Assembly: GCA_902515565.1 (NCBI GenBank)
Contig: CABXVR010000004.1
Coordinates: 1 to 64,000 of the forward strand
Reading direction: 5' to 3'
Length of the DNA: 64,000 nucleotides
From: an uncultured Bacteroidota bacterium
GTDB taxonomy: Bacteria; Bacteroidota; Bacteroidia; Flavobacteriales; Flavobacteriaceae
The notes under the pieces were generated by a model, which was given only the letters and a program-made list of their open reading frames with translations, searched no databases and was not told where the DNA came from. A program made the translations under genes and the position numbers. Positions 1 to 64,000 of this stretch are shown piece by piece (within the stretch, counting starts at the first letter, position 1; each line of letters opens with the position of its first letter).

Positions 1-1
1 T

Positions 2-1627
2 TTTTTTGATGAACTAACTAAATATTCAAAGATTGATAATTTAGATGAAATAGATATTTTAAAAACTGAATCTACAAGCTTTATTGAATCAAATTATAAA
101 ACTATAATTATAGGTGTTCATGCAAACAGTGAAACACCCTGGAAAAGTTATAATTTAAAAAAAGAAGAAATAATTTTCATTAATCGAATATCAAAAAAAG
201 TTAATGTTATATTAAATATTTTCGGTAGCCCTTACATGTTAAATAGATTTAAAAATATCAAAAACATCAATGGTATTATAATTTCATATCAAAACTCTAA
301 AGTTTTTCAAAAAAAATCTGCACAATTGATATTTGGTGCAATTGAATCGACAGGAATTCTTCCAGTGAGTATCGGTAAGTTATTTTCTACAGGTCATGGT
401 TTAGAATTAAATAAAATAAATAGATTGTCATATGGTTTGCCTGAGTCTGTAAATCTAAGTTCAGAAAAATTAAATAAAATAGATTCACTTGCACAGATAG
501 CTATTGACTCTAGTATGACACCAGGAATGCAAATATTAGTTGCAAAAGATGGAAAAGTAATTTATGATAAAAACTTTGGATATTTAACTTATAAAAAAAA
601 ACATAGAGTAAATCATAATACAATTTATGATATAGCATCCTTGACCAAAATTTTGGTTACTCTTCCAATAGTAATGAAAATGGTTGAACAAGGAAAATTG
701 TCATTAGATACAAAGTTAAAAGAAATCATACCTCAATATAAAAACTCAAATAAGTCTGATAAAACGATAAAGGAAGTTTTATCCCATTTTGCAAATTTAA
801 AATCTTGGATACCATTTTATAAATCAACTCTTGATACAGTAAATAAAACACCTAACCCATTATATTATAAAAAGAGTTTTAGTCACGAATACAACATTAA
901 AGTAACAGAAAATTTATATCTACTGTCCAGCTTTAAAGACAGTATTAATGTAAATATTAAAAATAGTGAGTTAAACAATGATAAGTACAAATACAGTGAT
1001 TTGCCTTACTACATCTTAAAAGAATATATTGAGAATTATTATTCATCTGATTTGTCTTCAATTATTGATTCACAAATGTATAATAAAATGGGATTAACTC
1101 ATTCGTCATTTTTTCCTAAAGAAATAAATTCTTTAGAAAATATTGCTCCAACTGAAATTGATGATTACTTTAGATTTCAAGAAATCAGAGGAACTGTACA
1201 CGATATGGGTGCAGCTATGCAAGGTGGAATAGGAGGTCACGCAGGTTTGTTTAGTAATGTTAACGATGTTGCCAAAATTATGCAGATGTTTATACAGGAT
1301 GGGGGTTATGGTGGTGAAAGATATTTAAATAAATCAACTATAAATTTATTTAATAAATGTTATTATTGTAATGAAGATAATAGGAGAGGAGTTGGTTTTG
1401 ATAAACCCCAAATTAAAGATGATGGTCCAACATGCGGTTGTGTGTCTATGAATAGTTTTGGTCACTCAGGTTGGACCGGAACTTATACTTGGGCAGATCC
1501 AGATGAGAAAATAGTTTATGTCTTTTTGTCTAATCGATCTTATCCTAATTCGGTAGAAAATAAATTACTAAAAAATAATATTAGAACCGATATCCAAAAA
1601 TTAATTTATGAATCAATAATTAAATAA
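2..1627 (+). CDS. GH3 C-terminal domain fused to serine beta-lactamase-like hydrolase (5' end missing)
   Basis: The frame is open from base 2, so the gene begins outside the window and the first Met codon (236) is internal. Roughly the first 130 visible residues look like the C-terminal alpha/beta domain of family 3 glycoside hydrolases. The rest is a class C beta-lactamase/penicillin-binding fold: SxxK nucleophile motif (ASLTK), a YSD triad in the position of YxN, and HSGWTG in place of KTG. In Bacteroidota such GH3-beta-lactamase fusions resemble NagZ-type beta-N-acetylhexosaminidases, and a role in peptidoglycan or glycan turnover is inferred. The GH3 catalytic domain is not visible. It lies 5 bases before bshA, suggesting co-transcription. 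Confidence 0.85.
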   Translation, partial: FFDELTKYSKIDNLDEIDILKTESTSFIESNYKTIIIGVHANSETPWKSYNLKKEEIIFINRISKKVNVILNIFGSPYMLNRFKNIKNINGIIISYQNSKVFQKKSAQLIFGAIESTGILPVSIGKLFSTGHGLELNKINRLSYGLPESVNLSSEKLNKIDSLAQIAIDSSMTPGMQILVAKDGKVIYDKNFGYLTYKKKHRVNHNTIYDIASLTKILVTLPIVMKMVEQGKLSLDTKLKEIIPQYKNSNKSDKTIKEVLSHFANLKSWIPFYKSTLDTVNKTPNPLYYKKSFSHEYNIKVTENLYLLSSFKDSINVNIKNSELNNDKYKYSDLPYYILKEYIENYYSSDLSSIIDSQMYNKMGLTHSSFFPKEINSLENIAPTEIDDYFRFQEIRGTVHDMGAAMQGGIGGHAGLFSNVNDVAKIMQMFIQDGGYGGERYLNKSTINLFNKCYYCNEDNRRGVGFDKPQIKDDGPTCGCVSMNSFGHSGWTGTYTWADPDEKIVYVFLSNRSYPNSVENKLLKNNIRTDIQKLIYESIIK

Positions 1628-1632
1628 TATTT

Positions 1633-2760
1633 ATGATTATAGGAATTGTTTGTTATCCAACTTATGGAGGTAGTGGAGTTGTAGCTACAGAACTGGGCTT
1701 AGAATTAAGTAAAAGAGGTCATGAGGTTCACTTTATCACATATAATCAACCTGTAAAGTTGAATTTATTTAACAACAATATTCATTATCACGAAGTCATA
1801 GTACCTGATTATCCTTTATTTCATTATCAACCATATGAATTAGCTCTCTCTAGTAAAATTGTTGATATGGTAGATTTACATAAAATCGATATTTTACATG
1901 TACATTATGCAATACCCCATGCTTATGCTGCATATATGTCAAAGCAAATGCTAAAAACAAGAGGTATTAATTTACCAATAGTAACTACTTTACATGGAAC
2001 AGATATAACCTTAGTTGGTAGCCATCCATTTTATAAAAATGCAGTTGAATTTAGTATAAATAATTCCGATGCTGTAACTTCAGTTTCTGAAGACTTAAAA
2101 AAAGATACTTTAAGTTTTTTTAATATTAAAAAAAACATAGAAGTCATACCAAACTTTGTAGATTTAGAGAAATACAACCATGTTCATGAAAATTGTGATC
2201 GAAGTGTCTTAGCTGATGATGATGAAAAGATTATTACTCATATAAGTAATTTTAGAAAAGTAAAAAGGATAGATGATGTAATAAATTCTTTTAATCTAAT
2301 TAACAAACAAATCAATTCAAAATTAATATTATTAGGCGATGGACCAGAGAGAATAAAAGCAGAGAAATTATGTGATGAACTTAATCTTAATGAAAAGGTC
2401 TTATTTTTAGGAGCATCGAACGAGACAGCTAAAATATTATGTTTAAGTGACGTGTTTGTATTAGCATCTACAACAGAGAGTTTTGGACTTGTAGCCCTTG
2501 AAGCTATGGCTTCATCTGTCCCTGTAGTGTCTACTAATTCAGGAGGTCTTCCAGAAGTTAATAAAAATGGTTTTTCAGGTTATCTTTCAGATGTTGGTGA
2601 TATAAATAGTATGGCAAAAAATGCTATTAAAATACTAGAAGACTCTGCAAAATTGATGAATTTTAAAAAGAATGCTAAACAACAAGCTAATAAGTTTGAT
2701 GTACACAACATAGTTCCAAGCTATGAAGATATTTATAAAAGAACTTTAGCAAAACAATAA
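1633..2760 (+). CDS. bshA: N-acetyl-alpha-D-glucosaminyl L-malate synthase BshA
   Basis: First enzyme of bacillithiol synthesis: it joins UDP-GlcNAc to L-malate. The 375-residue length is usual for BshA. The N-terminus carries the family hallmark YPTYGGSGVVATELG, and the C-terminal GT-B domain has the donor-binding motif TESFGLVALEAMA with the conserved Glu. It is a soluble GT4 enzyme. BshB and BshC are not in the window, so the pathway is incomplete here. The start is the ATG 5 bases after the upstream stop. Family assignment is strong; that the cell makes bacillithiol as its main thiol is inferred from this gene alone. Confidence 0.93.
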   Translation: MIIGIVCYPTYGGSGVVATELGLELSKRGHEVHFITYNQPVKLNLFNNNIHYHEVIVPDYPLFHYQPYELALSSKIVDMVDLHKIDILHVHYAIPHAYAAYMSKQMLKTRGINLPIVTTLHGTDITLVGSHPFYKNAVEFSINNSDAVTSVSEDLKKDTLSFFNIKKNIEVIPNFVDLEKYNHVHENCDRSVLADDDEKIITHISNFRKVKRIDDVINSFNLINKQINSKLILLGDGPERIKAEKLCDELNLNEKVLFLGASNETAKILCLSDVFVLASTTESFGLVALEAMASSVPVVSTNSGGLPEVNKNGFSGYLSDVGDINSMAKNAIKILEDSAKLMNFKKNAKQQANKFDVHNIVPSYEDIYKRTLAKQ

Positions 2761-2773
2761 TAAAAAGTTAATA

Positions 2774-4156
2774 ATGAAAAGAAAAGATTTTTTGAAAATT
2801 TCAGCAAGTGCTGCTATGTTTTTTGGAATTACTCCAAAAACCCTTGCTGACTCATCACAATTAGTTGAATATTTAAAACCTACCTTTAAAAATAATGGCT
2901 CCTGCGTTGATTTAATAGATGAACCCATTAATAAGGTCAGAGTAGGAATTATCGGATTAGGAAATAGAGGTAGTGTTTTGATTCAAATGTTTGAATATTT
3001 AATTAAAAATAATTTTTCTGAAATAGTTGCTATAAGCGACCTAAGTGAAACTAACATTGATAAAAATATTAGTTACTTAAAAAAAATACAAAATAAGAAA
3101 CCCGATATCTATAGTGATGATATTCACTCATGGAAACAATTAGTAAAACGTAATGATATTGATCTTGTAATAGTAGCAACTCCCTGGGACACACATACTG
3201 AAATGTGTATTTATTCAATGCAAAATGACAAACATGTAGCTTGTGAAGTACCAATAGCTACATCTATAAAAGATTGTTGGAAAATTATCCAAGTAGCAGA
3301 ATCCACAAAAAAACATTGTATGATGATGGAGAATTGTTGTTTTAATAACGAAGAGTTATGGTTATTAAATATGATAGACAAAGATGTATTTGGTAATATT
3401 AATCATGCCGAAGGAGCTTACATTCATGATTTAAGAAAACATCTGTTGGATGACGATTATTATCATAATCAATGGAGAATTAAGCATCATCAAAATAGGA
3501 ATGGAAATCTCTACCCAACTCATGGTCTAGGTCCAGTATGTTCTTATATGGATATTGGGAGGGGTGATAATTTAAAACATTTAGTTTCTATGAGCTCTAA
3601 TGAAGAAGCACTAAGTATTGCTGCTAAATCTATAAATAGTGAATATAATTCTTTTTCATGTGGTGATATGAATACTACACTTATCAAAACTAATCTCGGA
3701 AAAACAATTAAGCTTCAATATGATGTACACACTGGTAGACCTTATACTAGGTTAAATAATGTTAATGGAACAAAAGCTGCGCATCAAGGGTACCCATCAA
3801 AATTATATATTAATAATTCTGAATTACAGTGGAGTCATAGTTGGTTAAATCAAAAAGAATATAATGATTACCGAAAAAAATATAACCATCCTCTTTGGGC
3901 TACAATGGAAAAAGAAATATCAAACAATCAAGTTGGTCATGGAGGAATGGATTTTGTTATGATTTATAGAATAATCAGATGTCTAAATAAAGGATTACCA
4001 CTTGATATAAATGTTTATGATAGCGTTACGTGGAGTTCAATTTTTCCTCTTTCAGAAATGTCTGTTATTAATGATACTAAAACTATAAAAATTCCAGATT
4101 TTACATCTGGAAAATGGAAAGAGTCTAGAAAATCAGAACTACTTAGAGTTATATAA
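2774..4156 (+). CDS. GH109-like Gfo/Idh/MocA oxidoreductase, exported
   Basis: A 460-residue protein with an N-terminal leader starting KRKDFLK followed by a short hydrophobic stretch, resembling a degenerate Tat-type signal. The NAD-binding Rossmann motif GIIGLGNRG follows at about residue 58, then a Gfo/Idh/MocA C-terminal domain. The segment around NLYPTHGLGPVCSYMDIGRGD is characteristic of the GH109 branch, founded by NAD-dependent alpha-N-acetylgalactosaminidases. In that family NAD+ drives a transient oxidation/elimination mechanism; substrate here is unknown. Its 3' end overlaps the convergent FAD oxidase by 8 bases. The family is confident, glycosidase activity only plausible. Confidence 0.8.
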   Translation: MKRKDFLKISASAAMFFGITPKTLADSSQLVEYLKPTFKNNGSCVDLIDEPINKVRVGIIGLGNRGSVLIQMFEYLIKNNFSEIVAISDLSETNIDKNISYLKKIQNKKPDIYSDDIHSWKQLVKRNDIDLVIVATPWDTHTEMCIYSMQNDKHVACEVPIATSIKDCWKIIQVAESTKKHCMMMENCCFNNEELWLLNMIDKDVFGNINHAEGAYIHDLRKHLLDDDYYHNQWRIKHHQNRNGNLYPTHGLGPVCSYMDIGRGDNLKHLVSMSSNEEALSIAAKSINSEYNSFSCGDMNTTLIKTNLGKTIKLQYDVHTGRPYTRLNNVNGTKAAHQGYPSKLYINNSELQWSHSWLNQKEYNDYRKKYNHPLWATMEKEISNNQVGHGGMDFVMIYRIIRCLNKGLPLDINVYDSVTWSSIFPLSEMSVINDTKTIKIPDFTSGKWKESRKSELLRVI

Positions 4157-5555
4157 ATATTTTTCCAGGATTAAGGATTTTATTTGGATCAAATAAATTT
4201 TTAATTTCAATTTGCAAGTCAATTGCTTTTTTTGAAAAAGCAATATCCATATATTCTTTCTGCACATAGCCAATGCCATGCTCACCGGAAATAGTGCCGC
4301 CAAGTTTAACGGTTAAAGTAAATATTTCTCTAATTGCTTTTTTTAGCTCTTTATCCCATTTATGATCACTCATTTTGCCCTTTATAATGTTAATATGTAA
4401 ATTACCGTCACCTGCATGTCCATAACATACACTTTTGAATCCATATTTCAATCCAATTTTTTTTACGCCTTTAAGTAATTTCGGTAATTCAGCTCTTGGC
4501 ACAACTGTATCTTCTTCTTTATAAACAGAGTTAGCTTTTACAGCTTCACCAACCGATCTTCTTAATTTCCATAATGTGTTTTTATGAGTTTCGTTATCTG
4601 CAAGAATTACATCACTGCAATTAAATGAAGTGACAACTTTCTCAATTTCTTCACATTCTTTGAACAAAATATTTTCATCATTTCCATCCACTTCGATTAG
4701 TAAATGTGCTTGTATGTTATCACTTATATTCATATTTACATCTGTATATTTAATAGCCCAGTCTATAGCATCTCTCTCCATAAACTCCAAAGAACAAGGG
4801 TTTAGTCCTGCTCTGAATATGGCAGATACTGCTTCACAGGCTGACTCTGCTGATTTAAAAGGAACTAACAAAGTAATTGATTTTTTTGGTAATGGAATTA
4901 GCTTAAAAACAACTTTTGTTATAATTCCCAGTGTACCTTCACTTCCAATCATTAATTGTGTTAAATTATAACCTGTTGAGTTTTTTAGAACATTTGCTCC
5001 TGTCCAAATAATTTCACCTGTAGGCAAAACAACTTCCAGGTTTAAGACATAATCTTTAGTAACTCCATATTTTAATGCCTTTGGTCCACCAGCATTTTCC
5101 GCAAGATTACCCCCTAAAAAACAACTGCCTTGACTAGCTGGGTCAGGTGGATAAAAAAGGTTTTCTTTTTCAACAAAATCTTTAAATACCTTATTAATAA
5201 CACCAGGCTCAACAGTAGCTTGTAAGTTTCTTTTATCAACTTCAATTATATTATCTAATCTTTCAGTGCTCAAAGTAACACCTCCATAAATAGGTAAGCT
5301 ACCACCACTTAAGCCTGTTCTAGCCCCGCAAGGTGTTATGGGGATTAATCTTTTATTACAATATTTGATGATTTTTGAAATTTCAACTGAAGTAATTGGT
5401 TTAATAACTATTTCAGGTTGAAAACTTAGATTTTCTGTATGATCAGTTGAGTATGTTTTTAATGACTCTTTATCAACGTGGATGTTATTTTTACCAACTA
5501 TTTTAGCAAAAAACTCTACATCAATTTCAGTAATTTTGGAATACTTGTTTATCAT
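4149..5555 (-). CDS. FAD-linked oxidase, GlcD/D-lactate dehydrogenase-like
   Basis: A 468-residue flavoprotein of the VAO/PCMH family. The N-terminal FAD-binding domain has the conserved [12 protein letters not shown] stretch (about residues 77-88) and the [10 protein letters not shown] and [11 protein letters not shown] motifs that hold the dinucleotide. The C-terminal FAD-oxidase domain ends in [13 protein letters not shown] and the [10 protein letters not shown] signature. Such enzymes oxidise 2-hydroxy acids (glycolate, D-lactate, D-2-hydroxyglutarate); the substrate cannot be decided from sequence. No GlcE or GlcF subunit lies nearby. It is a single gene, divergent from aroC, with its 3' end overlapping the GH109-like gene. 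Confidence 0.88.
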
Positions 5556-5643
5556 ACTTAAAAATAAATATAATATATATATTATTGCATTATTTTTTGT
5601 TTTAATCTTAATAATCTATTTTTACTTTTCAATCAGAATAAAT

Positions 5644-6708
5644 ATGTCTGCTAATACATTTGGAAACATTTTTAAATTAACCTCATTTGGCGAGTCTCAT
5701 GGATTAGCTTTGGGTGGTGTGATTGATGGCTGTCCTGCCGGACTGAAGATAGATTTTGAAAAAGTTAACTTAGAGCTTAGCAGAAGAAAACCTGGACAAT
5801 CTAAAATAGTAACTCAGAGAAAAGAAGATGATAAAGTTGAATTCTTATCTGGAATTTTTGAAGGAATTACCACTGGAACGCCAATAGGGTTTATTATTAA
5901 AAATTCTGATCAAAAATCTAAAGATTATAACCATATAAAAAATATTTTCAGACCTAGTCATGCTGACTTTACTTACGAAAAAAAATACGGATTGAGAGAT
6001 TATAGAGGAGGTGGTAGAAGTTCTGCTCGTGAAACTGTTTGTAGAGTTGTTGCTGGTGCAATTGCTAAACAATTAATTAGTAAAATAAATATAACTGCTT
6101 ACACATCTTCTGTTGGAGAAATCAAACTCAATAAACATTATTCTGAATTAGATTTTTCTAATATTGAAAATAATTCAATTAGATGCCCTGAAGCATCTAC
6201 TGCACAATCGATGATTGAGAAAATAAAGGAGATTAAAAAAAATGGTGATACTATTGGAGGCGTAATAACATGTGTAATTAAAAACGTACCGATTGGTATC
6301 GGAGAACCTGTCTTTAATAAATTACACGCTAAGCTGGGAAGTGCAATGCTATCAATTAATGCTGTAAAAGGATTTGAATTTGGTAGTGGTTTTAATGGTA
6401 CATTATTAAAAGGTAGTGAGCATAATGATTTGTTTAATGAAGATAATACAACAGAAACTAATAACTCTGGTGGAATTCAAGGAGGTATTAGTAATGGAAT
6501 GGATATCTATTTCAATGTCGCATTTAAACCTGTTGCTACAATTATGCAAAAGCAAACAACAATTAATTCAGATAGTAAAGAGGTAAATATGATGGGTAAA
6601 GGAAGGCATGACCCATGTGTTTTACCTAGAGCAATTCCAATTGTCGAATCCATGGCTGCATTAGTAATTGCAGACTTTGTACTTCTATCTAGATTAAATA
6701 AATTATAA
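5644..6708 (+). CDS. aroC: Chorismate synthase AroC
   Basis: Converts 5-enolpyruvylshikimate-3-phosphate to chorismate using reduced FMN, the last shikimate-pathway step. The start is set at the ATG giving [20 protein letters not shown], which matches the conserved N-terminus; the frame stays open upstream to 5482, but that extension is hydrophobic, has no homology and runs into the divergent gene. The length of 354 residues is typical. Visible signatures are GESHG at the N-terminus, [12 protein letters not shown], and [20 protein letters not shown] near the C-terminus. aroB lies 23 kb away, so the pathway genes are dispersed. The symporter follows after 9 bases. Confidence 0.96.
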
Positions 6709-6717
6709 ATAAAAAAT

Positions 6718-7998
6718 ATGGCTTTACATTGGAAAATTTTAATTGGAATGTTATCTGGAGTTTTGTTTGGTGTTTTAATGCTAAATATTAATGGTGGAGA
6801 TTTGTTTGTTAACAATTGGATCAAACCACTTGGAACTATTTTTGTTAAACTTTTAAAATTAATTGCTATACCTTTAATTTTAGCATCACTTATCAAGGGT
6901 ATATCAGATCTAAAAGATATCTCAAAATTTAAGACCATTGGCTCCAAAACTATTATTACATACATTTTAACTACAGTTGTTGCTATTTCTATTGGCTTAA
7001 TTTTAGTTAATTTGATTAATCCAGGTTCGGGTATTTCTAGTGAAACTGTAGAAAAATTAACATCTACATATTCTGAAAGTTCTGGTGTTCAATCTAAATT
7101 AGCAGAAGCAAATAATCAAATACAAAGTAGTCCGTTACAATTTCTTGTAGATACAGTCCCTGATAATGCATTCAAAGCGATGTCTAATAATTCATTAATG
7201 CTACAAGTTATATTTTTTACAATATTTTTAGGAATTAGTATGCTTATAATTGGAGAAGAAAAGTCAAAACCTCTAAAATTATTTTTTGATTCACTAAATT
7301 TTGTTGTTTTAAAGATGGTTGATTTAATAATGAAAACAGCTCCTTATGCTGTATTTGCACTACTAGCTAGTGTTATTACATCTTCAAATGACCCTGATCT
7401 TTTACTTGCGCTTTTAAAATATAGCGGAGTTGTATGTCTAGGGCTATTTTTTATGATAATAGTTTATTGTATTGCTGTATATTTTATAACAAATTCTAAT
7501 CCACTAGTTTTTTTAAAAAAAATTAGTCCAGCTCAGCTTTTAGCATTTTCTACAAGTAGTAGTGCGGCAACATTACCCTTAACAATGGATAGAGTTGAAA
7601 ATCACATTGGAGTGAACAGAGAAGTGTCTAGTTTTGTTTTACCAGTAGGAGCTACTATTAATATGGATGGAACAAGTTTGTATCAAGCAGTTGCAGCAGT
7701 TTTTATTGCTCAAGCATTAGAATTTGACTTGACATTAGCGGATCAATTAACTATTGTACTTACAGCTTTATTAGCATCTATTGGTAGTGCTGCTGTCCCT
7801 GGTGCAGGAATGGTAATGTTAGTTATAGTATTAGAATCAATTGGTTTTCCATCAGATAAATTAGCAATTGGATTAGCTTTAATATTTGCAGTTGATAGAC
7901 CTTTAGACATGTGTAGAACAGTTGTAAATGTTACAGGTGATGCTGCAGTATCCATGATAGTTGGTAGATCTGTTGGGAAGTTTAAAGGCATTAAATAA
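6718..7998 (+). CDS. Dicarboxylate/amino acid:cation symporter (DAACS family)
   Basis: A 426-residue inner-membrane transporter of the GltP/DctA family that takes up glutamate, aspartate or C4-dicarboxylates with Na+ or H+. About eight hydrophobic segments are visible. The serine-rich re-entrant loop TSSSAATLP, the metal- and substrate-binding NMDGTSLYQ motif and the second re-entrant loop around GSAAVPGAG are intact. The late RPLDMCRTVVNVTGD segment carries the Asp and Arg that in the family contact acidic substrates. The Arg favours acidic amino acids or dicarboxylates over neutral ones, but which is not decided. It lies between aroC and ung in a plus-strand run with gaps under 10 bases. 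Confidence 0.92.
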   Translation: MALHWKILIGMLSGVLFGVLMLNINGGDLFVNNWIKPLGTIFVKLLKLIAIPLILASLIKGISDLKDISKFKTIGSKTIITYILTTVVAISIGLILVNLINPGSGISSETVEKLTSTYSESSGVQSKLAEANNQIQSSPLQFLVDTVPDNAFKAMSNNSLMLQVIFFTIFLGISMLIIGEEKSKPLKLFFDSLNFVVLKMVDLIMKTAPYAVFALLASVITSSNDPDLLLALLKYSGVVCLGLFFMIIVYCIAVYFITNSNPLVFLKKISPAQLLAFSTSSSAATLPLTMDRVENHIGVNREVSSFVLPVGATINMDGTSLYQAVAAVFIAQALEFDLTLADQLTIVLTALLASIGSAAVPGAGMVMLVIVLESIGFPSDKLAIGLALIFAVDRPLDMCRTVVNVTGDAAVSMIVGRSVGKFKGIK

Positions 7999-8006
7999 TA
8001 ATACTG

Positions 8007-8672
8007 TTGCTCAATAACTTAAATAAAGATTGGAAAATTCATTTAAAAGAAGAGTTAGATAAAGACTACTTTTTTAATCTAACTACCAGAGTTAATCAAG
8101 AATATTCAAATTATATATGTTTTCCTCCAATTGATAATATATTTAATTCTCTAAATTTTTGTGTACTTTCTAAATTAAAGGTTGTTATAATAGGGCAGGA
8201 CCCTTATCATCAACAAAATCAAGCAAATGGATTATCTTTTTCTGTAGGTAAAGATGTAAAAATTCCACCATCTTTAAATAATATATTTAAGGAATTAAAT
8301 AGTGATATTAATAAACCTCTGCCAACAAATGGTGATCTTACTTATTTATCAAAACAAGGGGTTTTGCTATTAAATAGTTGTCTTTCGGTTAGGATGAGTT
8401 CTCCGGGAAGTCATTACAATTTTGGTTGGGAAATTTTTACCGATAAAATAATTTCAATTATTTCAGAAAAAAAAACTAACGTTGTTTTCTTACTTTGGGG
8501 AAATAAATCTATTTCAAAGTCTAAATTAATAGACACAAATAAACACTTAATACTCACTTCTGGTCATCCATCACCACTTAGCGCTAACAGAGGATATTGG
8601 TTTGGTAATAGGCATTTTAGTAAAACGAACGATTATTTAAAGAACAATGGCTTAAACCAAATATCTTGGTGA
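8007..8672 (+). CDS. ung: Uracil-DNA glycosylase, family 1
   Basis: Removes uracil from DNA to start base-excision repair. Contains the water-activating motif GQDPYH, with catalytic Asp at residue 65, followed by the uracil-binding region and the HPSPLSANRG loop with the catalytic His. The length of 221 residues is usual. No ATG or GTG occurs before the catalytic domain in this frame. The TTG at 8007 gives MLNNLNKDWKIHLKEEL, which aligns with the expected N-terminus, so a TTG start is chosen. It starts 8 bases after the symporter stop, consistent with translational coupling, and ends 2 bases from the convergent DUF5698 gene. Confidence 0.95.
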   Translation: MLNNLNKDWKIHLKEELDKDYFFNLTTRVNQEYSNYICFPPIDNIFNSLNFCVLSKLKVVIIGQDPYHQQNQANGLSFSVGKDVKIPPSLNNIFKELNSDINKPLPTNGDLTYLSKQGVLLLNSCLSVRMSSPGSHYNFGWEIFTDKIISIISEKKTNVVFLLWGNKSISKSKLIDTNKHLILTSGHPSPLSANRGYWFGNRHFSKTNDYLKNNGLNQISW

Positions 8673-8674
8673 TA

Positions 8675-9178
8675 TTATTTGTTAAGTGAAATAGGATTAA
8701 CCGCCTCTGTTGTTATATAAGCTTGAGGATTATTTTTGTTTATAATCTTTAAAACATTATTTAGTTTTTTTCTTGTGACAATACACCAATAAATCTTTAC
8801 AGCACCATCCCTACCTTCTCCATTAATTACAGTAACAGCGTATCCATTATCTCTTAATATTTTTGCCAAATTATTAGATTCATTTGGAATGAAAACTTTA
8901 ACAACCATACTTCCAACTCCAATTATGTTTTCTAAGTAAGATCCAAGTATAGTACCTGCAGCAAAACCAGCAGCATACCCTGCGATTAGAATTGGATCAG
9001 CTACATTTTGAATAACTTTCGATACAGCTATAATCCAAATAGCGGATTCTACTAAGCCAATAAAAGCTGCGTGATATGGTTTAGTCCTTGAAACTAATAA
9101 AGCTCTTAAAGTACCTAAACTTTGATCAGCAAGGCGTAATATAAAAATAAATACAGTAGAGGTTATAAGTTCGATAAT
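8675..9178 (-). CDS. DUF5698/DUF2179 (UPF0316-like) membrane protein with non-canonical start codon
   Basis: A frame with only ATG/GTG/TTG starts would give a 77-residue fragment from 8908. Reading upstream in the same frame gives 90 more residues, open to a stop at 9181-9179. They form the missing part of the family: a hydrophobic segment followed by ILRLADQSLGTLRALLVS, a second segment (VESAIWIIAVSKVIQNV) and a glycine-rich third (GYAAGFAAGTILGSYLE). The C-terminal part is the soluble DUF2179 domain. No ATG, GTG or TTG lies in the upstream part, so translation probably begins at ATT (9178), ATC, or the ATA at 9166 that overlaps the upstream TAA. It sits in an operon behind the nucleoside phosphorylase, overlapping its end by up to 16 bases. 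Function of the family is unknown. Confidence 0.8.
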   Translation of the reverse strand: MIELITSTVFIFILRLADQSLGTLRALLVSRTKPYHAAFIGLVESAIWIIAVSKVIQNVADPILIAGYAAGFAAGTILGSYLENIIGVGSMVVKVFIPNESNNLAKILRDNGYAVTVINGEGRDGAVKIYWCIVTRKKLNNVLKIINKNNPQAYITTEAVNPISLNK

Positions 9179-10038
9179 TTATCTAATGTTTGAAGGATTA
9201 ATTTATTAATTGTTTTAGTTGGTTTTTTACTATATGTGCCATTTTCTCTATTGGCTAATATTGCATTTAAAGAAATAGCATTATGACCTAATATTTTTGA
9301 CATTCCATAAATAATAGCAGTTTCCATTTCAAGATTTGTGACCCTATCGTTTGAAAAAGATATTTTCTTAATTTCACTAATAAAATCTAGGTTGGCAGTC
9401 TCTATTCTTAAAGATCTTCCTTGGCTACCATAAAACCCATTGCACGTGACGGCAACTCCAGTGCAATCGGAAACAGACTTAAAATGGTCAAATAGTTTGT
9501 CTGAGCAATTAAAACATATTGGAAGAAGTTTTTGATTATTAAATTTATAGTCATTTAAATAATCATTGACTTCATTGTACGTGTGGTCATTACTTATCTT
9601 GTAATTATTTAAGAAACCATCAATATCAATTGCTTTTGAATTAATCAGTAAAGAATCAATTGGTATGTCTTTTTGAATTGCACCAGATGTACCAATTCTT
9701 ATTAAATTAAGTTTAGTAAGGTTAGGTTTAAGTTTTCTGGTTTGAAAATCGATATTAACTAAGCTATCTAACTCATTAATTACAATATCAATATTGCCAG
9801 ATCCTATTCCAGTAGATATTATAGAAATTCTTTTGTTTTTATAAACTCCAGTTGTTGTTTTAAACTCACGATTAGTAACTGAAAATTCAATTGAATTAAA
9901 ATGTTTTGAAATTAATTCCACTCTTTGCGGGTCTCCAACTAATATAATAGAATTGGAAATATTGCTAGGTTTTAATTTTAGATGGTAAACACTACCATCA
10001 TCATTAAATATTAATTCAGATTCATTTTGATTTAACAT
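9163..10038 (-). CDS. Nucleoside phosphorylase, uridine phosphorylase-like
   Basis: A 291-residue PNP/UDP-family enzyme (phosphorolysis of nucleosides to base and ribose-1-phosphate). The phosphate-binding GDPQRVE motif is at about residues 35-41, the ISTGIGSGNIDI segment follows, and RIGTSGAI is the family's central glycine motif. NLEMETAIIYGM near residue 245 carries the ribose-binding Glu-Met-Glu signature. Overall it is closest to the uridine phosphorylase branch, but base specificity is not determined. It is preceded by the SUI1 gene after 8 bases, and its last bases overlap the DUF5698 frame. Confidence 0.85.
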   Translation of the reverse strand: MLNQNESELIFNDDGSVYHLKLKPSNISNSIILVGDPQRVELISKHFNSIEFSVTNREFKTTTGVYKNKRISIISTGIGSGNIDIVINELDSLVNIDFQTRKLKPNLTKLNLIRIGTSGAIQKDIPIDSLLINSKAIDIDGFLNNYKISNDHTYNEVNDYLNDYKFNNQKLLPICFNCSDKLFDHFKSVSDCTGVAVTCNGFYGSQGRSLRIETANLDFISEIKKISFSNDRVTNLEMETAIIYGMSKILGHNAISLNAILANRENGTYSKKPTKTINKLILQTLDKLSNL

Positions 10039-10046
10039 AGCTTATC

Positions 10047-10370
10047 TTAACCTCCAACTCTTTTTGTTTTAAAACCTTTTGAATGTAATATTTCCATTAT
10101 CTTGTCTCTATAGTCTCCTTGAATTATTATATAACCATCTTTTAAACTACCACCAACACTCAGTTTCTTTTTAAGTTCTTTTGCTATATTTTTCACCTCA
10201 ATATCATTAATTGTAAATCCCTCCAATATAGTCAATGCTTTTCCTTTTCTTTTTTCATACTTACATATTATGGGGTCAATTTGCAATGAACTAACTTCGT
10301 TTAATTCATAAGAGTTTTCAGTTAATTTATGATTAGGAAAATGTTTTTTTAGTTGATCTTTAAAATCCAT
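10047..10370 (-). CDS. SUI1/eIF1-like translation factor (YciH family)
   Basis: A 107-residue protein with the SUI1 fold: a basic beta strand (CKYEKRKGKALTILEGF), then KNIAKELKKKLSVGGSLKDG, which contains the conserved K-x-x-x-G-G-S/T loop, and a C-terminal IIIQGDYRDKIMEILHSKGF segment. Bacterial homologues such as YciH bind the small ribosomal subunit and are thought to influence start-site fidelity or stress translation. Its ATG overlaps the stop of the oxygenase gene by one base (TAATG), so the two are likely translationally coupled. The family is sure; physiological role in Bacteroidota is not established. Confidence 0.9.
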   Translation of the reverse strand: MDFKDQLKKHFPNHKLTENSYELNEVSSLQIDPIICKYEKRKGKALTILEGFTINDIEVKNIAKELKKKLSVGGSLKDGYIIIQGDYRDKIMEILHSKGFKTKRVGG

Positions 10371-11326
10371 TACTTTTTTAATAAACCTAATTCTACTAAT
10401 CTTTGATTTAAAAATTCTCCAGCTGTTATATCGTCAAAAGACTTCGGATTATTTTCATCAATACAAGATTCTAGTACGTCTAATTTCATATCACTTATTG
10501 GATGCATAAAAAATGGTATAGAATACCTTGATTTTTTCATCAAATCCTTTGAAGGATTAATCACTCTATGTACTGTAGATTTTAGTTTGTTGTTAGTGTG
10601 TCTTGATAACATGTCACCAACATTTATCATTAATTGATCTTTGGAAGCAATAGCATCAATCCATTCACCTTTATTGTTTTTTACTTGTAATCCCCTGCCT
10701 TGAGCACCCATTAAAAGTGTAATTAAGTTAATATCTCCGTGTGCAGCTGCTCTTACTGCATCTTTTGGTTTCTCTAAAATAGGAGGGTAGTGAATCGGTC
10801 TTAATATAGAATTTCCATTAACAATATATTTGTCAAAGTAAAATTCATCTAATCTTAAGTATAAGGCTAATGCCCTTAAAACATATTTTGAAGTTTTTTC
10901 TAATAACCTGTAGGTTTGTTTTCCAACAATATTGAATTGTTCATTTTCCGTGACTTCAACGTTTGAAGGATACTCTTTTAAGAGTTTATCATCATTTTCT
11001 ACATACTGACCAAAGTGCCAAAATTCTTTTAAATCTCCATGTTTACTACCTTTAGCTGATTCTTTTCCAAATGATACATAACCTCTTTGACCTGAGATAC
11101 CAGGAATCTCGTATTTATTTTTAATTTCTTGTGGTAAATCAAAGAAAGATCGTATTTCTTTATATAGTTTTTCATTAAAATTAGAATCTAAAAAGTGACC
11201 ATCAAGAGCAACAAAACCAATCTCTTCAAATGCTTTTCCAATTGATTCAACAAAATTATTTTTTTTATTAATATCTGAAGACAAAAAGTCAGCGAGATTT
11301 ACACTAGGAATATTATTTGTTTCCAT
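10370..11326 (-). CDS. 2-oxoglutarate/Fe(II)-dependent oxygenase, isopenicillin N synthase-like
   Basis: A 318-residue enzyme with an N-terminal DIOX_N domain (IPSVNLADF at the start) and a double-stranded beta-helix C-terminal domain. The iron ligands are HGD (HxD) followed about 55 residues later by the His in STVHRVINP, and RYSIPFFMHP supplies the Arg-x-Ser that binds 2-oxoglutarate. This architecture is shared with IPNS, ACC oxidase and gibberellin-type oxidases; no substrate can be assigned. It leads the minus-strand operon oxygenase-SUI1-phosphorylase-DUF5698. Its ATG faces the divergent E1 dehydrogenase gene across an AT-rich 118-base gap with no clear consensus promoter. Confidence 0.88.
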   Translation of the reverse strand: METNNIPSVNLADFLSSDINKKNNFVESIGKAFEEIGFVALDGHFLDSNFNEKLYKEIRSFFDLPQEIKNKYEIPGISGQRGYVSFGKESAKGSKHGDLKEFWHFGQYVENDDKLLKEYPSNVEVTENEQFNIVGKQTYRLLEKTSKYVLRALALYLRLDEFYFDKYIVNGNSILRPIHYPPILEKPKDAVRAAAHGDINLITLLMGAQGRGLQVKNNKGEWIDAIASKDQLMINVGDMLSRHTNNKLKSTVHRVINPSKDLMKKSRYSIPFFMHPISDMKLDVLESCIDENNPKSFDDITAGEFLNQRLVELGLLKK

Positions 11327-11444
11327 ATGAGTTAATTATAATTATAATTATTTATTAATAGTTAATAAAGTTAATAAACTTAATTAGTATTTGGGCTTAT
11401 TAGAATTTAATATTTTATATTTTTAAAAAAAATATTTATTTTTT

Positions 11445-12419
11445 ATGTTGTTCGAAATAAGAGACATTAAAACTTTAAAACTAGTTGAATTATACACTGG
11501 TATGATGAAGTCTAGACTTATTGAAGAGAAAATGTTAATTCTTTTAAGGCAAGGAAAGATATCTAAATGGTTTTCTGGCATTGGTCAAGAGGCAATATCT
11601 ATAGGTCTTACACATGCACTCAATGAAGATGAGTATATTTTACCTATGCATAGAAATTTGGGTGTTTTTACTTCTCGTAACATTCCTTTGTCTAAATTAT
11701 TTAGTCAATGGCAAGGAAAAGTTTCAGGTTTTACAAAAGGAAGAGATCGTTCTTTTCATTTTGGTACAAAAGATTTTCATATAGTTGGCATGATTTCTCA
11801 CCTAGGACCTCAAATGGGGGTTGCAGATGGAATTGCATTACATCAACTAATTAATAATACTAATAAAGTAACTGCTGTATTTACTGGTGATGGTGGAACT
11901 AGTGAAGGTGACTTTCATGAAGCTTTAAATGTAGCTTCAGTGTGGAATTTACCTGTACTTTTTTGTATTGAAAATAATGGATATGGTTTATCTACCTCCA
12001 CAAAAGAACAGTATAATTGTAAAAACTTAGCAGATAAAGGAATAGGATACGGTATGGAATCTCATATTATAGATGGAAATAATATTATTGAAGTTTATCG
12101 TAAAATAGAGAAGATAGCAAAAGATATAAGAAAAAAACCAAGGCCAATTCTTATAGAATTTAAAACGTTTAGAATAAGAGGACACGAAGAAGCAAGTGGG
12201 GTTAAATATGTGCCAAAAGAACTTATAGATACATGGGCTAAAAAAGATCCTATTTCGAACTTTGAAAATTATTTAACCAGTAACGATATAATTAATACTG
12301 AGGATATTAAAACAATTAAAGATTCTTTAAATCTTGAGATTAATGAAAATTTAGAGTCAGCTTACAAAGAACCTTACCCTGAAATAGATGTTGAACTACA
12401 ACTTTCTGATGTTTTTTAA
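11445..12419 (+). CDS. 2-oxoacid dehydrogenase E1, alpha part (split from beta)
   Basis: Thiamine-diphosphate enzyme subunit that decarboxylates a 2-oxoacid, most like the branched-chain type. The ThDP/Mg motif is visible as GDGGTSEGDFHEALN...ENNGYG, and the phosphorylation-loop equivalent is RIRGHEEASG. In flavobacteria I know this protein as the N-terminal half of a single E1 alpha/beta fusion of about 660-690 residues. Here the alpha reading ends in LSDVF-stop on a T6A5 run. A shift of one base at that run joins it to the beta frame as LSDVFKKFDFIDFPASS, as a fusion would read. E2 and E3 subunits are not nearby. Substrate (pyruvate versus branched-chain 2-oxoacids) is inferred. Confidence 0.9.
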   Translation: MLFEIRDIKTLKLVELYTGMMKSRLIEEKMLILLRQGKISKWFSGIGQEAISIGLTHALNEDEYILPMHRNLGVFTSRNIPLSKLFSQWQGKVSGFTKGRDRSFHFGTKDFHIVGMISHLGPQMGVADGIALHQLINNTNKVTAVFTGDGGTSEGDFHEALNVASVWNLPVLFCIENNGYGLSTSTKEQYNCKNLADKGIGYGMESHIIDGNNIIEVYRKIEKIAKDIRKKPRPILIEFKTFRIRGHEEASGVKYVPKELIDTWAKKDPISNFENYLTSNDIINTEDIKTIKDSLNLEINENLESAYKEPYPEIDVELQLSDVF

Positions 12420-13422
12420 AAAGTTTGATTTTATCGATTTCCCTGCTTCGTCTAAAACCAAACACATAAGATTAGTTGATGCTATTTCAGAGGGTTTAGA
12501 TGAAGCGATGAAAAAGAATAACTCGCTAGTTATAATGGGTCAGGATATTGCAGAATATGGCGGTGTTTTTAAAATCACGGAAGGTTTTGTTGAAAAATAT
12601 GGAAAAGATAGAGTTAGAAATACTCCAATATGCGAATCTTCTATAATTGAAATTGCAATGGGTTTATCAATTTGTGACACAAAATCTATTGTGGAGTTAC
12701 AATTTGGAGATTTCATAAGTTCTGGTTTTAATCCTGTAGTTAATTATTTAGCTAAATCTTATTACAGATGGGGGCAAAACGCAGATGTTGTATTACGAAT
12801 GCCTTGTGGAGCTGGAGTAGGAGCAGGACCTTTTCATTCACAAACAAATGAAGCTTGGTTCACTAAAACACCTGGTCTTAAAGTTGTATATCCAGCATTT
12901 CCTGCTGATGCAAAAGGCTTATTAATCTCTTCAATCGAAGATCCAAATCCAGTTTTATTTTTTGAGCATAAAGCCTTGTACAGAAGTGTACGTCAAGATG
13001 TTCCAGAAGGTTATTACAATCTACCAATAGGTAAAGCTTGTTATCTGACTAAAGGAAATGATTTAACCATAATTACTTATGGTGCACCAGTACATAAGGC
13101 ACTTGAAACAATAAAAAATAGAGATGCATATTCTTTTGATTTAATTGATTTAAGATCGTTATGCCCATTAGACAAAGATTCAATTATTAATTCTGTTAAA
13201 AAGACTGGAAAGGCCATAATACTTCAAGAGGATTCTATGTTTGGAGGTTTAGCATCAGAAATATCATCAATTATAATGGAGAATTGCTTCGAGTATTTAG
13301 ATGCGCCTGTTATTAGAGTAGCAAGTTTAGATACACCCATTCCATTTGAAAAAAGTTTAGAAGACCAATATTTACCATATGATAGGTTTGAGGTAGAATT
13401 AGACAAACTGCTCAATTATTAA
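12409..13422 (+). CDS. 2-oxoacid dehydrogenase E1, beta part
   Basis: Transketolase-like pyrimidine domain (about residues 15-195) followed by the transketolase C-terminal domain. Landmarks are VIMGQDIAEYGGVFKITEGF, PICESSIIEIAMG and FHSQTNEAWFTKTPGLKVVYP. It pairs with the alpha part to form the E1 active site and would deliver acyl groups to lipoyl-E2. The chosen start is ATG 12409 (MFFKKFDF), overlapping the alpha stop by 11 bases; an in-frame ATG at 12388 is the alternative. The first residues look like the linker of a fused E1 rather than a natural N-terminus. The two halves may therefore be a recently split fusion, a frameshifted fusion or a sequencing indel. Confidence 0.9.
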   Translation: MFFKKFDFIDFPASSKTKHIRLVDAISEGLDEAMKKNNSLVIMGQDIAEYGGVFKITEGFVEKYGKDRVRNTPICESSIIEIAMGLSICDTKSIVELQFGDFISSGFNPVVNYLAKSYYRWGQNADVVLRMPCGAGVGAGPFHSQTNEAWFTKTPGLKVVYPAFPADAKGLLISSIEDPNPVLFFEHKALYRSVRQDVPEGYYNLPIGKACYLTKGNDLTIITYGAPVHKALETIKNRDAYSFDLIDLRSLCPLDKDSIINSVKKTGKAIILQEDSMFGGLASEISSIIMENCFEYLDAPVIRVASLDTPIPFEKSLEDQYLPYDRFEVELDKLLNY

Positions 13423-13430
13423 CAAATTTT

Positions 13431-13652
13431 ATGTTTCAAGATAAACAGATTCTAATAGATTTATCTAAAATGAAAATGCCATACGGTAAATATAAGGGTA
13501 GATATTTAATTGATTTGCCTGAACATTATATAGTTTGGTATAAAAACAAAGGATTCCCAGCTAGTAAACTAGGTAAACAATTTGAATTAGTTTACGAACT
13601 TCAATTAAACGGTCTTGAGGATATTGTTAGAGAAATAAAAAAGATCTATTAA
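13431..13652 (+). CDS. DUF3820 family small protein
   Basis: A 73-residue protein dominated by the DUF3820 core: MPYGKYKGRYLIDLPEHYIVW, with GKYKG and LPEHY conserved, then GFPASKLGKQ and a C-terminal YELQLNGL helix. The domain is widespread in Gammaproteobacteria and Bacteroidota, usually as a stand-alone small protein. Its function is not established, and the GKYKG/LPEHY signature also occurs in exonuclease-associated proteins. It starts 8 bases after the E1 beta stop, so it probably shares that transcript. The helicase after it has its own promoter. Confidence 0.85.
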   Translation: MFQDKQILIDLSKMKMPYGKYKGRYLIDLPEHYIVWYKNKGFPASKLGKQFELVYELQLNGLEDIVREIKKIY

Positions 13653-13679
13653 AAATATAAAATAATCAATGTTTTATAG

Positions 13680-13709
13680 TTGAAAAACTAACTAAAGTTG
13701 GTATTTTTG
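13680..13709 (+). promoter_or_regulatory. Bacteroidota-type promoter for the helicase gene
   Basis: TTG at 13680-13682, a 19-base spacer, then TATTTTTG at 13702-13709 match the TTG-N17-21-TAnnTTTG consensus of the Bacteroidota housekeeping sigma factor. The expected transcript start is near 13715. That puts the ATG at 13728 about 13 bases downstream and excludes the in-frame TTG at 13698 as a start. An inverted repeat overlaps the -7 box. Confidence 0.6.
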
Positions 13710-13718
13710 CCCACCAAC
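13697..13718. promoter_or_regulatory. Inverted repeat over the helicase -7 box (possible operator)
   Basis: GTTGGT (13697-13702) and ACCAAC (13713-13718) form a perfect 6-base inverted repeat with a 10-base spacer. The repeat brackets the -7 element of the helicase promoter, the position expected of a repressor operator. No T-run follows, so a terminator is less likely. Which protein would bind is unknown. Confidence 0.35.
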
Positions 13719-13727
13719 ATTTTTCAA

Positions 13728-15269
13728 ATGATTATTACCCTAAACGAGAAAGAAGAAAGAAAAGCGGACAAAAGTCTATATAGTTATCAAAAAGGAGCTA
13801 TTAGTAAAATTTTTGATAGTTTCGAAAATTCAAGAGATGATTATCATTTATTGTATCAACTACCAACTGGAGGTGGTAAGACTGTTATTTTTTCAGAAAT
13901 TGTTAGACAGTACCTTTCAAATCATAACAAAAAGGTATTAGTAATGACTCATAGAATTGAGTTGTGTAAGCAAACATCAAAAGTATTATCCGAATTTGGA
14001 GTTGAAAATAAAGTTATTGACAGTAAAGCTAACTTAGACGACCAATCAAAATATTCCTGTTTTGTTGCTATGGTTGAAACACTTAACAACAGGTTAAACG
14101 ATGATAAATTAGATATTTCGGGTATTGGATTAGTTATAATTGATGAGGCTCATTACAACTCTTTTACAAAATTATTTAAATTTTTTAGTAATTCTTTTAT
14201 TTTAGGGGTAACTGCTACACCACTAAGTTCAAACATTGAACTTCCAATGACAGATAATTATGATGAATTGATTGTAGGGGAGTCCATTCAAGATTTAATA
14301 AAAAATGAATTTTTAGCAAGTGCTAATATGTATTCATTTAATGTAGGACTTACTTCTCTTGTTATCGGAGCTAACGGAGACTATACAGTAAAATCATCAG
14401 AGGACTTATACACTAACAATGATATGTTGTCTAAACTGCTAGTTTCTTATGAGGAAAAATGTAAGGGTTTAAAAACATTAATATTTAATAATGGTATAAA
14501 TACTTCACTTATTGTTTATGACATGTTCAAGACAGCTGGATATGATGTAGCTCATTTAGATAATACTGCTTCAAAAAAAGAAAGAGCTAGAATACTAAAT
14601 TGGTTTAAAGTAACACCTGGAGCGATTCTAACTTCTGTAAGTATTTTAACAACTGGATTTGATGAACCTACAGTGGAATCAATTATACTTAATAGAGCTA
14701 CAAAGTCCCTAACATTATACTACCAAATGATAGGTAGAGGTTCAAGAATACTAAAGAATAAATCTCATTTTAATGTTATTGATTTGGGAAATAACTTTCA
14801 TAGGTTTGGTGAATGGGGAATTGATTTAGATTGGCAAAGAATATTCAAGTCACCAAATTATTACTTAGATAGCATTATAACTGATGAGGAAATTGAAAGT
14901 AACTTTAGGTACGAAATGCCTGATGAATTAAGGGGAGAATTTCAAAATTCAAAAGAAGTTTACTTTGATGTTAACAAAACTTATGTAGAATCTATCAGAA
15001 AGGGGGAGTCCTCCAAAGTTGTTTTAGAAAGATCTATCATTCAGCACGCAAAAATTTGTATTGAAAACAGTGAAGATGTTTTTGATGCATTAATTTTATC
15101 TAAAAAATTAAATGATGATATAGACTTTAGAATTAATAGATATTCTAAATGTATCAGTAAGAGTACTCACAACTTTTTAAGTTGGTTAACAGATGATTAC
15201 AAAAAAAGATTAAGATCTTATCTTAGAGAAAATTTCGATAAAATTAAAGACACTATTGCTGTTAATTAA
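13728..15269 (+). CDS. DEAD/DEAH superfamily 2 helicase
   Basis: A 513-residue helicase of the SSL2/type-III-restriction-like group. RecA-like domain 1 has Walker A (QLPTGGGKTVIF), motif Ia (VMTHRIEL), Walker B IDEAH and motif III VTATP. Domain 2 has ILTTGFDEPTVESIIL and motif VI YYQMIGRGSR. A C-terminal tail of about 130 residues is family-specific. ATG 13728 is chosen over an in-frame TTG at 13698 because the predicted transcript starts downstream of that TTG. No methylase, nuclease or defence partner is adjacent, so there is no evidence for a restriction or defence role; a housekeeping nucleic-acid role is more likely. Confidence 0.87.
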   Translation: MIITLNEKEERKADKSLYSYQKGAISKIFDSFENSRDDYHLLYQLPTGGGKTVIFSEIVRQYLSNHNKKVLVMTHRIELCKQTSKVLSEFGVENKVIDSKANLDDQSKYSCFVAMVETLNNRLNDDKLDISGIGLVIIDEAHYNSFTKLFKFFSNSFILGVTATPLSSNIELPMTDNYDELIVGESIQDLIKNEFLASANMYSFNVGLTSLVIGANGDYTVKSSEDLYTNNDMLSKLLVSYEEKCKGLKTLIFNNGINTSLIVYDMFKTAGYDVAHLDNTASKKERARILNWFKVTPGAILTSVSILTTGFDEPTVESIILNRATKSLTLYYQMIGRGSRILKNKSHFNVIDLGNNFHRFGEWGIDLDWQRIFKSPNYYLDSIITDEEIESNFRYEMPDELRGEFQNSKEVYFDVNKTYVESIRKGESSKVVLERSIIQHAKICIENSEDVFDALILSKKLNDDIDFRINRYSKCISKSTHNFLSWLTDDYKKRLRSYLRENFDKIKDTIAVN

Positions 15270-15291
15270 CTATATTAAATAAATTATACAT

Positions 15292-15633
15292 ATGAACTCA
15301 TTTAAGGCAAATATAATTAACTCTTTATCCCTAATCTTTATAGGCTTATGGGGTTATTTTGAAGTAATTTCACCAACAGCACTTATTCCAGTTGTATTTG
15401 GTGTAATCTTATTACTATGTACTAATGGATTAAAAAAACAGAACAAAATAATAGCTCATATAGCTGTATTACTAACTTTAGTAATATTAATAGCTTTGAT
15501 TGTTATGAGGTTACCTAAATCATTAGATTCTGCTGGAATTGGATTAATGCGTGTTGTTATTATGATACTGACATCTATATTCTCTATGGTCTATTTTGTA
15601 AAAAGTTTTATTGCTAACAGAAAAAATAAATAA
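15292..15633 (+). CDS. Small four-helix membrane protein, function unknown
   Basis: A 113-residue hydrophobic protein with four predicted transmembrane segments (about residues 9-25, 29-46, 53-73 and 84-106) and a basic tail (ANRKNK). The arrangement of two closely spaced helix pairs recalls TMEM14-like proteins, but I do not recognise a diagnostic motif. It starts 22 bases after the helicase stop and 11 bases before the HMA lipoprotein, so it is probably part of a helicase-membrane protein-lipoprotein transcript. It is most likely inserted in the inner membrane. Confidence 0.7.
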   Translation: MNSFKANIINSLSLIFIGLWGYFEVISPTALIPVVFGVILLLCTNGLKKQNKIIAHIAVLLTLVILIALIVMRLPKSLDSAGIGLMRVVIMILTSIFSMVYFVKSFIANRKNK

Positions 15634-15644
15634 TAAATCAAATT

Positions 15645-16058
15645 ATGAAATATATATATCTATTATTTAGTGTTTTTACTGTCATTTCTTGTATGAATAA
15701 CAAACAGCCAGAAGTTAAAGTTATTGAAGTGCCAGCTACAAAAACTGCTGAAATTATTAAAAGTGATATTACGTTTGGTGTTAGAGGTAATTGTGGGATG
15801 TGTAAATCTACAATTGAATCGGCAACTATGTCTATTGAAGGAGTAGATACAGCGTCTTGGAGCACAGAATCGAAAATGATTTCAATTAATGTGTCGACAG
15901 AAATCAACGACCAATTTATTAATGATATACACAATGCTATAGCAAAGTCTGGTTATGATACCGAACTTAGTACAGCTGTTGATGAAGATTATGATAAACT
16001 TCCTATGTGTTGTAAATACAATAGAGAAATGGTTATAGCATCTAATGATGTTAAATAA
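15645..16058 (+). CDS. Lipoprotein with heavy-metal-associated (HMA) domain
   Basis: A 137-residue protein with a lipoprotein signal peptide (lipobox VISC, Cys16). The following HMA-like domain has the metal-binding NCGMC motif at Cys50 and Cys53 and the usual beta-alpha-beta pattern (SIEGVDTASWSTESKMISI). The C-terminus carries an additional CCKYN pair of cysteines. Such proteins bind Cu(I) or similar soft metals in the envelope and may pass them to transporters. No P-type ATPase or CusABC partner is in the window. The downstream 82-base gap before the convergent MscS gene holds only a weak 6-base inverted repeat. Confidence 0.82.
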   Translation: MKYIYLLFSVFTVISCMNNKQPEVKVIEVPATKTAEIIKSDITFGVRGNCGMCKSTIESATMSIEGVDTASWSTESKMISINVSTEINDQFINDIHNAIAKSGYDTELSTAVDEDYDKLPMCCKYNREMVIASNDVK

Positions 16059-16140
16059 GAATAGGATTAATTGTCCTATAATTTATATTATGTAAAATAG
16101 GATTTTTGATTACCCATTACATTTACACTTAAAAATTGTA

Positions 16141-17238
16141 TTATTTTTTTTCTATGTATAATGAAGTAGATGGAAAAGCAAATTCACAATTATATTTATT
16201 AACAATATCTATTATATCGTAATTAATTTTTTGCTGTGTATCAATGAGACTTTCCCAATCAGGACTATTAACATAATATAAAACCATAATGTCCAAGGAA
16301 CTTGCCCCAAAGTTTAAAAACCTTACTCTACCGTCTTGATTAGTCATAGAATGCTTGTCAACAAGTGATTGTATATCATTTACAATATTTTTAATATTAT
16401 CTACGGAAGTATCATAAGTAAGACCAATATTAAATTTAACTCTTCTAACAGGCCTAGCACCTAAATTATCTAATTCGCTGCTTATAATATTTTTATTTGG
16501 AACTGTTACAATACTTTTATCAAAGGTTCTAATTCTAGTACTTCTAAAACCAACTTTCTCAACAGTTCCAGTAACACCACCCAAAGTGACAGTATCACCT
16601 ACAGTAAAAGGTTTGTCGAAGAAAATTGTAAAGGACCCTAATAAATTTTCCAAACTTTCTTTAGAAGCTAATGCAAATGCAACTCCACCTATTCCTAGCC
16701 CAGTGACCAAAGCAGTAATATTGACTTCAAAAACATCTCCCAAAATCATAACAGTACCTAATACAATAGAAATTACTTTAGCTAAGTCTATTGCAAAAGG
16801 AATTAATTGATCGTCTACTTTACTCTCAGTTTCAAGAGCTTTATTTTTTAATTTAAATCCAACAAAATCAATGGATCTTAAAATTACCCAAAAAACAGTA
16901 GTCAATAATAAAAAATTAAATCCCTTAAGGGCAATTACGCTAATATCAACTCCTTCTGCAGAAGAAGTTAAAAAAGAGGGAATACTTATAAGTTTTACAG
17001 AAAAAAAGAATAAAATTAATGTCAGAAAATATTGTAGAGGTTTGTTGAGTAAGTTTTTAAATTCTAAGGTGTCAATATCATTATGATCCTTACCAAAAAA
17101 TTTAAATAGAATCTTAACAATCATTGATTTTACAGGGATGATTATTATATAACCAAAAACAATAAACAAAAGAAAAACAAGATAATCTTTTAATGTGTTT
17201 TCAAAAAATTCGATATTTAAAAATTCAAGTGTTTCCAT
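16141..17238 (-). CDS. Mechanosensitive ion channel, MscS family
   Basis: A 365-residue channel with several N-terminal transmembrane segments. The pore helix and beta-domain region reads ALVTGLGIGGVAFALASKESLENLLGSF, followed by TVGDTVTLGG and VTVPNKNIISSELDN, all hallmarks of MscS. It would open under hypo-osmotic membrane tension to release solutes. ATG 17238 (METLEFLN) is chosen; a TTG at 17253 is five codons upstream but lies within a -7-like box (17251-17258). It follows the TruA-like gene in the same direction, 46 bases after its stop. Confidence 0.92.
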   Translation of the reverse strand: METLEFLNIEFFENTLKDYLVFLLFIVFGYIIIIPVKSMIVKILFKFFGKDHNDIDTLEFKNLLNKPLQYFLTLILFFFSVKLISIPSFLTSSAEGVDISVIALKGFNFLLLTTVFWVILRSIDFVGFKLKNKALETESKVDDQLIPFAIDLAKVISIVLGTVMILGDVFEVNITALVTGLGIGGVAFALASKESLENLLGSFTIFFDKPFTVGDTVTLGGVTGTVEKVGFRSTRIRTFDKSIVTVPNKNIISSELDNLGARPVRRVKFNIGLTYDTSVDNIKNIVNDIQSLVDKHSMTNQDGRVRFLNFGASSLDIMVLYYVNSPDWESLIDTQQKINYDIIDIVNKYNCEFAFPSTSLYIEKK

Positions 17239-17250
17239 ATAATATTTTTT

Positions 17251-17258
17251 CAAAAATA
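17251..17258 (-). promoter_or_regulatory. -7 box (TATTTTTG) upstream of mscS
   Basis: Read on the minus strand, these bases are TATTTTTG, an exact TAnnTTTG match 12 bases before the mscS ATG. No TTG is seen 17-21 bases upstream, so only half of the promoter is supported. Confidence 0.3.
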
Positions 17259-17284
17259 TAAAAAAATACTATGTATGTATTTAA

Positions 17285-18064
17285 TTAATCAATAAAATCA
17301 ACTTTATTTAACATAAGTCCAGATGCAGGTGCTATATAATTAATTTTTGGGTTATATGTATTAAGAGATTCCTTTATATAATCTAAACTTACCTCTCCTC
17401 TACCCAATTCAACTAAAACACCCATCATAAGTCTAATTTGATTTCTCATAAATCCTTTTGCTCTAACTGTTAATTCGTAGCTCTTTTTTGGAAAGAAATT
17501 AGCTTTTAAAGTATTATTAATTGAAATTTTACAATAGATAATCTCTCTATCAAATATTCCATTTTCATTGGGTTTGTAGCAATAAGACTTAAAATTGTGT
17601 TGCCCTTCAAATAGCTTCGCTCCTTCTTTCATCAGATCTATATTTAAATTGTCTAAAAAAGTTGTAATAAATGGAGCGCAATAAGGATGATTTTTGGTTC
17701 CTTCAGAAAACAAATATTTATATTCTTTTAATTTAGAATGATTTATGACATTAAACTCTTTTGTAACTTTTTTAATATTCAATGCTCTAATATCTTGAGG
17801 TAAGTTGGTATTTACTAATCTCAAAAACTCTTCTAAATTTAATATTGGCAGTTCAGTAAATAATTCAAAAGCGGTTTGATTTGCGGACACCATAGCGTCT
17901 GTTCTTCCTGCTCCTAATGTTTTAAATTTATTATTTTCAAGAACATAGTTAATAGTACGGTCAATCATTAAGTGCACAGTCTTGAGCTGTGGTTGTTTTT
18001 GCCAACCATGAAATCTATATCCTAAAAATTGAATTTCTATTAGATAATAATTGTTTAAATTCAT
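17285..18064 (-). CDS. truA: TruA-family tRNA pseudouridine synthase
   Basis: A 259-residue member of the TruA family, which isomerises uridine to pseudouridine at anticodon-arm positions 38-40. The N-terminus has FLGYRFHGWQKQP (TruA YxGxxFxGWQ) and the catalytic Asp lies in GAGRTDAMVSANQ. The canonical loop is GRTDAGVHA, so this copy has a changed segment after the Asp. FMRNQIRLMMGVLVELGRGE matches the family's C-terminal motif. The altered loop resembles a flavobacterial paralogue group, so target positions may differ from classical TruA. It precedes mscS on the same strand and follows the prohibitin terminator. Confidence 0.82.
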   Translation of the reverse strand: MNLNNYYLIEIQFLGYRFHGWQKQPQLKTVHLMIDRTINYVLENNKFKTLGAGRTDAMVSANQTAFELFTELPILNLEEFLRLVNTNLPQDIRALNIKKVTKEFNVINHSKLKEYKYLFSEGTKNHPYCAPFITTFLDNLNIDLMKEGAKLFEGQHNFKSYCYKPNENGIFDREIIYCKISINNTLKANFFPKKSYELTVRAKGFMRNQIRLMMGVLVELGRGEVSLDYIKESLNTYNPKINYIAPASGLMLNKVDFID

Positions 18065-18082
18065 TTATACAATTTTTTAAAT

Positions 18083-18118
18083 AAAAAGACCCCACAAATT
18101 TAATTATGAGGTCTTTTT
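18083..18118 (-). terminator. Intrinsic terminator after the prohibitin gene
   Basis: AAAAAGACC (18083-18091) and GGTCTTTTT (18110-18118) form a perfect 9-base stem with an 18-base loop. On the minus strand the stem is followed by a T-rich stretch, which would end transcripts from the prohibitin gene before truA. The A/T flanks make it potentially bidirectional. Confidence 0.7.
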
Positions 18119-18133
18119 AATAAAATTTATATA

Positions 18134-18952
18134 CTAGTTGTTTCCTCCTAGTATAATAGGAAGACCTGATTCGCCAGATCCAATTACAATAACTTTACTG
18201 TTATTTGATTCAGAAAGTTTAATTGTAGCCTCAATACCTTTGTCTCTTAAAATATTAGTTGTTAATGATGAATTTAATATCCTATTTGCATCAGCTTTAC
18301 CTTGAGCATCAATCCTAACCTTATCGGCTTCTTTTCTAGCACTTTCTAGTCTAAATTCATACTCTAAAGACTCTTGTTCCTGCTTAAGCTTTCTTTCTAT
18401 CGCTTCTTTAATTGTGGGAGGAAGAGTTACATCTCTAACTAAAATTTCATTTAGTTGAATATATTGGTCTTCTACAATTTTCTTTGTTTCGTCATAAATT
18501 TCAGTTTGAATAGCATCTCTTTTACTAGAATAAAGTTGTTCAGGTGTATACCTACCTACAACACTTCTTGCTGCAGACCTTATTGCAGGTAATAAAATTC
18601 TATTTTTATAATTAACTCCTTTTTCCTGATGTAACTTACCTAATTCATCTTGATTTGGCTGAAACCATGCAGAAGCTTCAAGTTTAATTTCTAGACCATT
18701 TGAAGAAAGAACATTCATTTTTTCAAATACTTCTTGTTGTCTAACTTCATAAATGACTACACTATTCCAAGGCCAAACGAATTGAAATCCTTCTCCTAAT
18801 GGTGGTTTATCTGTTTCAACACCACCGTCAAATGTCTTAAATATCACTCCAGCTTCTCCGGCATTAATATTGTAAAATAATCTTCCTGCTACTAGCAAGA
18901 AAAGAGAAAATAATATAACTAAGGGTAAACCGATTTTTGGTAATTTTTCCAT
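18134..18952 (-). CDS. Prohibitin/SPFH family membrane protein
   Basis: A 272-residue protein with one N-terminal transmembrane segment (GLPLVILFSLFLLVAGRLF) followed by an SPFH/Band 7 domain (AGEAGVIFKTFDGG, RSAARSVVGRYTPEQLYSSKRD). A charged coiled-coil region follows at about residues 185-225 (ERKLKQEQESLEYEFRLESARKEAD). Prohibitin-like proteins form large membrane rings that organise microdomains and restrain FtsH-type proteolysis. The leader just before the ATG is an A/C-rich tract, as is common in Bacteroidota. It is a single-gene unit with its own terminator. Confidence 0.9.
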   Translation of the reverse strand: MEKLPKIGLPLVILFSLFLLVAGRLFYNINAGEAGVIFKTFDGGVETDKPPLGEGFQFVWPWNSVVIYEVRQQEVFEKMNVLSSNGLEIKLEASAWFQPNQDELGKLHQEKGVNYKNRILLPAIRSAARSVVGRYTPEQLYSSKRDAIQTEIYDETKKIVEDQYIQLNEILVRDVTLPPTIKEAIERKLKQEQESLEYEFRLESARKEADKVRIDAQGKADANRILNSSLTTNILRDKGIEATIKLSESNNSKVIVIGSGESGLPIILGGNN

Positions 18953-19004
18953 GTTTTTTTTGTTTTTTTTGTTTGTATTAAATTTATATATATAAAATTA
19001 TTAT

Positions 19005-19748
19005 TTATGTTAGCATTCCTCCATCAACATTAATAACTTGACCTGTTACGTAAGAAGATAAGTCACTAGCTAGCCATGTACATGTATTTGCAATATCTTG
19101 CGGCGTCCCTCCTCTTTTAAGTGGAATACCTTTTCTCCATTCATTAACTGTATCTTCATTAAGTTTTGCTGTCATTTCAGTTTCAATAAATCCAGGAGCA
19201 ACGACATTGCATCTAATATTTCTTGATCCAAGTTCTAAAGCAACAGATTTAGAAAATCCAATAATACCAGCTTTTGATGCTGCGTAATTGGTTTGTCCTG
19301 CATTTCCCTTCACTCCAACTACTGAGCTCATGTTTATTATGGAACCATATCTTTGCTTAAGCATTGTTTTTTGTACAGCTTTAGTCATGTTAAACACTGA
19401 CTTTAGATTAACATTTATAACTATATCAAAATCAGACTCTTGCATTCTCATTAATAAGTTGTCCTTTGTAATACCTGCATTATTAACTAAGACATCAATT
19501 GTGTCAAAATCTAAAAGAATACTTTCAATTAATAGATGTGAATCATCATAGTTAGAAGCATCACTTTGAAATGACTTAGCTTTTACACCAAACTTTGATA
19601 ATTCTTTTTCTAAAGCTATTGCCCCATCTACTGATCTACTGTAGGTAAATGCAATATTTGCACCTTGTTTTGCAAATTCTATAGCAATGCCCTTGCCTAT
19701 TCCTCTTGTAGCACCAGTTATAATTACGTTTTTATCTTTTAATAACAT
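19005..19748 (-). CDS. fabG: 3-oxoacyl-ACP reductase FabG
   Basis: A 247-residue short-chain dehydrogenase that reduces 3-oxoacyl-ACP with NADPH in fatty-acid elongation. It shows the cofactor motif TGATRGIGKG, the NNAG motif, the catalytic Ser in INMSSVVG and the YAASK catalytic pair (Tyr-x-x-x-Lys). The C-terminus ends YVTGQVINVDGGMLT, typical of true FabG. It lies at the 3' end of the lpxD-lpxC/fabZ-lpxA-efp-sucD-fabG run, 6 bases after sucD, so it is co-transcribed with FabZ activity encoded upstream. Confidence 0.95.
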   Translation of the reverse strand: MLLKDKNVIITGATRGIGKGIAIEFAKQGANIAFTYSRSVDGAIALEKELSKFGVKAKSFQSDASNYDDSHLLIESILLDFDTIDVLVNNAGITKDNLLMRMQESDFDIVINVNLKSVFNMTKAVQKTMLKQRYGSIINMSSVVGVKGNAGQTNYAASKAGIIGFSKSVALELGSRNIRCNVVAPGFIETEMTAKLNEDTVNEWRKGIPLKRGGTPQDIANTCTWLASDLSSYVTGQVINVDGGMLT

Positions 19749-19754
19749 ATTTCT

Positions 19755-20627
19755 TTAATTAAGAATAAGTTTTACTTCTTTGCCTATATCCGCAGGCGAA
19801 TTAACAACATTAATTCCACACTTGCTTAATATTTGTTTTTTAGCCTGAGCTGTATCGTCACTACCACCTACTATTGCTCCAGCATGCCCCATTGTTCTTC
19901 CGGCCGGTGCTGTTTCACCAGCAATAAATCCAACTACAGGCTTATCGCTCCCACTTGACTTATACCAGTTAGCAGCATCTGCCTCAAGCTGTCCACCAAT
20001 TTCACCGATCATCACTACACAATTTGTTTCATCATCATTTATTAACATTTCTAAAGCATCTTTAGTTGTTGTACCAATTATTGGGTCTCCACCAATTCCA
20101 ATGGCGGTACTAATTCCATAACCTTGTTTTACTACCTGATCAGCAGCTTCGTAAGTTAAAGTACCTGATTTAGATACAATACCTACATTACCTTTCTTAA
20201 ATACAAATCCTGGCATAATACCCACTTTAGCTTCATCTGGAGTTATAACTCCAGGACAATTAGGTCCAACTAAAACACAATCTTTATTGCTTAAATAGTT
20301 TTTAACTTTTATCATATCTGAAGTTGGTATCCCTTCTGTGATTGTAATTATAGTTTTAATTTTTGCATCAGCCGCCTCCATTATTGCGTCGGCTGCAAAT
20401 GCAGGTGGAACGAAAATAATCGATGTATCAGCCTTTAAATTTTGAACTGCTTCATGTACAGTATTATAAACAGGCTTACCTAAATGTATTGTACCACCTT
20501 TTCCTGGTGTTACCCCTCCAACTAAATTAGTTCCATAATCAATCATTTGAGTAGAATGAAATGTTCCTTCTCCACCAGTAAATCCTTGCACTATAATTCT
20601 TGAATCTTTATTAACTAATACACTCAT
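19755..20627 (-). CDS. sucD: Succinate-CoA ligase, alpha subunit
   Basis: A 290-residue CoA-binding subunit of succinyl-CoA synthetase (TCA cycle, substrate-level phosphorylation). The CoA-binding N-terminal domain begins VNKDSRIIVQGFTGGEGTFH, the middle has GIGGDPIIGTTTKDALEML, and the phosphohistidine loop is GHAGAIVGG. SucC, the beta subunit, is not in the window, so the two genes are unlinked. It lies between efp and fabG with 3- and 6-base gaps. Confidence 0.96.
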   Translation of the reverse strand: MSVLVNKDSRIIVQGFTGGEGTFHSTQMIDYGTNLVGGVTPGKGGTIHLGKPVYNTVHEAVQNLKADTSIIFVPPAFAADAIMEAADAKIKTIITITEGIPTSDMIKVKNYLSNKDCVLVGPNCPGVITPDEAKVGIMPGFVFKKGNVGIVSKSGTLTYEAADQVVKQGYGISTAIGIGGDPIIGTTTKDALEMLINDDETNCVVMIGEIGGQLEADAANWYKSSGSDKPVVGFIAGETAPAGRTMGHAGAIVGGSDDTAQAKKQILSKCGINVVNSPADIGKEVKLILN

Positions 20628-20630
20628 ATC

Positions 20631-21197
20631 TTATTCTTTAAATCTTTCTTTATATGTACCTTTTTCAGTCTCGATTTTAATTTTATCTCCCTCATTAATA
20701 AAAAGAGGAACATTTATTATTGCACCAGTTTCAACTGTTGCAGGTTTTGTTGCGTTTGTAGCTGTATTACCCTTTACTCCTGGTTCCGCAGAAACCACCT
20801 CTAAAACAACACTAGCAGGCATTTCAACAGAAAGTGGTAGTCCATCTTCAGAATTAATAATTACAGTTACTAAAACTCCCTCCTTTAATAAATTAGAACT
20901 ATCAATTAAGTTTTTATTCAAAGAAATTTGATTATAATCCTGAGTATTCATAAAATGAAAATCATCTCCATCATTATATAAATACTGAAACTTATGAGTT
21001 TCTACCCTAACCTCATCAATTTTATGCCCTGCAGAAAAGGTGTTATCAATTACTTTTCCGTTAGTAACACTTTTAAGTTTTGTTCTAACAAATGCAGGCC
21101 CTTTTCCAGGCTTTACATGTAAAAACTCAATTATTTTAAAAATATCATGATTATACCTTATGCATAACCCATTTCTTATATCACTAGTATTCGCCAT
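20631..21197 (-). CDS. efp: Translation elongation factor P
   Basis: A 188-residue EF-P that relieves ribosome stalling at polyproline stretches. The KOW-like N-terminal domain carries HVKPGKGPAFVRTKLK, whose loop Lys is the residue that is modified in many bacteria. Two OB domains follow, and the C-terminal domain ends EKGTYKERFKE. No EpmA or EpmB modifier genes are in the window. It is embedded in the lipid A gene run, one base after the lpxA stop, an arrangement I recognise as common in flavobacteria. Confidence 0.96.
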   Translation of the reverse strand: MANTSDIRNGLCIRYNHDIFKIIEFLHVKPGKGPAFVRTKLKSVTNGKVIDNTFSAGHKIDEVRVETHKFQYLYNDGDDFHFMNTQDYNQISLNKNLIDSSNLLKEGVLVTVIINSEDGLPLSVEMPASVVLEVVSAEPGVKGNTATNATKPATVETGAIINVPLFINEGDKIKIETEKGTYKERFKE

Positions 21198-21198
21198 A

Positions 21199-21984
21199 TT
21201 AATTTGATTTGAAGTATCCTTTCATTATACCTCTGTGTGAATTTTTTATAAAAAGTAAAATTTTATCTCTTTCAGTAGATGCTTCCATCTCAGCTTCAAT
21301 AATTTGGCATGCTTGAGAGTTGTTGTAATTCTTTTGGTATAAATATCTATATATATTCTGAATTTCTGATATTTTTTTAGAATCAAAACCTCTTCTTCTT
21401 AGACCAACAGAATTAATTCCAACATATGATAAAGGTTCTCTTGCTGCCTTGACATAAGGAGGAACATCTTTTCTAACTAGAGATCCACCTGTAACAAAAG
21501 CATGATCACCTATTGAACAAAATTGATGTACAGCAGCCATCCCCGAAATTATAACGTAATCTCCTACAGTCACATGACCTGCAAGAGTTGAGTTATTTGA
21601 AAAAATACAATTATTTCCAACTACACAATCATGAGCAATATGACAATAAGCCATGATAAGGCAATTATTTCCAATTACAGTCTTCATTCTATCTGATGTA
21701 CCTTTGTTTATAGTCACACATTCTCTAATGGTAACATTATCGCCAATAACAACAGTAGTCTCTTCGTTATTATATTTTAAGTCTTGAGGTGTTGCTGAAA
21801 TAACTGATCCAGGAAAAACACTACAGTTTTTACCTATTCTAGCGCCATCCATGATAGTCACGTTTGGTCCTATCCATGTTCCTTCGCCAATAATAACGTT
21901 TCCATCAATTGTAGTAAACGGTTCAATCACCACATTTTTGGCAATTTTTGCACTTGGGTGTATATATGATAATGGTTGTTTCAT
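21199..21984 (-). CDS. lpxA: UDP-N-acetylglucosamine acyltransferase LpxA
   Basis: First committed acylation of lipid A: it transfers a 3-hydroxyacyl chain from ACP to UDP-GlcNAc. The 261 residues are dominated by left-handed beta-helix hexapeptide repeats (IGEGTWIGPNVTIMDGARIG and following), with the catalytic His in CHIAHDCVVGNN. A helical C-terminal region completes the trimeric fold. Its start directly abuts the LpxC/FabZ stop, so coupled translation is likely. The presence of lpxA, lpxC and lpxD together shows that the cell makes lipid A. Confidence 0.97.
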   Translation of the reverse strand: MKQPLSYIHPSAKIAKNVVIEPFTTIDGNVIIGEGTWIGPNVTIMDGARIGKNCSVFPGSVISATPQDLKYNNEETTVVIGDNVTIRECVTINKGTSDRMKTVIGNNCLIMAYCHIAHDCVVGNNCIFSNNSTLAGHVTVGDYVIISGMAAVHQFCSIGDHAFVTGGSLVRKDVPPYVKAAREPLSYVGINSVGLRRRGFDSKKISEIQNIYRYLYQKNYNNSQACQIIEAEMEASTERDKILLFIKNSHRGIMKGYFKSN

Positions 21985-23385
21985 TTATTTAACTTTAGTT
22001 ATTTGTGCAATCAGCTCTGCTTCAGCACATAATTTTCCGTTTGAATAAGCATACCCTTGCATATGACATATACCTCTTCTGATAGGTGATATCAATGTAC
22101 ATTTAAAAATTATAGTATCACCTGGAAAGACCTTATTTTTAAATTTAACTTTATCTATTTTAGCAAAGAAAGTTAAATAATCTTCAGGGTTTTCGAATGT
22201 GTTTAAAACTAAAATACCTCCTATTTGTGCCATTGCTTCAACAATTAACACACCAGGCATTACTGGAAAACCTGGAAAATGGCCTTGAAAAAAAGTTTCG
22301 TTGATAGTAACATTTTTAACGCCGACCACATTAGAACTTGTTAGTTCATAAATTTTGTCAACAAATAAAAATGGTGGTCTATGTGGTAAGACTTCCATGA
22401 TTCTGTTTGTATCCATTATAGGATCACTATTTAAATCGACAATAGGCACATTGTTTTTCTTTTCAATCTTAATTATATCACTTATTTTTTTAGCAAATTT
22501 AGTATTTACATAATGCCCAGGTTTATTAGCTATAACCTTACCTCTTAGCCTAACTCCTGCTAAAGCTAAATCTCCAATAACATCTAGTAATTTATGTCTA
22601 GCAGCTTCGTTTGGATGATGTAAAGTCAAATTGTCTAATATTCCATTTGACTTAACTTTAATATCATTTTTATTGAAAGCGATTTTTAACTTTTCCATAG
22701 TAGGTTTAGACAATTCTTTATCTACATAAACAATTGCGTTATTTAAATCCCCACCCTTAATTAAACCTTCATTTAATAACATTTCAATTTCGTGAAGAAA
22801 ACTAAAAGTTCTAGAATTTGAAATTTCGTCTTTAAAATCTTCAATTTTATTTAAGGTTGCATTTTGAGTACCTAATATTTTAGTCCCAAAATCTACCATT
22901 GTAGTAATTTCGTAATGATCACTTGGAATAATAGTAATTTCACTTCCAGACTTTTCATCTTTATATGAGATTACATTCTTAACAACATATTCTTTTCTAA
23001 ATTGTTCTAAGTCTATTTTACCGGCAGATTCTAATGCTTCAACGAAATACTTTGAAGAACCATCCATTATTGGAGGTTCAGAAGCATTTAATTCTATATT
23101 GACATTATCTATTTCTAGACCAACCAATGCTGCTAATACATGCTCGCATGTCTGTATTGTTACACCATTTTTTTCAAGAACTGTACCTCTTTGAGTACTA
23201 GTCACAAAGTTAATATTAGCTTCAATGATTGGATTACCATCTAAATCAACTCTTGTAAAAGTATATCCATTATTAGATTTAGCAGGCTTAAACGTTAATT
23301 TAACTTCTTGCCCAGTATGCAAACCAACTCCACTTAATGAGATAGGTTTAGATATTGTAGTTTGTTTAATCTCGGTAGTAATCAT
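21985..23385 (-). CDS. lpxC/fabZ: Bifunctional LpxC deacetylase/FabZ dehydratase
   Basis: A 466-residue fusion characteristic of Bacteroidota. Residues 1 to about 310 form LpxC, the zinc deacetylase of lipid A synthesis, with TCEHVLAALVGL (zinc His) and HHPNEAARHKLLDVIGDLAL (zinc His/Asp region). The C-terminal part, from about residue 325, is FabZ, the 3-hydroxyacyl-ACP dehydratase, with catalytic His in GHFPGFPVMPGVLIVEAMAQ. The fusion keeps lipid A and phospholipid synthesis in fixed ratio because both draw on 3-hydroxyacyl-ACP; that role is an inference from the family. It overlaps the lpxD stop by one base. Confidence 0.97.
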   Translation of the reverse strand: MITTEIKQTTISKPISLSGVGLHTGQEVKLTFKPAKSNNGYTFTRVDLDGNPIIEANINFVTSTQRGTVLEKNGVTIQTCEHVLAALVGLEIDNVNIELNASEPPIMDGSSKYFVEALESAGKIDLEQFRKEYVVKNVISYKDEKSGSEITIIPSDHYEITTMVDFGTKILGTQNATLNKIEDFKDEISNSRTFSFLHEIEMLLNEGLIKGGDLNNAIVYVDKELSKPTMEKLKIAFNKNDIKVKSNGILDNLTLHHPNEAARHKLLDVIGDLALAGVRLRGKVIANKPGHYVNTKFAKKISDIIKIEKKNNVPIVDLNSDPIMDTNRIMEVLPHRPPFLFVDKIYELTSSNVVGVKNVTINETFFQGHFPGFPVMPGVLIVEAMAQIGGILVLNTFENPEDYLTFFAKIDKVKFKNKVFPGDTIIFKCTLISPIRRGICHMQGYAYSNGKLCAEAELIAQITKVK

Positions 23386-24368
23386 TATTTTTTGTTTAAA
23401 TTTTTAAAATGCACATAAGATCTATTAAAATCACTAGAATTAAATGCAGGAGAACCTTTTACAGTAGTATTACTTTTAATATTGTTAGTTACTGCAGATT
23501 TACCCATAATTTTAACATTATCTCCGATATTAAGATGTCCACTAACCCCGGATTGGCCACCTAGTTGGCAGTTCATACCGATGGTAGAAGAGCCAGCAAT
23601 TCCAGATTGAGCTGCAATTACAGTATTACTTCCCACAATAACATTGTGGGCAATTTGAACTTGGTTATCTAATTTAACACCTTCATGAATAATTGTGGAA
23701 CCTAAGGTTGCTCTATCTATTGTTGTTAAAGCACCTACGCTTACATTATCTTTAATAATTACATTCCCAATTTGAGGTATTTTTATATAAGTACCCGTTT
23801 TGTCAGGTGCAAAACCAAAACCATCAGATCCAATGATTGAGTTTGAATTAATTATGCAATTGTTTCCAATAACACAATCATTTAAGATTTTTACACCAGA
23901 AAATATTTCTGTATTACTTCCAATTATTACATTTTCTCCAATAAAGACATTTTCATGGATTTTTACGTTATCGTGAAGTGTTGTATTTGCGGAAATTGTA
24001 GAAAAAGAACCAACATAAACTCCGTTTGAAATGTTTGATGTTTCTGAAATACTTGACAGTTTACTAATGCCGGCTTGGACTTTTTTAGTTTTGTTAAATA
24101 AATGTAACATCTTAACAAATCCGATATATGCGTTCTCTACTCTAATTATTGCTGGCCTAATAGCATTATCTGTATAGAAATCACTATTAACAACTAATAT
24201 TGAAGCTTTAGTGTTATAAACATATTGAGTGTATTTATTGTTTGAAAGAAACGTGACAGAATCATCATTTGCCTCTTGTATTTTTGCAATATTAGTGACC
24301 TCAATCTTAGGATCACCCTCAAGTTTACCATCTAAATATTCTGCTAATTTTGAAGCACTATAATTCAT
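23385..24368 (-). CDS. lpxD: UDP-3-O-acylglucosamine N-acyltransferase LpxD
   Basis: Third lipid A step, adding the N-linked 3-hydroxyacyl chain. An N-terminal uridine-binding domain ([19 protein letters not shown]) is followed by a long hexapeptide beta helix. The catalytic His lies in [14 protein letters not shown] and the C-terminus is a short helical extension. ATG 24368 is chosen over the ATG three codons upstream because it gives the typical N-terminus and because a TATTTTTG box at 24375-24382 lies between them. If that box is used, the mRNA would be nearly leaderless. It heads the lipid A-efp-sucD-fabG run. Confidence 0.95.
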
Positions 24369-24374
24369 ACAATG

Positions 24375-24382
24375 CAAAAATA
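24375..24382 (-). promoter_or_regulatory. -7 box (TATTTTTG) upstream of lpxD
   Basis: An exact TAnnTTTG on the minus strand, 6 bases before the lpxD ATG. No TTG is found at the right distance upstream, so this is a weak call. If it is real, the transcript would be leaderless or nearly so. Confidence 0.25.
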
Positions 24383-24482
24383 TGAAAAATAAGATAAAAC
24401 ATACCTTAATTGATAATGTATGATTATAATAATTGCTTAAATTTATACGTTTTATATAAATAATAATTATAATTACTTAACC

Positions 24483-26027
24483 ATGAGAGTTCTTTGGATT
24501 GATGATGAAATAGATTTGTTAAAGCCTTTGATAATTTTTCTTGAAACTAAAGGATACCAATTAGACGTGTCTAATAACGGAGTTGAAGGAATAGAAATGT
24601 TTAAAAAAAACAACTATTCAGCACTATTGTTAGATGAAAATATGATAGGATTAAGTGGATTAGAGGTTTTAAACATTATTAACGAACTTGATTATAATGT
24701 TCCTGTTATAATGATTACCAAAAGTGAGGAAGAAAATATAATGGAAGATGCAATAGGAAATAAAATTTCTGATTATTTGATCAAACCTGTTAACCCTAAC
24801 CAAATATTATTAAGTTTAAAAAAAGCATTATCACAGTCTGAATTAGTTTCTGAAAGAACCTTAATAAATTACCAACAAGAGTTTAGGAAAATTTCAAATG
24901 ATTTGTCTTGTGCAAATACTTATCAAGACTGGGTTAATCTTTATTTAAAACTCATATACTGGGAACTTCAATTAAATGACACTGATGAATCTACTATGGA
25001 AGAGATATTAATCTCTCAAAAAAATGAATGCAATAGTTCATTTTCAAAATTTATAGACAACAATTATGAAAATTGGGTTAATGATTTTGAGGACAAACCT
25101 ATACTTTCAAATAGTTTAATTTCTGAAAGATTAACAAAGGACATATCACCAACTCAAAAAACTTTGTTTGTAGTTATTGACAATTTAAGATATGACCAAT
25201 GGAAAACTATTGAGCCCTATATTTTAAAGTATTACAATAAGCACTTGGAAGAGCCGTATTTTAGCATTCTGCCTACAGCTACTCAATACGCTAGAAATTC
25301 CTTGTTTTCAGGTTTAATGCCGTTAGATATTAAAAATAAATTTCCTCATTATTGGAAATTTGATCATGAAGACGGAGGTAAAAATCTTTATGAAAATGAA
25401 TTACTACAAGAGAACTTAAAACTGTTGGGATTATCTAACTTAAAAAATGAATACTTTAAAATAACTAATTTAAAAAATGGAAAAAAGTTAGAAGATGAAT
25501 TCAAATCTAAATCTGAAAATGATTTAATTACATTAGTCTATAATTTTGTTGATATGTTATCTCATTCTAAAACTGAAATGGAGATGATTAAAGAATTAGC
25601 CTCTAATGATAAAAGTTACAGATCATTAACTGCTAGTTGGTTCAACAATTCTCCTCTTATGGGAATAATAAAACAAGCTGCCGAGCTTAATTTTAAATTA
25701 ATAATAACTACGGACCACGGTACTATCAATGTGAAAAATCCAACAAAAGTGATTGGAAACAAGGATTTAAGCTCAAATCTTAGATATAAAACAGGTAAAA
25801 GCTTATCATTTAATTATAAAGAAGTAATTTCTTTTATGCAGCCAAATAAAATTGGACTCCCGTCTGTTTCAATTAATAGCCCATTTATTTTTGCAAAAAA
25901 TGAAAGTTTTTTTGCTTACCCAAATAATTTTAATCATTATGTTTCATATTTTAAAGACACATACCAACATGGAGGTATTTCGATGGAAGAAATGATCATC
26001 CCATATGTTGTATTAGATCCTAAGTAA
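24483..26027 (+). CDS. porX: PorX, response regulator with PglZ/alkaline-phosphatase-like effector domain
   Basis: A 514-residue regulator of the type IX secretion system. Residues 1-120 are a receiver domain with acidic pocket DDE (7-9), phosphoacceptor Asp51, Thr79 and Lys101. A helical linker leads to a PglZ-type alkaline-phosphatase-superfamily domain, whose landmarks are VVIDNLRYDQW, LPTATQYARNSLFSG, NFVDMLSHSK and TTDHGTI (metal and nucleophile region). In Porphyromonas gingivalis and flavobacteria PorX works with the sensor PorY and the ECF factor SigP. PorY is not in the window. porX is followed after 2 bases by tsaE and then ald. Confidence 0.94.
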   Translation: MRVLWIDDEIDLLKPLIIFLETKGYQLDVSNNGVEGIEMFKKNNYSALLLDENMIGLSGLEVLNIINELDYNVPVIMITKSEEENIMEDAIGNKISDYLIKPVNPNQILLSLKKALSQSELVSERTLINYQQEFRKISNDLSCANTYQDWVNLYLKLIYWELQLNDTDESTMEEILISQKNECNSSFSKFIDNNYENWVNDFEDKPILSNSLISERLTKDISPTQKTLFVVIDNLRYDQWKTIEPYILKYYNKHLEEPYFSILPTATQYARNSLFSGLMPLDIKNKFPHYWKFDHEDGGKNLYENELLQENLKLLGLSNLKNEYFKITNLKNGKKLEDEFKSKSENDLITLVYNFVDMLSHSKTEMEMIKELASNDKSYRSLTASWFNNSPLMGIIKQAAELNFKLIITTDHGTINVKNPTKVIGNKDLSSNLRYKTGKSLSFNYKEVISFMQPNKIGLPSVSINSPFIFAKNESFFAYPNNFNHYVSYFKDTYQHGGISMEEMIIPYVVLDPK

Positions 26028-26029
26028 TC

Positions 26030-26449
26030 ATGAATAAAGCATTAAACTATAATCTTAAAGACATAAGCTTAGCAGTTGATTTTATAATTAAAAATACGAC
26101 TAGTAAAACTTTACTTTTTAATGGGGTTATGGGTTCAGGTAAGACAACGTTAATAAAAGCATTAGTAAATAGATTAGGCAGTACAGATAATGTATCTAGT
26201 CCAACATTTTCAATAGTAAATGAATATAAACTAAATGGATCAACTATATTCCATTTTGATTTTTACAGAATCGAAAATGAATTTGAAGCTCTTGATATAG
26301 GAGTTGAAGATTATATGTCGAAGAATAATTGGTGCTTTTTAGAATGGGCAGAAAAAATACCAAATTTAATACCTAATAATATAAATTATATTAATTTTAA
26401 GTTGTCTGATGGAAATTATAGAACAATAGAAATAGATTTAAATGAATAA
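26030..26449 (+). CDS. tsaE: tRNA t6A synthesis ATPase TsaE
   Basis: A 139-residue P-loop ATPase that, with TsaB, TsaC and TsaD, makes the t6A37 modification of ANN-decoding tRNAs. Walker A is GVMGSGKTTL, followed by the SSPTFSIVNEY segment, HFDFYRIE and LEWAEKIP, all family hallmarks. The length is usual. It starts 2 bases after porX and its 3' end overlaps ald by 8 bases, so the three genes form a translationally linked run. The link to PorX is one of gene order, with no known functional connection. Confidence 0.95.
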   Translation: MNKALNYNLKDISLAVDFIIKNTTSKTLLFNGVMGSGKTTLIKALVNRLGSTDNVSSPTFSIVNEYKLNGSTIFHFDFYRIENEFEALDIGVEDYMSKNNWCFLEWAEKIPNLIPNNINYINFKLSDGNYRTIEIDLNE

Positions 26450-27641
26450 AATAGATTATCCATTTAGTAAAGAACAACTTTTACCGCAAGAGGAAAGGTT
26501 AGAGCTTAAGCAAATAAAAAAAGAATTTATAATTGGAGTTCCAAAAGAAGATGATATCAATGAAAAAAGAATTTGTTTAACACCTGATTCTGTTAATTAT
26601 CTTGTGATGAACGACTATAAAATATTTATAGAATCAGGAGCAGGAATAGGCTCTAACTTTTCAGATTTAGATTACTCAGAAGCTGGTGCCGAAATTGTAG
26701 ATTCTAAAGAAAAAGTATATGAATGTCCTGTAATTTTAAAAATCGCCCCTTTAACTGATATTGAAATTAATTTAATCAAACCAAATTCAATTTTAATATC
26801 TGCTTTGGAACTAAAAAAACAGTCCGCTTCATATCTTACTAAACTTATTAAAAAAAAGATAACCTGCATTGCTTTTGAATTTATAGAAGAAGATGATGGA
26901 TATTTTCCTGTTGCAGATCAATTAGGTGTTATTACAGGTCAAGCAGCAGTCTTAATATCTTCTGAACTCATGTCAAATGTAAATACCAACGGCAAGGGAC
27001 TGTTTTTAGGAAATATAAGTGGAGTTCCTCCTACAGAAATTGTTGTTATTGGTTCTGATAAGATAGCTGAGTCAGCAACATTAGCTGCTACAAAATTAGG
27101 TGCTAGAGTAAAGGTTTTTAGTAACTCAATTTTTAAATTAAATAAAATTCAAAAATTGATTACCAATCCTATTTACAGTTCAACAATACAAAAAAAACAA
27201 CTTTCAAAAGCATTAATGAGATGTGATGTTGCTATAGGGACGATTAAAAGTAGTACTAGTTCAGAATCTATAATTTCTGAAGATATGGTAATGAAAATGA
27301 AAAAAGGAGCCATTATTATTGATGTAAGTATTGATACCGGCGGAACTTTTGAAACAAGTGAATTAACAACTCATGATAAACCTACCTTTGAAAAACACAA
27401 TGTAATACATTATTGTGTTCCTAATATACCTTCAAGATATTCAAGAACTTCATCTTTATGTTTAAGTAATATTATAACCCCCTACTTAATTAAGTCTGTT
27501 AAATTTGGAAGTTTTGAAAATTTTATAAGAAATAATAATTCTTTTAAAAAAGGTGTTTACTTATATAACGGATTGAGTACAAACCTAATTATAAGTCAAA
27601 TACTTGATATAAAATATAACGAAATAAACAATATATTATGA
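26442..27641 (+). CDS. ald: Alanine dehydrogenase family protein
   Basis: A 399-residue member of the alanine dehydrogenase/transhydrogenase PntA family. The N-terminal catalytic domain reads IGVPKEDDINEKRICLTPDSV (Arg of the substrate site) and ESGAGIGSNFSDLDY. The NAD-binding Rossmann domain begins around VVIGSDKIAESATLAATKLGA, with the expected GxGxxG replaced by a degenerate GSDKIAES. The typical function is NAD-dependent reversible deamination of L-alanine to pyruvate. The sequence diverges from classical Ald, so activity is inferred. The porX-tsaE-ald order is one I recognise in Bacteroidota. Confidence 0.82.
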   Translation: MNKIDYPFSKEQLLPQEERLELKQIKKEFIIGVPKEDDINEKRICLTPDSVNYLVMNDYKIFIESGAGIGSNFSDLDYSEAGAEIVDSKEKVYECPVILKIAPLTDIEINLIKPNSILISALELKKQSASYLTKLIKKKITCIAFEFIEEDDGYFPVADQLGVITGQAAVLISSELMSNVNTNGKGLFLGNISGVPPTEIVVIGSDKIAESATLAATKLGARVKVFSNSIFKLNKIQKLITNPIYSSTIQKKQLSKALMRCDVAIGTIKSSTSSESIISEDMVMKMKKGAIIIDVSIDTGGTFETSELTTHDKPTFEKHNVIHYCVPNIPSRYSRTSSLCLSNIITPYLIKSVKFGSFENFIRNNNSFKKGVYLYNGLSTNLIISQILDIKYNEINNIL

Positions 27642-28009
27642 AATTAAGCAATAGACTAATTTATTTTATGGGTGGATTTTTGATTGGTATTTGTATTTTG
27701 ATTTTTATATGGGATAAAAAAAACACAAAATTTCCTTATATGCCTGATGCAAGAGTTATAAATGATGTAAATAGTAAGAATGTTCATTATTCAAATAAAC
27801 TTCATACAGCATTTGCTAAAAATATTATTACAGCAAGTCAGGTTCAAGATATATTGAAAAATGGCAATGTAAATTTTTCTAAAAGCAATACTAAACTTGA
27901 CAGCTGTAAGATATATGTAATTGAAAAAAAATTAAGCACAAAAAATTATTCAATTAGTCTGGAGAATTGCACAAATGAAGTTAGAGTTTTTGATTACAGC
28001 TTTGAATGA
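27638..28009 (+). CDS. DUF4258-like protein with N-terminal membrane anchor
   Basis: A 123-residue protein with an uncleaved hydrophobic N-terminal segment (about residues 8-25, FMGGFLIGICILIFIW) and a periplasmic-facing domain of about 90 residues containing LKNGNVNFSKSNTKLDSCKIYVIE and SISLENC. I recognise the fold as DUF4258-like, with moderate confidence; function is unknown. Its ATG overlaps the ald stop (ATGA), so it belongs to the porX-tsaE-ald transcript. Its last 16 bases overlap the 3' end of the convergent proline dehydrogenase gene. Confidence 0.65.
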   Translation: MKLSNRLIYFMGGFLIGICILIFIWDKKNTKFPYMPDARVINDVNSKNVHYSNKLHTAFAKNIITASQVQDILKNGNVNFSKSNTKLDSCKIYVIEKKLSTKNYSISLENCTNEVRVFDYSFE

Positions 28010-29160
28010 TTCCTTCTTTTTATTTCTTTTGCATAAAGAAATAACTCTCTTGAAGTTTGTCCTTCAACAGCTGTATTTTCCTCTGCTCTTCTAAAGAGGT
28101 AAGGAATCACCCCTTTAAAAGGGCCAAAGGGTAGATATTTTGCCACATTAAATCCTTGATTGGAAAGATTGTAAGTAATATGATCACTCATGCCATATAA
28201 TTGACTAAACCAAACTTTATCCTTTATAATATTATATTTATTTATAAGCTTTAAAGCTAAATAATTACTTTCCTCATTATGACTGCCTATAAAAACAGAA
28301 AATAATTGAGCATTTTTAAACATAAATGTCATACAATTATTAAAGCTTTCATCAGTATCTTTTTTAGTTTTATGAATAGGGTCTAAATAATTGAAAACTT
28401 TGGATCTTTCTCTTTCTTTTTCCATGTAAGCACCTCTTACTAATTTGATACCTATATGTACATCAGATGTTGAGAAAGAATGATAAAGTTTTTCAATATA
28501 TTCTAATCGATCAATTCTATAGGATTGAACGGTATTATATACAATAGCTTTTTCAGAATTATACTTTAAAATTAAATTCTCATATATTTCATCAATACTT
28601 GATTGAATCCAGCTTTCCTCAGCATCTATCAATACAGAAACATTGTTGGCTAGCGCTGCATTACAAATTGCATCATATCTGGATTTTACTTTTGACCATT
28701 CAATATTTTCTTTTTCAGACAAGTTAGTATTAGATGAGATTTTTTCATATAAATCAAAACGACCAATTCCAGTAGGCTTAAAAACAATAAATGGAAAGTT
28801 ATTGTTTGTATTTAACTTTATCAAATTAATTGTACGTGAAACAGTTTCATCAAAGCTAACTTCATTTTCAAGTCCTTCAACCGAGTAATCTAAAATAGAA
28901 TATACATATCTTGCATTTAAATCATTTATTATTTCCTTACAATCATCCTCATTTTGACCACCACAAAACTGCTTAAGCATTGTACTTTTAAGAATTAATT
29001 TTGTTAAAGGATAAAATAATTTAAAACTTAAAATAAATTTGGAAATATACACGATTCGCGGAAAAGAAATAATTTTAAAAATAAAATAACCACGATAAAG
29101 GTCAAATATAGATTTATCTTTAAAGGCTATTTCAGTGTTGTCAAATAAATTATCTTGCAT
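27994..29160 (-). CDS. Proline dehydrogenase
   Basis: A 388-residue FAD-dependent proline dehydrogenase (PutA PRODH domain as a stand-alone enzyme), oxidising proline to pyrroline-5-carboxylate at the inner membrane. Visible features are the KPTGIGRFDLYEKISS region, LIDAEESWIQ, the catalytic-barrel motif IKLVRGAYMEKERER with substrate-binding Arg, and the C-terminal RRAEENTAVEGQTSRE segment with the paired arginines. P5C dehydrogenase is not nearby. A TATATTTG box lies 20 bases upstream of the ATG. Confidence 0.92.
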   Translation of the reverse strand: MQDNLFDNTEIAFKDKSIFDLYRGYFIFKIISFPRIVYISKFILSFKLFYPLTKLILKSTMLKQFCGGQNEDDCKEIINDLNARYVYSILDYSVEGLENEVSFDETVSRTINLIKLNTNNNFPFIVFKPTGIGRFDLYEKISSNTNLSEKENIEWSKVKSRYDAICNAALANNVSVLIDAEESWIQSSIDEIYENLILKYNSEKAIVYNTVQSYRIDRLEYIEKLYHSFSTSDVHIGIKLVRGAYMEKERERSKVFNYLDPIHKTKKDTDESFNNCMTFMFKNAQLFSVFIGSHNEESNYLALKLINKYNIIKDKVWFSQLYGMSDHITYNLSNQGFNVAKYLPFGPFKGVIPYLFRRAEENTAVEGQTSRELFLYAKEIKRRNHSKL

Positions 29161-29179
29161 ATTATAAAAAAATACAAGA

Positions 29180-29187
29180 CAAATATA
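29180..29187 (-). promoter_or_regulatory. -7 box (TATATTTG) upstream of proline dehydrogenase
   Basis: Minus-strand TATATTTG is an exact TAnnTTTG match about 20 bases before the ATG at 29160, a suitable distance for a short leader. No clear TTG -33 element is seen. Confidence 0.35.
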
Positions 29188-29239
29188 TTCATATCCATTC
29201 TAATTTATAAACTTTAAACTAGTATTTTTATTAATAATA

Positions 29240-29247
29240 TATTTTTG
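29240..29247 (+). promoter_or_regulatory. -7 box (TATTTTTG) upstream of aroB
   Basis: An exact TAnnTTTG match ending 4 bases before the aroB ATG, implying a leaderless or near-leaderless transcript if used. No TTG lies at the expected upstream spacing, and the region is very AT-rich, so it may be chance. Confidence 0.25.
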
Positions 29248-29251
29248 ATTT

Positions 29252-30322
29252 ATGGACTCAATAATTACAAATAGTTACCCTTTACATTTTAACAAATCTG
29301 CATATAAAAAGCTAAATAATTTTGTAAAAGAAAATAATTTTTCTAAGATTATTGTAATAACAGATTCAAATACAACACTGCTATGCCTTGAAAAGTTCTA
29401 CTCAAAATTTGATAAAACATCTGAAACATATAATATCTCTTTCACACCTGGGGAAAAAAATAAAAATCTATCAACCTGTAAAGACCTATGGACCAATATC
29501 TCCGAACTTGGCTTAGATAGAAATTCTTTGATTATTAACTTAGGCGGCGGAGTAGTAACTGACCTTGGAGGTTTTGTTGCATCAACATTTATGAGAGGGA
29601 TAAAGTTTATTAATGTTCCTACTACCCTTTTGTCTATGGTCGACGCGTCAATCGGAGGTAAAACTGGTATAGATTTGAATAATATAAAAAATCAAATTGG
29701 TGTTATTAGTAATCCATTTATGGTTATTGTAGATTCCGACTTTCTAGATACACTTACATTGCCAGAATTAAAATCAGGTTTTAGTGAAATGATCAAACAT
29801 TCCTTAATAACAGGAAAAAAATATTGGGAATCCATAAAACTAATTGATATCAATTCATTTTATCCAGGTAATTGTTTTTATAATTCGATTTTAATCAAAA
29901 GTAAAATTGTGGATAAAGACCCTTATGAGAAAGGATTAAGAAAAATTTTAAACTACGGGCACACAGCAGGTCATGCTATCGAAACCTTTTGTTTAAACTC
30001 AAAGACTCGTGAAGATTTAACTCACGGTCATAGTATTGCATTAGGAATGATCATTGAAGGTTACTTGTCCACTATCATACTAAATTTTGATAAGCAAGTA
30101 AACGCAGAAATAAATCGCTTTATATTAAGAAACTTTGAAAAGATAATATTTTCAGACCTAGAAATAGAAAAAATTATTAAACTAATGAAGTTTGATAAAA
30201 AAAATAAAGATGGACAAATTAAATTTGTCTTATTAAAAGAAATAGGAAAACCCGTATATGATCAAAGTATAGATTTAAAAACCATAAAAGAATCTTTCAA
30301 ATTCTTAAATGAATTTTCTTGA
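29252..30322 (+). CDS. aroB: 3-dehydroquinate synthase AroB
   Basis: Second shikimate-pathway enzyme: it cyclises DAHP to 3-dehydroquinate using NAD+ and zinc. The 356 residues include NLGGGVVTDLGGFVAST (NAD binding), NVPTTLLSMVDASIGGKTGID (active-site Lys), LNYGHTAGHAIE (zinc His) and THGHSIALGM (zinc His). All expected ligands are present. It is a single gene, divergent from proline dehydrogenase and convergent with the Lrp regulator 8 bases away. Confidence 0.96.
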   Translation: MDSIITNSYPLHFNKSAYKKLNNFVKENNFSKIIVITDSNTTLLCLEKFYSKFDKTSETYNISFTPGEKNKNLSTCKDLWTNISELGLDRNSLIINLGGGVVTDLGGFVASTFMRGIKFINVPTTLLSMVDASIGGKTGIDLNNIKNQIGVISNPFMVIVDSDFLDTLTLPELKSGFSEMIKHSLITGKKYWESIKLIDINSFYPGNCFYNSILIKSKIVDKDPYEKGLRKILNYGHTAGHAIETFCLNSKTREDLTHGHSIALGMIIEGYLSTIILNFDKQVNAEINRFILRNFEKIIFSDLEIEKIIKLMKFDKKNKDGQIKFVLLKEIGKPVYDQSIDLKTIKESFKFLNEFS

Positions 30323-30330
30323 AAAACTAT

Positions 30331-30813
30331 TTAAATATCATTAAAAATAGCATGCATAAGTCTTTTCTTGTCATTTATGCTCTCTTCCAAAGATATCATT
30401 GATTCAGTTCTGTAAACACCCTCAATATCATCTAACTTAAATATAATTTCCTTTGCATCCTTAGTACTTTTAGCTCGAATCTTACAATAGATATTAAATT
30501 TACCAGTAGTAATATGAGCAACTGTAACATTTGGAATTTCTTTAATTCTTTCAATTAAAAAAGATAGTTGTGAAGTTTTTTCTAAATATATTCCTACATA
30601 AGCAATAAAAGAATATCCTAACTTATTATAATCAAGAATTAGTGAAGAACCTTTAATTAACCCTGCATCTTCCATTTTTTTAACTCTTACATGAACTGTA
30701 CCGGCAGAAATAAATAATTTTTTTGCAATGTCAGTGAATGGTATTCTAGTATTATCAATCAACATGTCAAGAATTTGATGATCGATTTCGTCTAATTTAA
30801 ATTTAGGTTGCAT
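30331..30813 (-). CDS. Lrp/AsnC family transcriptional regulator
   Basis: A 160-residue regulator with an N-terminal winged helix-turn-helix (DEIDHQILDMLIDNTRIPFTDIAKKL, recognition helix ISAGTVHVRVKKMEDAGLI) and a C-terminal RAM/AsnC ligand-binding domain (TGKFNIYCKIRAKSTKDAKEII). Members form octamers and respond to amino acids. The likely regulon is not visible; proline dehydrogenase and ald nearby are amino-acid catabolic genes such factors often control, but this is only suggestive. No consensus promoter was seen upstream. Confidence 0.9.
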   Translation of the reverse strand: MQPKFKLDEIDHQILDMLIDNTRIPFTDIAKKLFISAGTVHVRVKKMEDAGLIKGSSLILDYNKLGYSFIAYVGIYLEKTSQLSFLIERIKEIPNVTVAHITTGKFNIYCKIRAKSTKDAKEIIFKLDDIEGVYRTESMISLEESINDKKRLMHAIFNDI

Positions 30814-30896
30814 ATGTAGAATCTTTAATTATTACGCTAATTTATAGAAAATCTTTGAATTATTCTCATTAAAACGTCATTTTAAGTATACTTTAA

Positions 30897-31964
30897 CTAA
30901 ATTTTAAGGGATTTAATTAAAGATTCATCCATTTTCGAGCCTATCTTAAAAACTTTTGAATTGATGATTTTTAAATGATTAATTGGAAATACAACTTCTT
31001 TGTGACCTATGAAATTATCTAAATTTCCTATGGATTCAATATAAGGAACAAATAAAATAGAATTATCTATGAGTATTTCCTTGTAATTAATTCCAATATT
31101 AATTATTGAACCATCAATTGGTACTTTTTTTAAAATAATGTCATAAAATCTTTCTTTATTTTTTGGAATTAATTCATATGTATCTGCTTCAACTTTATCA
31201 TTGATTTTACTTGAAATTAATTCCAGAGCAATGACAAGGGAAAAAAACATATACTTTCTAGTTTCTTCTCTGTTGTAATCGTTTTCAAAAAAACCAGATT
31301 CAAATAAAATTGTTGAAGAACCTTTCTTTTGAAAATGATCTCCAAAACAATTTTCATTATAATCATCATTATATAATCTTATTCTATCATTTATAACACT
31401 AGATAGTTTCATATACATATGCTCAATTATATACATAGACTTACTTCTAGTACTGTTAATAGACCCTTTTGAATCATAAGATGGAGAAAGGAAACTTAAC
31501 CCTGAAGGATTCAAATCGTTATCACTGCCATAGATAGTTCTCTGATCGTGAAGGTTGAAACAATAATCTGGTTTTATTTTCAGAAAATAATCATTTAGTA
31601 TTCTAGATTCTGGTTGAGAATTGATTTTAGCATCTCTATTTAAATCAACTTTATTATAATTCTCTCTTGTATAAATCCTAGCTCCATCTGGATTCAATAT
31701 AGGGATTAAGTGGAGTGTGCATGCATTTAAAATATTTAAAAACTCGTTGTTATTTAAAGCATTAATAAAATCAAGTAAACTTTTTGTTGAGGTGGGTTCG
31801 TTTCCATGCATTTGCGACCAAGCAAGAACTTTAATATTTCCATTACCAACCTTAATAACATTTATATCTTCATTATTAACACTGTAACCAATTTTACTAA
31901 TTTTAAATATAGAACTTAACCGATTTAAATGTAAATCATCATTTGTCAAATATTTACTAGACAA
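30897..31964 (-). CDS. M14 family zinc carboxypeptidase-like metallopeptidase
   Basis: A peptidase of the M14 (funnelin) family, 355 residues from the TTG at 31964. Zinc ligands are in QMHGNEPTSTK (His-x-x-Glu) and FNLHDQRT (second His); VDLNRDA is the substrate-binding Asn-Arg motif; and LFESGFFENDY holds the catalytic Glu region. No signal peptide is evident, suggesting a cytoplasmic enzyme. The frame remains open upstream to 32012 without ATG, and that extension seems to continue the family's N-terminal alignment, so the true start may be further upstream at a non-standard codon. Substrate unknown. Confidence 0.82.
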   Translation of the reverse strand: MSSKYLTNDDLHLNRLSSIFKISKIGYSVNNEDINVIKVGNGNIKVLAWSQMHGNEPTSTKSLLDFINALNNNEFLNILNACTLHLIPILNPDGARIYTRENYNKVDLNRDAKINSQPESRILNDYFLKIKPDYCFNLHDQRTIYGSDNDLNPSGLSFLSPSYDSKGSINSTRSKSMYIIEHMYMKLSSVINDRIRLYNDDYNENCFGDHFQKKGSSTILFESGFFENDYNREETRKYMFFSLVIALELISSKINDKVEADTYELIPKNKERFYDIILKKVPIDGSIINIGINYKEILIDNSILFVPYIESIGNLDNFIGHKEVVFPINHLKIINSKVFKIGSKMDESLIKSLKI

Positions 31965-32085
31965 GTGACTTATTCTTGATTTGTTAAAAATATTTGTTAA
32001 ACGTTTTATGATTTATTCTTTTTTTATGATAAGAGCTAAGTTATAATATTTAATTAAATTGCAGCTTAAATGAATTATTTTAAAT

Positions 32086-32457
32086 ATGAAATATTTATAT
32101 CTCACAATTTTAATTTCGTTATTTAGTTGTAACATAAATCAAGAAAGAATTTGCAATGATTTTAAAACAGGTTCTTTTAAAAGTGTTATTAGTATTGAAG
32201 GAGTGGAATATATATCAATTTTTAAAAGAAATGACAGTATTCAAGTTGAAACTTTTAATAATGTGATTGATTCAAGTTACGTAAGATGGATTAATGATTG
32301 TGAAGTAGTTTTCACTACAATTAATCCTAAAAATATACTTCAAAAAAAACCAGTACTAGTTAAGATATTAAGAACGTTTAAAGATTCTTATGATTTTGAA
32401 TATTCTTATGTGGGTGAAACAACAAAACAAAAAGGAACTGCGACAGTTTTAAAATAA
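32086..32457 (+). CDS. Small lipoprotein of unknown function
   Basis: A 123-residue protein with a lipoprotein signal peptide (lipobox LFSC, Cys15), presumably anchored to a membrane. The remainder is predicted beta-rich (SVISIEGVEYISIFKRNDSIQVETF, then CEVVFTTINPKN). Small lipoproteins of this kind are found beside parC in flavobacteria and are sometimes mislabelled as topoisomerase; there is no topoisomerase similarity. Its last 9 bases overlap the 3' end of parC on the other strand. Function unknown. Confidence 0.75.
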   Translation: MKYLYLTILISLFSCNINQERICNDFKTGSFKSVISIEGVEYISIFKRNDSIQVETFNNVIDSSYVRWINDCEVVFTTINPKNILQKKPVLVKILRTFKDSYDFEYSYVGETTKQKGTATVLK

Positions 32458-35067
32458 AGTAGTTTGACCTTTATCTGTATCATTTTCTCCGGAAACATTT
32501 AGCTCTATCTTTATTTCGTTTTCATCAATAACTTCAATTTCATTTGCAGAAACTTCTATTGGTGGTACATAAACTTTAGATTCTAAAATATTAATTTGTT
32601 TAACCTTGTATCCAGTTAACTGATTTCCTTGTGCTTTTATCCCTTTAATCGAAATAAATTCTTCAACATCAATATTAGTGTTAGTTCTTTGTTCTTTGTT
32701 ACGCTCTTTATTATAAACTAATTCAACAACTGGTTTCCAATCAGTAGAGACAATTTCTAAAAAGGAATTTTTATTTAAAGAAATGAATGTTTCTTCTTTG
32801 TTTTCATTTTCAATTAAAAATCTCTTTAAAAAATATTTTTCTTTTTTTCCGTCAAAGTAAATTGCTGAAATAGGTTTTTTCGGTAACCACTTTTCTAAAA
32901 CAATCATATCTTCATTAAAACGTGTTGTAATTTCTGGAGATATAGTTTTAAGTATACCATTTTGTCTTATTATTAATAATTTGTCTTCTCCTCTAAACTC
33001 ACCTAACAGCTCTCCCCTACCGTCAACATTTAGTCTTTGAACAGTGTCGTCAAACCAAATTTTTCTTGGTTTTAAAGTTGATACACCTTTTTCTTTTAAT
33101 TCAATTTTATTAACATTATGTTTTGTAACTATATTACCTCTAGAGGATCTTCCTTTGATTAGATAATCAGAAAAATTAATATCCCATTTAAACTTTTTTA
33201 ATTTAGCAGACTGCCTGAGAATTAGTGAAACAATCTCAGCTTCACCATTGGGATTTGCAGAAAAATAAGAAACAACAGATTCTTTTTTTGCAGAAGACAA
33301 ATCATAAACCTTATCCCTTGTTACTCCAGAGACAGCGAATCTTTTTAGATAATAAAAGTTTTTGTCTCCATCTTTATAGATCATATTATATATGGTCCTT
33401 TTGTCTTTCTTTTTAAAAACGGCAGCATGGATAATGTTCTTGCCAATAAATGTTTTAGAGCCAACTTTAGTAATAACTACCTTACAATCTTTTGTAAAAA
33501 CTATTAAATCATCAATATCACTACAGTCACAAACATATTCGTCTTTTCTAAGAGATGTTCCAATAAATCCTTCTTCTCTGTTAACATAAAGTTTAGTGTT
33601 TCTAATAACTACTTTTGCAGCATCAACATCATCAAATAGTTTTATTTCTGTTTTTCTTTGTCTATTTTCAGAATAATCCTTTTTTAAGCTTTTAAAATAA
33701 TTGATAGAAAAGTTAACAATATCATCTAAGTTAAATTTAACATTCTTGATTTGATTTTCAAGATCGATAATTTTATCACTTGCTTTATCAATATCAAACT
33801 TTGAGATTCTTTTGATTTTAATCTCAGTTAACCTAACAATATCTTCTTCAATTACATCTCTTTTTAAATTATTAGTGTAAGGACGTAAACCTAAATCAAT
33901 AGCTTTTAAAACACCTTGCCATGTATCTTGATTTTCTATGTCACGATAAATCTTATTTTCAATAAAAATTCTTTCCAAAGAAGAGTAATGCCATTGGTTT
34001 TCTAATTCACCTAGTTTTATAAGAAGCTCTTGTTTTAATAAGTCTACAGTATTGTCTGTAGATATTTTTAAAATTTCAGAAACTCCTATAAAAAGAGGTT
34101 TATTATTTTCAATAACACAACCTAATGGGGATATTGATGTTTCACAATTGGTAAATGCATAAAGTGCATCAATTGTTTTATCTGGAGAAATACCATTTGG
34201 TAAATAAATTAAAATTTCAACCTTTGACGCAGTATTATCATCAATTTTTTTAATTCTAATCTTGCCTCTATCATTCGCTTTCAAGATAGAATCTATTAAA
34301 GATGTAGTGGTAGTGCCGTATGGAATTTCTGAAATCAATAATGTAGATTTATCAATAGTAGATATTTTAGCTCTTAGCCTGACCTTTCCTCCTCTTTTAC
34401 CATCATTGTAATTTGAAAAATCAGCAATACCTCCTGTAATGAAATCAGGGAAAATATTTATTTTCTTCCCCTGTAAATGTTTGATTGATGAATCAATTAA
34501 TTCAATGAAATTATGAGATAAAATTTTTGTAGAAAGACCAACAGCAATACCTTCAGCGCCTTGAGCTAATAATAGAGGGAATTTTACTGGCAAATTAACA
34601 GGTTCTTTTCTCCTGCCATCATAAGATGCTTGCCATTTAGTAATCTTAGGATTGAATATAACATCTAATCCAAACTTTGATATTCTAGCTTCAATATATC
34701 TTGATGCTGCAGCTCTATCACCAGTTAATGTATTACCCCAGTTTCCTTGGGTGTCTATTAATAAATCTTTTTGACCAATTTGAACCATAGCATCAGCTAT
34801 ACTTGCATCTCCGTGTGGGTGATATTGCATTGTATGGCCTACAATATTAGCTACTTTATTATACCTTCCATCATCTAAATCTTTCATTGATTGCATTATC
34901 CTTCTTTGAACAGGCTTAAAACCATCTTCAATAGCAGGAACAGCACGTTCTAAAATAACATAAGATGCGTAATCCAAAAACCAATCTTTGTACATCCCTG
35001 TTACTCTAGTGATAGATTCACTATTGTCTTCAATTTGATTGATATGATTAATATCTTCTTCTATCAT
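32449..35067 (-). CDS. parC: DNA topoisomerase IV subunit A
   Basis: An 872-residue type IIA topoisomerase A subunit that cuts and rejoins duplex DNA to decatenate chromosomes. The catalytic Tyr region is DRAAASRYIEARIS, preceded by FKPVQRRIMQSM and HPHGDASIADAM. After the breakage-reunion domain and a coiled-coil region (about residues 420-470), the beta-pinwheel C-terminal domain begins. The divergent C-terminus lacks the GyrA box pattern, supporting ParC over GyrA. Its start overlaps the parE stop by one base. Confidence 0.93.
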   Translation of the reverse strand: MIEEDINHINQIEDNSESITRVTGMYKDWFLDYASYVILERAVPAIEDGFKPVQRRIMQSMKDLDDGRYNKVANIVGHTMQYHPHGDASIADAMVQIGQKDLLIDTQGNWGNTLTGDRAAASRYIEARISKFGLDVIFNPKITKWQASYDGRRKEPVNLPVKFPLLLAQGAEGIAVGLSTKILSHNFIELIDSSIKHLQGKKINIFPDFITGGIADFSNYNDGKRGGKVRLRAKISTIDKSTLLISEIPYGTTTTSLIDSILKANDRGKIRIKKIDDNTASKVEILIYLPNGISPDKTIDALYAFTNCETSISPLGCVIENNKPLFIGVSEILKISTDNTVDLLKQELLIKLGELENQWHYSSLERIFIENKIYRDIENQDTWQGVLKAIDLGLRPYTNNLKRDVIEEDIVRLTEIKIKRISKFDIDKASDKIIDLENQIKNVKFNLDDIVNFSINYFKSLKKDYSENRQRKTEIKLFDDVDAAKVVIRNTKLYVNREEGFIGTSLRKDEYVCDCSDIDDLIVFTKDCKVVITKVGSKTFIGKNIIHAAVFKKKDKRTIYNMIYKDGDKNFYYLKRFAVSGVTRDKVYDLSSAKKESVVSYFSANPNGEAEIVSLILRQSAKLKKFKWDINFSDYLIKGRSSRGNIVTKHNVNKIELKEKGVSTLKPRKIWFDDTVQRLNVDGRGELLGEFRGEDKLLIIRQNGILKTISPEITTRFNEDMIVLEKWLPKKPISAIYFDGKKEKYFLKRFLIENENKEETFISLNKNSFLEIVSTDWKPVVELVYNKERNKEQRTNTNIDVEEFISIKGIKAQGNQLTGYKVKQINILESKVYVPPIEVSANEIEVIDENEIKIELNVSGENDTDKGQTTLF

Positions 35068-36926
35068 TATTTTTTATTATCAATTAAATCTAGCTCAACC
35101 TTTAAATTATCTATAATGAAGTTTTGCCTGTCAGGTGTGTTTTTACCCATATAAAAACTAAGTAAATCTTCGATTGACATACCTTCATCTAACATAATAG
35201 GGTCTAATCTTATATTATCTCCAATAAAATGTTTGAATTCATTGGGAGAAATTTCACCCAATCCTTTAAATCTAGTAATTTCAGGGTTTGGTTTTAATTT
35301 TGAAATTGCATCGACTCTTTCATCTTCAGTGTAACAATAAATGGTCTCTTTTTTATTTCTTACTCTAAAAAGTGGAGTTTGAAGAATATAAATATGTCCT
35401 TGCTTTATAAGCTCTGGAAAAAATTGAAGAAAAAATGTAATTAAAAGTAATCTAATGTGCATTCCATCAACATCAGCATCTGTAGCAATAACTACATTAT
35501 TGTATCTTAAATATTCGATTGATTCTTCAATATTTAATGCAGCTTGAAGTAAATTAAATTCCTCATTCTCATAAACAATTTTCTTGGTTAAACCATAAGA
35601 ATTAAGTGGCTTTCCTTTTAAACTAAATACTGCTTGAGTGTTTACATCTCTTGATTTTGTAATACTTCCAGACGCAGAATCACCCTCAGTTATAAATAAA
35701 GTGGACTCAAGTCTTCGGTCATTTTTCAGATCACCTAAATGAATTCTACAATCTCTAAGTTTTTTATTGTGAATACTTGCTTTTTTAGCTCTATCTCTAG
35801 CTAATTTTCTAATACCAGAAAGTTCTTTTCTTTCTTTTTCAGCTTGTAATATTTTTCTTTGTATTGATTCAGCGATATTTGGATTTTTATGTAAATAATT
35901 ATCTAAACTATTTTTTAAAAAATCATTAACATATGTCCTAACTGTTGGTAAATCACCACCCATGTCGGTAGATCCTAATTTTGTTTTTGTTTGACTTTCA
36001 AAAACTGGTTCCATTACTTTAATTGAAACAGCAGATACGATGGATTTTCTAATATCAGATGAATCATAAGTTTTACCATAAAATTCTCTAATAGTTTTTA
36101 CTAAACCTTCTCTAAATGCCAATAAATGAGTTCCTCCTTGTGTGGTGTTTTGACCATTAACAAATGAGTGGTATTCTTCACTGTATTGAGTCTTACTGTG
36201 AGTTATTGCTACTTCAATATCTTCTCCACTAATATGTACAATTGGATATAACATATCGTTTTCATTAATTCTTTCACTTAGTAAGTCTTTTAATCCATTT
36301 TCACTAAAGAATTTTTCCCCGTTAAAAATTATAGTTAAACCTGGGTTTAAATAAACATAATTTTTAAGCATTCTTGAAATATATTCATTTCTGTACTTAA
36401 AATTTTTGAAAATAGTTTGATCAGGAATAAAAGTTACCTTTGTACCTTTTCTTCTAGAAGATTCTATTTTATCGTCATGGTTTATTAAAGACCCCTGATT
36501 GAACTCTGCAGCAACTGAAAATCCTTCTCTGGTAGATTCCACTCTAAAATACTCAGATAGTGCATTAACTGCTTTTGTACCAACACCGTTTAATCCTACA
36601 GCTTTTTTAAAAGCTTTAGAGTCATATTTACCACCAGTATTCATTTTAGAAACAACATCAACAACTTTACCCAAAGGAATACCACGCCCAAAATCTCTAA
36701 CAGTCACTTTAGTTTGATTAATAGAAACTTCAATAGTTCTACCTGCCCCCATTACAAATTCATCAATTGAATTGTCTAATACTTCTTTTAATAGTATATA
36801 AATACCATCATCGGGTGATGATCCATCACCAAGTTTACCTATATACATTCCAGGACGCATTCTAATATGCTCTTTCCAGTCTAAAGAACGAATATTATCT
36901 TCTGTATAATTGTTGTTTGGTGACAT
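35067..36926 (-). CDS. parE: DNA topoisomerase IV subunit B
   Basis: A 619-residue GHKL ATPase subunit. The ATP-binding motif reads [15 protein letters not shown], with GRGIPLG and [14 protein letters not shown] following; the TOPRIM domain shows [16 protein letters not shown] and [12 protein letters not shown] (metal Asp residues). A length near 620 residues and pairing with ParC favour ParE over GyrB. parE is the first gene of the parE-parC operon. The 104 bases upstream show no exact -7 box. Confidence 0.94.
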
Positions 36927-37030
36927 TTAATTTAAATAAATAAGAACGATGCTAATATAGTATATCAAACTAAAAAAAGAAATCAAGAATAGGTAAAGTA
37001 ATTAACAAAGTATTCAATGAATGTTGAAAA

Positions 37031-38125
37031 TTAGACATTAAACAAAAAGTGCATCACATCTCCATCATTGACAATGTAATTTTTACCCTCAATATTCATT
37101 TTTCCTGCCTCCTTGACTTTTAATTCATTTTTATAGGTTACATAGTTGTTATATGAAATTACTTCAGCTCTGATAAAACCTTTTTCGAAGTCCGTGTGAA
37201 TAACACCAGCAGCTTGAGGGGCCGTAGATCCAATAGGAATAGTCCAGGCTCTAACTTCTTTCAAACCAGCAGTAAAGTAAGTTTGAAGATTCAGTAACTT
37301 GTAAGTTGATCTTAATAATTTAGATGAACCAGGTTCAGATAAACCTAAATCTTCTAAAAAGATCTTTCGTTCTTCAAAATCATCTAACTCATTTATATCT
37401 GCTTCAATTCCAACTGCTAGGGTGATTACCTCTGCGTTTTCACTTGAAACAAGTTTTTTTACTGTGTCAACATAATGATTGCCAGTGGTCGCACTATTTT
37501 CATCAACATTACAAACATATAAAACAGGTTTATCTGTAATTAATTGCAGTGGAGATACAAAAGCTAAATAATTATCCTTATCAAAATCAATAGATCGTAC
37601 AGATTTAAAAGATTCTAAATGAGATTTAATTTGGTTTAAAATAATTAATTCTTTTTGAGCCTCTTTATTTCCCGTTTTAGCTGTTCTTACTGTCTTTTCT
37701 AATTTTTTGGTTATAGTTTCAAGATCTTTTAATTGTAATTCTAAATCAATAATTTCTTTATCTCTAACTGGATCAACAGAGCCGTCAACATGTACTATAT
37801 TGTCATTATCAAAACATCTTAAGACATGAATAATAGCATCAGTTTCTCTAATATTGCCTAAAAATTGATTACCTAAACCTTCACCCTTACTAGCTCCTTT
37901 AACTAATCCTGCAATATCAACTATTTCAACTGTAGCTGGAATAACTTTTTCTGGATTAACAAGGCTTTCTAAAGTTAATAATCTGTTATCTGGAACATTA
38001 ACCACTCCAATGTTAGGCTCGATAGTACAAAAAGGAAAGTTTGCACTTTGCGCTTTTGAATTTGATAAACAATTAAATAAAGTTGACTTCCCAACGTTTG
38101 GTAATCCTACTATTCCTGCTTTCAT
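37031..38125 (-). CDS. ychF: Redox-regulated ATPase YchF
   Basis: A 364-residue Obg-family P-loop protein that hydrolyses ATP rather than GTP and binds ribosomes. G1 is [12 protein letters not shown]; the G4 NKxD is replaced by NVDE, as is typical of YchF; and a C-terminal TGS domain ([16 protein letters not shown]) ends the protein. Known homologues affect oxidative-stress tolerance and translation. It overlaps the ferredoxin stop by one base, suggesting co-translation with an iron-sulfur protein under one promoter. Confidence 0.96.
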
Positions 38126-38478
38126 TAGTTATTGGGATGCATAAATTGTTGCTTTCTTTTTAAAATATCTTCACTTTCAACATTATTTTCGTCAGGAACA
38201 CAGCAATCTACAGGACAAACGGCTGCACATTGTGGTTCTTCATGAAAACCAACACATTCAGTACATTTACTAGGAACTATATAAAATATTTCATCACTAA
38301 TTGCTTCTTGTACAACTTCAGCGTTAACCTCTTTACCAGACGTTAAAACTATATCTCCTTTAAGGCTAGTCCCATCTGAATATCTCCAATCATCACTCGC
38401 TTCATATATGGCTGTATTTGGGCATTCAGCTTCACATGCACCGCAGTTTATACACTCGTCGGTAATTATGATTGCCAT
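38125..38478 (-). CDS. 2[4Fe-4S] ferredoxin, Allochromatium-type
   Basis: A 117-residue ferredoxin with two 4Fe-4S motifs: [15 protein letters not shown] near the N-terminus, and the longer second motif [22 protein letters not shown], whose insertion between cysteines is characteristic of Allochromatium vinosum-type low-potential ferredoxins. A spacer of about 45 residues separates the two clusters. It could donate electrons to the reductase encoded divergently, but no partner is proven. It is first in a ferredoxin-ychF operon with an excellent promoter match. Confidence 0.93.
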
Positions 38479-38501
38479 ATGATTATTGTTTTATAAATTT
38501 G
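38472..38501 (+). promoter_or_regulatory. Bacteroidota-type promoter for the LuxC-like gene
   Basis: TTG (38472-38474), a 19-base spacer and TAAATTTG (38494-38501) fit the consensus exactly. The predicted transcript start is near 38507, about 37 bases before the ATG at 38544. The -33 element lies within the first codons of the divergent ferredoxin gene. Confidence 0.6.
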
Positions 38502-38504
38502 ATA

Positions 38505-38535
38505 CAAAAGTAATTTTAAAAGAATTTAAAACCAA
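38505..38535 (-). promoter_or_regulatory. Bacteroidota-type promoter for ferredoxin-ychF
   Basis: On the minus strand TTG (38535-38533), a 20-base spacer and TACTTTTG (38512-38505) match the consensus. The predicted start is near 38500, about 20 bases before the ferredoxin ATG. It lies directly beside the plus-strand promoter, with only 3 bases between the two -7 boxes. Confidence 0.6.
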
Positions 38536-38543
38536 GTAGATAA

Positions 38544-39575
38544 ATGAATATAAATAGAAGAATAGAATTAATTTCTAATATAGGTGAGTTTTTGAAAAAT
38601 TATTTAGATGAAGATTTTGATAACAGTACAGATGATAAATTAGTTAAATTCAAAGATATCATTACTAAAGCCCAATCCAAAAATCCATGGTTTACAGATG
38701 AAAATATTAAAGTCAATTTAACTTATTGGTCCAATAAATTAACTAAACATAATTTAAATAAATGGTTAAGTAAATACAATTTAAACAATATTTCAAGAAA
38801 AAATATTGCAATAATTATGGCAGGAAATATTCCTCTTGTTGGTTTTCATGATTTTATTTGTGTTTTTTTATCTGGTCATAATTCTGTTATTAAATTATCT
38901 AACAGTGATAATTTTATTCTTCCATTTTTAACAGATTTAATGAAAGTGTCATCTGAAAGAATAGTTTATTCAGACAGTTTTTTAAAAGACTATGATGGTG
39001 TTATTGCTACAGGGTCTGATAATACGAGTAGATATTTTGACTACTATTTTAAAAATAAGGGATCTATTATTAGAAAGAATCGAAATTCAATAGCAATTTT
39101 AAACGGTGAAGAATCTGATGATGATTTAAAATCTTTAAGTCAAGATATATTTACCTATTTTGGACTTGGATGTAGAAATGTATCCAAATTATATGTCCCT
39201 AAAAATTACAATTTTGATTTATTTTTTAATTCAATCTTTGGTTATAAAGAACTAATCAATAATCATAAATATGCTAATAACTATGACTACAACAAGGCAA
39301 TTTACTTAATGAGTGAATATAAATTTCTTGATAATGGTTTTTTCATTGTTAAAGAAGGAAATGAAATGCACTCCCCTATTTCAACAATTAATTTTGAGTA
39401 CTATGATAAAGTTTCTATTTTAAGAGAAAAAATCAATCTAGAAGATGATAATATTCAATGCATAGTTAGTAACATTGAATTCAAAGGCAAAGTTGATTTT
39501 GGTGAAACTCAAAACCCCTCCTTAAATCAATATGCTGACAATATAGATGTAATGAGTTTTTTGTTAACAATATAG
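38544..39575 (+). CDS. LuxC-like acyl-CoA/acyl-protein reductase
   Basis: A 343-residue protein of the LuxC (acyl-CoA reductase) family, related to aldehyde dehydrogenases, which reduce acyl-thioesters to aldehydes with NAD(P)H. The substrate/cofactor region begins NIAIIMAGNIPLVGFHDF, and the nucleophilic Cys lies in YFGLGCRNVSKLYVP. GVIATGSDNTSRYFDYYF is the glycine-rich ALDH-like loop. No luxAB or luxDE genes occur, so there is no bioluminescence operon; the role in Bacteroidota is not settled. It is divergent from ferredoxin and followed by serC and serA. Confidence 0.85.
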   Translation: MNINRRIELISNIGEFLKNYLDEDFDNSTDDKLVKFKDIITKAQSKNPWFTDENIKVNLTYWSNKLTKHNLNKWLSKYNLNNISRKNIAIIMAGNIPLVGFHDFICVFLSGHNSVIKLSNSDNFILPFLTDLMKVSSERIVYSDSFLKDYDGVIATGSDNTSRYFDYYFKNKGSIIRKNRNSIAILNGEESDDDLKSLSQDIFTYFGLGCRNVSKLYVPKNYNFDLFFNSIFGYKELINNHKYANNYDYNKAIYLMSEYKFLDNGFFIVKEGNEMHSPISTINFEYYDKVSILREKINLEDDNIQCIVSNIEFKGKVDFGETQNPSLNQYADNIDVMSFLLTI

Positions 39576-39645
39576 TTTAAAACTTATCTTAAAAAACAAA
39601 ATATTTAGATTAATAATTACCAAATTTGTTGTTTAATTTTAAAAT

Positions 39646-40710
39646 ATGAAAAAACATAATTTTAGTGCTGGACCTTGTATACTCCCACAAGAAGTATTAC
39701 TACAAGCTTCTGAATCTATCATGGACTTTAATCAAAGTGGATTATCTCTTATAGAAATATCACACAGAAGCAAAGCATTCGTTGATGTAATTGAAGAAGC
39801 TAAAGATATTGCATTAGATTTATTGGCTCTAAAAAATAAAGGATATCAAGTTCTTTTTTTACAGGGTGGAGCTAGTACACAGTTTTTAATGACTGCCTAC
39901 AATCTTTTAGAGACTAAAGCATCTTTTTTAAATACTGGATCTTGGAGTGATAAAGCAATAAAAGAAGCAAAACTATTTGGCTCTGTTAATGAGTTAGCAA
40001 GCTCAAAAGATTCAAATTTTAATTATATTCCAAAAGATTACTCAATTCCTTCTGATTCTGACTATTTTCATTGTACTTCTAACAATACAATTTTTGGAAC
40101 TCAAATAAAAGATTTTAAAGAATCATCAGTTCCTGTAATATGTGACATGAGTAGTGATATATTCTCCAGGGATTTAGATTTTTCAAAATTTGATTTAATT
40201 TATGCTGGTGCACAAAAAAATATGGGACCAGCAGGGGCAACAATCGTTATTATTAAAGAAGAAATTCTCGGAAAAGTGACTAGAAATATACCTTCAATGA
40301 TGAATTATAAACTCATGATTGACAAAAGCAGCATGTTTAATACACCTCCTGTATTTTCTATTTATGTTTCCTTATTAACCATGAGATGGTTAAAAAACTT
40401 AGGAGGAATTAAAGCAATCGATGAAATTAACAAAACAAAAGCTATTGTTATGTACTCAGAAATCGATTTAAATCCGCTTTTTAAAGGTTTTGCCGCTATT
40501 GAAGATAGATCTACCATGAATGCAACGTTTAATTTGACAAACAACGATTTAAAAGACACTTTTGAATCGATGTTAAAAGAAGCAGGTGTTGATGGTGTTA
40601 ATGGACACAGAAGTGTTGGAGGGTATAGAGCGTCTATGTACAATGCATTATCGCTTGATAGCGTGAAAGTTCTTGTAGAAGTAATGAGTGAATTAGAAAC
40701 AAAAGCATAA
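39646..40710 (+). CDS. serC: Phosphoserine aminotransferase
   Basis: A 354-residue class V PLP aminotransferase that converts 3-phosphohydroxypyruvate to O-phosphoserine and also acts in pyridoxal synthesis. Landmarks are NFSAGPCILPQEV, EISHRSKAF, the FLQGGASTQF cofactor site and the Schiff-base Lys in YAGAQKNMGPAG. The C-terminus GVNGHRSVGGYRASMYNAL matches the family. It is 3 bases before serA, giving two of the three serine-pathway steps together; the phosphatase SerB is not in the window. Confidence 0.96.
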   Translation: MKKHNFSAGPCILPQEVLLQASESIMDFNQSGLSLIEISHRSKAFVDVIEEAKDIALDLLALKNKGYQVLFLQGGASTQFLMTAYNLLETKASFLNTGSWSDKAIKEAKLFGSVNELASSKDSNFNYIPKDYSIPSDSDYFHCTSNNTIFGTQIKDFKESSVPVICDMSSDIFSRDLDFSKFDLIYAGAQKNMGPAGATIVIIKEEILGKVTRNIPSMMNYKLMIDKSSMFNTPPVFSIYVSLLTMRWLKNLGGIKAIDEINKTKAIVMYSEIDLNPLFKGFAAIEDRSTMNATFNLTNNDLKDTFESMLKEAGVDGVNGHRSVGGYRASMYNALSLDSVKVLVEVMSELETKA

Positions 40711-40713
40711 AAA

Positions 40714-41664
40714 ATGAAAGTATTAGCAAATGATGGTATTTCAAACAGTGGAGTAGAAAAATTATTAAATAATGGGATTGACATTAAAACTATAACTGTA
40801 GAGCAGGGTCAATTAATTGATTATATAAATAAAAATGAAATTACAGTTTTACTTGTAAGAAGTGCAACAAAAGTCAGAAAAGATATCATTGATAATTGTC
40901 CTAGCTTAAAAATAATAGGAAGAGGTGGTGTTGGAATGGACAATATTGATGTTGAGTATGCTAAAGAAAAAGGTCTTAAAGTAATTAACACCCCAGCTGC
41001 TTCATCTGAATCAGTTGCCGAATTAGTAATTGCTCACTTATACAGTTGTGTTAGATTTTTACATATTTCAAATAGAAATATGCCTTTGGAAGGTGATTCT
41101 AATTTTAAACAACTTAAAAAAGCCTTTGCTAAAGGAGTAGAATTAAGAGGTAAAACTTTAGGCATAATTGGATTTGGCAGAATTGGTCAGGAGGTTGCAA
41201 AAATTGGTCTTGGAATTGGAATGAATGTTATTTATTATGATTTACACAATGATAAAGTCAATTTAAAATTAGAATTTTTTGATAAACAGATTTTAAATTT
41301 TAATCTCGAAAAGTCTAGTTTTAATGAAGTTTTAAGTAAATCAGATTTTATTACATTACATGTTCCAGCTCAAAAAGAATATGTTATTGGAGATAAAGAG
41401 TTTGACTTAATGAAAGATGGTATTGGACTTATTAATGCAGCAAGAGGCGGTGTTGTTGATGAAGTGGCTCTAGACAAAAACATAAGCGATGGTAAAATCT
41501 CTTTTGCAGCATTAGATACATTTGAAAATGAACCCAATCCAGAAATTAAACTTTTGATGAATCCAAAAATATCTTTAACTCCACATATAGGTGCAGCTAC
41601 TAATGAAGCTCAAGATAGAATTGGCATAGAACTTGCAGATCAAATTATTGAAATTTTAAAATAA
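40714..41664 (+). CDS. serA: D-3-phosphoglycerate dehydrogenase (short form)
   Basis: A 316-residue D-isomer 2-hydroxyacid dehydrogenase, the first step of serine synthesis. The N-terminal catalytic domain reads VLLVRSATKVRKDIID, and the NAD motif is GIIGFGRIGQEVAKIGL. The catalytic Arg (NAARGGVVDE), Glu (ENEP) and His (LTPHIGAAT) are present. There is no C-terminal ACT domain, so allosteric serine feedback of the E. coli type is not expected. It follows serC and precedes the DUF6787 gene. Confidence 0.94.
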   Translation: MKVLANDGISNSGVEKLLNNGIDIKTITVEQGQLIDYINKNEITVLLVRSATKVRKDIIDNCPSLKIIGRGGVGMDNIDVEYAKEKGLKVINTPAASSESVAELVIAHLYSCVRFLHISNRNMPLEGDSNFKQLKKAFAKGVELRGKTLGIIGFGRIGQEVAKIGLGIGMNVIYYDLHNDKVNLKLEFFDKQILNFNLEKSSFNEVLSKSDFITLHVPAQKEYVIGDKEFDLMKDGIGLINAARGGVVDEVALDKNISDGKISFAALDTFENEPNPEIKLLMNPKISLTPHIGAATNEAQDRIGIELADQIIEILK

Positions 41665-41668
41665 AATA

Positions 41669-42028
41669 ATGCTCGAAAAAATAAAAAAAAAGTGGGGTAT
41701 AACTTCCTTTTTTCAAGTAGTAGTTATCTTTATTGTATTTGGAGTGACAGGTTCAGCTTCAACTTTATTTTCAGGTCCAGTACTAGAATTTCTAAATATA
41801 GGTAAAGGAAATTTTCATCCAATGATATATTGGCCATTAAGATTACTTATCTTGTTTCCAATATATCAAGTTTTATTAATTTGCTTTGGCTTTGTATTTG
41901 GAGTAATTGTTAGTCTTTTGACTTTTCAAAAAGATAAATTTATATTTAATTTTTTCTACAAAATGTCAGCTAATATGTCTAAAGGTATGATGAGGTTAAT
42001 GAGCTTTGGTTATTTATTTAAAAAATAG
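41669..42028 (+). CDS. DUF6787 family small membrane protein
   Basis: A 119-residue protein with about three hydrophobic segments (residues 14-35, 53-75 and 79-91). Its WGITSFFQVVVIFIVFGVTGS and FHPMIYWPLRLLILFPIYQVLL segments are the recognisable features. Homologues in flavobacteria are sometimes misnamed diacylglyceryl transferase, but there is no Lgt signature. It lies 4 bases after serA, an order I recognise in Bacteroidota; function is unknown. The 3' end directly abuts the convergent msrA stop, with no terminator between. Confidence 0.7.
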   Translation: MLEKIKKKWGITSFFQVVVIFIVFGVTGSASTLFSGPVLEFLNIGKGNFHPMIYWPLRLLILFPIYQVLLICFGFVFGVIVSLLTFQKDKFIFNFFYKMSANMSKGMMRLMSFGYLFKK

Positions 42029-42565
42029 CTATTTCAAAATTTCTTTATTTTGCTGCATTAGTTTCTTTATTTTAGGACTTATTATCGCAGAACAATATGG
42101 TTGATTAGAGTTTAAATCGTAATAGTCTTTATGTTCAATTTCTGCTTTATAAAATCTAGTTAACATTTTAAGTTCTGTTACAATTGTTTCTGAAAATATT
42201 TTTTTATCATTTAACTCGTTTACATATCTATTTACTAGTTTTAATTCTTCTTCATTAACACAGTAAATAGCAGATCTATATTGTGTACCAATATCATTTC
42301 CTTGTTTATTTAAAGTTGTAGGATTATGAGTGCTAAAAAATACTTCTAAAAGTGTTTTATAAGAAACAATTGTCTGATCGTATAAAATCTCAACAGCTTC
42401 TGCATGACCAGTAATACCTAAACAGACTTGTTTGTATTTAGGGTTAGCAACTCCCCCACCAGTATATCCTGGGTAAACTTCAATTACTCCTTTTATCCTA
42501 GAAAAAATTGCCTCAGTGCACCAAAAACAACCTCCTGCAAAGTAAGCTTTATTTGAATCTTTCAT
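42029..42565 (-). CDS. msrA: Peptide-methionine (S)-S-oxide reductase MsrA
   Basis: A 178-residue repair enzyme that reduces methionine-S-sulfoxide in proteins. The catalytic Cys lies in AGGCFWCTEA (GCFW motif), with YPGYTGGGVANPKYKQV and the GHAEAVEILYD substrate-binding segment following; FFSTHNPTTLNKQGNDIGTQYRS is also a family signature. There is no MsrB domain. No signal peptide is present, so the enzyme is cytoplasmic. Confidence 0.96.
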   Translation of the reverse strand: MKDSNKAYFAGGCFWCTEAIFSRIKGVIEVYPGYTGGGVANPKYKQVCLGITGHAEAVEILYDQTIVSYKTLLEVFFSTHNPTTLNKQGNDIGTQYRSAIYCVNEEELKLVNRYVNELNDKKIFSETIVTELKMLTRFYKAEIEHKDYYDLNSNQPYCSAIISPKIKKLMQQNKEILK

Positions 42566-42638
42566 ATTATAATAATTAATAACTAATTTGTCTAATGATT
42601 ATTAATTGGTAATTTCACAATATTATTTATTATTTACA

Positions 42639-43298
42639 ATGATTAAATCCAAAAATTTAAAAAAAAAATATAATACTCTAGAAGTTTTAAAAGGAGTTGA
42701 TTTAAATATATCCAAATCTGAAATTGTTTCTATTGTTGGTTCTTCTGGAGCTGGAAAAACTTCTTTATTACAAATATTAGGAACTTTAGACAAACCATCT
42801 AACAAAGATTGTAAGTTAATTATCGATAATATTGATGTATTGAATTTAGACGAAGAGAAATTATGTAAGTTTAGAAATAGTAAGATTGGTTTTATTTTTC
42901 AATTTCATCAGTTATTGCCTGAGTTTACTGCAATTGAAAATGTTTGTATTCCGGGGTACATAAAAAAAACTAATCAATTTGATTTACTAAAAAGAGCAAA
43001 TGAGCTATTGTGTTACCTAAATTTAGAGGATAAGATAAATAATAAACCAAGTGAACTCTCAGGTGGTGAACAGCAAAGAGTTGCAGTTGCTAGAGCATTA
43101 ATTAATAATCCGCAAATAATATTTGCAGATGAGCCCTCTGGAAATCTAGATTCTACTAGTGCTGAGAAACTATATAAACTTTTTTTTGATATTAGAGACA
43201 AGTATAAAACAACTTTTATCATCGTCACCCATAATCAAAAGTTAGCTGATTTAGCAGACAGAAAAATTGAAATTATCGATGGTAATACTAATTTGTAA
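42639..43298 (+). CDS. lolD: ABC transporter ATPase, LolD-like
   Basis: A 219-residue ATPase of the MacB/LolD type. Walker A is GSSGAGKTSLL, the Q-loop FQFHQLLPEFTAIENV, the signature LSGGEQQRVAVARAL, Walker B IIFADEPSGNLDS and the H-loop VTHN. LolD energises release of outer-membrane lipoproteins with LolC/LolE, which are not adjacent; another MacB-type export role is possible. ATG 42639 is used; an in-frame TTG at 42606 adds only 11 non-conserved residues. Its stop overlaps the next start (TAATG). Confidence 0.88.
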   Translation: MIKSKNLKKKYNTLEVLKGVDLNISKSEIVSIVGSSGAGKTSLLQILGTLDKPSNKDCKLIIDNIDVLNLDEEKLCKFRNSKIGFIFQFHQLLPEFTAIENVCIPGYIKKTNQFDLLKRANELLCYLNLEDKINNKPSELSGGEQQRVAVARALINNPQIIFADEPSGNLDSTSAEKLYKLFFDIRDKYKTTFIIVTHNQKLADLADRKIEIIDGNTNL

Positions 43299-44074
43299 TG
43301 CTAAGTAGTTTAAACAATACGGATTTGAAGTCTTTTTTAGATGAAAAGTATATTCAGTACAATAATTATAAATTTATCAATTCCGACCCTATACAGATTC
43401 CTCACTCCTTTACTTTAAAAGAGGATATTGAAATTTCTGCATTTTTAACTTCAACTATTTCTTGGGGAAATAGAAAAGTGATTATAAAAAATGCAAAAAA
43501 AATGATGAGTTTATTGGATGAATCTCCTTATGATTTTATATTACATCATTCCGAGAAAGATTTAAAATCATTTACCAACTTTGTTCATCGCACATTTAAC
43601 TCTAATGACTTAATTTATTTTGTAAAAGCTTTAAATAATATTTACTCAAACCATGATGGATTAGAATTAATATTTACAAATAATTGCAAGAACAAATCAA
43701 CTCAAAATTCAATTCATATATTTAAAAGGATTTTTTTTGAATTACCTCATGAAAATCGTACAACGAAACATGTTGCTGATCCTTATAAAGGATCGTCTGC
43801 AAAAAGAATTAATATGTTTTTAAGATGGATGGTTAGATATGATAATAATGGTGTTGATTTTGGAATATGGAAAAATATACCTAGTAGTTATTTATCTATT
43901 CCATTAGATGTGCATTCTGGGAATGTAGCGAGAAAATTAGGCTTATTGAAAAGAAAACAAAACGATGGAAAGGCACTAATTGAATTAGATAAAAAACTTA
44001 GAGAGTTCGATCCTATAGATCCAGTTAAATATGACTATGCTTTGTTTGGATTAGGTGCTTTTGAATCATTTTAG
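43298..44074 (+). CDS. TIGR02757 family (DUF2400) protein
   Basis: A 258-residue soluble protein of the TIGR02757 family, common in Bacteroidota. Characteristic stretches are DPIQIPHSFTLKEDIEISAFL, FVHRTFNSNDL, RINMFLRWMVRYDNNGVDFG and PLDVHSGNVARKLGLL. The mostly helical pattern and the DVHSGNVAR motif have led to suggestions of relation to HhH-GPD-like DNA glycosylases, but activity is not established. It is translationally coupled to lolD. Confidence 0.88.
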   Translation: MLSSLNNTDLKSFLDEKYIQYNNYKFINSDPIQIPHSFTLKEDIEISAFLTSTISWGNRKVIIKNAKKMMSLLDESPYDFILHHSEKDLKSFTNFVHRTFNSNDLIYFVKALNNIYSNHDGLELIFTNNCKNKSTQNSIHIFKRIFFELPHENRTTKHVADPYKGSSAKRINMFLRWMVRYDNNGVDFGIWKNIPSSYLSIPLDVHSGNVARKLGLLKRKQNDGKALIELDKKLREFDPIDPVKYDYALFGLGAFESF

Positions 44075-44133
44075 AAGACTTTGTAATTACTTAACTATAA
44101 AATCCTTAAATTTATTTAATTAAAACTCACATT

Positions 44134-45621
44134 ATGAAACTATATTTAACTTTATTATCATTTATAATTCCTACACTTATTTATTCTCAAGATTTAAAAC
44201 TTCCTATTGATACGATTATTACTAGTAACCATACTACAAAGATAAAAAATGTATCAGTTGATTATCTTGCGTCTACAGGAACTCAACCCGTTTGGAACTC
44301 AAAAGGAGAGGTAATAGCTTCATTATTTTACACTTATTACAAAAGAACTGATATAAAAAATACTACTGAGAGACCTTTAGTAATTTCTTTTAATGGTGGT
44401 CCTGGTTCTGCATCAGTATGGATGCATATAGCTTACACTGGACCTAAAATATTAAATATTGACGACGAGGGTTTTCCAGTTCAACCATACGGAGTTAAAG
44501 ATAATCCCCATTCAATCTTAGATGTTGCTGATATTGTTTTTGTTAATCCTGTTAATACAGGTTATTCACGAATGATTCCAGATAAAAACGGTAAAATGCC
44601 AGATAAGAGTTTATTTTTTGGAATTAATGCTGACATTAAATATTTAGCTGGATGGATTAACACCTTCGTTTCAAGGAATAATAGATGGGAATCACCTAAA
44701 TATATAATTGGTGAAAGTTATGGTGGTACTAGAGTCATGGGTTTATCACTAGAGTTGCAAGAAAGACAATGGATGTATCTAAACGGAGTGATTTTGGTTT
44801 CTCCAGCTGATTATAAAGTTTATAGTACAGGAGGGGCTGTAGGTTCAGCGATCAACTTACCATACTACACAGCTGCTGCATGGTATCATAATGCATTGGA
44901 TGAAAAATTACAAAACAAAGATTTGCTTGATATTTTACCAGAATCTGAAGAATTTACTATTAATACTTTAATACCAGCTTTAGCAAAAGGAGGATTTATT
45001 TCAGAAAATGAAAGAAAAAATATAGCTAAAAAAATGTCTTACTACTCCGGATTAAGTGAAAAATCTATTCTACAACATAATTTAGATGTTCCTACTAGCT
45101 TCTTTTGGAAAGATTTATTAAGAGAAACTAGTGGTTACACAATAGGTAGATTAGACTCTAGATATCTTGGTTTAGATAAAATGTTGGCAGGTTCTAGACC
45201 AGACTCTAATGCAGAGCTAGACTCTTGGGAGCATTCGTTTACCCCTGCAATCAACCACTATTTAAGAAATAATTTAGGCTTTAAAACAGATTTAAAGTAT
45301 AATTTGTTTGGTTCAGTTAGACCATGGGATAATAGAAATGACTCTACAAGAGATGACTTAAGACAGGCAATGGCTCAAAATCCATATCTAAAAGTTTTAG
45401 TTCAGTCTGGTTATTATGATGGAGCAACCACCTATTTTCAAGCAAAATATACAATGTGGCATGTAGATCCTAGCGGTAAAATGAAAGACAGGTTTACCTA
45501 TAAAGGATATAGAAGTGGTCATATGATGTATTTAAGAGCTGAGGATTTAGAATCTTCAAATGAAGATTTAAGGGTTTTTATAAAAAACTCATTGTCAAAT
45601 GGAAAATCTGCTAAATATTAA
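44134..45621 (+). CDS. Secreted S10 family serine carboxypeptidase-like peptidase
   Basis: A 495-residue protein with a signal peptide (LTLLSFIIPTLIYSQ). It has an S10 alpha/beta-hydrolase fold: the oxyanion region SFNGGPGSASVWMH, the nucleophile Ser in GESYGGTRVMG, the catalytic Asp around SGYYDGATTYF and His in YRSGHMMYL. Carboxypeptidases of this family cleave C-terminal residues at acidic pH and act outside the cytoplasm. No T9SS C-terminal domain is visible, so it is probably periplasmic. Its 3' end overlaps the next lipoprotein gene by 23 bases. Confidence 0.92.
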   Translation: MKLYLTLLSFIIPTLIYSQDLKLPIDTIITSNHTTKIKNVSVDYLASTGTQPVWNSKGEVIASLFYTYYKRTDIKNTTERPLVISFNGGPGSASVWMHIAYTGPKILNIDDEGFPVQPYGVKDNPHSILDVADIVFVNPVNTGYSRMIPDKNGKMPDKSLFFGINADIKYLAGWINTFVSRNNRWESPKYIIGESYGGTRVMGLSLELQERQWMYLNGVILVSPADYKVYSTGGAVGSAINLPYYTAAAWYHNALDEKLQNKDLLDILPESEEFTINTLIPALAKGGFISENERKNIAKKMSYYSGLSEKSILQHNLDVPTSFFWKDLLRETSGYTIGRLDSRYLGLDKMLAGSRPDSNAELDSWEHSFTPAINHYLRNNLGFKTDLKYNLFGSVRPWDNRNDSTRDDLRQAMAQNPYLKVLVQSGYYDGATTYFQAKYTMWHVDPSGKMKDRFTYKGYRSGHMMYLRAEDLESSNEDLRVFIKNSLSNGKSAKY

Positions 45622-46837
45622 AAAATTAATAATATATATACTTTTATATAGTTTTGTTTTTGGCTGTAATCAATCAAATGAATTATATGATATTAGTCTA
45701 ACTAAGGACTATCAATCTTCTGAACCAAACCTATATACTTCAATAAAAGGTGACACATATTTAAGTTTTATCTCTTCATCTGAGAATTCAGATCTTAGTA
45801 AATTATATTTTTCTAAATTAGAATTAGATAAATTGAAATGGAGTAAACCAACCTTAATTAACAGCTCAACTGATTGGTTTGTTAACTGGGCTGACTTCCC
45901 TAGAATCACCACCAATAATCAAAATGGTATTTCTGTACACTATCTTGAAAAAAGTGGATTAGAAACATATTCTTATGATATCAAAGTAATGAATTCAAAA
46001 GATGATGGAAATAGCTGGAATAATCCTATTAAACTTCATAGTGACAATACAAAAACAGAGCATGGTTTTGTATCAACTGTCAATTATAATAATAATTTTC
46101 TATCTACCTATTTAGACGGAAGACAAAACGAGTTATCAAAGAAAAACAAAAAACTTAAACCACAAATGACTTTAAGGGCAACCTCCTACAACATAGATGG
46201 GGTAATTCTTATGGACGAATTAATAGATAACAAGGTTTGTGACTGCTGTCAAACTGATATAGCTTTAACATCAAATAACACGCCAATAACAGTCTATAGG
46301 GATCGATCTAATAACGAAACCAGAGATATTTTTTATTCGTATTTTAAAAATTCTAAATGGTCTACTCCTCTTCCAGTACATGATGATAATTGGATAATTG
46401 CTGGATGCCCAGTCAATGGTCCAGCGATTTCAACTTTTGATAACTATTCTTCTGTTATTTGGTACACAGAAATTGATGGTGAAAGTAAGATAAAAGTTGC
46501 ATTTACAAATGATATTACAAAAGGGTTTGATGATCCAATTTTAATTAACACAACAGATCCTTTAGGCAGAGTAGATATTGAAATGATTAATGAAAATACC
46601 TCAATTATTAGTTATATGGATTATATAGATGATCAAGCATTTATAAAATTACAAAGAGTTGATAGATTTAACGGATTTAATAAATCAATAATTATTGACG
46701 AAATATCAAATACAAGATCTGCTGGTTTTCCAAAAATTAACATAATTAATAAAAATAAAACCCTTATATCTTGGACAAATTCTGGGAATAAAAATCATAT
46801 AAAAACTATTCTAATTAATAATTCGAATTTTGACTAA
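45599..46837 (+). CDS. Cys-rich sialidase-like beta-propeller lipoprotein
   Basis: A 412-residue protein with a lipoprotein signal (FVFGC, Cys23) and BNR/Asp-box-like repeats typical of sialidase-fold propellers (SKDDGNSWNNPIKL; similar later). Two cysteine motifs stand out: VCDCCQTD at about residue 213 and AGCPVNGPA about 60 residues later. The catalytic Arg triad and Tyr-Glu pair of true sialidases cannot be confirmed, so exo-sialidase annotation would be unsafe. The clustered cysteines suggest metal binding or disulfides. It overlaps both neighbours, so it is tightly coupled to the S10 peptidase and the GT2. Confidence 0.72.
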   Translation: MENLLNIKKLIIYILLYSFVFGCNQSNELYDISLTKDYQSSEPNLYTSIKGDTYLSFISSSENSDLSKLYFSKLELDKLKWSKPTLINSSTDWFVNWADFPRITTNNQNGISVHYLEKSGLETYSYDIKVMNSKDDGNSWNNPIKLHSDNTKTEHGFVSTVNYNNNFLSTYLDGRQNELSKKNKKLKPQMTLRATSYNIDGVILMDELIDNKVCDCCQTDIALTSNNTPITVYRDRSNNETRDIFYSYFKNSKWSTPLPVHDDNWIIAGCPVNGPAISTFDNYSSVIWYTEIDGESKIKVAFTNDITKGFDDPILINTTDPLGRVDIEMINENTSIISYMDYIDDQAFIKLQRVDRFNGFNKSIIIDEISNTRSAGFPKINIINKNKTLISWTNSGNKNHIKTILINNSNFD

Positions 46838-47843
46838 TAGTGATCTTATCAGTATTATAACCCCATTTAAAAACTCTTCCCAATTTCTTAATGATTGTTT
46901 GAAATCTATTATTAATCAAAGCTATAAGAAATGGGAATTAATTATAATCGATGATTATTCAATTGATGACAGTTTTCATAAAGTTTATAGTATTTCTCAA
47001 AACGAAAAAAGGATAAAACTTTATAAAAATGAAGGAGAACAAGGTATAATTAATTGCCTTAGGCTTGGTCTTACTAAATGCTCTGGAAATTACATAACTA
47101 GGATGGATAGTGATGACATAATGCACAAAAACAAATTAAAGGAATTATACAACTTACTAAAAATTAAAGGTAAAGGTTATATTTCAACATCAAAAGTTGA
47201 ATATTTTTCAAAAAAAGGAGTTGGTGATGGATATAGAAAATATGAGAATTGGCTTAATAAAATGATGGAGGACAATGATAATTTTAATCAAATATTTAAA
47301 GAATGTGTCATCCCTTCTCCTAATTGGTTGTTACATAAAGATGATTTAATTGCATGTGGGGCATTTGATTCAAATATTTATCCAGAAGATTATGACTTAG
47401 TATTTAGATTATACAAAAATAAAATAAAAACAATAGCATCAGAAAATGTACTTCATCTATGGAGAGATTATCCAATGAGAACATCCAGAAATCATTCAAA
47501 TTACGCAGATAATAGTTTCATAGACTTAAAGTTAAAGTACTTTGTTGAATTAAGTTATGATATTAATAAAACATTAGTGATTTGGGGAGCCGGAAGAAGA
47601 GGAAAGTTAGTTGCAAAAAAGCTTTGTGCATATAAAATTGATTTTGTTTGGGTTTGTAACAATCCAAATAAAATTGATCAAGTAATTTACAACAAACAAT
47701 TAAAAAATGTTGAACATTTAAATCAGTTAAATAATTACCAGACTATTATTACAGTCGCAAATGATAAATCGCAATTATTAATAAATAATTTTTTTAAATC
47801 TAAAGGACTTATAAAAATGAAAGATTATTATTTTTTTTGTTAA
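46830..47843 (+). CDS. GT2 glycosyltransferase with C-terminal Rossmann-like domain
   Basis: A 337-residue protein. Residues 1 to about 230 form a family 2 GT-A domain: SIITPFKNSSQFL, the first metal-binding region IIIDDYSIDDS, the DSDD motif (MDSDD) and the PEDYDLVFRLY acceptor-side segment. From about residue 248 a second module begins, TLVIWGAGRRGKLVAKKL, a Rossmann-type nucleotide-binding motif followed by an alpha/beta region to the end. The start is TTG 46830, which overlaps the previous stop by 8 bases and gives a normal GT2 N-terminus; no ATG is available. Donor and acceptor are unknown. Confidence 0.85.
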   Translation: MTNSDLISIITPFKNSSQFLNDCLKSIINQSYKKWELIIIDDYSIDDSFHKVYSISQNEKRIKLYKNEGEQGIINCLRLGLTKCSGNYITRMDSDDIMHKNKLKELYNLLKIKGKGYISTSKVEYFSKKGVGDGYRKYENWLNKMMEDNDNFNQIFKECVIPSPNWLLHKDDLIACGAFDSNIYPEDYDLVFRLYKNKIKTIASENVLHLWRDYPMRTSRNHSNYADNSFIDLKLKYFVELSYDINKTLVIWGAGRRGKLVAKKLCAYKIDFVWVCNNPNKIDQVIYNKQLKNVEHLNQLNNYQTIITVANDKSQLLINNFFKSKGLIKMKDYYFFC

Positions 47844-47866
47844 TTATTAAAATAACATTTAGTTTA

Positions 47867-47894
47867 TTGAATTGAAATCCTTTTATTATTTTTG
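47867..47894 (+). promoter_or_regulatory. Bacteroidota-type promoter for the dihydroorotase-like gene
   Basis: TTG (47867-47869), a 17-base spacer and TATTTTTG (47887-47894) match the consensus. The predicted start is near 47900, about 25 bases before the ATG. It marks the beginning of a new unit after the S10-propeller-GT2 run. Confidence 0.55.
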
Positions 47895-47924
47895 TAAAAA
47901 TTTTCATTTTTAAATACAATATAA

Positions 47925-49175
47925 ATGAACACTTTATTAAAATCTGTTACTATTGTTGACAAAACAAGTGATTTTCATAACAGCAAAGTTGATATATTGA
48001 TTGAAAATGGCATAATATCTAATATTGATTTTAATATAATTAACCCTAAAAATTATAAAGAAATTAATTTAACTAATCTTCATGTTTCCAGAGGTTGGTT
48101 TGATTCAAGCGTATCTTTTGGTGAACCAGGTTATGAAGACAGAGAGACTATAGCTAATGGTTTGATAGTAGCCTCTAAATCTGGATTCACTTCCATCGCG
48201 CTTCAACCCAATACAAATCCAGCTTCAGAAAGTCGATCCCAGATAGAGTACATAAAGAATAAATCAATTAATGACTTAGTTGAAATATATCCTATAGGAG
48301 CTCTAACTAATCTAAAATCCGAATTAACCGAAATGTTCGACATGAAATCTGGAGGAGCAATATGTTTTGGAGATTATAAAACTCCCATAACTAATCCAAA
48401 CACATTAAAATTAGCTTTATTGTATTCGTCTAATTTTAATGGAATAATACTTTCTTTTCCAGAAGATAAAGTTTTATCTAATAATGGGGTAATGAATGAA
48501 AACATTACTAGTACTTCAATAGGGCTAAAAGGTAACCCTTCTGTATCTGAACATGTTCAAATAATGAGAGACTTGTCAATTCTTGAATATACAGGAGGAA
48601 ATTTGCACATACCAACAATATCCACTTCTAAGTCAGTTGATATGATCAGAGAAGCAAAGAAAAAAAACCTAAACGTTAGTTGTAGTGTTGCAATTCACAA
48701 TTTATTTTTCTCTGACAACAATTTACTTAACTTTAATACAAACTTCAAAGTAAAACCACCGTTGAGAACAAAAAAAGATATTCAATCTTTAATTGATGGA
48801 GTGAAAGATGGAACAATTGACATGGTTACATCTGATCATAACCCACTGAATATTGAGCTTAAAAAAACAGAATTTGACAATGCTGAATATGGCACCATTG
48901 GATTGGAAAGTTTTTTTGGTGCATTAAATTCAATTTTTTCAACAAAAATGGCTGTAAAGATATTAACTAACGGCAAATCTATTTTTAATATCCAAGAAAA
49001 TAAAATTGAAATTGGAGAAACAGCCAATTTAACTCTATTCAACCCAGACAAGGAATATATTTTTGATAAAGAAAGTATTTTATCTAAATCTAAAAACTCA
49101 ATTTTTGAAAAATCAAAATTAAGAGGTGTTGTTTATGGTACAATTAATAAAAATAAACTATCAATACACAAGTAA
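47925..49175 (+). CDS. Dihydroorotase-like protein lacking the HxH metal motif
   Basis: A 416-residue amidohydrolase-fold protein most like dihydroorotase (pyrimidine step 3). The usual DxHxHxREPG metal motif is replaced by RGWFDSSVSFGEPGYEDRETI, so both N-terminal metal His residues are missing. PTISTSKSVDMI sits where the HISTAESV His is expected, while AIHNLFF and TSDHNP retain a His and an Asp. Such copies in Bacteroidota may be inactive or metal-independent, like the PyrC-prime partners of aspartate transcarbamoylase. PyrB is not in the window. A catalytic role is uncertain; the fold is confident. Its stop overlaps the esterase start by one base. Confidence 0.82.
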   Translation: MNTLLKSVTIVDKTSDFHNSKVDILIENGIISNIDFNIINPKNYKEINLTNLHVSRGWFDSSVSFGEPGYEDRETIANGLIVASKSGFTSIALQPNTNPASESRSQIEYIKNKSINDLVEIYPIGALTNLKSELTEMFDMKSGGAICFGDYKTPITNPNTLKLALLYSSNFNGIILSFPEDKVLSNNGVMNENITSTSIGLKGNPSVSEHVQIMRDLSILEYTGGNLHIPTISTSKSVDMIREAKKKNLNVSCSVAIHNLFFSDNNLLNFNTNFKVKPPLRTKKDIQSLIDGVKDGTIDMVTSDHNPLNIELKKTEFDNAEYGTIGLESFFGALNSIFSTKMAVKILTNGKSIFNIQENKIEIGETANLTLFNPDKEYIFDKESILSKSKNSIFEKSKLRGVVYGTINKNKLSIHK

Positions 49176-49831
49176 TGTTAAATGAAGATTTATCTTTTAA
49201 ATATTTAATTAAAGAGCCTCAATCTAAAAAATCTAAATCACCATTATTAATACTACTACATGGGTTTGGGAGTAATGAGTCTGACTTACACTCTTTTGCT
49301 AATTATCTTCCTGAAAACCACTATATAGTATCAATTAGAGCACCTTTTAAGTTAGCAAGTGGAGGATTTGCTTGGTATAACATAAGTTTTGACAATGATA
49401 TGAATAAGTTTAATGATCATGATCAGGCTAAGGATTCTATAAACATGATACTTAGTTTCATAGATGAATTATCTAACAAATACTTAATTGATAATGATAA
49501 TGTATCTCTTTTAGGATTTAGTCAGGGAACTATACTTAGTTACGCATTATGTTTAAATTATCCAGAAAAGTTTAAAAACATTATTGGTTTTAGTGGATAT
49601 ATTGATGAGGCTATGATTAATGTAAAATCTATTGATATTGATTACAGTAAATTAAATCTATATATTTCGCACGGAAAGAATGATCCAGTAATCCCAGTTG
49701 ATTGGGCTAGAAAATCAATTGAGATACTCAAGAATAATAAAATTAACTATTCATTTAATGAATTCAATTCAGGACATACAATTTCTCCTGAAAACTTTTA
49801 TGATTTCAAAAACTGGTTAGAATCTAACTAA
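49175..49831 (+). CDS. Alpha/beta hydrolase, phospholipase/carboxylesterase family
   Basis: A 218-residue esterase of the carboxylesterase/LYPLA type. LLILLHGFGSNESDL provides the oxyanion hole, GFSQGTILSYAL contains the nucleophile Ser, HGKNDPVIPV the Asp and NSGHTISPE the His. No signal peptide is present, so the enzyme is cytoplasmic. It starts one base inside the stop of the dihydroorotase-like gene (overlap), and its last 8 bases overlap the convergent MBL hydrolase gene. Substrate unknown. Confidence 0.92.
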   Translation: MLNEDLSFKYLIKEPQSKKSKSPLLILLHGFGSNESDLHSFANYLPENHYIVSIRAPFKLASGGFAWYNISFDNDMNKFNDHDQAKDSINMILSFIDELSNKYLIDNDNVSLLGFSQGTILSYALCLNYPEKFKNIIGFSGYIDEAMINVKSIDIDYSKLNLYISHGKNDPVIPVDWARKSIEILKNNKINYSFNEFNSGHTISPENFYDFKNWLESN

Positions 49832-50591
49832 CTTTTATAGATAATTGATCATAAGCCAAAAAGATGTTTTCTGGTAAATTACTCTCTACTTCTTCATGAA
49901 ATCCTAAGTAGTGGCTAATATGAGTAAAATAACATATTTTAGGGTTTATAATTTTAACTAAATCAAGTGCTTCTTTAAGATTTAAATGAGAGTGATGTTC
50001 TTCTACTCTTAAACAATTTAAAACTAACACATTTAAGTTGGATAATTTTAATAATTCATAGTCCGAAATAGATTTCATATCAGTTACATAGGCGAAATCT
50101 TCTAATCTATATCCAAAAACTTGCAACTTATTATGTCTAACACATATCGGTGTAATATTTAATCCTTTTACATTGAAAACATTATTATCAATTTCAATAG
50201 GATTTATAACCGGAACACCAGGATAATTATTATCATTATCAAAAATATAATTATAACGGGTTTTTAAGTTCGATAATACTCTATTGTGCGCATAAATATC
50301 TATATATCCATGATTAAAATAAAATGGCCTTAAATCATCAATTCCTGCAACATGATCACTATGTTCGTGTGTAAAAAAAACACCATCAAGCTTATTACAA
50401 TTAGCTCGAAGCATTTGGTATCTGAAATCTGGGCCACAATCAACAACAAAATTAAAAGATTTCCATTTTATCAATATAGATGACCTTAATCTTTTATCTT
50501 TTTGGTTAATGCTTTTACAAACGGGATGATTACTTCCAACCACAGGTATTCCTTGTGAGGTCCCTGTTCCTAAAAAGGTAATTTCTAACAT
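49824..50591 (-). CDS. MBL-fold metallo-hydrolase, PhnP-like
   Basis: A 255-residue metallo-beta-lactamase-fold enzyme. The start ITFLGTGTSQGIPVVGSNHPVC and metal motif HEHSDHVAGIDDLRPF match the PhnP/cyclic phosphodiesterase-like branch. Further ligands appear as YVTDMKS, LRVEEHHSHLNL and CYFTHISHYLG. The branch includes 5-phosphoribosyl 1,2-cyclic phosphate phosphodiesterase, but no phosphonate genes are adjacent, so the substrate is left open. It is a single gene, divergent from the conserved unknown at 50689. Confidence 0.9.
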   Translation of the reverse strand: MLEITFLGTGTSQGIPVVGSNHPVCKSINQKDKRLRSSILIKWKSFNFVVDCGPDFRYQMLRANCNKLDGVFFTHEHSDHVAGIDDLRPFYFNHGYIDIYAHNRVLSNLKTRYNYIFDNDNNYPGVPVINPIEIDNNVFNVKGLNITPICVRHNKLQVFGYRLEDFAYVTDMKSISDYELLKLSNLNVLVLNCLRVEEHHSHLNLKEALDLVKIINPKICYFTHISHYLGFHEEVESNLPENIFLAYDQLSIKVS

Positions 50592-50626
50592 AAATAAATT
50601 ATTAATATAAAAATAGAATATTTTTC

Positions 50627-50655
50627 TTTGACCAAATCAATTTTTAATACATTTG
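50627..50655 (+). promoter_or_regulatory. Bacteroidota-type promoter for the conserved unknown gene
   Basis: TTTG (50627-50630), a 17-base spacer and TACATTTG (50648-50655) match the consensus. The predicted start is near 50661, which excludes the in-frame TTG at 50653 and leaves ATG 50671 or 50689 as the translation start. Confidence 0.6.
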
Positions 50656-50688
50656 TATTGCATAATTTATATGTTATTAAATATAGCT

Positions 50689-52116
50689 ATGGATATAATT
50701 CATAATGGCGATTCAAAAGTAAAAACTGTTCCAACTACAAAACAGAAGGCTTTAAAAATCAATTTAAACGACAACATTTACGGAACTTTTGCTGAAATTG
50801 GAGCTGGTCAAGAAACTGTCAGGCAATTTTTTAGAGCTGGAGGTGCCTCAAGCACAATTGCAAAATCTATTTCAGCATATGACAAAGATTTTAGTGATGC
50901 AATTTATGGTATTGAAGATGATAAACGATATGTTACTGAAAATAGGTTGAGAAAAATGCTTGATTGGGAAACTAGTTTAATCGAGGAAAGATTAACCAGA
51001 GACAAACATCCTGAAAAATTATTTTTTTCTTACGCAAACACTGTTGCAACAATAGATTTTGCCAAAAAATTTAAAGGACATGGTTGGGTTGGTCTTAGAT
51101 TTCAAATTGAACCAAATGGTGATTATAATGAAATAATTCTTCACATTAGGTTTAAAGAAAATGATGCTAGACTTCAACAAGAAACTCTTGGTGTTTTAGG
51201 AACTAATCTTATTTACAGTGCTTTTTATAAGTACAACCAACCAAAAAAAATATTAAAATATCTGTACGATAATCTTAACAAAGATCAGTTAGAAATTGAT
51301 ACCATAAATTTTTCTGGGCCAGTGTTCAAAGAAGTTGATAATAGATTGGTCAGTTTACAACTTGTTAAAGGAGGAATGACTGATGCGGTAATGTTTTCTC
51401 CAGAGGGTATAAATGTTTTACCTGCTAAGATATTATACAAAAAAAATATTCTTGCCCTGAGGGGAAGTTTTAGACCAGTGACTAAGGTCAATGTAGAGAT
51501 GTATCTAAACTCTATAAAGCTATTTTTAAAGCAAAAAAATGTTGAATTAGAAAAAACACAAGTTGTGTTTGAAATCACATTATCAAATTTAAAATCTGAT
51601 GGTGAAATTGATGAGCAAGATTTTTTAGATAGAGCTAAACTTTTATGTTCTTTAGGACAAACGGTATTAATTTCTGATTTTAAAGAATATTATAAACTTG
51701 TTGAATATTTCTCATTATATACAAAGAAAAAAATAGGCATTACAATGGGTATTAATAATTTAATAGAAATTTTTAATCCTAAGTATTATACACAACTAAG
51801 TGGAGGAATTCTTGAAGCTTTTGGTAAATTATTTTTTAAAAATGTGAAAGTTTTTGCATATCCAATGCTTGATGAAAACGGACAAATAGTCAATAGTGAT
51901 AATTTGAAGGTCCATCCCAGAATGAAAGAATTATATAAATTTTTTAAATATAATGGTAAAGTTGAAGATGTTGTAGACTATGATATTAAACATTTAAAAA
52001 TATTTTCAAGAGAAGTTTTGAAATTAATAAACAGTGGAGACCCAAAATGGGAAGATATGCTTCCCAAAGGTGTTAGTAAGCTGATTAAAGAGCAGAAACT
52101 ATTTGGCTATAAATAA
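50689..52116 (+). CDS. Conserved protein of unknown function (often misannotated)
   Basis: A 475-residue soluble protein (481 from the alternative ATG 50671). It is highly conserved across Bacteroidota and, as I recall, wider bacteria, with stretches such as FAEIGAGQETVRQFFRAGGA, AYDKDFSDAIYG and LDWETSLIEERL. Homologues have carried unsupported names such as nicotinate-nucleotide adenylyltransferase or TonB-dependent receptor; there is no signal peptide, TonB plug or nucleotidyltransferase HxGH motif. The acidic/basic pattern and lack of membrane segments suggest a cytoplasmic protein. It has its own consensus promoter and is not obviously in an operon. Confidence 0.8.
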   Translation: MDIIHNGDSKVKTVPTTKQKALKINLNDNIYGTFAEIGAGQETVRQFFRAGGASSTIAKSISAYDKDFSDAIYGIEDDKRYVTENRLRKMLDWETSLIEERLTRDKHPEKLFFSYANTVATIDFAKKFKGHGWVGLRFQIEPNGDYNEIILHIRFKENDARLQQETLGVLGTNLIYSAFYKYNQPKKILKYLYDNLNKDQLEIDTINFSGPVFKEVDNRLVSLQLVKGGMTDAVMFSPEGINVLPAKILYKKNILALRGSFRPVTKVNVEMYLNSIKLFLKQKNVELEKTQVVFEITLSNLKSDGEIDEQDFLDRAKLLCSLGQTVLISDFKEYYKLVEYFSLYTKKKIGITMGINNLIEIFNPKYYTQLSGGILEAFGKLFFKNVKVFAYPMLDENGQIVNSDNLKVHPRMKELYKFFKYNGKVEDVVDYDIKHLKIFSREVLKLINSGDPKWEDMLPKGVSKLIKEQKLFGYK

Positions 52117-52123
52117 ATCTTTA

Positions 52124-52579
52124 TTAACTAAGGATTTGATTTGTGTGATCCTTGGTTTTTACTTTGTCAATAACTCTAGTAATAATACCTTTATCGTCTG
52201 TTATAAAAGTGGTTCTTAATATACCTTCATACTCTCTTCCCATAAATTTTTTCAATCCCCACACACCAAAAGAGTTTATTATATCCTTGTTAACATCGGC
52301 AAGTAATGGGTAAGGAAAGCCTCCAAACTTAGTAGAAAAAGATGATTGTGACTTTACTTTATCAGCACTGACTCCATATATTGAATATCCATTTTTCTTT
52401 AGCTCAGAAAAATTTTCAGATAAATTACAAGCTTGAGCTGTACATCCAGGTGTATTGGCTTTAGGATAGAAAAAAATAACACATTTATTAGATAATAAAT
52501 CTTCTGTCCTAACAATATTTCCTTTATCATCAAGGCATTCGAAATCTGGTATCTTATCCCCTACTTTTAATAATCCCAT
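52124..52579 (-). CDS. bcp: Peroxiredoxin, Bcp/PrxQ type
   Basis: A 151-residue thioredoxin-dependent thiol peroxidase. Thioredoxin fold with VGDKIPDFECLDDKGN at the start, and the peroxidatic site PKANTPGCTAQACNLSENF, where the first Cys is the peroxidatic residue and the next Cys 5 residues later the likely resolving Cys (atypical 2-Cys, alpha-type). GVSADKVKSQSSF and FPYPLLADVNKDI follow. It is divergent from nth with a 37-base gap. Confidence 0.94.
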   Translation of the reverse strand: MGLLKVGDKIPDFECLDDKGNIVRTEDLLSNKCVIFFYPKANTPGCTAQACNLSENFSELKKNGYSIYGVSADKVKSQSSFSTKFGGFPYPLLADVNKDIINSFGVWGLKKFMGREYEGILRTTFITDDKGIITRVIDKVKTKDHTNQILS

Positions 52580-52585
52580 AATTAG

Positions 52586-52593
52586 TATATTTG
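52586..52593 (+). promoter_or_regulatory. -7 box (TATATTTG) upstream of nth
   Basis: An exact TAnnTTTG match 23 bases before the nth ATG. A TTG at the required distance is not seen; the upstream bases belong to the bcp coding start, which may constrain them. Confidence 0.35.
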
Positions 52594-52616
52594 AATTTTA
52601 GGTAAATATACTATAA

Positions 52617-53267
52617 ATGAATAAAAAAGAAAGAATTAGGTTTATTATTGAAGAGCTGGAAAAAAAATACCCAAAGGTGCCTATTCCTTTAGATCACAAA
52701 AATCCATACACTTTATTAATTGCGGTACTTCTCTCTGCTCAATGTACTGATGTTAGAGTGAATAAAATAACCCCAATTTTATTTAAAAGAGCAGACAACC
52801 CTTATGACATGGTCAAAATGAGTGTTGAAGAGATAAAAGATATTATAAGGCCATGTGGATTATCTCCCATGAAAAGTAATGGAATTTATGGGCTATCTAA
52901 AATTTTAATAGACAAACATAAAGGTAAGGTTCCTGCAGATTTTGAACTACTTGAACAATTACCTGCAGTTGGTCATAAAACTGCTAGTGTAGTAATGTCT
53001 CAAGCTTTTAATATCCCTGCATTTCCTGTAGATACTCATATTCATAGACTTTTATACCGTTGGAAAATTTCTACCGGTAAAAACGTAAAAAAAACTGAGG
53101 AAGATGCAAAGAAAGTTTTCCCAATTGAATTATGGAATAAATTACATTTACAAATTATTTGGTACGGTAGAGAGTATTCTCCAGCAAGAGGATGGGATAT
53201 AAATAAAGATATTATAACAAAGACAATTGGAAGAAAAAAACTTATTAATAAATTAAATAGAAATTAA
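52617..53267 (+). CDS. nth: Endonuclease III without the iron-sulfur cluster
   Basis: A 216-residue DNA glycosylase/AP lyase for oxidised pyrimidines. The helix-hairpin-helix with catalytic Lys is LEQLPAVGHKTASVVM, and the catalytic Asp is in PVDTHIHRL. The C-terminal CX6CX2CX5C cluster of E. coli Nth is absent: the region reads WYGREYSPARGWDINKDIIT with no cysteine. Loss of the 4Fe-4S loop occurs in some Nth lineages. Only two cysteines are present, both outside the expected loop. The stop overlaps the end of the small gene at 53264. Confidence 0.93.
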   Translation: MNKKERIRFIIEELEKKYPKVPIPLDHKNPYTLLIAVLLSAQCTDVRVNKITPILFKRADNPYDMVKMSVEEIKDIIRPCGLSPMKSNGIYGLSKILIDKHKGKVPADFELLEQLPAVGHKTASVVMSQAFNIPAFPVDTHIHRLLYRWKISTGKNVKKTEEDAKKVFPIELWNKLHLQIIWYGREYSPARGWDINKDIITKTIGRKKLINKLNRN

Positions 53268-53407
53268 TTTAAATTAATTTCTATTTTCTTAGAGTTAAGT
53301 TTAACTATACCTAATGATTTTGAATAATTAATTAAAAAATTAATTGTTTCAGATTTTGGTTGTAATGAAGAAATTAATAATTTTTTCTTAGAGTAATTTT
53401 TTTGCAT
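53264..53407 (-). CDS. Small basic protein (47 residues) behind the ECF sigma factor
   Basis: The ATG at 53407 gives a 47-residue basic protein whose core, KPKxETIxFLxNYSKSL-like (here QPKSETINFLINYSKSLGIVK), resembles a short conserved peptide I recall following ECF sigma genes in flavobacteria. The frame could be extended to 53506, but that part overlaps the sigma gene and lacks similarity. It lies 40 bases downstream of the sigma stop on the same strand. It has no transmembrane segment, so it is unlikely to be a classical anti-sigma factor. Function unknown. Confidence 0.5.
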   Translation of the reverse strand: MQKNYSKKKLLISSLQPKSETINFLINYSKSLGIVKLNSKKIEINLN

Positions 53408-53447
53408 ATTGTTTTTTCTTAATAACGAAGAATAAAACAAGTTATTG

Positions 53448-54032
53448 CTATTTAGTAAGAGATATGTTCTTTTTTGAAATAATACTCCTAAGATTGATAA
53501 GTGCATACCTCATTCTTCCAAGTGATGTATTAATACTTACACCTGTTTTATAAGAAATTTCTTTAAAGCTTAAATCGTTATAAAATCTATAAATAAGAAC
53601 TTCTTTTTGATCATTAGGAAGTAATTCTATTAGATCTCTAACGTCATTATCAATTTGGTTTTTTATTAAGGTATCTTCTGCTCCAAGTGTGTTATCCCTT
53701 AAAACCGAAAATATATCAAAGTTCTCAGAACTTTGAAATTTCTGTAGTCTTTTATTTTTTCTAAAATGATCAATAACTAAATTGTGTGCAATTCTCATTA
53801 CCCAGGACACAAATTTCCCCTCTTCGTTGTAATTTCCCAATTTTAATGTTCTTATTACTTTAATAAAAGTATCTTGAAAAACATCTTCTGTTAAATCTCT
53901 GTCTTGAATTTTTGAATAAATAAAATTGTATAGCTTTTGTTTATGTCTTTTAATTAAAATCTCAAGACAATACTCATTACCTTTGATATAATCACTTATT
54001 AACTGGGAATCTGAAAGTTTATTATTAATCAT
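53448..54032 (-). CDS. ECF sigma-70 family factor
   Basis: A 194-residue ECF sigma factor. Region 2 (SQLISDYIKGNEYCLEILIKRHKQKLYNFIYSK, then DVFQDTFIKVIRTL with the usual acidic DxFQ patch) and region 4 (LIELLPNDQKEVLIYRFYNDLSFKEIS, HTH GVSINTSLGRMRYALINLR) are intact. It would direct RNA polymerase to an unknown regulon. ATG 54032 (MINNKLSDS) is chosen; a GTG at 54050 falls in a hairpin of the leader. A consensus promoter lies about 100 bases upstream. There is no adjacent anti-sigma gene of usual size. Confidence 0.93.
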   Translation of the reverse strand: MINNKLSDSQLISDYIKGNEYCLEILIKRHKQKLYNFIYSKIQDRDLTEDVFQDTFIKVIRTLKLGNYNEEGKFVSWVMRIAHNLVIDHFRKNKRLQKFQSSENFDIFSVLRDNTLGAEDTLIKNQIDNDVRDLIELLPNDQKEVLIYRFYNDLSFKEISYKTGVSINTSLGRMRYALINLRSIISKKNISLTK

Positions 54033-54046
54033 AACATTACATTTAG

Positions 54047-54063
54047 TCACAAATAAATTGTGA
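54047..54063 (-). promoter_or_regulatory. Perfect palindrome in the leader of the sigma gene
   Basis: TCACAA (54047-54052), a 5-base loop and TTGTGA (54058-54063) form a perfect 6-base inverted repeat 15 bases upstream of the ATG. It could form a leader hairpin or bind a dimeric regulator. The sequence resembles the inverse of a CRP/FNR half-site pair; this is only a resemblance. Confidence 0.4.
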
Positions 54064-54130
54064 ATTATTTAAAATAAAATTTAAAAAAGTAATGTTATCC
54101 TATAGGCAGTATGTTGTTAATAATTATATT

Positions 54131-54160
54131 CAAATATAGGCTTATTGGTTTAAATTCCAA
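54131..54160 (-). promoter_or_regulatory. Bacteroidota-type promoter for the ECF sigma gene
   Basis: On the minus strand TTG (54160-54158), a 19-base spacer and TATATTTG (54138-54131) match the consensus. The predicted start near 54126 leaves a leader of about 95 bases before ATG 54032, long for this genome and containing the TCACAA palindrome. Confidence 0.6.
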
Positions 54161-54182
54161 AAAAACGAATAAAAAAGTAGAC

Positions 54183-54198
54183 ATTATCTTCAGATAAT
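54183..54198. promoter_or_regulatory. 16-base palindrome upstream of uvrA
   Basis: ATTATCT-TC-AGATAAT is a 7-base inverted repeat with a 2-base centre, 46 bases before the uvrA start. The form suits a dimeric DNA-binding protein. The 193-base region 54051-54243 otherwise holds no gene or RNA that I can recognise. In such AT-rich DNA a chance palindrome cannot be excluded. Confidence 0.3.
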
Positions 54199-54243
54199 TC
54201 TAATTAATATTATATTTACTCTTTTATATATTTTTATAAAATC

Positions 54244-57012
54244 GTGGAGAAAAATAGGAATAAAAATATTTATATTAAGGGTGCAAAACTTCATAATTTA
54301 AAAAATATTGATGTCGAAATTCCTAGAAATAAATTAACTGTAATCACAGGACTTTCTGGCTCTGGAAAATCATCTTTGGCATTTGATACCTTATACGCAG
54401 AGGGGCAAAGAAAATACGTAGAAAGTTTATCAAGTTATGCTAGGCAATTCTTAGGAAAATTAGATAAACCCAAAGTAGATTTTATTTCAGGAATATCACC
54501 TGCAATTGCAATTGAACAAAAAGTTAACACTACAAATCCAAGGTCAACTGTAGGGACAAGTACTGAGATTTATGACTATTTAAAACTTTTATATGCTAGA
54601 ATTGGAGTAACATACTCTCCGATTTCAAATAATAAAGTAAAAAAAGACACAGTTACAGATATTTTATCTTTTATAAAAAAACTTAAAGTAAATAAGAAAT
54701 TACTTTTATTATCTCCAATTAAATGTAAAAACAAAAGGGATTTTGATGAAAAATTAGATTTACTGAAAAATCAAGGCTACAGCCGTATAAAATATAATAA
54801 CGTAGTTGATAAAATTGACAATTTTAATTACATAGAATTAAATGAATTTTTTCTTGTTATTGACAGAATAATAACTGTAAATGATGAGTCCTTTTACAAT
54901 AGGCTTGCTGATGCTATTGAAGTCTCAATTTTTGAGGGTAATGGTGTTTGTGTTATTGAAGATTTAGATAATAATAAGTTACATGAATTTAATACTAGAT
55001 TTGAATTAGATGGTCAAGTTTTCTTAGAACCTTCAACCAATCTTTTTAGCTTTAATAATCCTTATGGAGCTTGTCCTAAATGTGAAGGATATGGAGATAT
55101 AGTTGGAATTGACAAAAACCTTGTTATCAAAAATAAGGAACTTTCCGTATACGAAGATGCTATTCTTCCATGGAAAGGACAGAAATTAAGTAAGTATAAA
55201 AATGATTTTATCAAACATAGTCATAAGTTTAACTTCCCAATTCATAAACCTTATTATGAACTTTCTGAAAATCAAAAGAACTTACTATTTGATGGAAATG
55301 AGTACTTCAAAGGTATAAATGCATTTTTTAATAAAATTGAATCAAAATCATATAAAATTCAAAACAGGGTTCTCTTGTCGAGATATCGTGGAAAAACACT
55401 CTGCACTCAATGTAAAGGCAATAGATTAAGAGAGGAATCTAATTTTGTAAAAGTTAATGATAAATCAATTTCTGAATTAATTAATCTATCCATAAAAGAA
55501 TTGTTGTTGTTTTTTAATAAAATAAAATTAACAGATTCTGAAAAACAAATATCAAAGAGAATACTTATTGAAATTAAAGCTAGATTAGGTCATCTTTCAA
55601 ATGTTGGTTTAGATTATTTAACCTTAAATAGAAAATCAAAAAGTTTATCTGGCGGTGAGAGTCAAAGAATTAATATAGCAACATCTTTGGGTAGTAGTTT
55701 AGTAGGTTCACTATATATATTAGATGAACCAAGTATAGGATTACATTCTAATGATACAATTAGATTAATAAAAGTTTTAAAATCCTTAAGAGACCTAGGA
55801 AATACAGTGATAGTTGTTGAACATGATCATGATATAATGAAACAGGCTGATCATATAATTGATATTGGTCCAAAAGCAGGATCTGAGGGTGGTGAATTAG
55901 TTGCTTTTGGAAATTATACAAAATTCTTAAAACAAGAATCAATAACTGCTAAATATTTAAATAGAAAAATAGAAATTTCTGTACCAAAATTTAGAAAAAA
56001 TAGTAGTGATTATATTAAAATTATTGGAGCACGTGAAAATAATTTAAAAAATATAAATGTAAATATACCTTTGGGTGTAATTACAACTATTACAGGTGTA
56101 TCAGGTTGTGGTAAAAGCTCATTAGTGAAAAACATATTATACCCCGCGCTACAAAATGAGTTAGGGATATTTGAAAACAAGCCAGGTGAATTTACGAAAA
56201 TTGATGTGGATTTAGTAAAAATAGATTTTGTTGAATTTATTAATCAAAATCCAATCGGAAGATCATCAAGGTCAAATCCAGTAACTTACATTAAAGCTTA
56301 TGATGATATTAGAAATCTTTTTTCAAAACATAATCTAAGCAGACAAAGGATGTACAAACCAAAACATTTTTCTTTTAATGTTGACGGTGGAAGATGTGAT
56401 AAATGTAAGGGAGATGGAGAAATAACAATTGAAATGCAATTCATGGCGGACGTACATTTGTTATGTGATCAATGTAAAGGAAGTAGGTTTAAAAAAGAGA
56501 TTTTAGATGTTAAATATTCAAATAAGAATATATTTGACATTTTAAATATGACCATTAATGAAGCGCTAAGTTTTTTTGAGTCAAATGAAGAAATAAAAAT
56601 ATATAAGAAATTACTTCCCTTGAAAGAAGTAGGTTTAGGATATGTTAAGTTAGGACAAAGCTCCTCCACCCTCTCTGGTGGTGAAGCTCAAAGAATTAAA
56701 TTAGCTTATTTTTTAGGTAAGGCAAATAGTAATAGAAAAGGTGTTTTTATATTTGATGAACCAACTACTGGGTTACACACAGATGATATAAAAAAACTAC
56801 TTACTTCATTTAATGCATTAATAGATATTGGAAATACTATAATTATTGTTGAGCATAATTTAGAATTAATTAAATGTTCTGACTACATTATTGATTTAGG
56901 TCCAGTTGGTGGAAAAAAGGGTGGATACATAATAGCTGAGGGAAGCCCAGAAGATTTAATCAAAAATAAAAAATCACTTACTGCTAAATATTTAAAAGAA
57001 TATTTAAAATAA
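54244..57012 (+). CDS. uvrA: Excinuclease ABC subunit A
   Basis: A 922-residue damage-recognition ATPase of nucleotide-excision repair. There are two ABC modules: Walker [13 protein letters not shown] and [12 protein letters not shown], signatures [12 protein letters not shown] and [12 protein letters not shown], and Walker [13 protein letters not shown] and [12 protein letters not shown]. The zinc fingers are visible as [10 protein letters not shown] with CTQCKGNRL, and [10 protein letters not shown] with CDQCKGSRF. The start is GTG 54244, since no ATG precedes the conserved N-terminus ([19 protein letters not shown]). It is a single gene followed by the terminator at 57078-57118. Confidence 0.97.
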
Positions 57013-57018
57013 CTGACT

Positions 57019-57034
57019 TTGGCACACTCTTTGT
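57019..57034 (+). promoter_or_regulatory. Sigma-54-like promoter motif downstream of uvrA
   Basis: TTGGCAC (57019-57025) followed by five bases and TTGT (57031-57034) fits the sigma-54 consensus TTGGCACG-N4-TTGC, with the -24 GG and -12 elements at the exact 10-base separation. One base deviates: GT instead of GC. The predicted transcript start is near 57045. No rpoN or enhancer-binding protein gene is in the window, so use by sigma-54 is unproven. Confidence 0.4.
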
Positions 57035-57044
57035 ATACAATACA

Positions 57045-57118
57045 GTAGTTAGTTTAATTTATTAGATAGTTAGTTAGAAACCTTGCAAAATCACTTCTTT
57101 GTGTTTGCAAGGTTTTTT
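57045..57118 (+). ncRNA. Candidate small RNA between uvrA and the flippase gene
   Basis: A sigma-54-like motif and a strong terminator 40-80 bases later enclose a stretch of about 74 bases with no open frame. It contains repeated TAGTTAG units (57046-57076) and then the terminator hairpin, whose right arm is antisense to the last codons of the flippase gene. A simple uvrA terminator remains the alternative. I cannot match it to a known RNA family by eye; comparison to flavobacterial motifs such as Flavo-1 would be needed. Confidence 0.3.
57078..57118 (+). terminator. Intrinsic terminator (12-base stem) downstream of uvrA
   Basis: AAACCTTGCAAA (57078-57089) pairs perfectly with TTTGCAAGGTTT (57104-57115) around a 14-base loop and is followed by T residues to 57118. 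It would end transcripts from uvrA or from the putative small RNA. The stop codon of the convergent flippase gene lies inside the loop, and its last codons form the right arm. Confidence 0.8.
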
Positions 57119-58572
57119 AATTTAAGAATATATTTAGTGTATATGTTATTAATTTCAACGGATATTTTGAAATAAATAACAAAAAATATGTAGGCTATAC
57201 TCACAAATAAAGTTTGAATAAATAATTTTAAGTACAGAGAAAACTCTAATTTAAAATAAAAAGAAATTATAAAACCTAAAAGAATTATTATCCCAATTTT
57301 ATAAGAATTTTTTGTTAGTGGCTGTAAATTAAATTTCAAGTAAACCAAATACATTTTAATAGAATTATATAAACAAATAGCTACAAATGACGAGATAGCA
57401 GCACCTTCTAGGCCGTACAATGGAATTAACAAGTAATTTAAATAAATGGTTAGAATTGTTAATAAAACCCCTATAAAGACTATTTTATCATAAAAGACGC
57501 TATTAAATATTATTCCATCAACATTTCCTAAAAAAGCATTATAAATCTTAGTAAATGAAATAATTAATACAACGTAGTAACCTTGTCTGTAATTTTCTGG
57601 AATAAAAGCATAAATATCACTTAAATTATAGACAATTAGAAGAAAAACAAAACCACAAACAACTAAAAGATTTAAACTAGATTTTTGATACAAGACACCT
57701 AATTCAGTAAACTTTTTTTCGTTCAATAATTTAGCACTTAAAGGATTTGCAATTTGAAATAATGATCTTCTTGGAACAGTGATTAAAGTTGATATATATA
57801 TTGCAACAGAGTAATAAGCAACTTTTGAAATATCTAAATATTGAGCTATCATAAATTTATCTATTTCTAAAACAATATTTGCAACTGCTCCGGCAAGACA
57901 GATAATGATCAAATATTTAAAAATTAAAAATGAATTTTTAGGTATAGCTATCTTAAAAACAAAAGAATTATATCTAAACGCATATATCATCATAATCAAA
58001 GTTCTCAATACATAAATAGATAAAACACTTAAAATAAATTCTTGTTCATTAATTAATTCAAAATATATGAATACGAGTAAAATTGAAATTAAAACTCTAT
58101 GGAATATTTCTTTTAAAAAATTTCCAAATACTGAGATTAATTTAATTTTGACTAAAGAATAGAAGACCTCGAAATATGCAAAACTGATTGCCGTAACTAT
58201 TATTACCCAAATATTCGTTTCACTTAAATATTGATTTTGAGGTAATACTAATTTTATATAATCCATTGAAGTTATACCTATTACAGTTAAAAGTATAACA
58301 CTTAATAATGGGACAATCAACATAATACTTATGAAAGAATCTTTATCAGTTTTATTAGTATACGAAGAATAAAATTTAATGATACCATTGTGAGTTCCTA
58401 AAGAAATAAAAGGAAGCATTATAGTTGCAGTTGAAATAATAAAAGCAAGTAATCCATGATACTCATCTGACAAAAAATAGGTATATAAAAACAAGACATT
58501 AAACGCACCTAAGACAAATCCAAGATATGTTGTAATTGTATTATTAATAGATTGATTGATTACTATTCCCAT
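57091..58572 (-). CDS. Polysaccharide/oligosaccharide flippase, MOP superfamily
   Basis: A 493-residue integral membrane protein with about 12-14 hydrophobic segments, of the Wzx-like/polysaccharide biosynthesis type that flips lipid-linked glycans across the inner membrane. The first helix begins INQSINNTITTYLGFVLGAFN, and TIMLPFISLGTHNGIIKFYSSY is a family-typical segment. It is followed upstream in the operon by a GT4 and a YfhO-type protein, pointing to a glycan assembly locus. The glycan is unknown. Confidence 0.85.
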   Translation of the reverse strand: MGIVINQSINNTITTYLGFVLGAFNVLFLYTYFLSDEYHGLLAFIISTATIMLPFISLGTHNGIIKFYSSYTNKTDKDSFISIMLIVPLLSVILLTVIGITSMDYIKLVLPQNQYLSETNIWVIIVTAISFAYFEVFYSLVKIKLISVFGNFLKEIFHRVLISILLVFIYFELINEQEFILSVLSIYVLRTLIMMIYAFRYNSFVFKIAIPKNSFLIFKYLIIICLAGAVANIVLEIDKFMIAQYLDISKVAYYSVAIYISTLITVPRRSLFQIANPLSAKLLNEKKFTELGVLYQKSSLNLLVVCGFVFLLIVYNLSDIYAFIPENYRQGYYVVLIISFTKIYNAFLGNVDGIIFNSVFYDKIVFIGVLLTILTIYLNYLLIPLYGLEGAAISSFVAICLYNSIKMYLVYLKFNLQPLTKNSYKIGIIILLGFIISFYFKLEFSLYLKLFIQTLFVSIAYIFFVIYFKISVEINNIYTKYILKLKNLANTKK

Positions 58573-59855
58573 TATAGATTTTTTATAATATTTGAGATAG
58601 ACTTAGTTAATTCAATTCTATTATATTTATTAATGTTTTTTGGGGAAATGCTAATTCCATCCTTTAAAAATTTTTCAAAATAATTTAAAATACAATCATA
58701 AAGCTCAAGTTCTTGATCATATTTGTAATTAGAACCAACATTAGTATCTTTTATAATATTATCAACATCATCGTTATTTGAAATGGAAATAATTGGTCTC
58801 ATAGAATTTAAATATTCAAATAGTTTAGCTGGGATAATATAATTAGATTCTAATTTATTTGTTTGAATTAATAACAGTACCTGGGAATTTTTTAAATATT
58901 TACTAGTTTGATCATATGCTACATGGCCTATATATTCAACATAAGGTTCCAATGAATATTTTTTAATTGATTCTTTAACTTCAAAACTAACATTTCCAAC
59001 TAAATTTAACTTAAGATAGTTTTTTAAAATTTTCTCTTCTTTTATTAAGTTATTTAAGACTTTCCATAATATTTCAGGATTTCTATCTGATAACATTGAA
59101 CCTATATGTGAAATTGAAAATTTATCATCTAAAATAGAATCATCATTATTAATGTAGTCAAAACCATTTGTTATAGTTGATATTGGACTATTAGTTAATT
59201 TACTATAATCCTGATTTAAACGGTTCGATGTAACAATTATATGATCAGCTTCAGTGAGAATACTTTTTTCTAAATTTTTATGTTTATTTAAAGTTGATTT
59301 AGTAAAAAAAAACTTTTTATTGTACCAGATATTTGTCCAAGGATCTCTAAAATCAGCTAACCATTTAACATTAGTTAATGATTTTAATTTTTTTCCCAAA
59401 AGATGCATACTGTGTGGTGGACCAGTAGTAATTATTGTATCAATTTCATTTGAAGTTATGTAATTCTTTAGAGATTTAACAGAACCTTTAGCCCAAAATA
59501 ATTTTGGGTCAGGTATAAAAAAATTACCTCTAAAAAAAAGTAATATTTTATCAATTATAGTGAGTCTCTCTTTGGTTGGAATTATCCCCTTACTATAATT
59601 AGCATAATATTTAGGTAAAAACAATTTCAAAAATTTATCATATGAAAAAATTGGTTTTTTTATTATATCTATATTTTTTGGAATATCTGTAATTAATGAA
59701 TCATCTGATTGGTTAATGTTTGAAATTTGTGGGGTATACACATAAGGCTGGATATCAAATTGATTGAAATACTTTATAAATTTTAACCATCTTTGTACAC
59801 CAGGACCTGAATATGGCGGCCAATAATAAGTTATAATTAATACTTTATTTTTCAA
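58572..59855 (-). CDS. Glycosyltransferase family 4-like
   Basis: A 427-residue GT-B glycosyltransferase. The N-terminal acceptor domain begins KVLIITYYWPPYSGPGVQRW, typical of Bacteroidota GT4 enzymes, and the WLADFRDPWTNIW and donor-domain LFEYLNSMRPIISI segments follow. The start is TTG 59855, overlapping the YfhO stop as TTGA; no ATG gives the conserved N-terminus. It overlaps the flippase gene by one base. Donor sugar unknown. Confidence 0.88.
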   Translation of the reverse strand: MKNKVLIITYYWPPYSGPGVQRWLKFIKYFNQFDIQPYVYTPQISNINQSDDSLITDIPKNIDIIKKPIFSYDKFLKLFLPKYYANYSKGIIPTKERLTIIDKILLFFRGNFFIPDPKLFWAKGSVKSLKNYITSNEIDTIITTGPPHSMHLLGKKLKSLTNVKWLADFRDPWTNIWYNKKFFFTKSTLNKHKNLEKSILTEADHIIVTSNRLNQDYSKLTNSPISTITNGFDYINNDDSILDDKFSISHIGSMLSDRNPEILWKVLNNLIKEEKILKNYLKLNLVGNVSFEVKESIKKYSLEPYVEYIGHVAYDQTSKYLKNSQVLLLIQTNKLESNYIIPAKLFEYLNSMRPIISISNNDDVDNIIKDTNVGSNYKYDQELELYDCILNYFEKFLKDGISISPKNINKYNRIELTKSISNIIKNL

Positions 59856-62263
59856 TTTATTAAGCTTTTTTTATTGTTATATAACAATGATGAAATCATT
59901 AAAAGCAATAATAACAGAGAGCTTCCTAGACTAACATAAGAAGAGTTTTTGACAACACCTGGGGTGAAGTAACACTCTATTGTATTATTTCCTTTATTTA
60001 AATACAATCCTCTTAAAGCCACATTTACATTGTCATAATTAGTTTCGATTCCGTTAACATAAACTTTCCAACCTTTGGGATAAAATATTTCTGAAAAAAC
60101 AGCGTAACCATTCTCACTATTTGAAGCAGTATACTTCAAATAATTAGATTTAAATTCTACTAAATTTATATTTGAATTATTAGGGATTGTAAATTTTTGA
60201 CTTTTAATTTTAGTAGATACTACACTCTTTGTTAAATTTAAAGAGTCAAGAGATAATATAGCTTCATTTTGAGAATCTACTTTGTGAATATTTTCTACAA
60301 ACCAAGCATTACCTTGTGCATCTTCATTAACATAAGCTTCAAATTCTTCTTTGTCATTTTTACTTATAAAATATTTAACATTAAGCATATTTAAAACTGG
60401 CATATGATTGTTTGAGACGTAAAATTTTAAAAGTGCATCATAATTAGAAAGTTTAGCAGCATGATATCCTAGAACTGAATTGTGAAAGTAAGAGGCTTTT
60501 GTTGAATTACTAGTTAAATCTAGGACTCTAAATTTAGATTTGTCATTTAATATTGAAATATCAGCTTTATTGGCTGCATAAGGAATATCAACATTTTTAG
60601 AATTAACAAAATCATCAGAATTTACATAATTATAATTGAAGGTAACTAAATCATATGACCCAATAATTAAAAAAAGAATAATTAAAGAATTAGATGAGAT
60701 AATTTTTTTTCTATAGAAGCTTAGGATTAAAAAGGATAAAATTACATAAATGAAAGTTCTAAATAAATCTGATTTAAACAATATTATTCTATCTAGTTTT
60801 AATGCCTCTAAATATCCAGGACCATATGCATTTACGTAAAGTGAGTCGTTAATACCTCTAAAATCAAATAGGTCAATAGATAAATATAAACCTACAATCA
60901 ATACCACAAACAAAACTAAAGTCTTGTTTAAAGCATTTTTAACATCTTTATTTTTATTAATAATTGTGTGAATAGAGTATACAGCTAAAACTGGTATACA
61001 AAGCTCTAAAATAACTTGTATTGAACTAACAGCTCTAAACTTATTATAGAATGGGAAAAAGTTTATAAAAATGTCTGTTAGTAGTGAAAAATTTTTGCCA
61101 AAAGACAATGACAGAGAAATTATAATTGAAGAAAGTAACCAATACTTATTTTTGTTAGAAACTAAAAATATAGATAAAACAAATAAAAAGAAAACTACAA
61201 TTCCGATATAAGCAGGAGCTTCAACAATTGGTTGATCCCCCCAATAAGTAGGACTAAACTCAATAGCATCTCTAGCTTGTATTGTATTAGCACCAATAGA
61301 TTTAAAATATTTATAAGTTTCAGAGCTAGAGTCTAGTTTTTCAACACTTCCACCACCCATTATTCGAGGAATAAATAAATTTATACTTTCAAAAAAACCA
61401 TAACTATACTCTGTAATGTAATCATAATTTAAACCATCAGATTGAATCTGGTCACCACCAGGTGTAATAGTTATCTCATTAACTCCCCTTGTACTTTGTT
61501 TGGAATATTCATAAGTACTCATGATAGTACTGGCGTTGAGACCTATTGCTAAAAATAAAGCTGTAAATAATATAGTCAATGATTTGAAATATTCTCTCAA
61601 CAACTTTTGTTTATTGAAATTAATAAAATAATAAATACCCAGCAAAACAACAATAAACATTAGGTAATAGGTCATTTGAAAGTGATTTGCACAAATCTCA
61701 AGACCAAGTGCTAAAGTGGTTAAAAAAAAACCTCTATAGTAACTTTTATTAAATACTAAAATTATACCAGCTAGAACTAAAGGCATATAAGCTATGGCAT
61801 GTGCTTTAGAATTGTGACCAGCACCAATTATGATTATGAGGTATGTAGAAAATGCAAAAAATACCGAACCTAAAAATGCTAACTTGTAATCCATTTTAAG
61901 AACAAGTAAAAAAATATAAAAATTAATAAGATATAGAAGTAGATAATCAGCAGGTCTTGGTAAAAATCTAAGAAACAGATCTATCTGTTTAATATAATTA
62001 TGAGGGTATTTTGCACCAAGTAAATAAGTGGGCATTCCTGAAAAACTACTATCAGTCCAATATGTTTCAGAATCATTTAGTTTTCTAAAATCATTTTGTT
62101 CTTTAGCCATTCCAGTGTATTGAACTATATCACTTTGATAAATCTTTTCTCCGATTAGAATAGGAGAAAAATAAGAAACAGAAATAACAACAAATAAAAT
62201 AAATACTAAAAAGTGATGTAAGTTATTTTTTATATGTTCGGAAATACTAGTCAAGTTCTTCAT
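59852..62263 (-). CDS. YfhO family membrane protein
   Basis: An 803-residue membrane protein with about 12 transmembrane segments and a large extracytoplasmic C-terminal beta-rich part, as in YfhO and GT-C-like proteins. The QSDIVQYTGMAKEQNDFRKL and SFSGMPTYLLGAKYP segments near the N-terminus are family hallmarks. In Firmicutes YfhO is involved in glycosylating lipoteichoic acid; in Bacteroidota a glycosyltransferase role is inferred from the GT-C fold and the neighbouring GT4 and flippase. ATG 62263 (MKNLTSISEH) is preferred; ATG 62272 is an alternative. Confidence 0.86.
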   Translation of the reverse strand: MKNLTSISEHIKNNLHHFLVFILFVVISVSYFSPILIGEKIYQSDIVQYTGMAKEQNDFRKLNDSETYWTDSSFSGMPTYLLGAKYPHNYIKQIDLFLRFLPRPADYLLLYLINFYIFLLVLKMDYKLAFLGSVFFAFSTYLIIIIGAGHNSKAHAIAYMPLVLAGIILVFNKSYYRGFFLTTLALGLEICANHFQMTYYLMFIVVLLGIYYFINFNKQKLLREYFKSLTILFTALFLAIGLNASTIMSTYEYSKQSTRGVNEITITPGGDQIQSDGLNYDYITEYSYGFFESINLFIPRIMGGGSVEKLDSSSETYKYFKSIGANTIQARDAIEFSPTYWGDQPIVEAPAYIGIVVFFLFVLSIFLVSNKNKYWLLSSIIISLSLSFGKNFSLLTDIFINFFPFYNKFRAVSSIQVILELCIPVLAVYSIHTIINKNKDVKNALNKTLVLFVVLIVGLYLSIDLFDFRGINDSLYVNAYGPGYLEALKLDRIILFKSDLFRTFIYVILSFLILSFYRKKIISSNSLIILFLIIGSYDLVTFNYNYVNSDDFVNSKNVDIPYAANKADISILNDKSKFRVLDLTSNSTKASYFHNSVLGYHAAKLSNYDALLKFYVSNNHMPVLNMLNVKYFISKNDKEEFEAYVNEDAQGNAWFVENIHKVDSQNEAILSLDSLNLTKSVVSTKIKSQKFTIPNNSNINLVEFKSNYLKYTASNSENGYAVFSEIFYPKGWKVYVNGIETNYDNVNVALRGLYLNKGNNTIECYFTPGVVKNSSYVSLGSSLLLLLLMISSLLYNNKKSLIN

Positions 62264-62492
62264 AATCGACATAATCACCAATGTTGTTGTTAGATTCTTT
62301 ATTTCTTTTAGGCATTTTATCTATACTTACCTCACCTTCATTTTTTTTAGGCTTACTTCTTTTATTTTGACTAAAGTTATCGTTCATTTTGTTTGACATA
62401 TGTCTTAACAAATAAGGAGCAGCAAGTCTCATTAAGAAACCTAAAATGCGATAAATCAGATAAGACCACAACAAAAAATAAATTACACCCAT
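62247..62492 (-). CDS. DUF4834 family small protein
   Basis: An 81-residue protein with one N-terminal hydrophobic segment (VIYFLLWSYLIYRILGFLM) and a polar, basic C-terminus ending DYVDYEELD, the DUF4834 signature. ATG 62492 is used; an in-frame TTG at 62501 would fall in a TATTTTTG box (62499-62506). DUF4834 and YfhO genes are adjacent in many flavobacteria. It overlaps the YfhO start by 17 bases. Function unknown. Confidence 0.8.
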   Translation of the reverse strand: MGVIYFLLWSYLIYRILGFLMRLAAPYLLRHMSNKMNDNFSQNKRSKPKKNEGEVSIDKMPKRNKESNNNIGDYVDYEELD

Positions 62493-62549
62493 AGACTCCA
62501 AAAATACAATTATTGTAGATTAAAAAAGTTAATAAAATAATAAAAATTA

Positions 62550-62557
62550 TATATTTG
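62550..62557 (+). promoter_or_regulatory. -7 box (TATATTTG) upstream of the beta-barrel gene
   Basis: An exact TAnnTTTG match 16 bases before the ATG at 62574. No TTG at the expected distance upstream, so this is a half-supported promoter. Confidence 0.3.
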
Positions 62558-62573
62558 AATAAATTGATTTAAT

Positions 62574-63452
62574 ATGAACAAAACTACTTTATTCTTGTTT
62601 TTAACAATTGTTCCAAATTTAATATTGGGGCAATATACAGACGTTATAAACAGTAATAAACCTGGAGAATCGTTTAGCGCTTTCTCTGTCGGAACTAATT
62701 TATTACAAATAGAAACTACTACTAATTTTTTAAAACAAGAACATAAATTACTGAACAATAAATTTGTGGGTAATAGTTTTGATTTTTCACTTAGGTATGG
62801 TTTTTTTAAGGAAGAATTAGAATTTATTGGTTTTGGTACTTATCAAACTGATATTTTTTATGATTACAGATATAATCCTACAAATGAAATTACTAGAAAA
62901 AATATAAAAGAATTTAAAATTGGATTCAAATATTTAATATATGACCCTCACAAAAATTATGATGACAGTCCAAATGTCTATAGTTATAGAGCTAATCAAA
63001 AATTTAAATGGAGATCACTTATTCCTGCAATAGCTTTAATGTCAGGGGTAAATATTGATTCTAAAATGAATCCTTACACAGCGACTGGAGTAAATGGGAT
63101 TAGCCCATTTGCTCTGCTAAGCACACAAAATAATTTTAAAAATAATACTGTATTAATAGCCAATATTTTATTTGATAGAATTGGATCAAATCAAAATGAT
63201 TTTGAATATATAATAACATTAACTAAAGCATTAAATACAGATTGGGTAATATTTTTGGAAACACAAGGAATTAAAAGTGATTTTTATGCAGATAATTTAT
63301 ATAGTTTAGGTGCTGCATATCTTTTTAATAAAAATTTTCAAGCTGATACTTCATTTACAGCTAACAATAAAAAAACTCCAAAAGTTGATAAAATATCATT
63401 TGGTTTAAGTTACAGGTTTGATTTTCATAAAGATAAAGTTATTACAAAATGA
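62574..63452 (+). CDS. Putative outer-membrane beta-barrel (transporter-like) protein
   Basis: A 292-residue protein with a signal peptide (LFLFLTIVPNLILGQ) and alternating hydrophobic/polar strands throughout, ending in an aromatic (SYRFDF) near the C-terminus, as outer-membrane barrels do. Flavobacterial homologues are named transporter by similarity to phenol MetA-like barrels. The ligand is unknown. It lies divergent from DUF4834 and its stop overlaps the next start (ATGA). Confidence 0.72.
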   Translation: MNKTTLFLFLTIVPNLILGQYTDVINSNKPGESFSAFSVGTNLLQIETTTNFLKQEHKLLNNKFVGNSFDFSLRYGFFKEELEFIGFGTYQTDIFYDYRYNPTNEITRKNIKEFKIGFKYLIYDPHKNYDDSPNVYSYRANQKFKWRSLIPAIALMSGVNIDSKMNPYTATGVNGISPFALLSTQNNFKNNTVLIANILFDRIGSNQNDFEYIITLTKALNTDWVIFLETQGIKSDFYADNLYSLGAAYLFNKNFQADTSFTANNKKTPKVDKISFGLSYRFDFHKDKVITK

Positions 63453-64000
63453 AAATAATTAAAGTTAATACTAAAATACAGTTAACTCAGTTTGTGAAAT
63501 TCCCATTTGACTTATACAAAAATTCAAAACAATGGGTCCCCCCTATAATTAGTGAAGAGATTAACAATTTTACTCATGGGGTTAACCCAAATCTAGATGA
63601 TTGTGATTTAAATTTATTTTTAGCAGTTGAGGATAATTTAATTATTGGTAGAATTGCTGCAATAATTAATTGGTATGAAGTAAAGACGCAAAAGATTAGA
63701 AAAATTAGATTTGGATGGTTTGACACAGTTGATGACATTAAGGTTACTAAGGCTCTAATTAATGAAGTTAGCAAGATTGGGAAAAAACATCAACTAGAAA
63801 TTATAGAAGGTCCAATAGGTTTTTCTAACTTAGACAAAGTTGGCGTATTAACTAGTGGTTATGATGAAATTAGTACTATGATTACATGGTATAATCACCC
63901 TTATTATAAGGATCATTTTGAGAAATTAAATTTTAATATTGGTAAAGAGTATCTAGAAAATAAATTTGAATTCGATAATATTGACACCGAATATTATTCA
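63449..64000 (+). CDS. GNAT-like acetyltransferase family protein (3' end outside window)
   Basis: The frame is open from ATG 63449 to the window end (184 residues visible). The start overlaps the preceding stop (ATGA). The sequence contains KFPFDLYKNSKQWVPPI, FLAVEDNLIIGRIAAIIN, RFGWFDTVDD and EIIEGPIGFSNLDKVG, a pattern of a conserved Bacteroidota family related to GNAT N-acyltransferases and sometimes misnamed GTP cyclohydrolase. Acceptor unknown. Confidence 0.75.
   Translation, partial: MKIIKVNTKIQLTQFVKFPFDLYKNSKQWVPPIISEEINNFTHGVNPNLDDCDLNLFLAVEDNLIIGRIAAIINWYEVKTQKIRKIRFGWFDTVDDIKVTKALINEVSKIGKKHQLEIIEGPIGFSNLDKVGVLTSGYDEISTMITWYNHPYYKDHFEKLNFNIGKEYLENKFEFDNIDTEYYS

Follow-up and report, generated by a model that had tools for sequence, protein, structure and literature searches.

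In Escherichia coli, infC has a well-known near-cognate start, AUU, and pcnB likewise starts at AUU; to our knowledge, few natural cases of AUC, AUU or AUA starts have been proven, and such starts escape gene finders restricted to ATG, GTG and TTG. According to one report, natural near-cognate AUN starts, among them the AUA of S. aureus infC and the start of pcnB, keep translation low and are modulated by IF3 (PMC13009471). The same report describes ccpN (AUA) and cvfC1 (AUU) of S. aureus, whose conserved non-canonical starts were shown to lower initiation, and where extended Shine-Dalgarno motifs direct the weak start (PMC13009471). A second group of systems comprises coupled gene pairs, in which the start of the second gene lies inside the end of the first as ATGA or TGATG, the arrangement being co-directed and conserved (PMC6728339 and PMC12548453). 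Bacteroidota are described as doing without Shine-Dalgarno sequences, also in overlapping pairs, and an A at position -3 is favoured at the starts of F. johnsoniae (PMC6847099 and PMC6728339; for the base preference, PMC6847099).

The locus considered here lies in a stretch of 64,000 nucleotides (the window) from an uncultured member of the Flavobacteriaceae (assembly GCA_902515565.1, contig CABXVR010000004.1, positions 1 to 64,000). Comparative sequence evidence supports a real full-length gene, with a conserved non-canonical start that we infer, and the case is another member of the already known near-cognate class. As in infC and pcnB of E. coli and in infC of S. aureus, the start would be a near-cognate AUN codon; in contrast to these, the candidate is AUC, the gene encodes a membrane protein, the start is situated inside the upstream gene and no Shine-Dalgarno sequence was seen. 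It differs from ccpN and cvfC1 in that Bacteroidota do not use extended Shine-Dalgarno motifs (PMC6847099 and PMC6728339). The likeness to coupled pairs lies in a second start within the end of a co-directed first gene, conserved between species; here, however, an ATC with a 13-base overlap (or an ATA within ATAA) takes the place of NTG, and the coupling is putative.

The open frame and its domains

The features of the locus are compiled in Table 1. Both domains of the encoded protein exceed the curated Pfam cut-offs, which places it in the DUF5698/DUF2179 family: PF18955 scores 65.5 bits against a cut-off of 27.5 (E 6e-18, residues 23-79), and PF10035 scores 35.1 bits against 22.8 (E 1.2e-8, residues 114-161). 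Membrane proteins combining the two domains are presumably those named UPF0316/YebE-like; compared with them, the protein itself shows nothing unusual, the differences being the start and the location of its gene. The literature searched contained no mention of DUF5698, and the viral contigs scanned yielded no relative. In the predicted structure (mean pLDDT 89, pTM 0.64), helices at residues 2-30, 34-57 and 62-86 are followed by a mixed, PII-like domain. The best solved folds for this model are PstA, DarA and GlnK (E 2e-4 to ~1e-3), and 3hlu, a DUF2179 protein, is matched both by sequence (E 1.8e-4) and by fold (rank 28); the TM-scores of these fold matches, by query length, are ~0.3-0.4. The three long helices of the model probably sit in the membrane, and the membrane-bound protein may possibly have a ligand-sensing role.

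Table 1. Features of the DUF5698 locus and its neighbourhood (window coordinates)
Feature	Position	Strand	Remark
DUF5698+DUF2179 membrane-protein open frame	8675..9178	-	Coordinates include the stop; of 167 codons, 166 are probably translated
DUF2179 domain (PF10035)	8696..8839	-	Pfam; PII-like fold by model
First canonical start, ATG codon 91, internal	8906..8908	-	Would yield a 77-residue fragment
DUF5698 domain (PF18955), helical	8942..9112	-	Pfam and structure model
Stretch read in both frames, 15 nt, identical in three species	9163..9177	-	Second-longest invariant run in 1364 nt
Upstream PNP_UDP_1 nucleoside phosphorylase family gene	9163..10038	-	13-base overlap of its 3' end with the DUF5698 gene, counted from the proposed start
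ATA, rival start	9164..9166	-	Overlaps the upstream stop as ATAA (-4 spacing); conserved in 3/3
ATC, proposed start codon (alignment column 2)	9173..9175	-	ATG in outgroup, ATC in genus
ATT, named by the first-pass annotation	9176..9178	-	CTT in both congeners
In-frame stop TAA directly 5' of the open frame	9179..9181	-	TAG in both congeners
SUI1-domain (translation initiation factor SUI1) gene, same cluster	10047..10370	-
Presumed oxygenase-like gene, head of cluster	10370..11326	-	Named by eye and recall

A first-pass annotation of the window had proposed a full DUF5698 gene without a standard start. It read the frame correctly (open from 9178 to 8675 behind a TAA at 9181-9179, with codon 91, at 8908, as its first ATG), and the 77-residue fragment that it predicted is what a caller limited to ATG, GTG and TTG reports; with a start at 8908, the entire DUF5698 half would be lost. 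Codons 1-90 of the frame 9178-8675 contain neither ATG, GTG nor TTG and, by reading, no CTG either. Taken alone, this absence is only mildly unusual: the three canonical codons make up 3.1% of the internal codons of 24 window genes, and at the codon frequencies of these genes the chance of 90 codons without any of them is ~0.057.

The start codon in the genus and its relatives

The gene is present in three of the five genomes of the genus, the window's own included, and the proteins of the two congeners (G001 and G003), which come from separate assemblies, are 87 and 86% identical to that of the window. The other two genomes (G002 and G004), both incomplete, gave no match to the gene, and the G004 contig expected to lead to the region stops short of it. 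A tree of 29 sequences, from which the first five alignment columns had been left out, recovers the genus as a clade with support of 100/100. All three members carry an in-frame stop immediately 5' of the frame, so there is no longer form of the protein, and codons 1-26 are devoid of ATG, GTG and TTG in each of them. The first canonical start is a TTG at codon 27 in G001 and the ATG at codon 91 in G003; this ATG is shared by all three species. Since the two congeners, at dS of 1.3 and 2.0 from the window, reach their first canonical start only there, the absence is more than chance.

Homologues from outside the genus point to the ATC as the start. The outgroup set consisted of those with at least 50% identity (50-80%), reduced to 40 distinct DNA sequences: in all 40, alignment column 2 is ATG, whereas the three genus members have ATC there. 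Six distant homologues from other Flavobacteriaceae (L200-L205, ~31% identity), which stand outside the count of 40, have an ATG 14-15 codons earlier than column 2; the genus is unable to start at that position because of the stop at column 0. AUC at 9175-9173 is thus probably, if by no means certainly, the actual start codon. The first-pass annotation had left it out, although it is the best-supported candidate, and had named ATT 9178 and ATA 9166 as the sole options; the former is not conserved, while the latter keeps its place as a candidate coupled start. The surroundings of the ATC resemble those of other starts in predicted structure (MFE -1.2, compared with a mean of -1.43 at 39 window ATG starts), whereas the internal ATG at 8908 (-3.5) has stronger structure than ~92% of these 39. 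At position -3 from the ATC the window has A but both congeners have C, and only one of the three therefore follows the F. johnsoniae preference for A. No Shine-Dalgarno sequence was seen by eye.

One DUF5698 homologue of the outgroup set (L038, apparently the same as L062/L066) is divided between overlapping frames (query 2-74 in one, 62-167 in the other) with its N-terminus intact; the split may be a frameshift either in the gene or in the assembly.

The dual-coding overlap

The overlap with the phosphorylase gene, 13 bases when counted from ATC, is co-directed and kept in all three genus members. The 15-base stretch TTATCGAACTTATAA is invariant across the three species; across the two genes (1364 bases), 71% of the sites are invariant, and so are four of 1350 segments of 15 bases. 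Two of its codons are seldom used in the window: TCG makes up 2.5% of Ser and ATC 9.3% of Ile. None of the 17 loci examined from other genera has the phosphorylase tail LSNL; part of the constraint therefore probably stems from the second frame. Dual coding is supported, and invariance alone does not separate ATC from ATA, as nearly each base of the overlap is fixed by either frame. A single base change could restore an ATG at the cost of a Ser to Trp exchange in the variable phosphorylase tail; it has not occurred.

A start at ATA 9166 would be the non-AUG equivalent of an ATGA overlap and would make the protein three residues shorter; it is a possible start, but a distinctly less probable one. 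The codon is kept in all three genus members, the infC gene of the same genomes probably starts at ATA, and two statements of PMC12548453 are in its favour: the -4 spacing is the commonest among closely spaced gene pairs, and re-initiating ribosomes at the coat-lysis junction of phage fr used the start nearest the stop. However, the phosphorylase codons TTA TAA dictate the ATA, and none of 26 outgroup alignment rows has Met in this column. All three species retain, in the Glu-Leu codons that precede the ATA, the residues common in the outgroup; untranslated codons would have no need of this, although the overlapping frame may also preserve them.

Selection on the N-terminal half

For codons 6-90, the three pairs (the first two being the window and its congeners) have dN of 0.060, 0.066 and 0.016 and dS of 1.3, 2.0 and 0.54, which puts dN/dS of the N-terminal half at ~0.05 or less. 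The C-terminal part has dN of 0.100 and 0.113 between the window and its congeners, and its constraint is weaker in every pair. The N-terminal half is thus under strong purifying selection, and we take it to be translated. The congeners, the selection and the outgroup alignment together bear out the full DUF5698 gene without a standard start.

Decay of the gene, or production of the C-terminal DUF2179 part only, from ATG 8908, is very improbable: this ATG is present in all three species, yet the N-terminal half is the more conserved part, and no homologue among the loci examined starts at 8908. Slightly less credible still is a phosphorylase-DUF5698 fusion produced by -1 ribosomal frameshifting in the overlap. 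Passing from one frame to the other would indeed be a -1 step within a shared stretch of a few codons, but TTA TCG AAC TTA TAA, the whole stretch between both stops, contains on reading no X XXY YYZ slippery heptamer, and the ATG at column 2 in 40 distinct outgroup sequences argues against it. That the start codon was lost through a sequencing or assembly error is hardly conceivable, even though the window comes from a draft genome with an estimated completeness of 65%, given two other assemblies with the identical ATC and the identical overlap, and no indel in either congener restores an ATG.

Proposed mechanism of initiation

The AUC start could operate in the following manner: The full-length three-helix membrane protein with its PII-like DUF2179 domain would be translated from AUC 9175-9173, which stands at the place of the relatives' AUG, presumably following an AUG to AUC change on the genus stem. 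Ribosomes that end translation of the phosphorylase at its stop (9165-9163) would be delivered to the AUC site, where the codon would be decoded by the initiator tRNA. Although weak, the near-cognate start may then supply enough protein at a low level with no need of a Shine-Dalgarno sequence, the function of which is likely replaced here by the ribosomes of the upstream gene.

Near-cognate initiation is plausible in the genus since its infC also lacks a canonical start: in all five genomes (L094-L098), ATG, GTG and TTG are absent from the N-terminus and an ATA is conserved. The gene was matched in 59 of 60 genomes; 34 loci were read (5 from the genus, 29 others), of which 23 were parsed and 11 missed. 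All 23 (the 5 of the genus and 18 from other Flavobacteriales) are without ATG, GTG and TTG in at least the first 28 codons. The likely start, read for 21 of the 23, is ATA in the 5 genus loci and in 14 others (one of these seen as a bare ATA) and CTG in 2; the usual candidate among the loci read (L094-L098, L163-L191) is an ATA before GCA ATT/ATA, and both CTG genomes belong to another family.

The SUI1 class controls start-codon choice in eukaryotes. The presence of a SUI1 gene in the same cluster and the near-cognate start of infC itself raise the idea, in our view an unlikely one, that the AUC start might serve as a stringency sensor, the output of DUF5698 rising when start-codon discrimination by IF3 or SUI1 is relaxed. 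The peptidase M14 gene of the window (see below) may be a second target of such sensing.

Frequency and significance of such starts

When the 62 best-scoring frames of the window were compared with the contigs of its congeners, only two, DUF5698 and the M14 peptidase, were judged by eye to be coding ahead of their first canonical start. A larger sample of 549 frames from four genomes (196 of them from G000) gave 52 rows, most of which were judged by eye, without automation, to be antisense frames or leaders; the same two genes were left. This frame census did not pick up infC. The peptidase case is weaker than that of DUF5698: the gene (30897-32012, minus strand) has no ATG until codon 68, its frame opens TAA ATC ATA in the window and TAA ATC ATC in G004, and the first TTG is codon 17 in both, while the orthologues in G001 and G003 have an ATG near the start. 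It may start at TTG 17, and a second near-cognate start is possible.

In a further frame, 23385-24476, both species reach a canonical start only at codon 34, and the sequence before it is conserved; this part was read as a leader because its synonymous divergence is low, with pS of 0.22 compared with 0.59 in the gene (G004/G003).

With the ATG visible in 40 relatives and the ATC retained by three species despite dS >1, a start of this kind would seem capable of persisting through evolution, here in a phylum without Shine-Dalgarno sequences. More cases may be found in alignments of homologues, by looking for frames closed off by a stop on the 5' side in which AUN takes the place of the Met column.

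Gene cluster and origin

Among 17 phosphorylase loci of other genera, 15 have a SUI1 gene and 12 an oxygenase-like gene close to the phosphorylase (flanks of ~1.5 kb, an intervening gene being possible); the cluster is therefore older than the genus. DUF5698 stands downstream of it only in the three genus genomes among the loci examined: the phosphorylase, SUI1 and oxygenase-like genes are all absent from the other DUF5698 loci examined, with flanks of 1.5-3 kb. In the first searches, the genus stood alone in its family (5/60 genomes; 29/395 of the order); a search of 397 genomes of the family found 18 with a match. Column 2 is ATG in all six loci of three further small-genome genera. A single ATG to ATC change on the genus stem would be the simplest account. 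Horizontal transfer from family f11 is not claimed; close homologues occur in the three further small-genome genera.

On the other side of the DUF5698 gene, a uracil-DNA glycosylase gene (8007-8672, plus strand) converges on it, two bases separating the stops; it seems to be started by a TTG, codon 5 of its frame, which is also found in both congeners.
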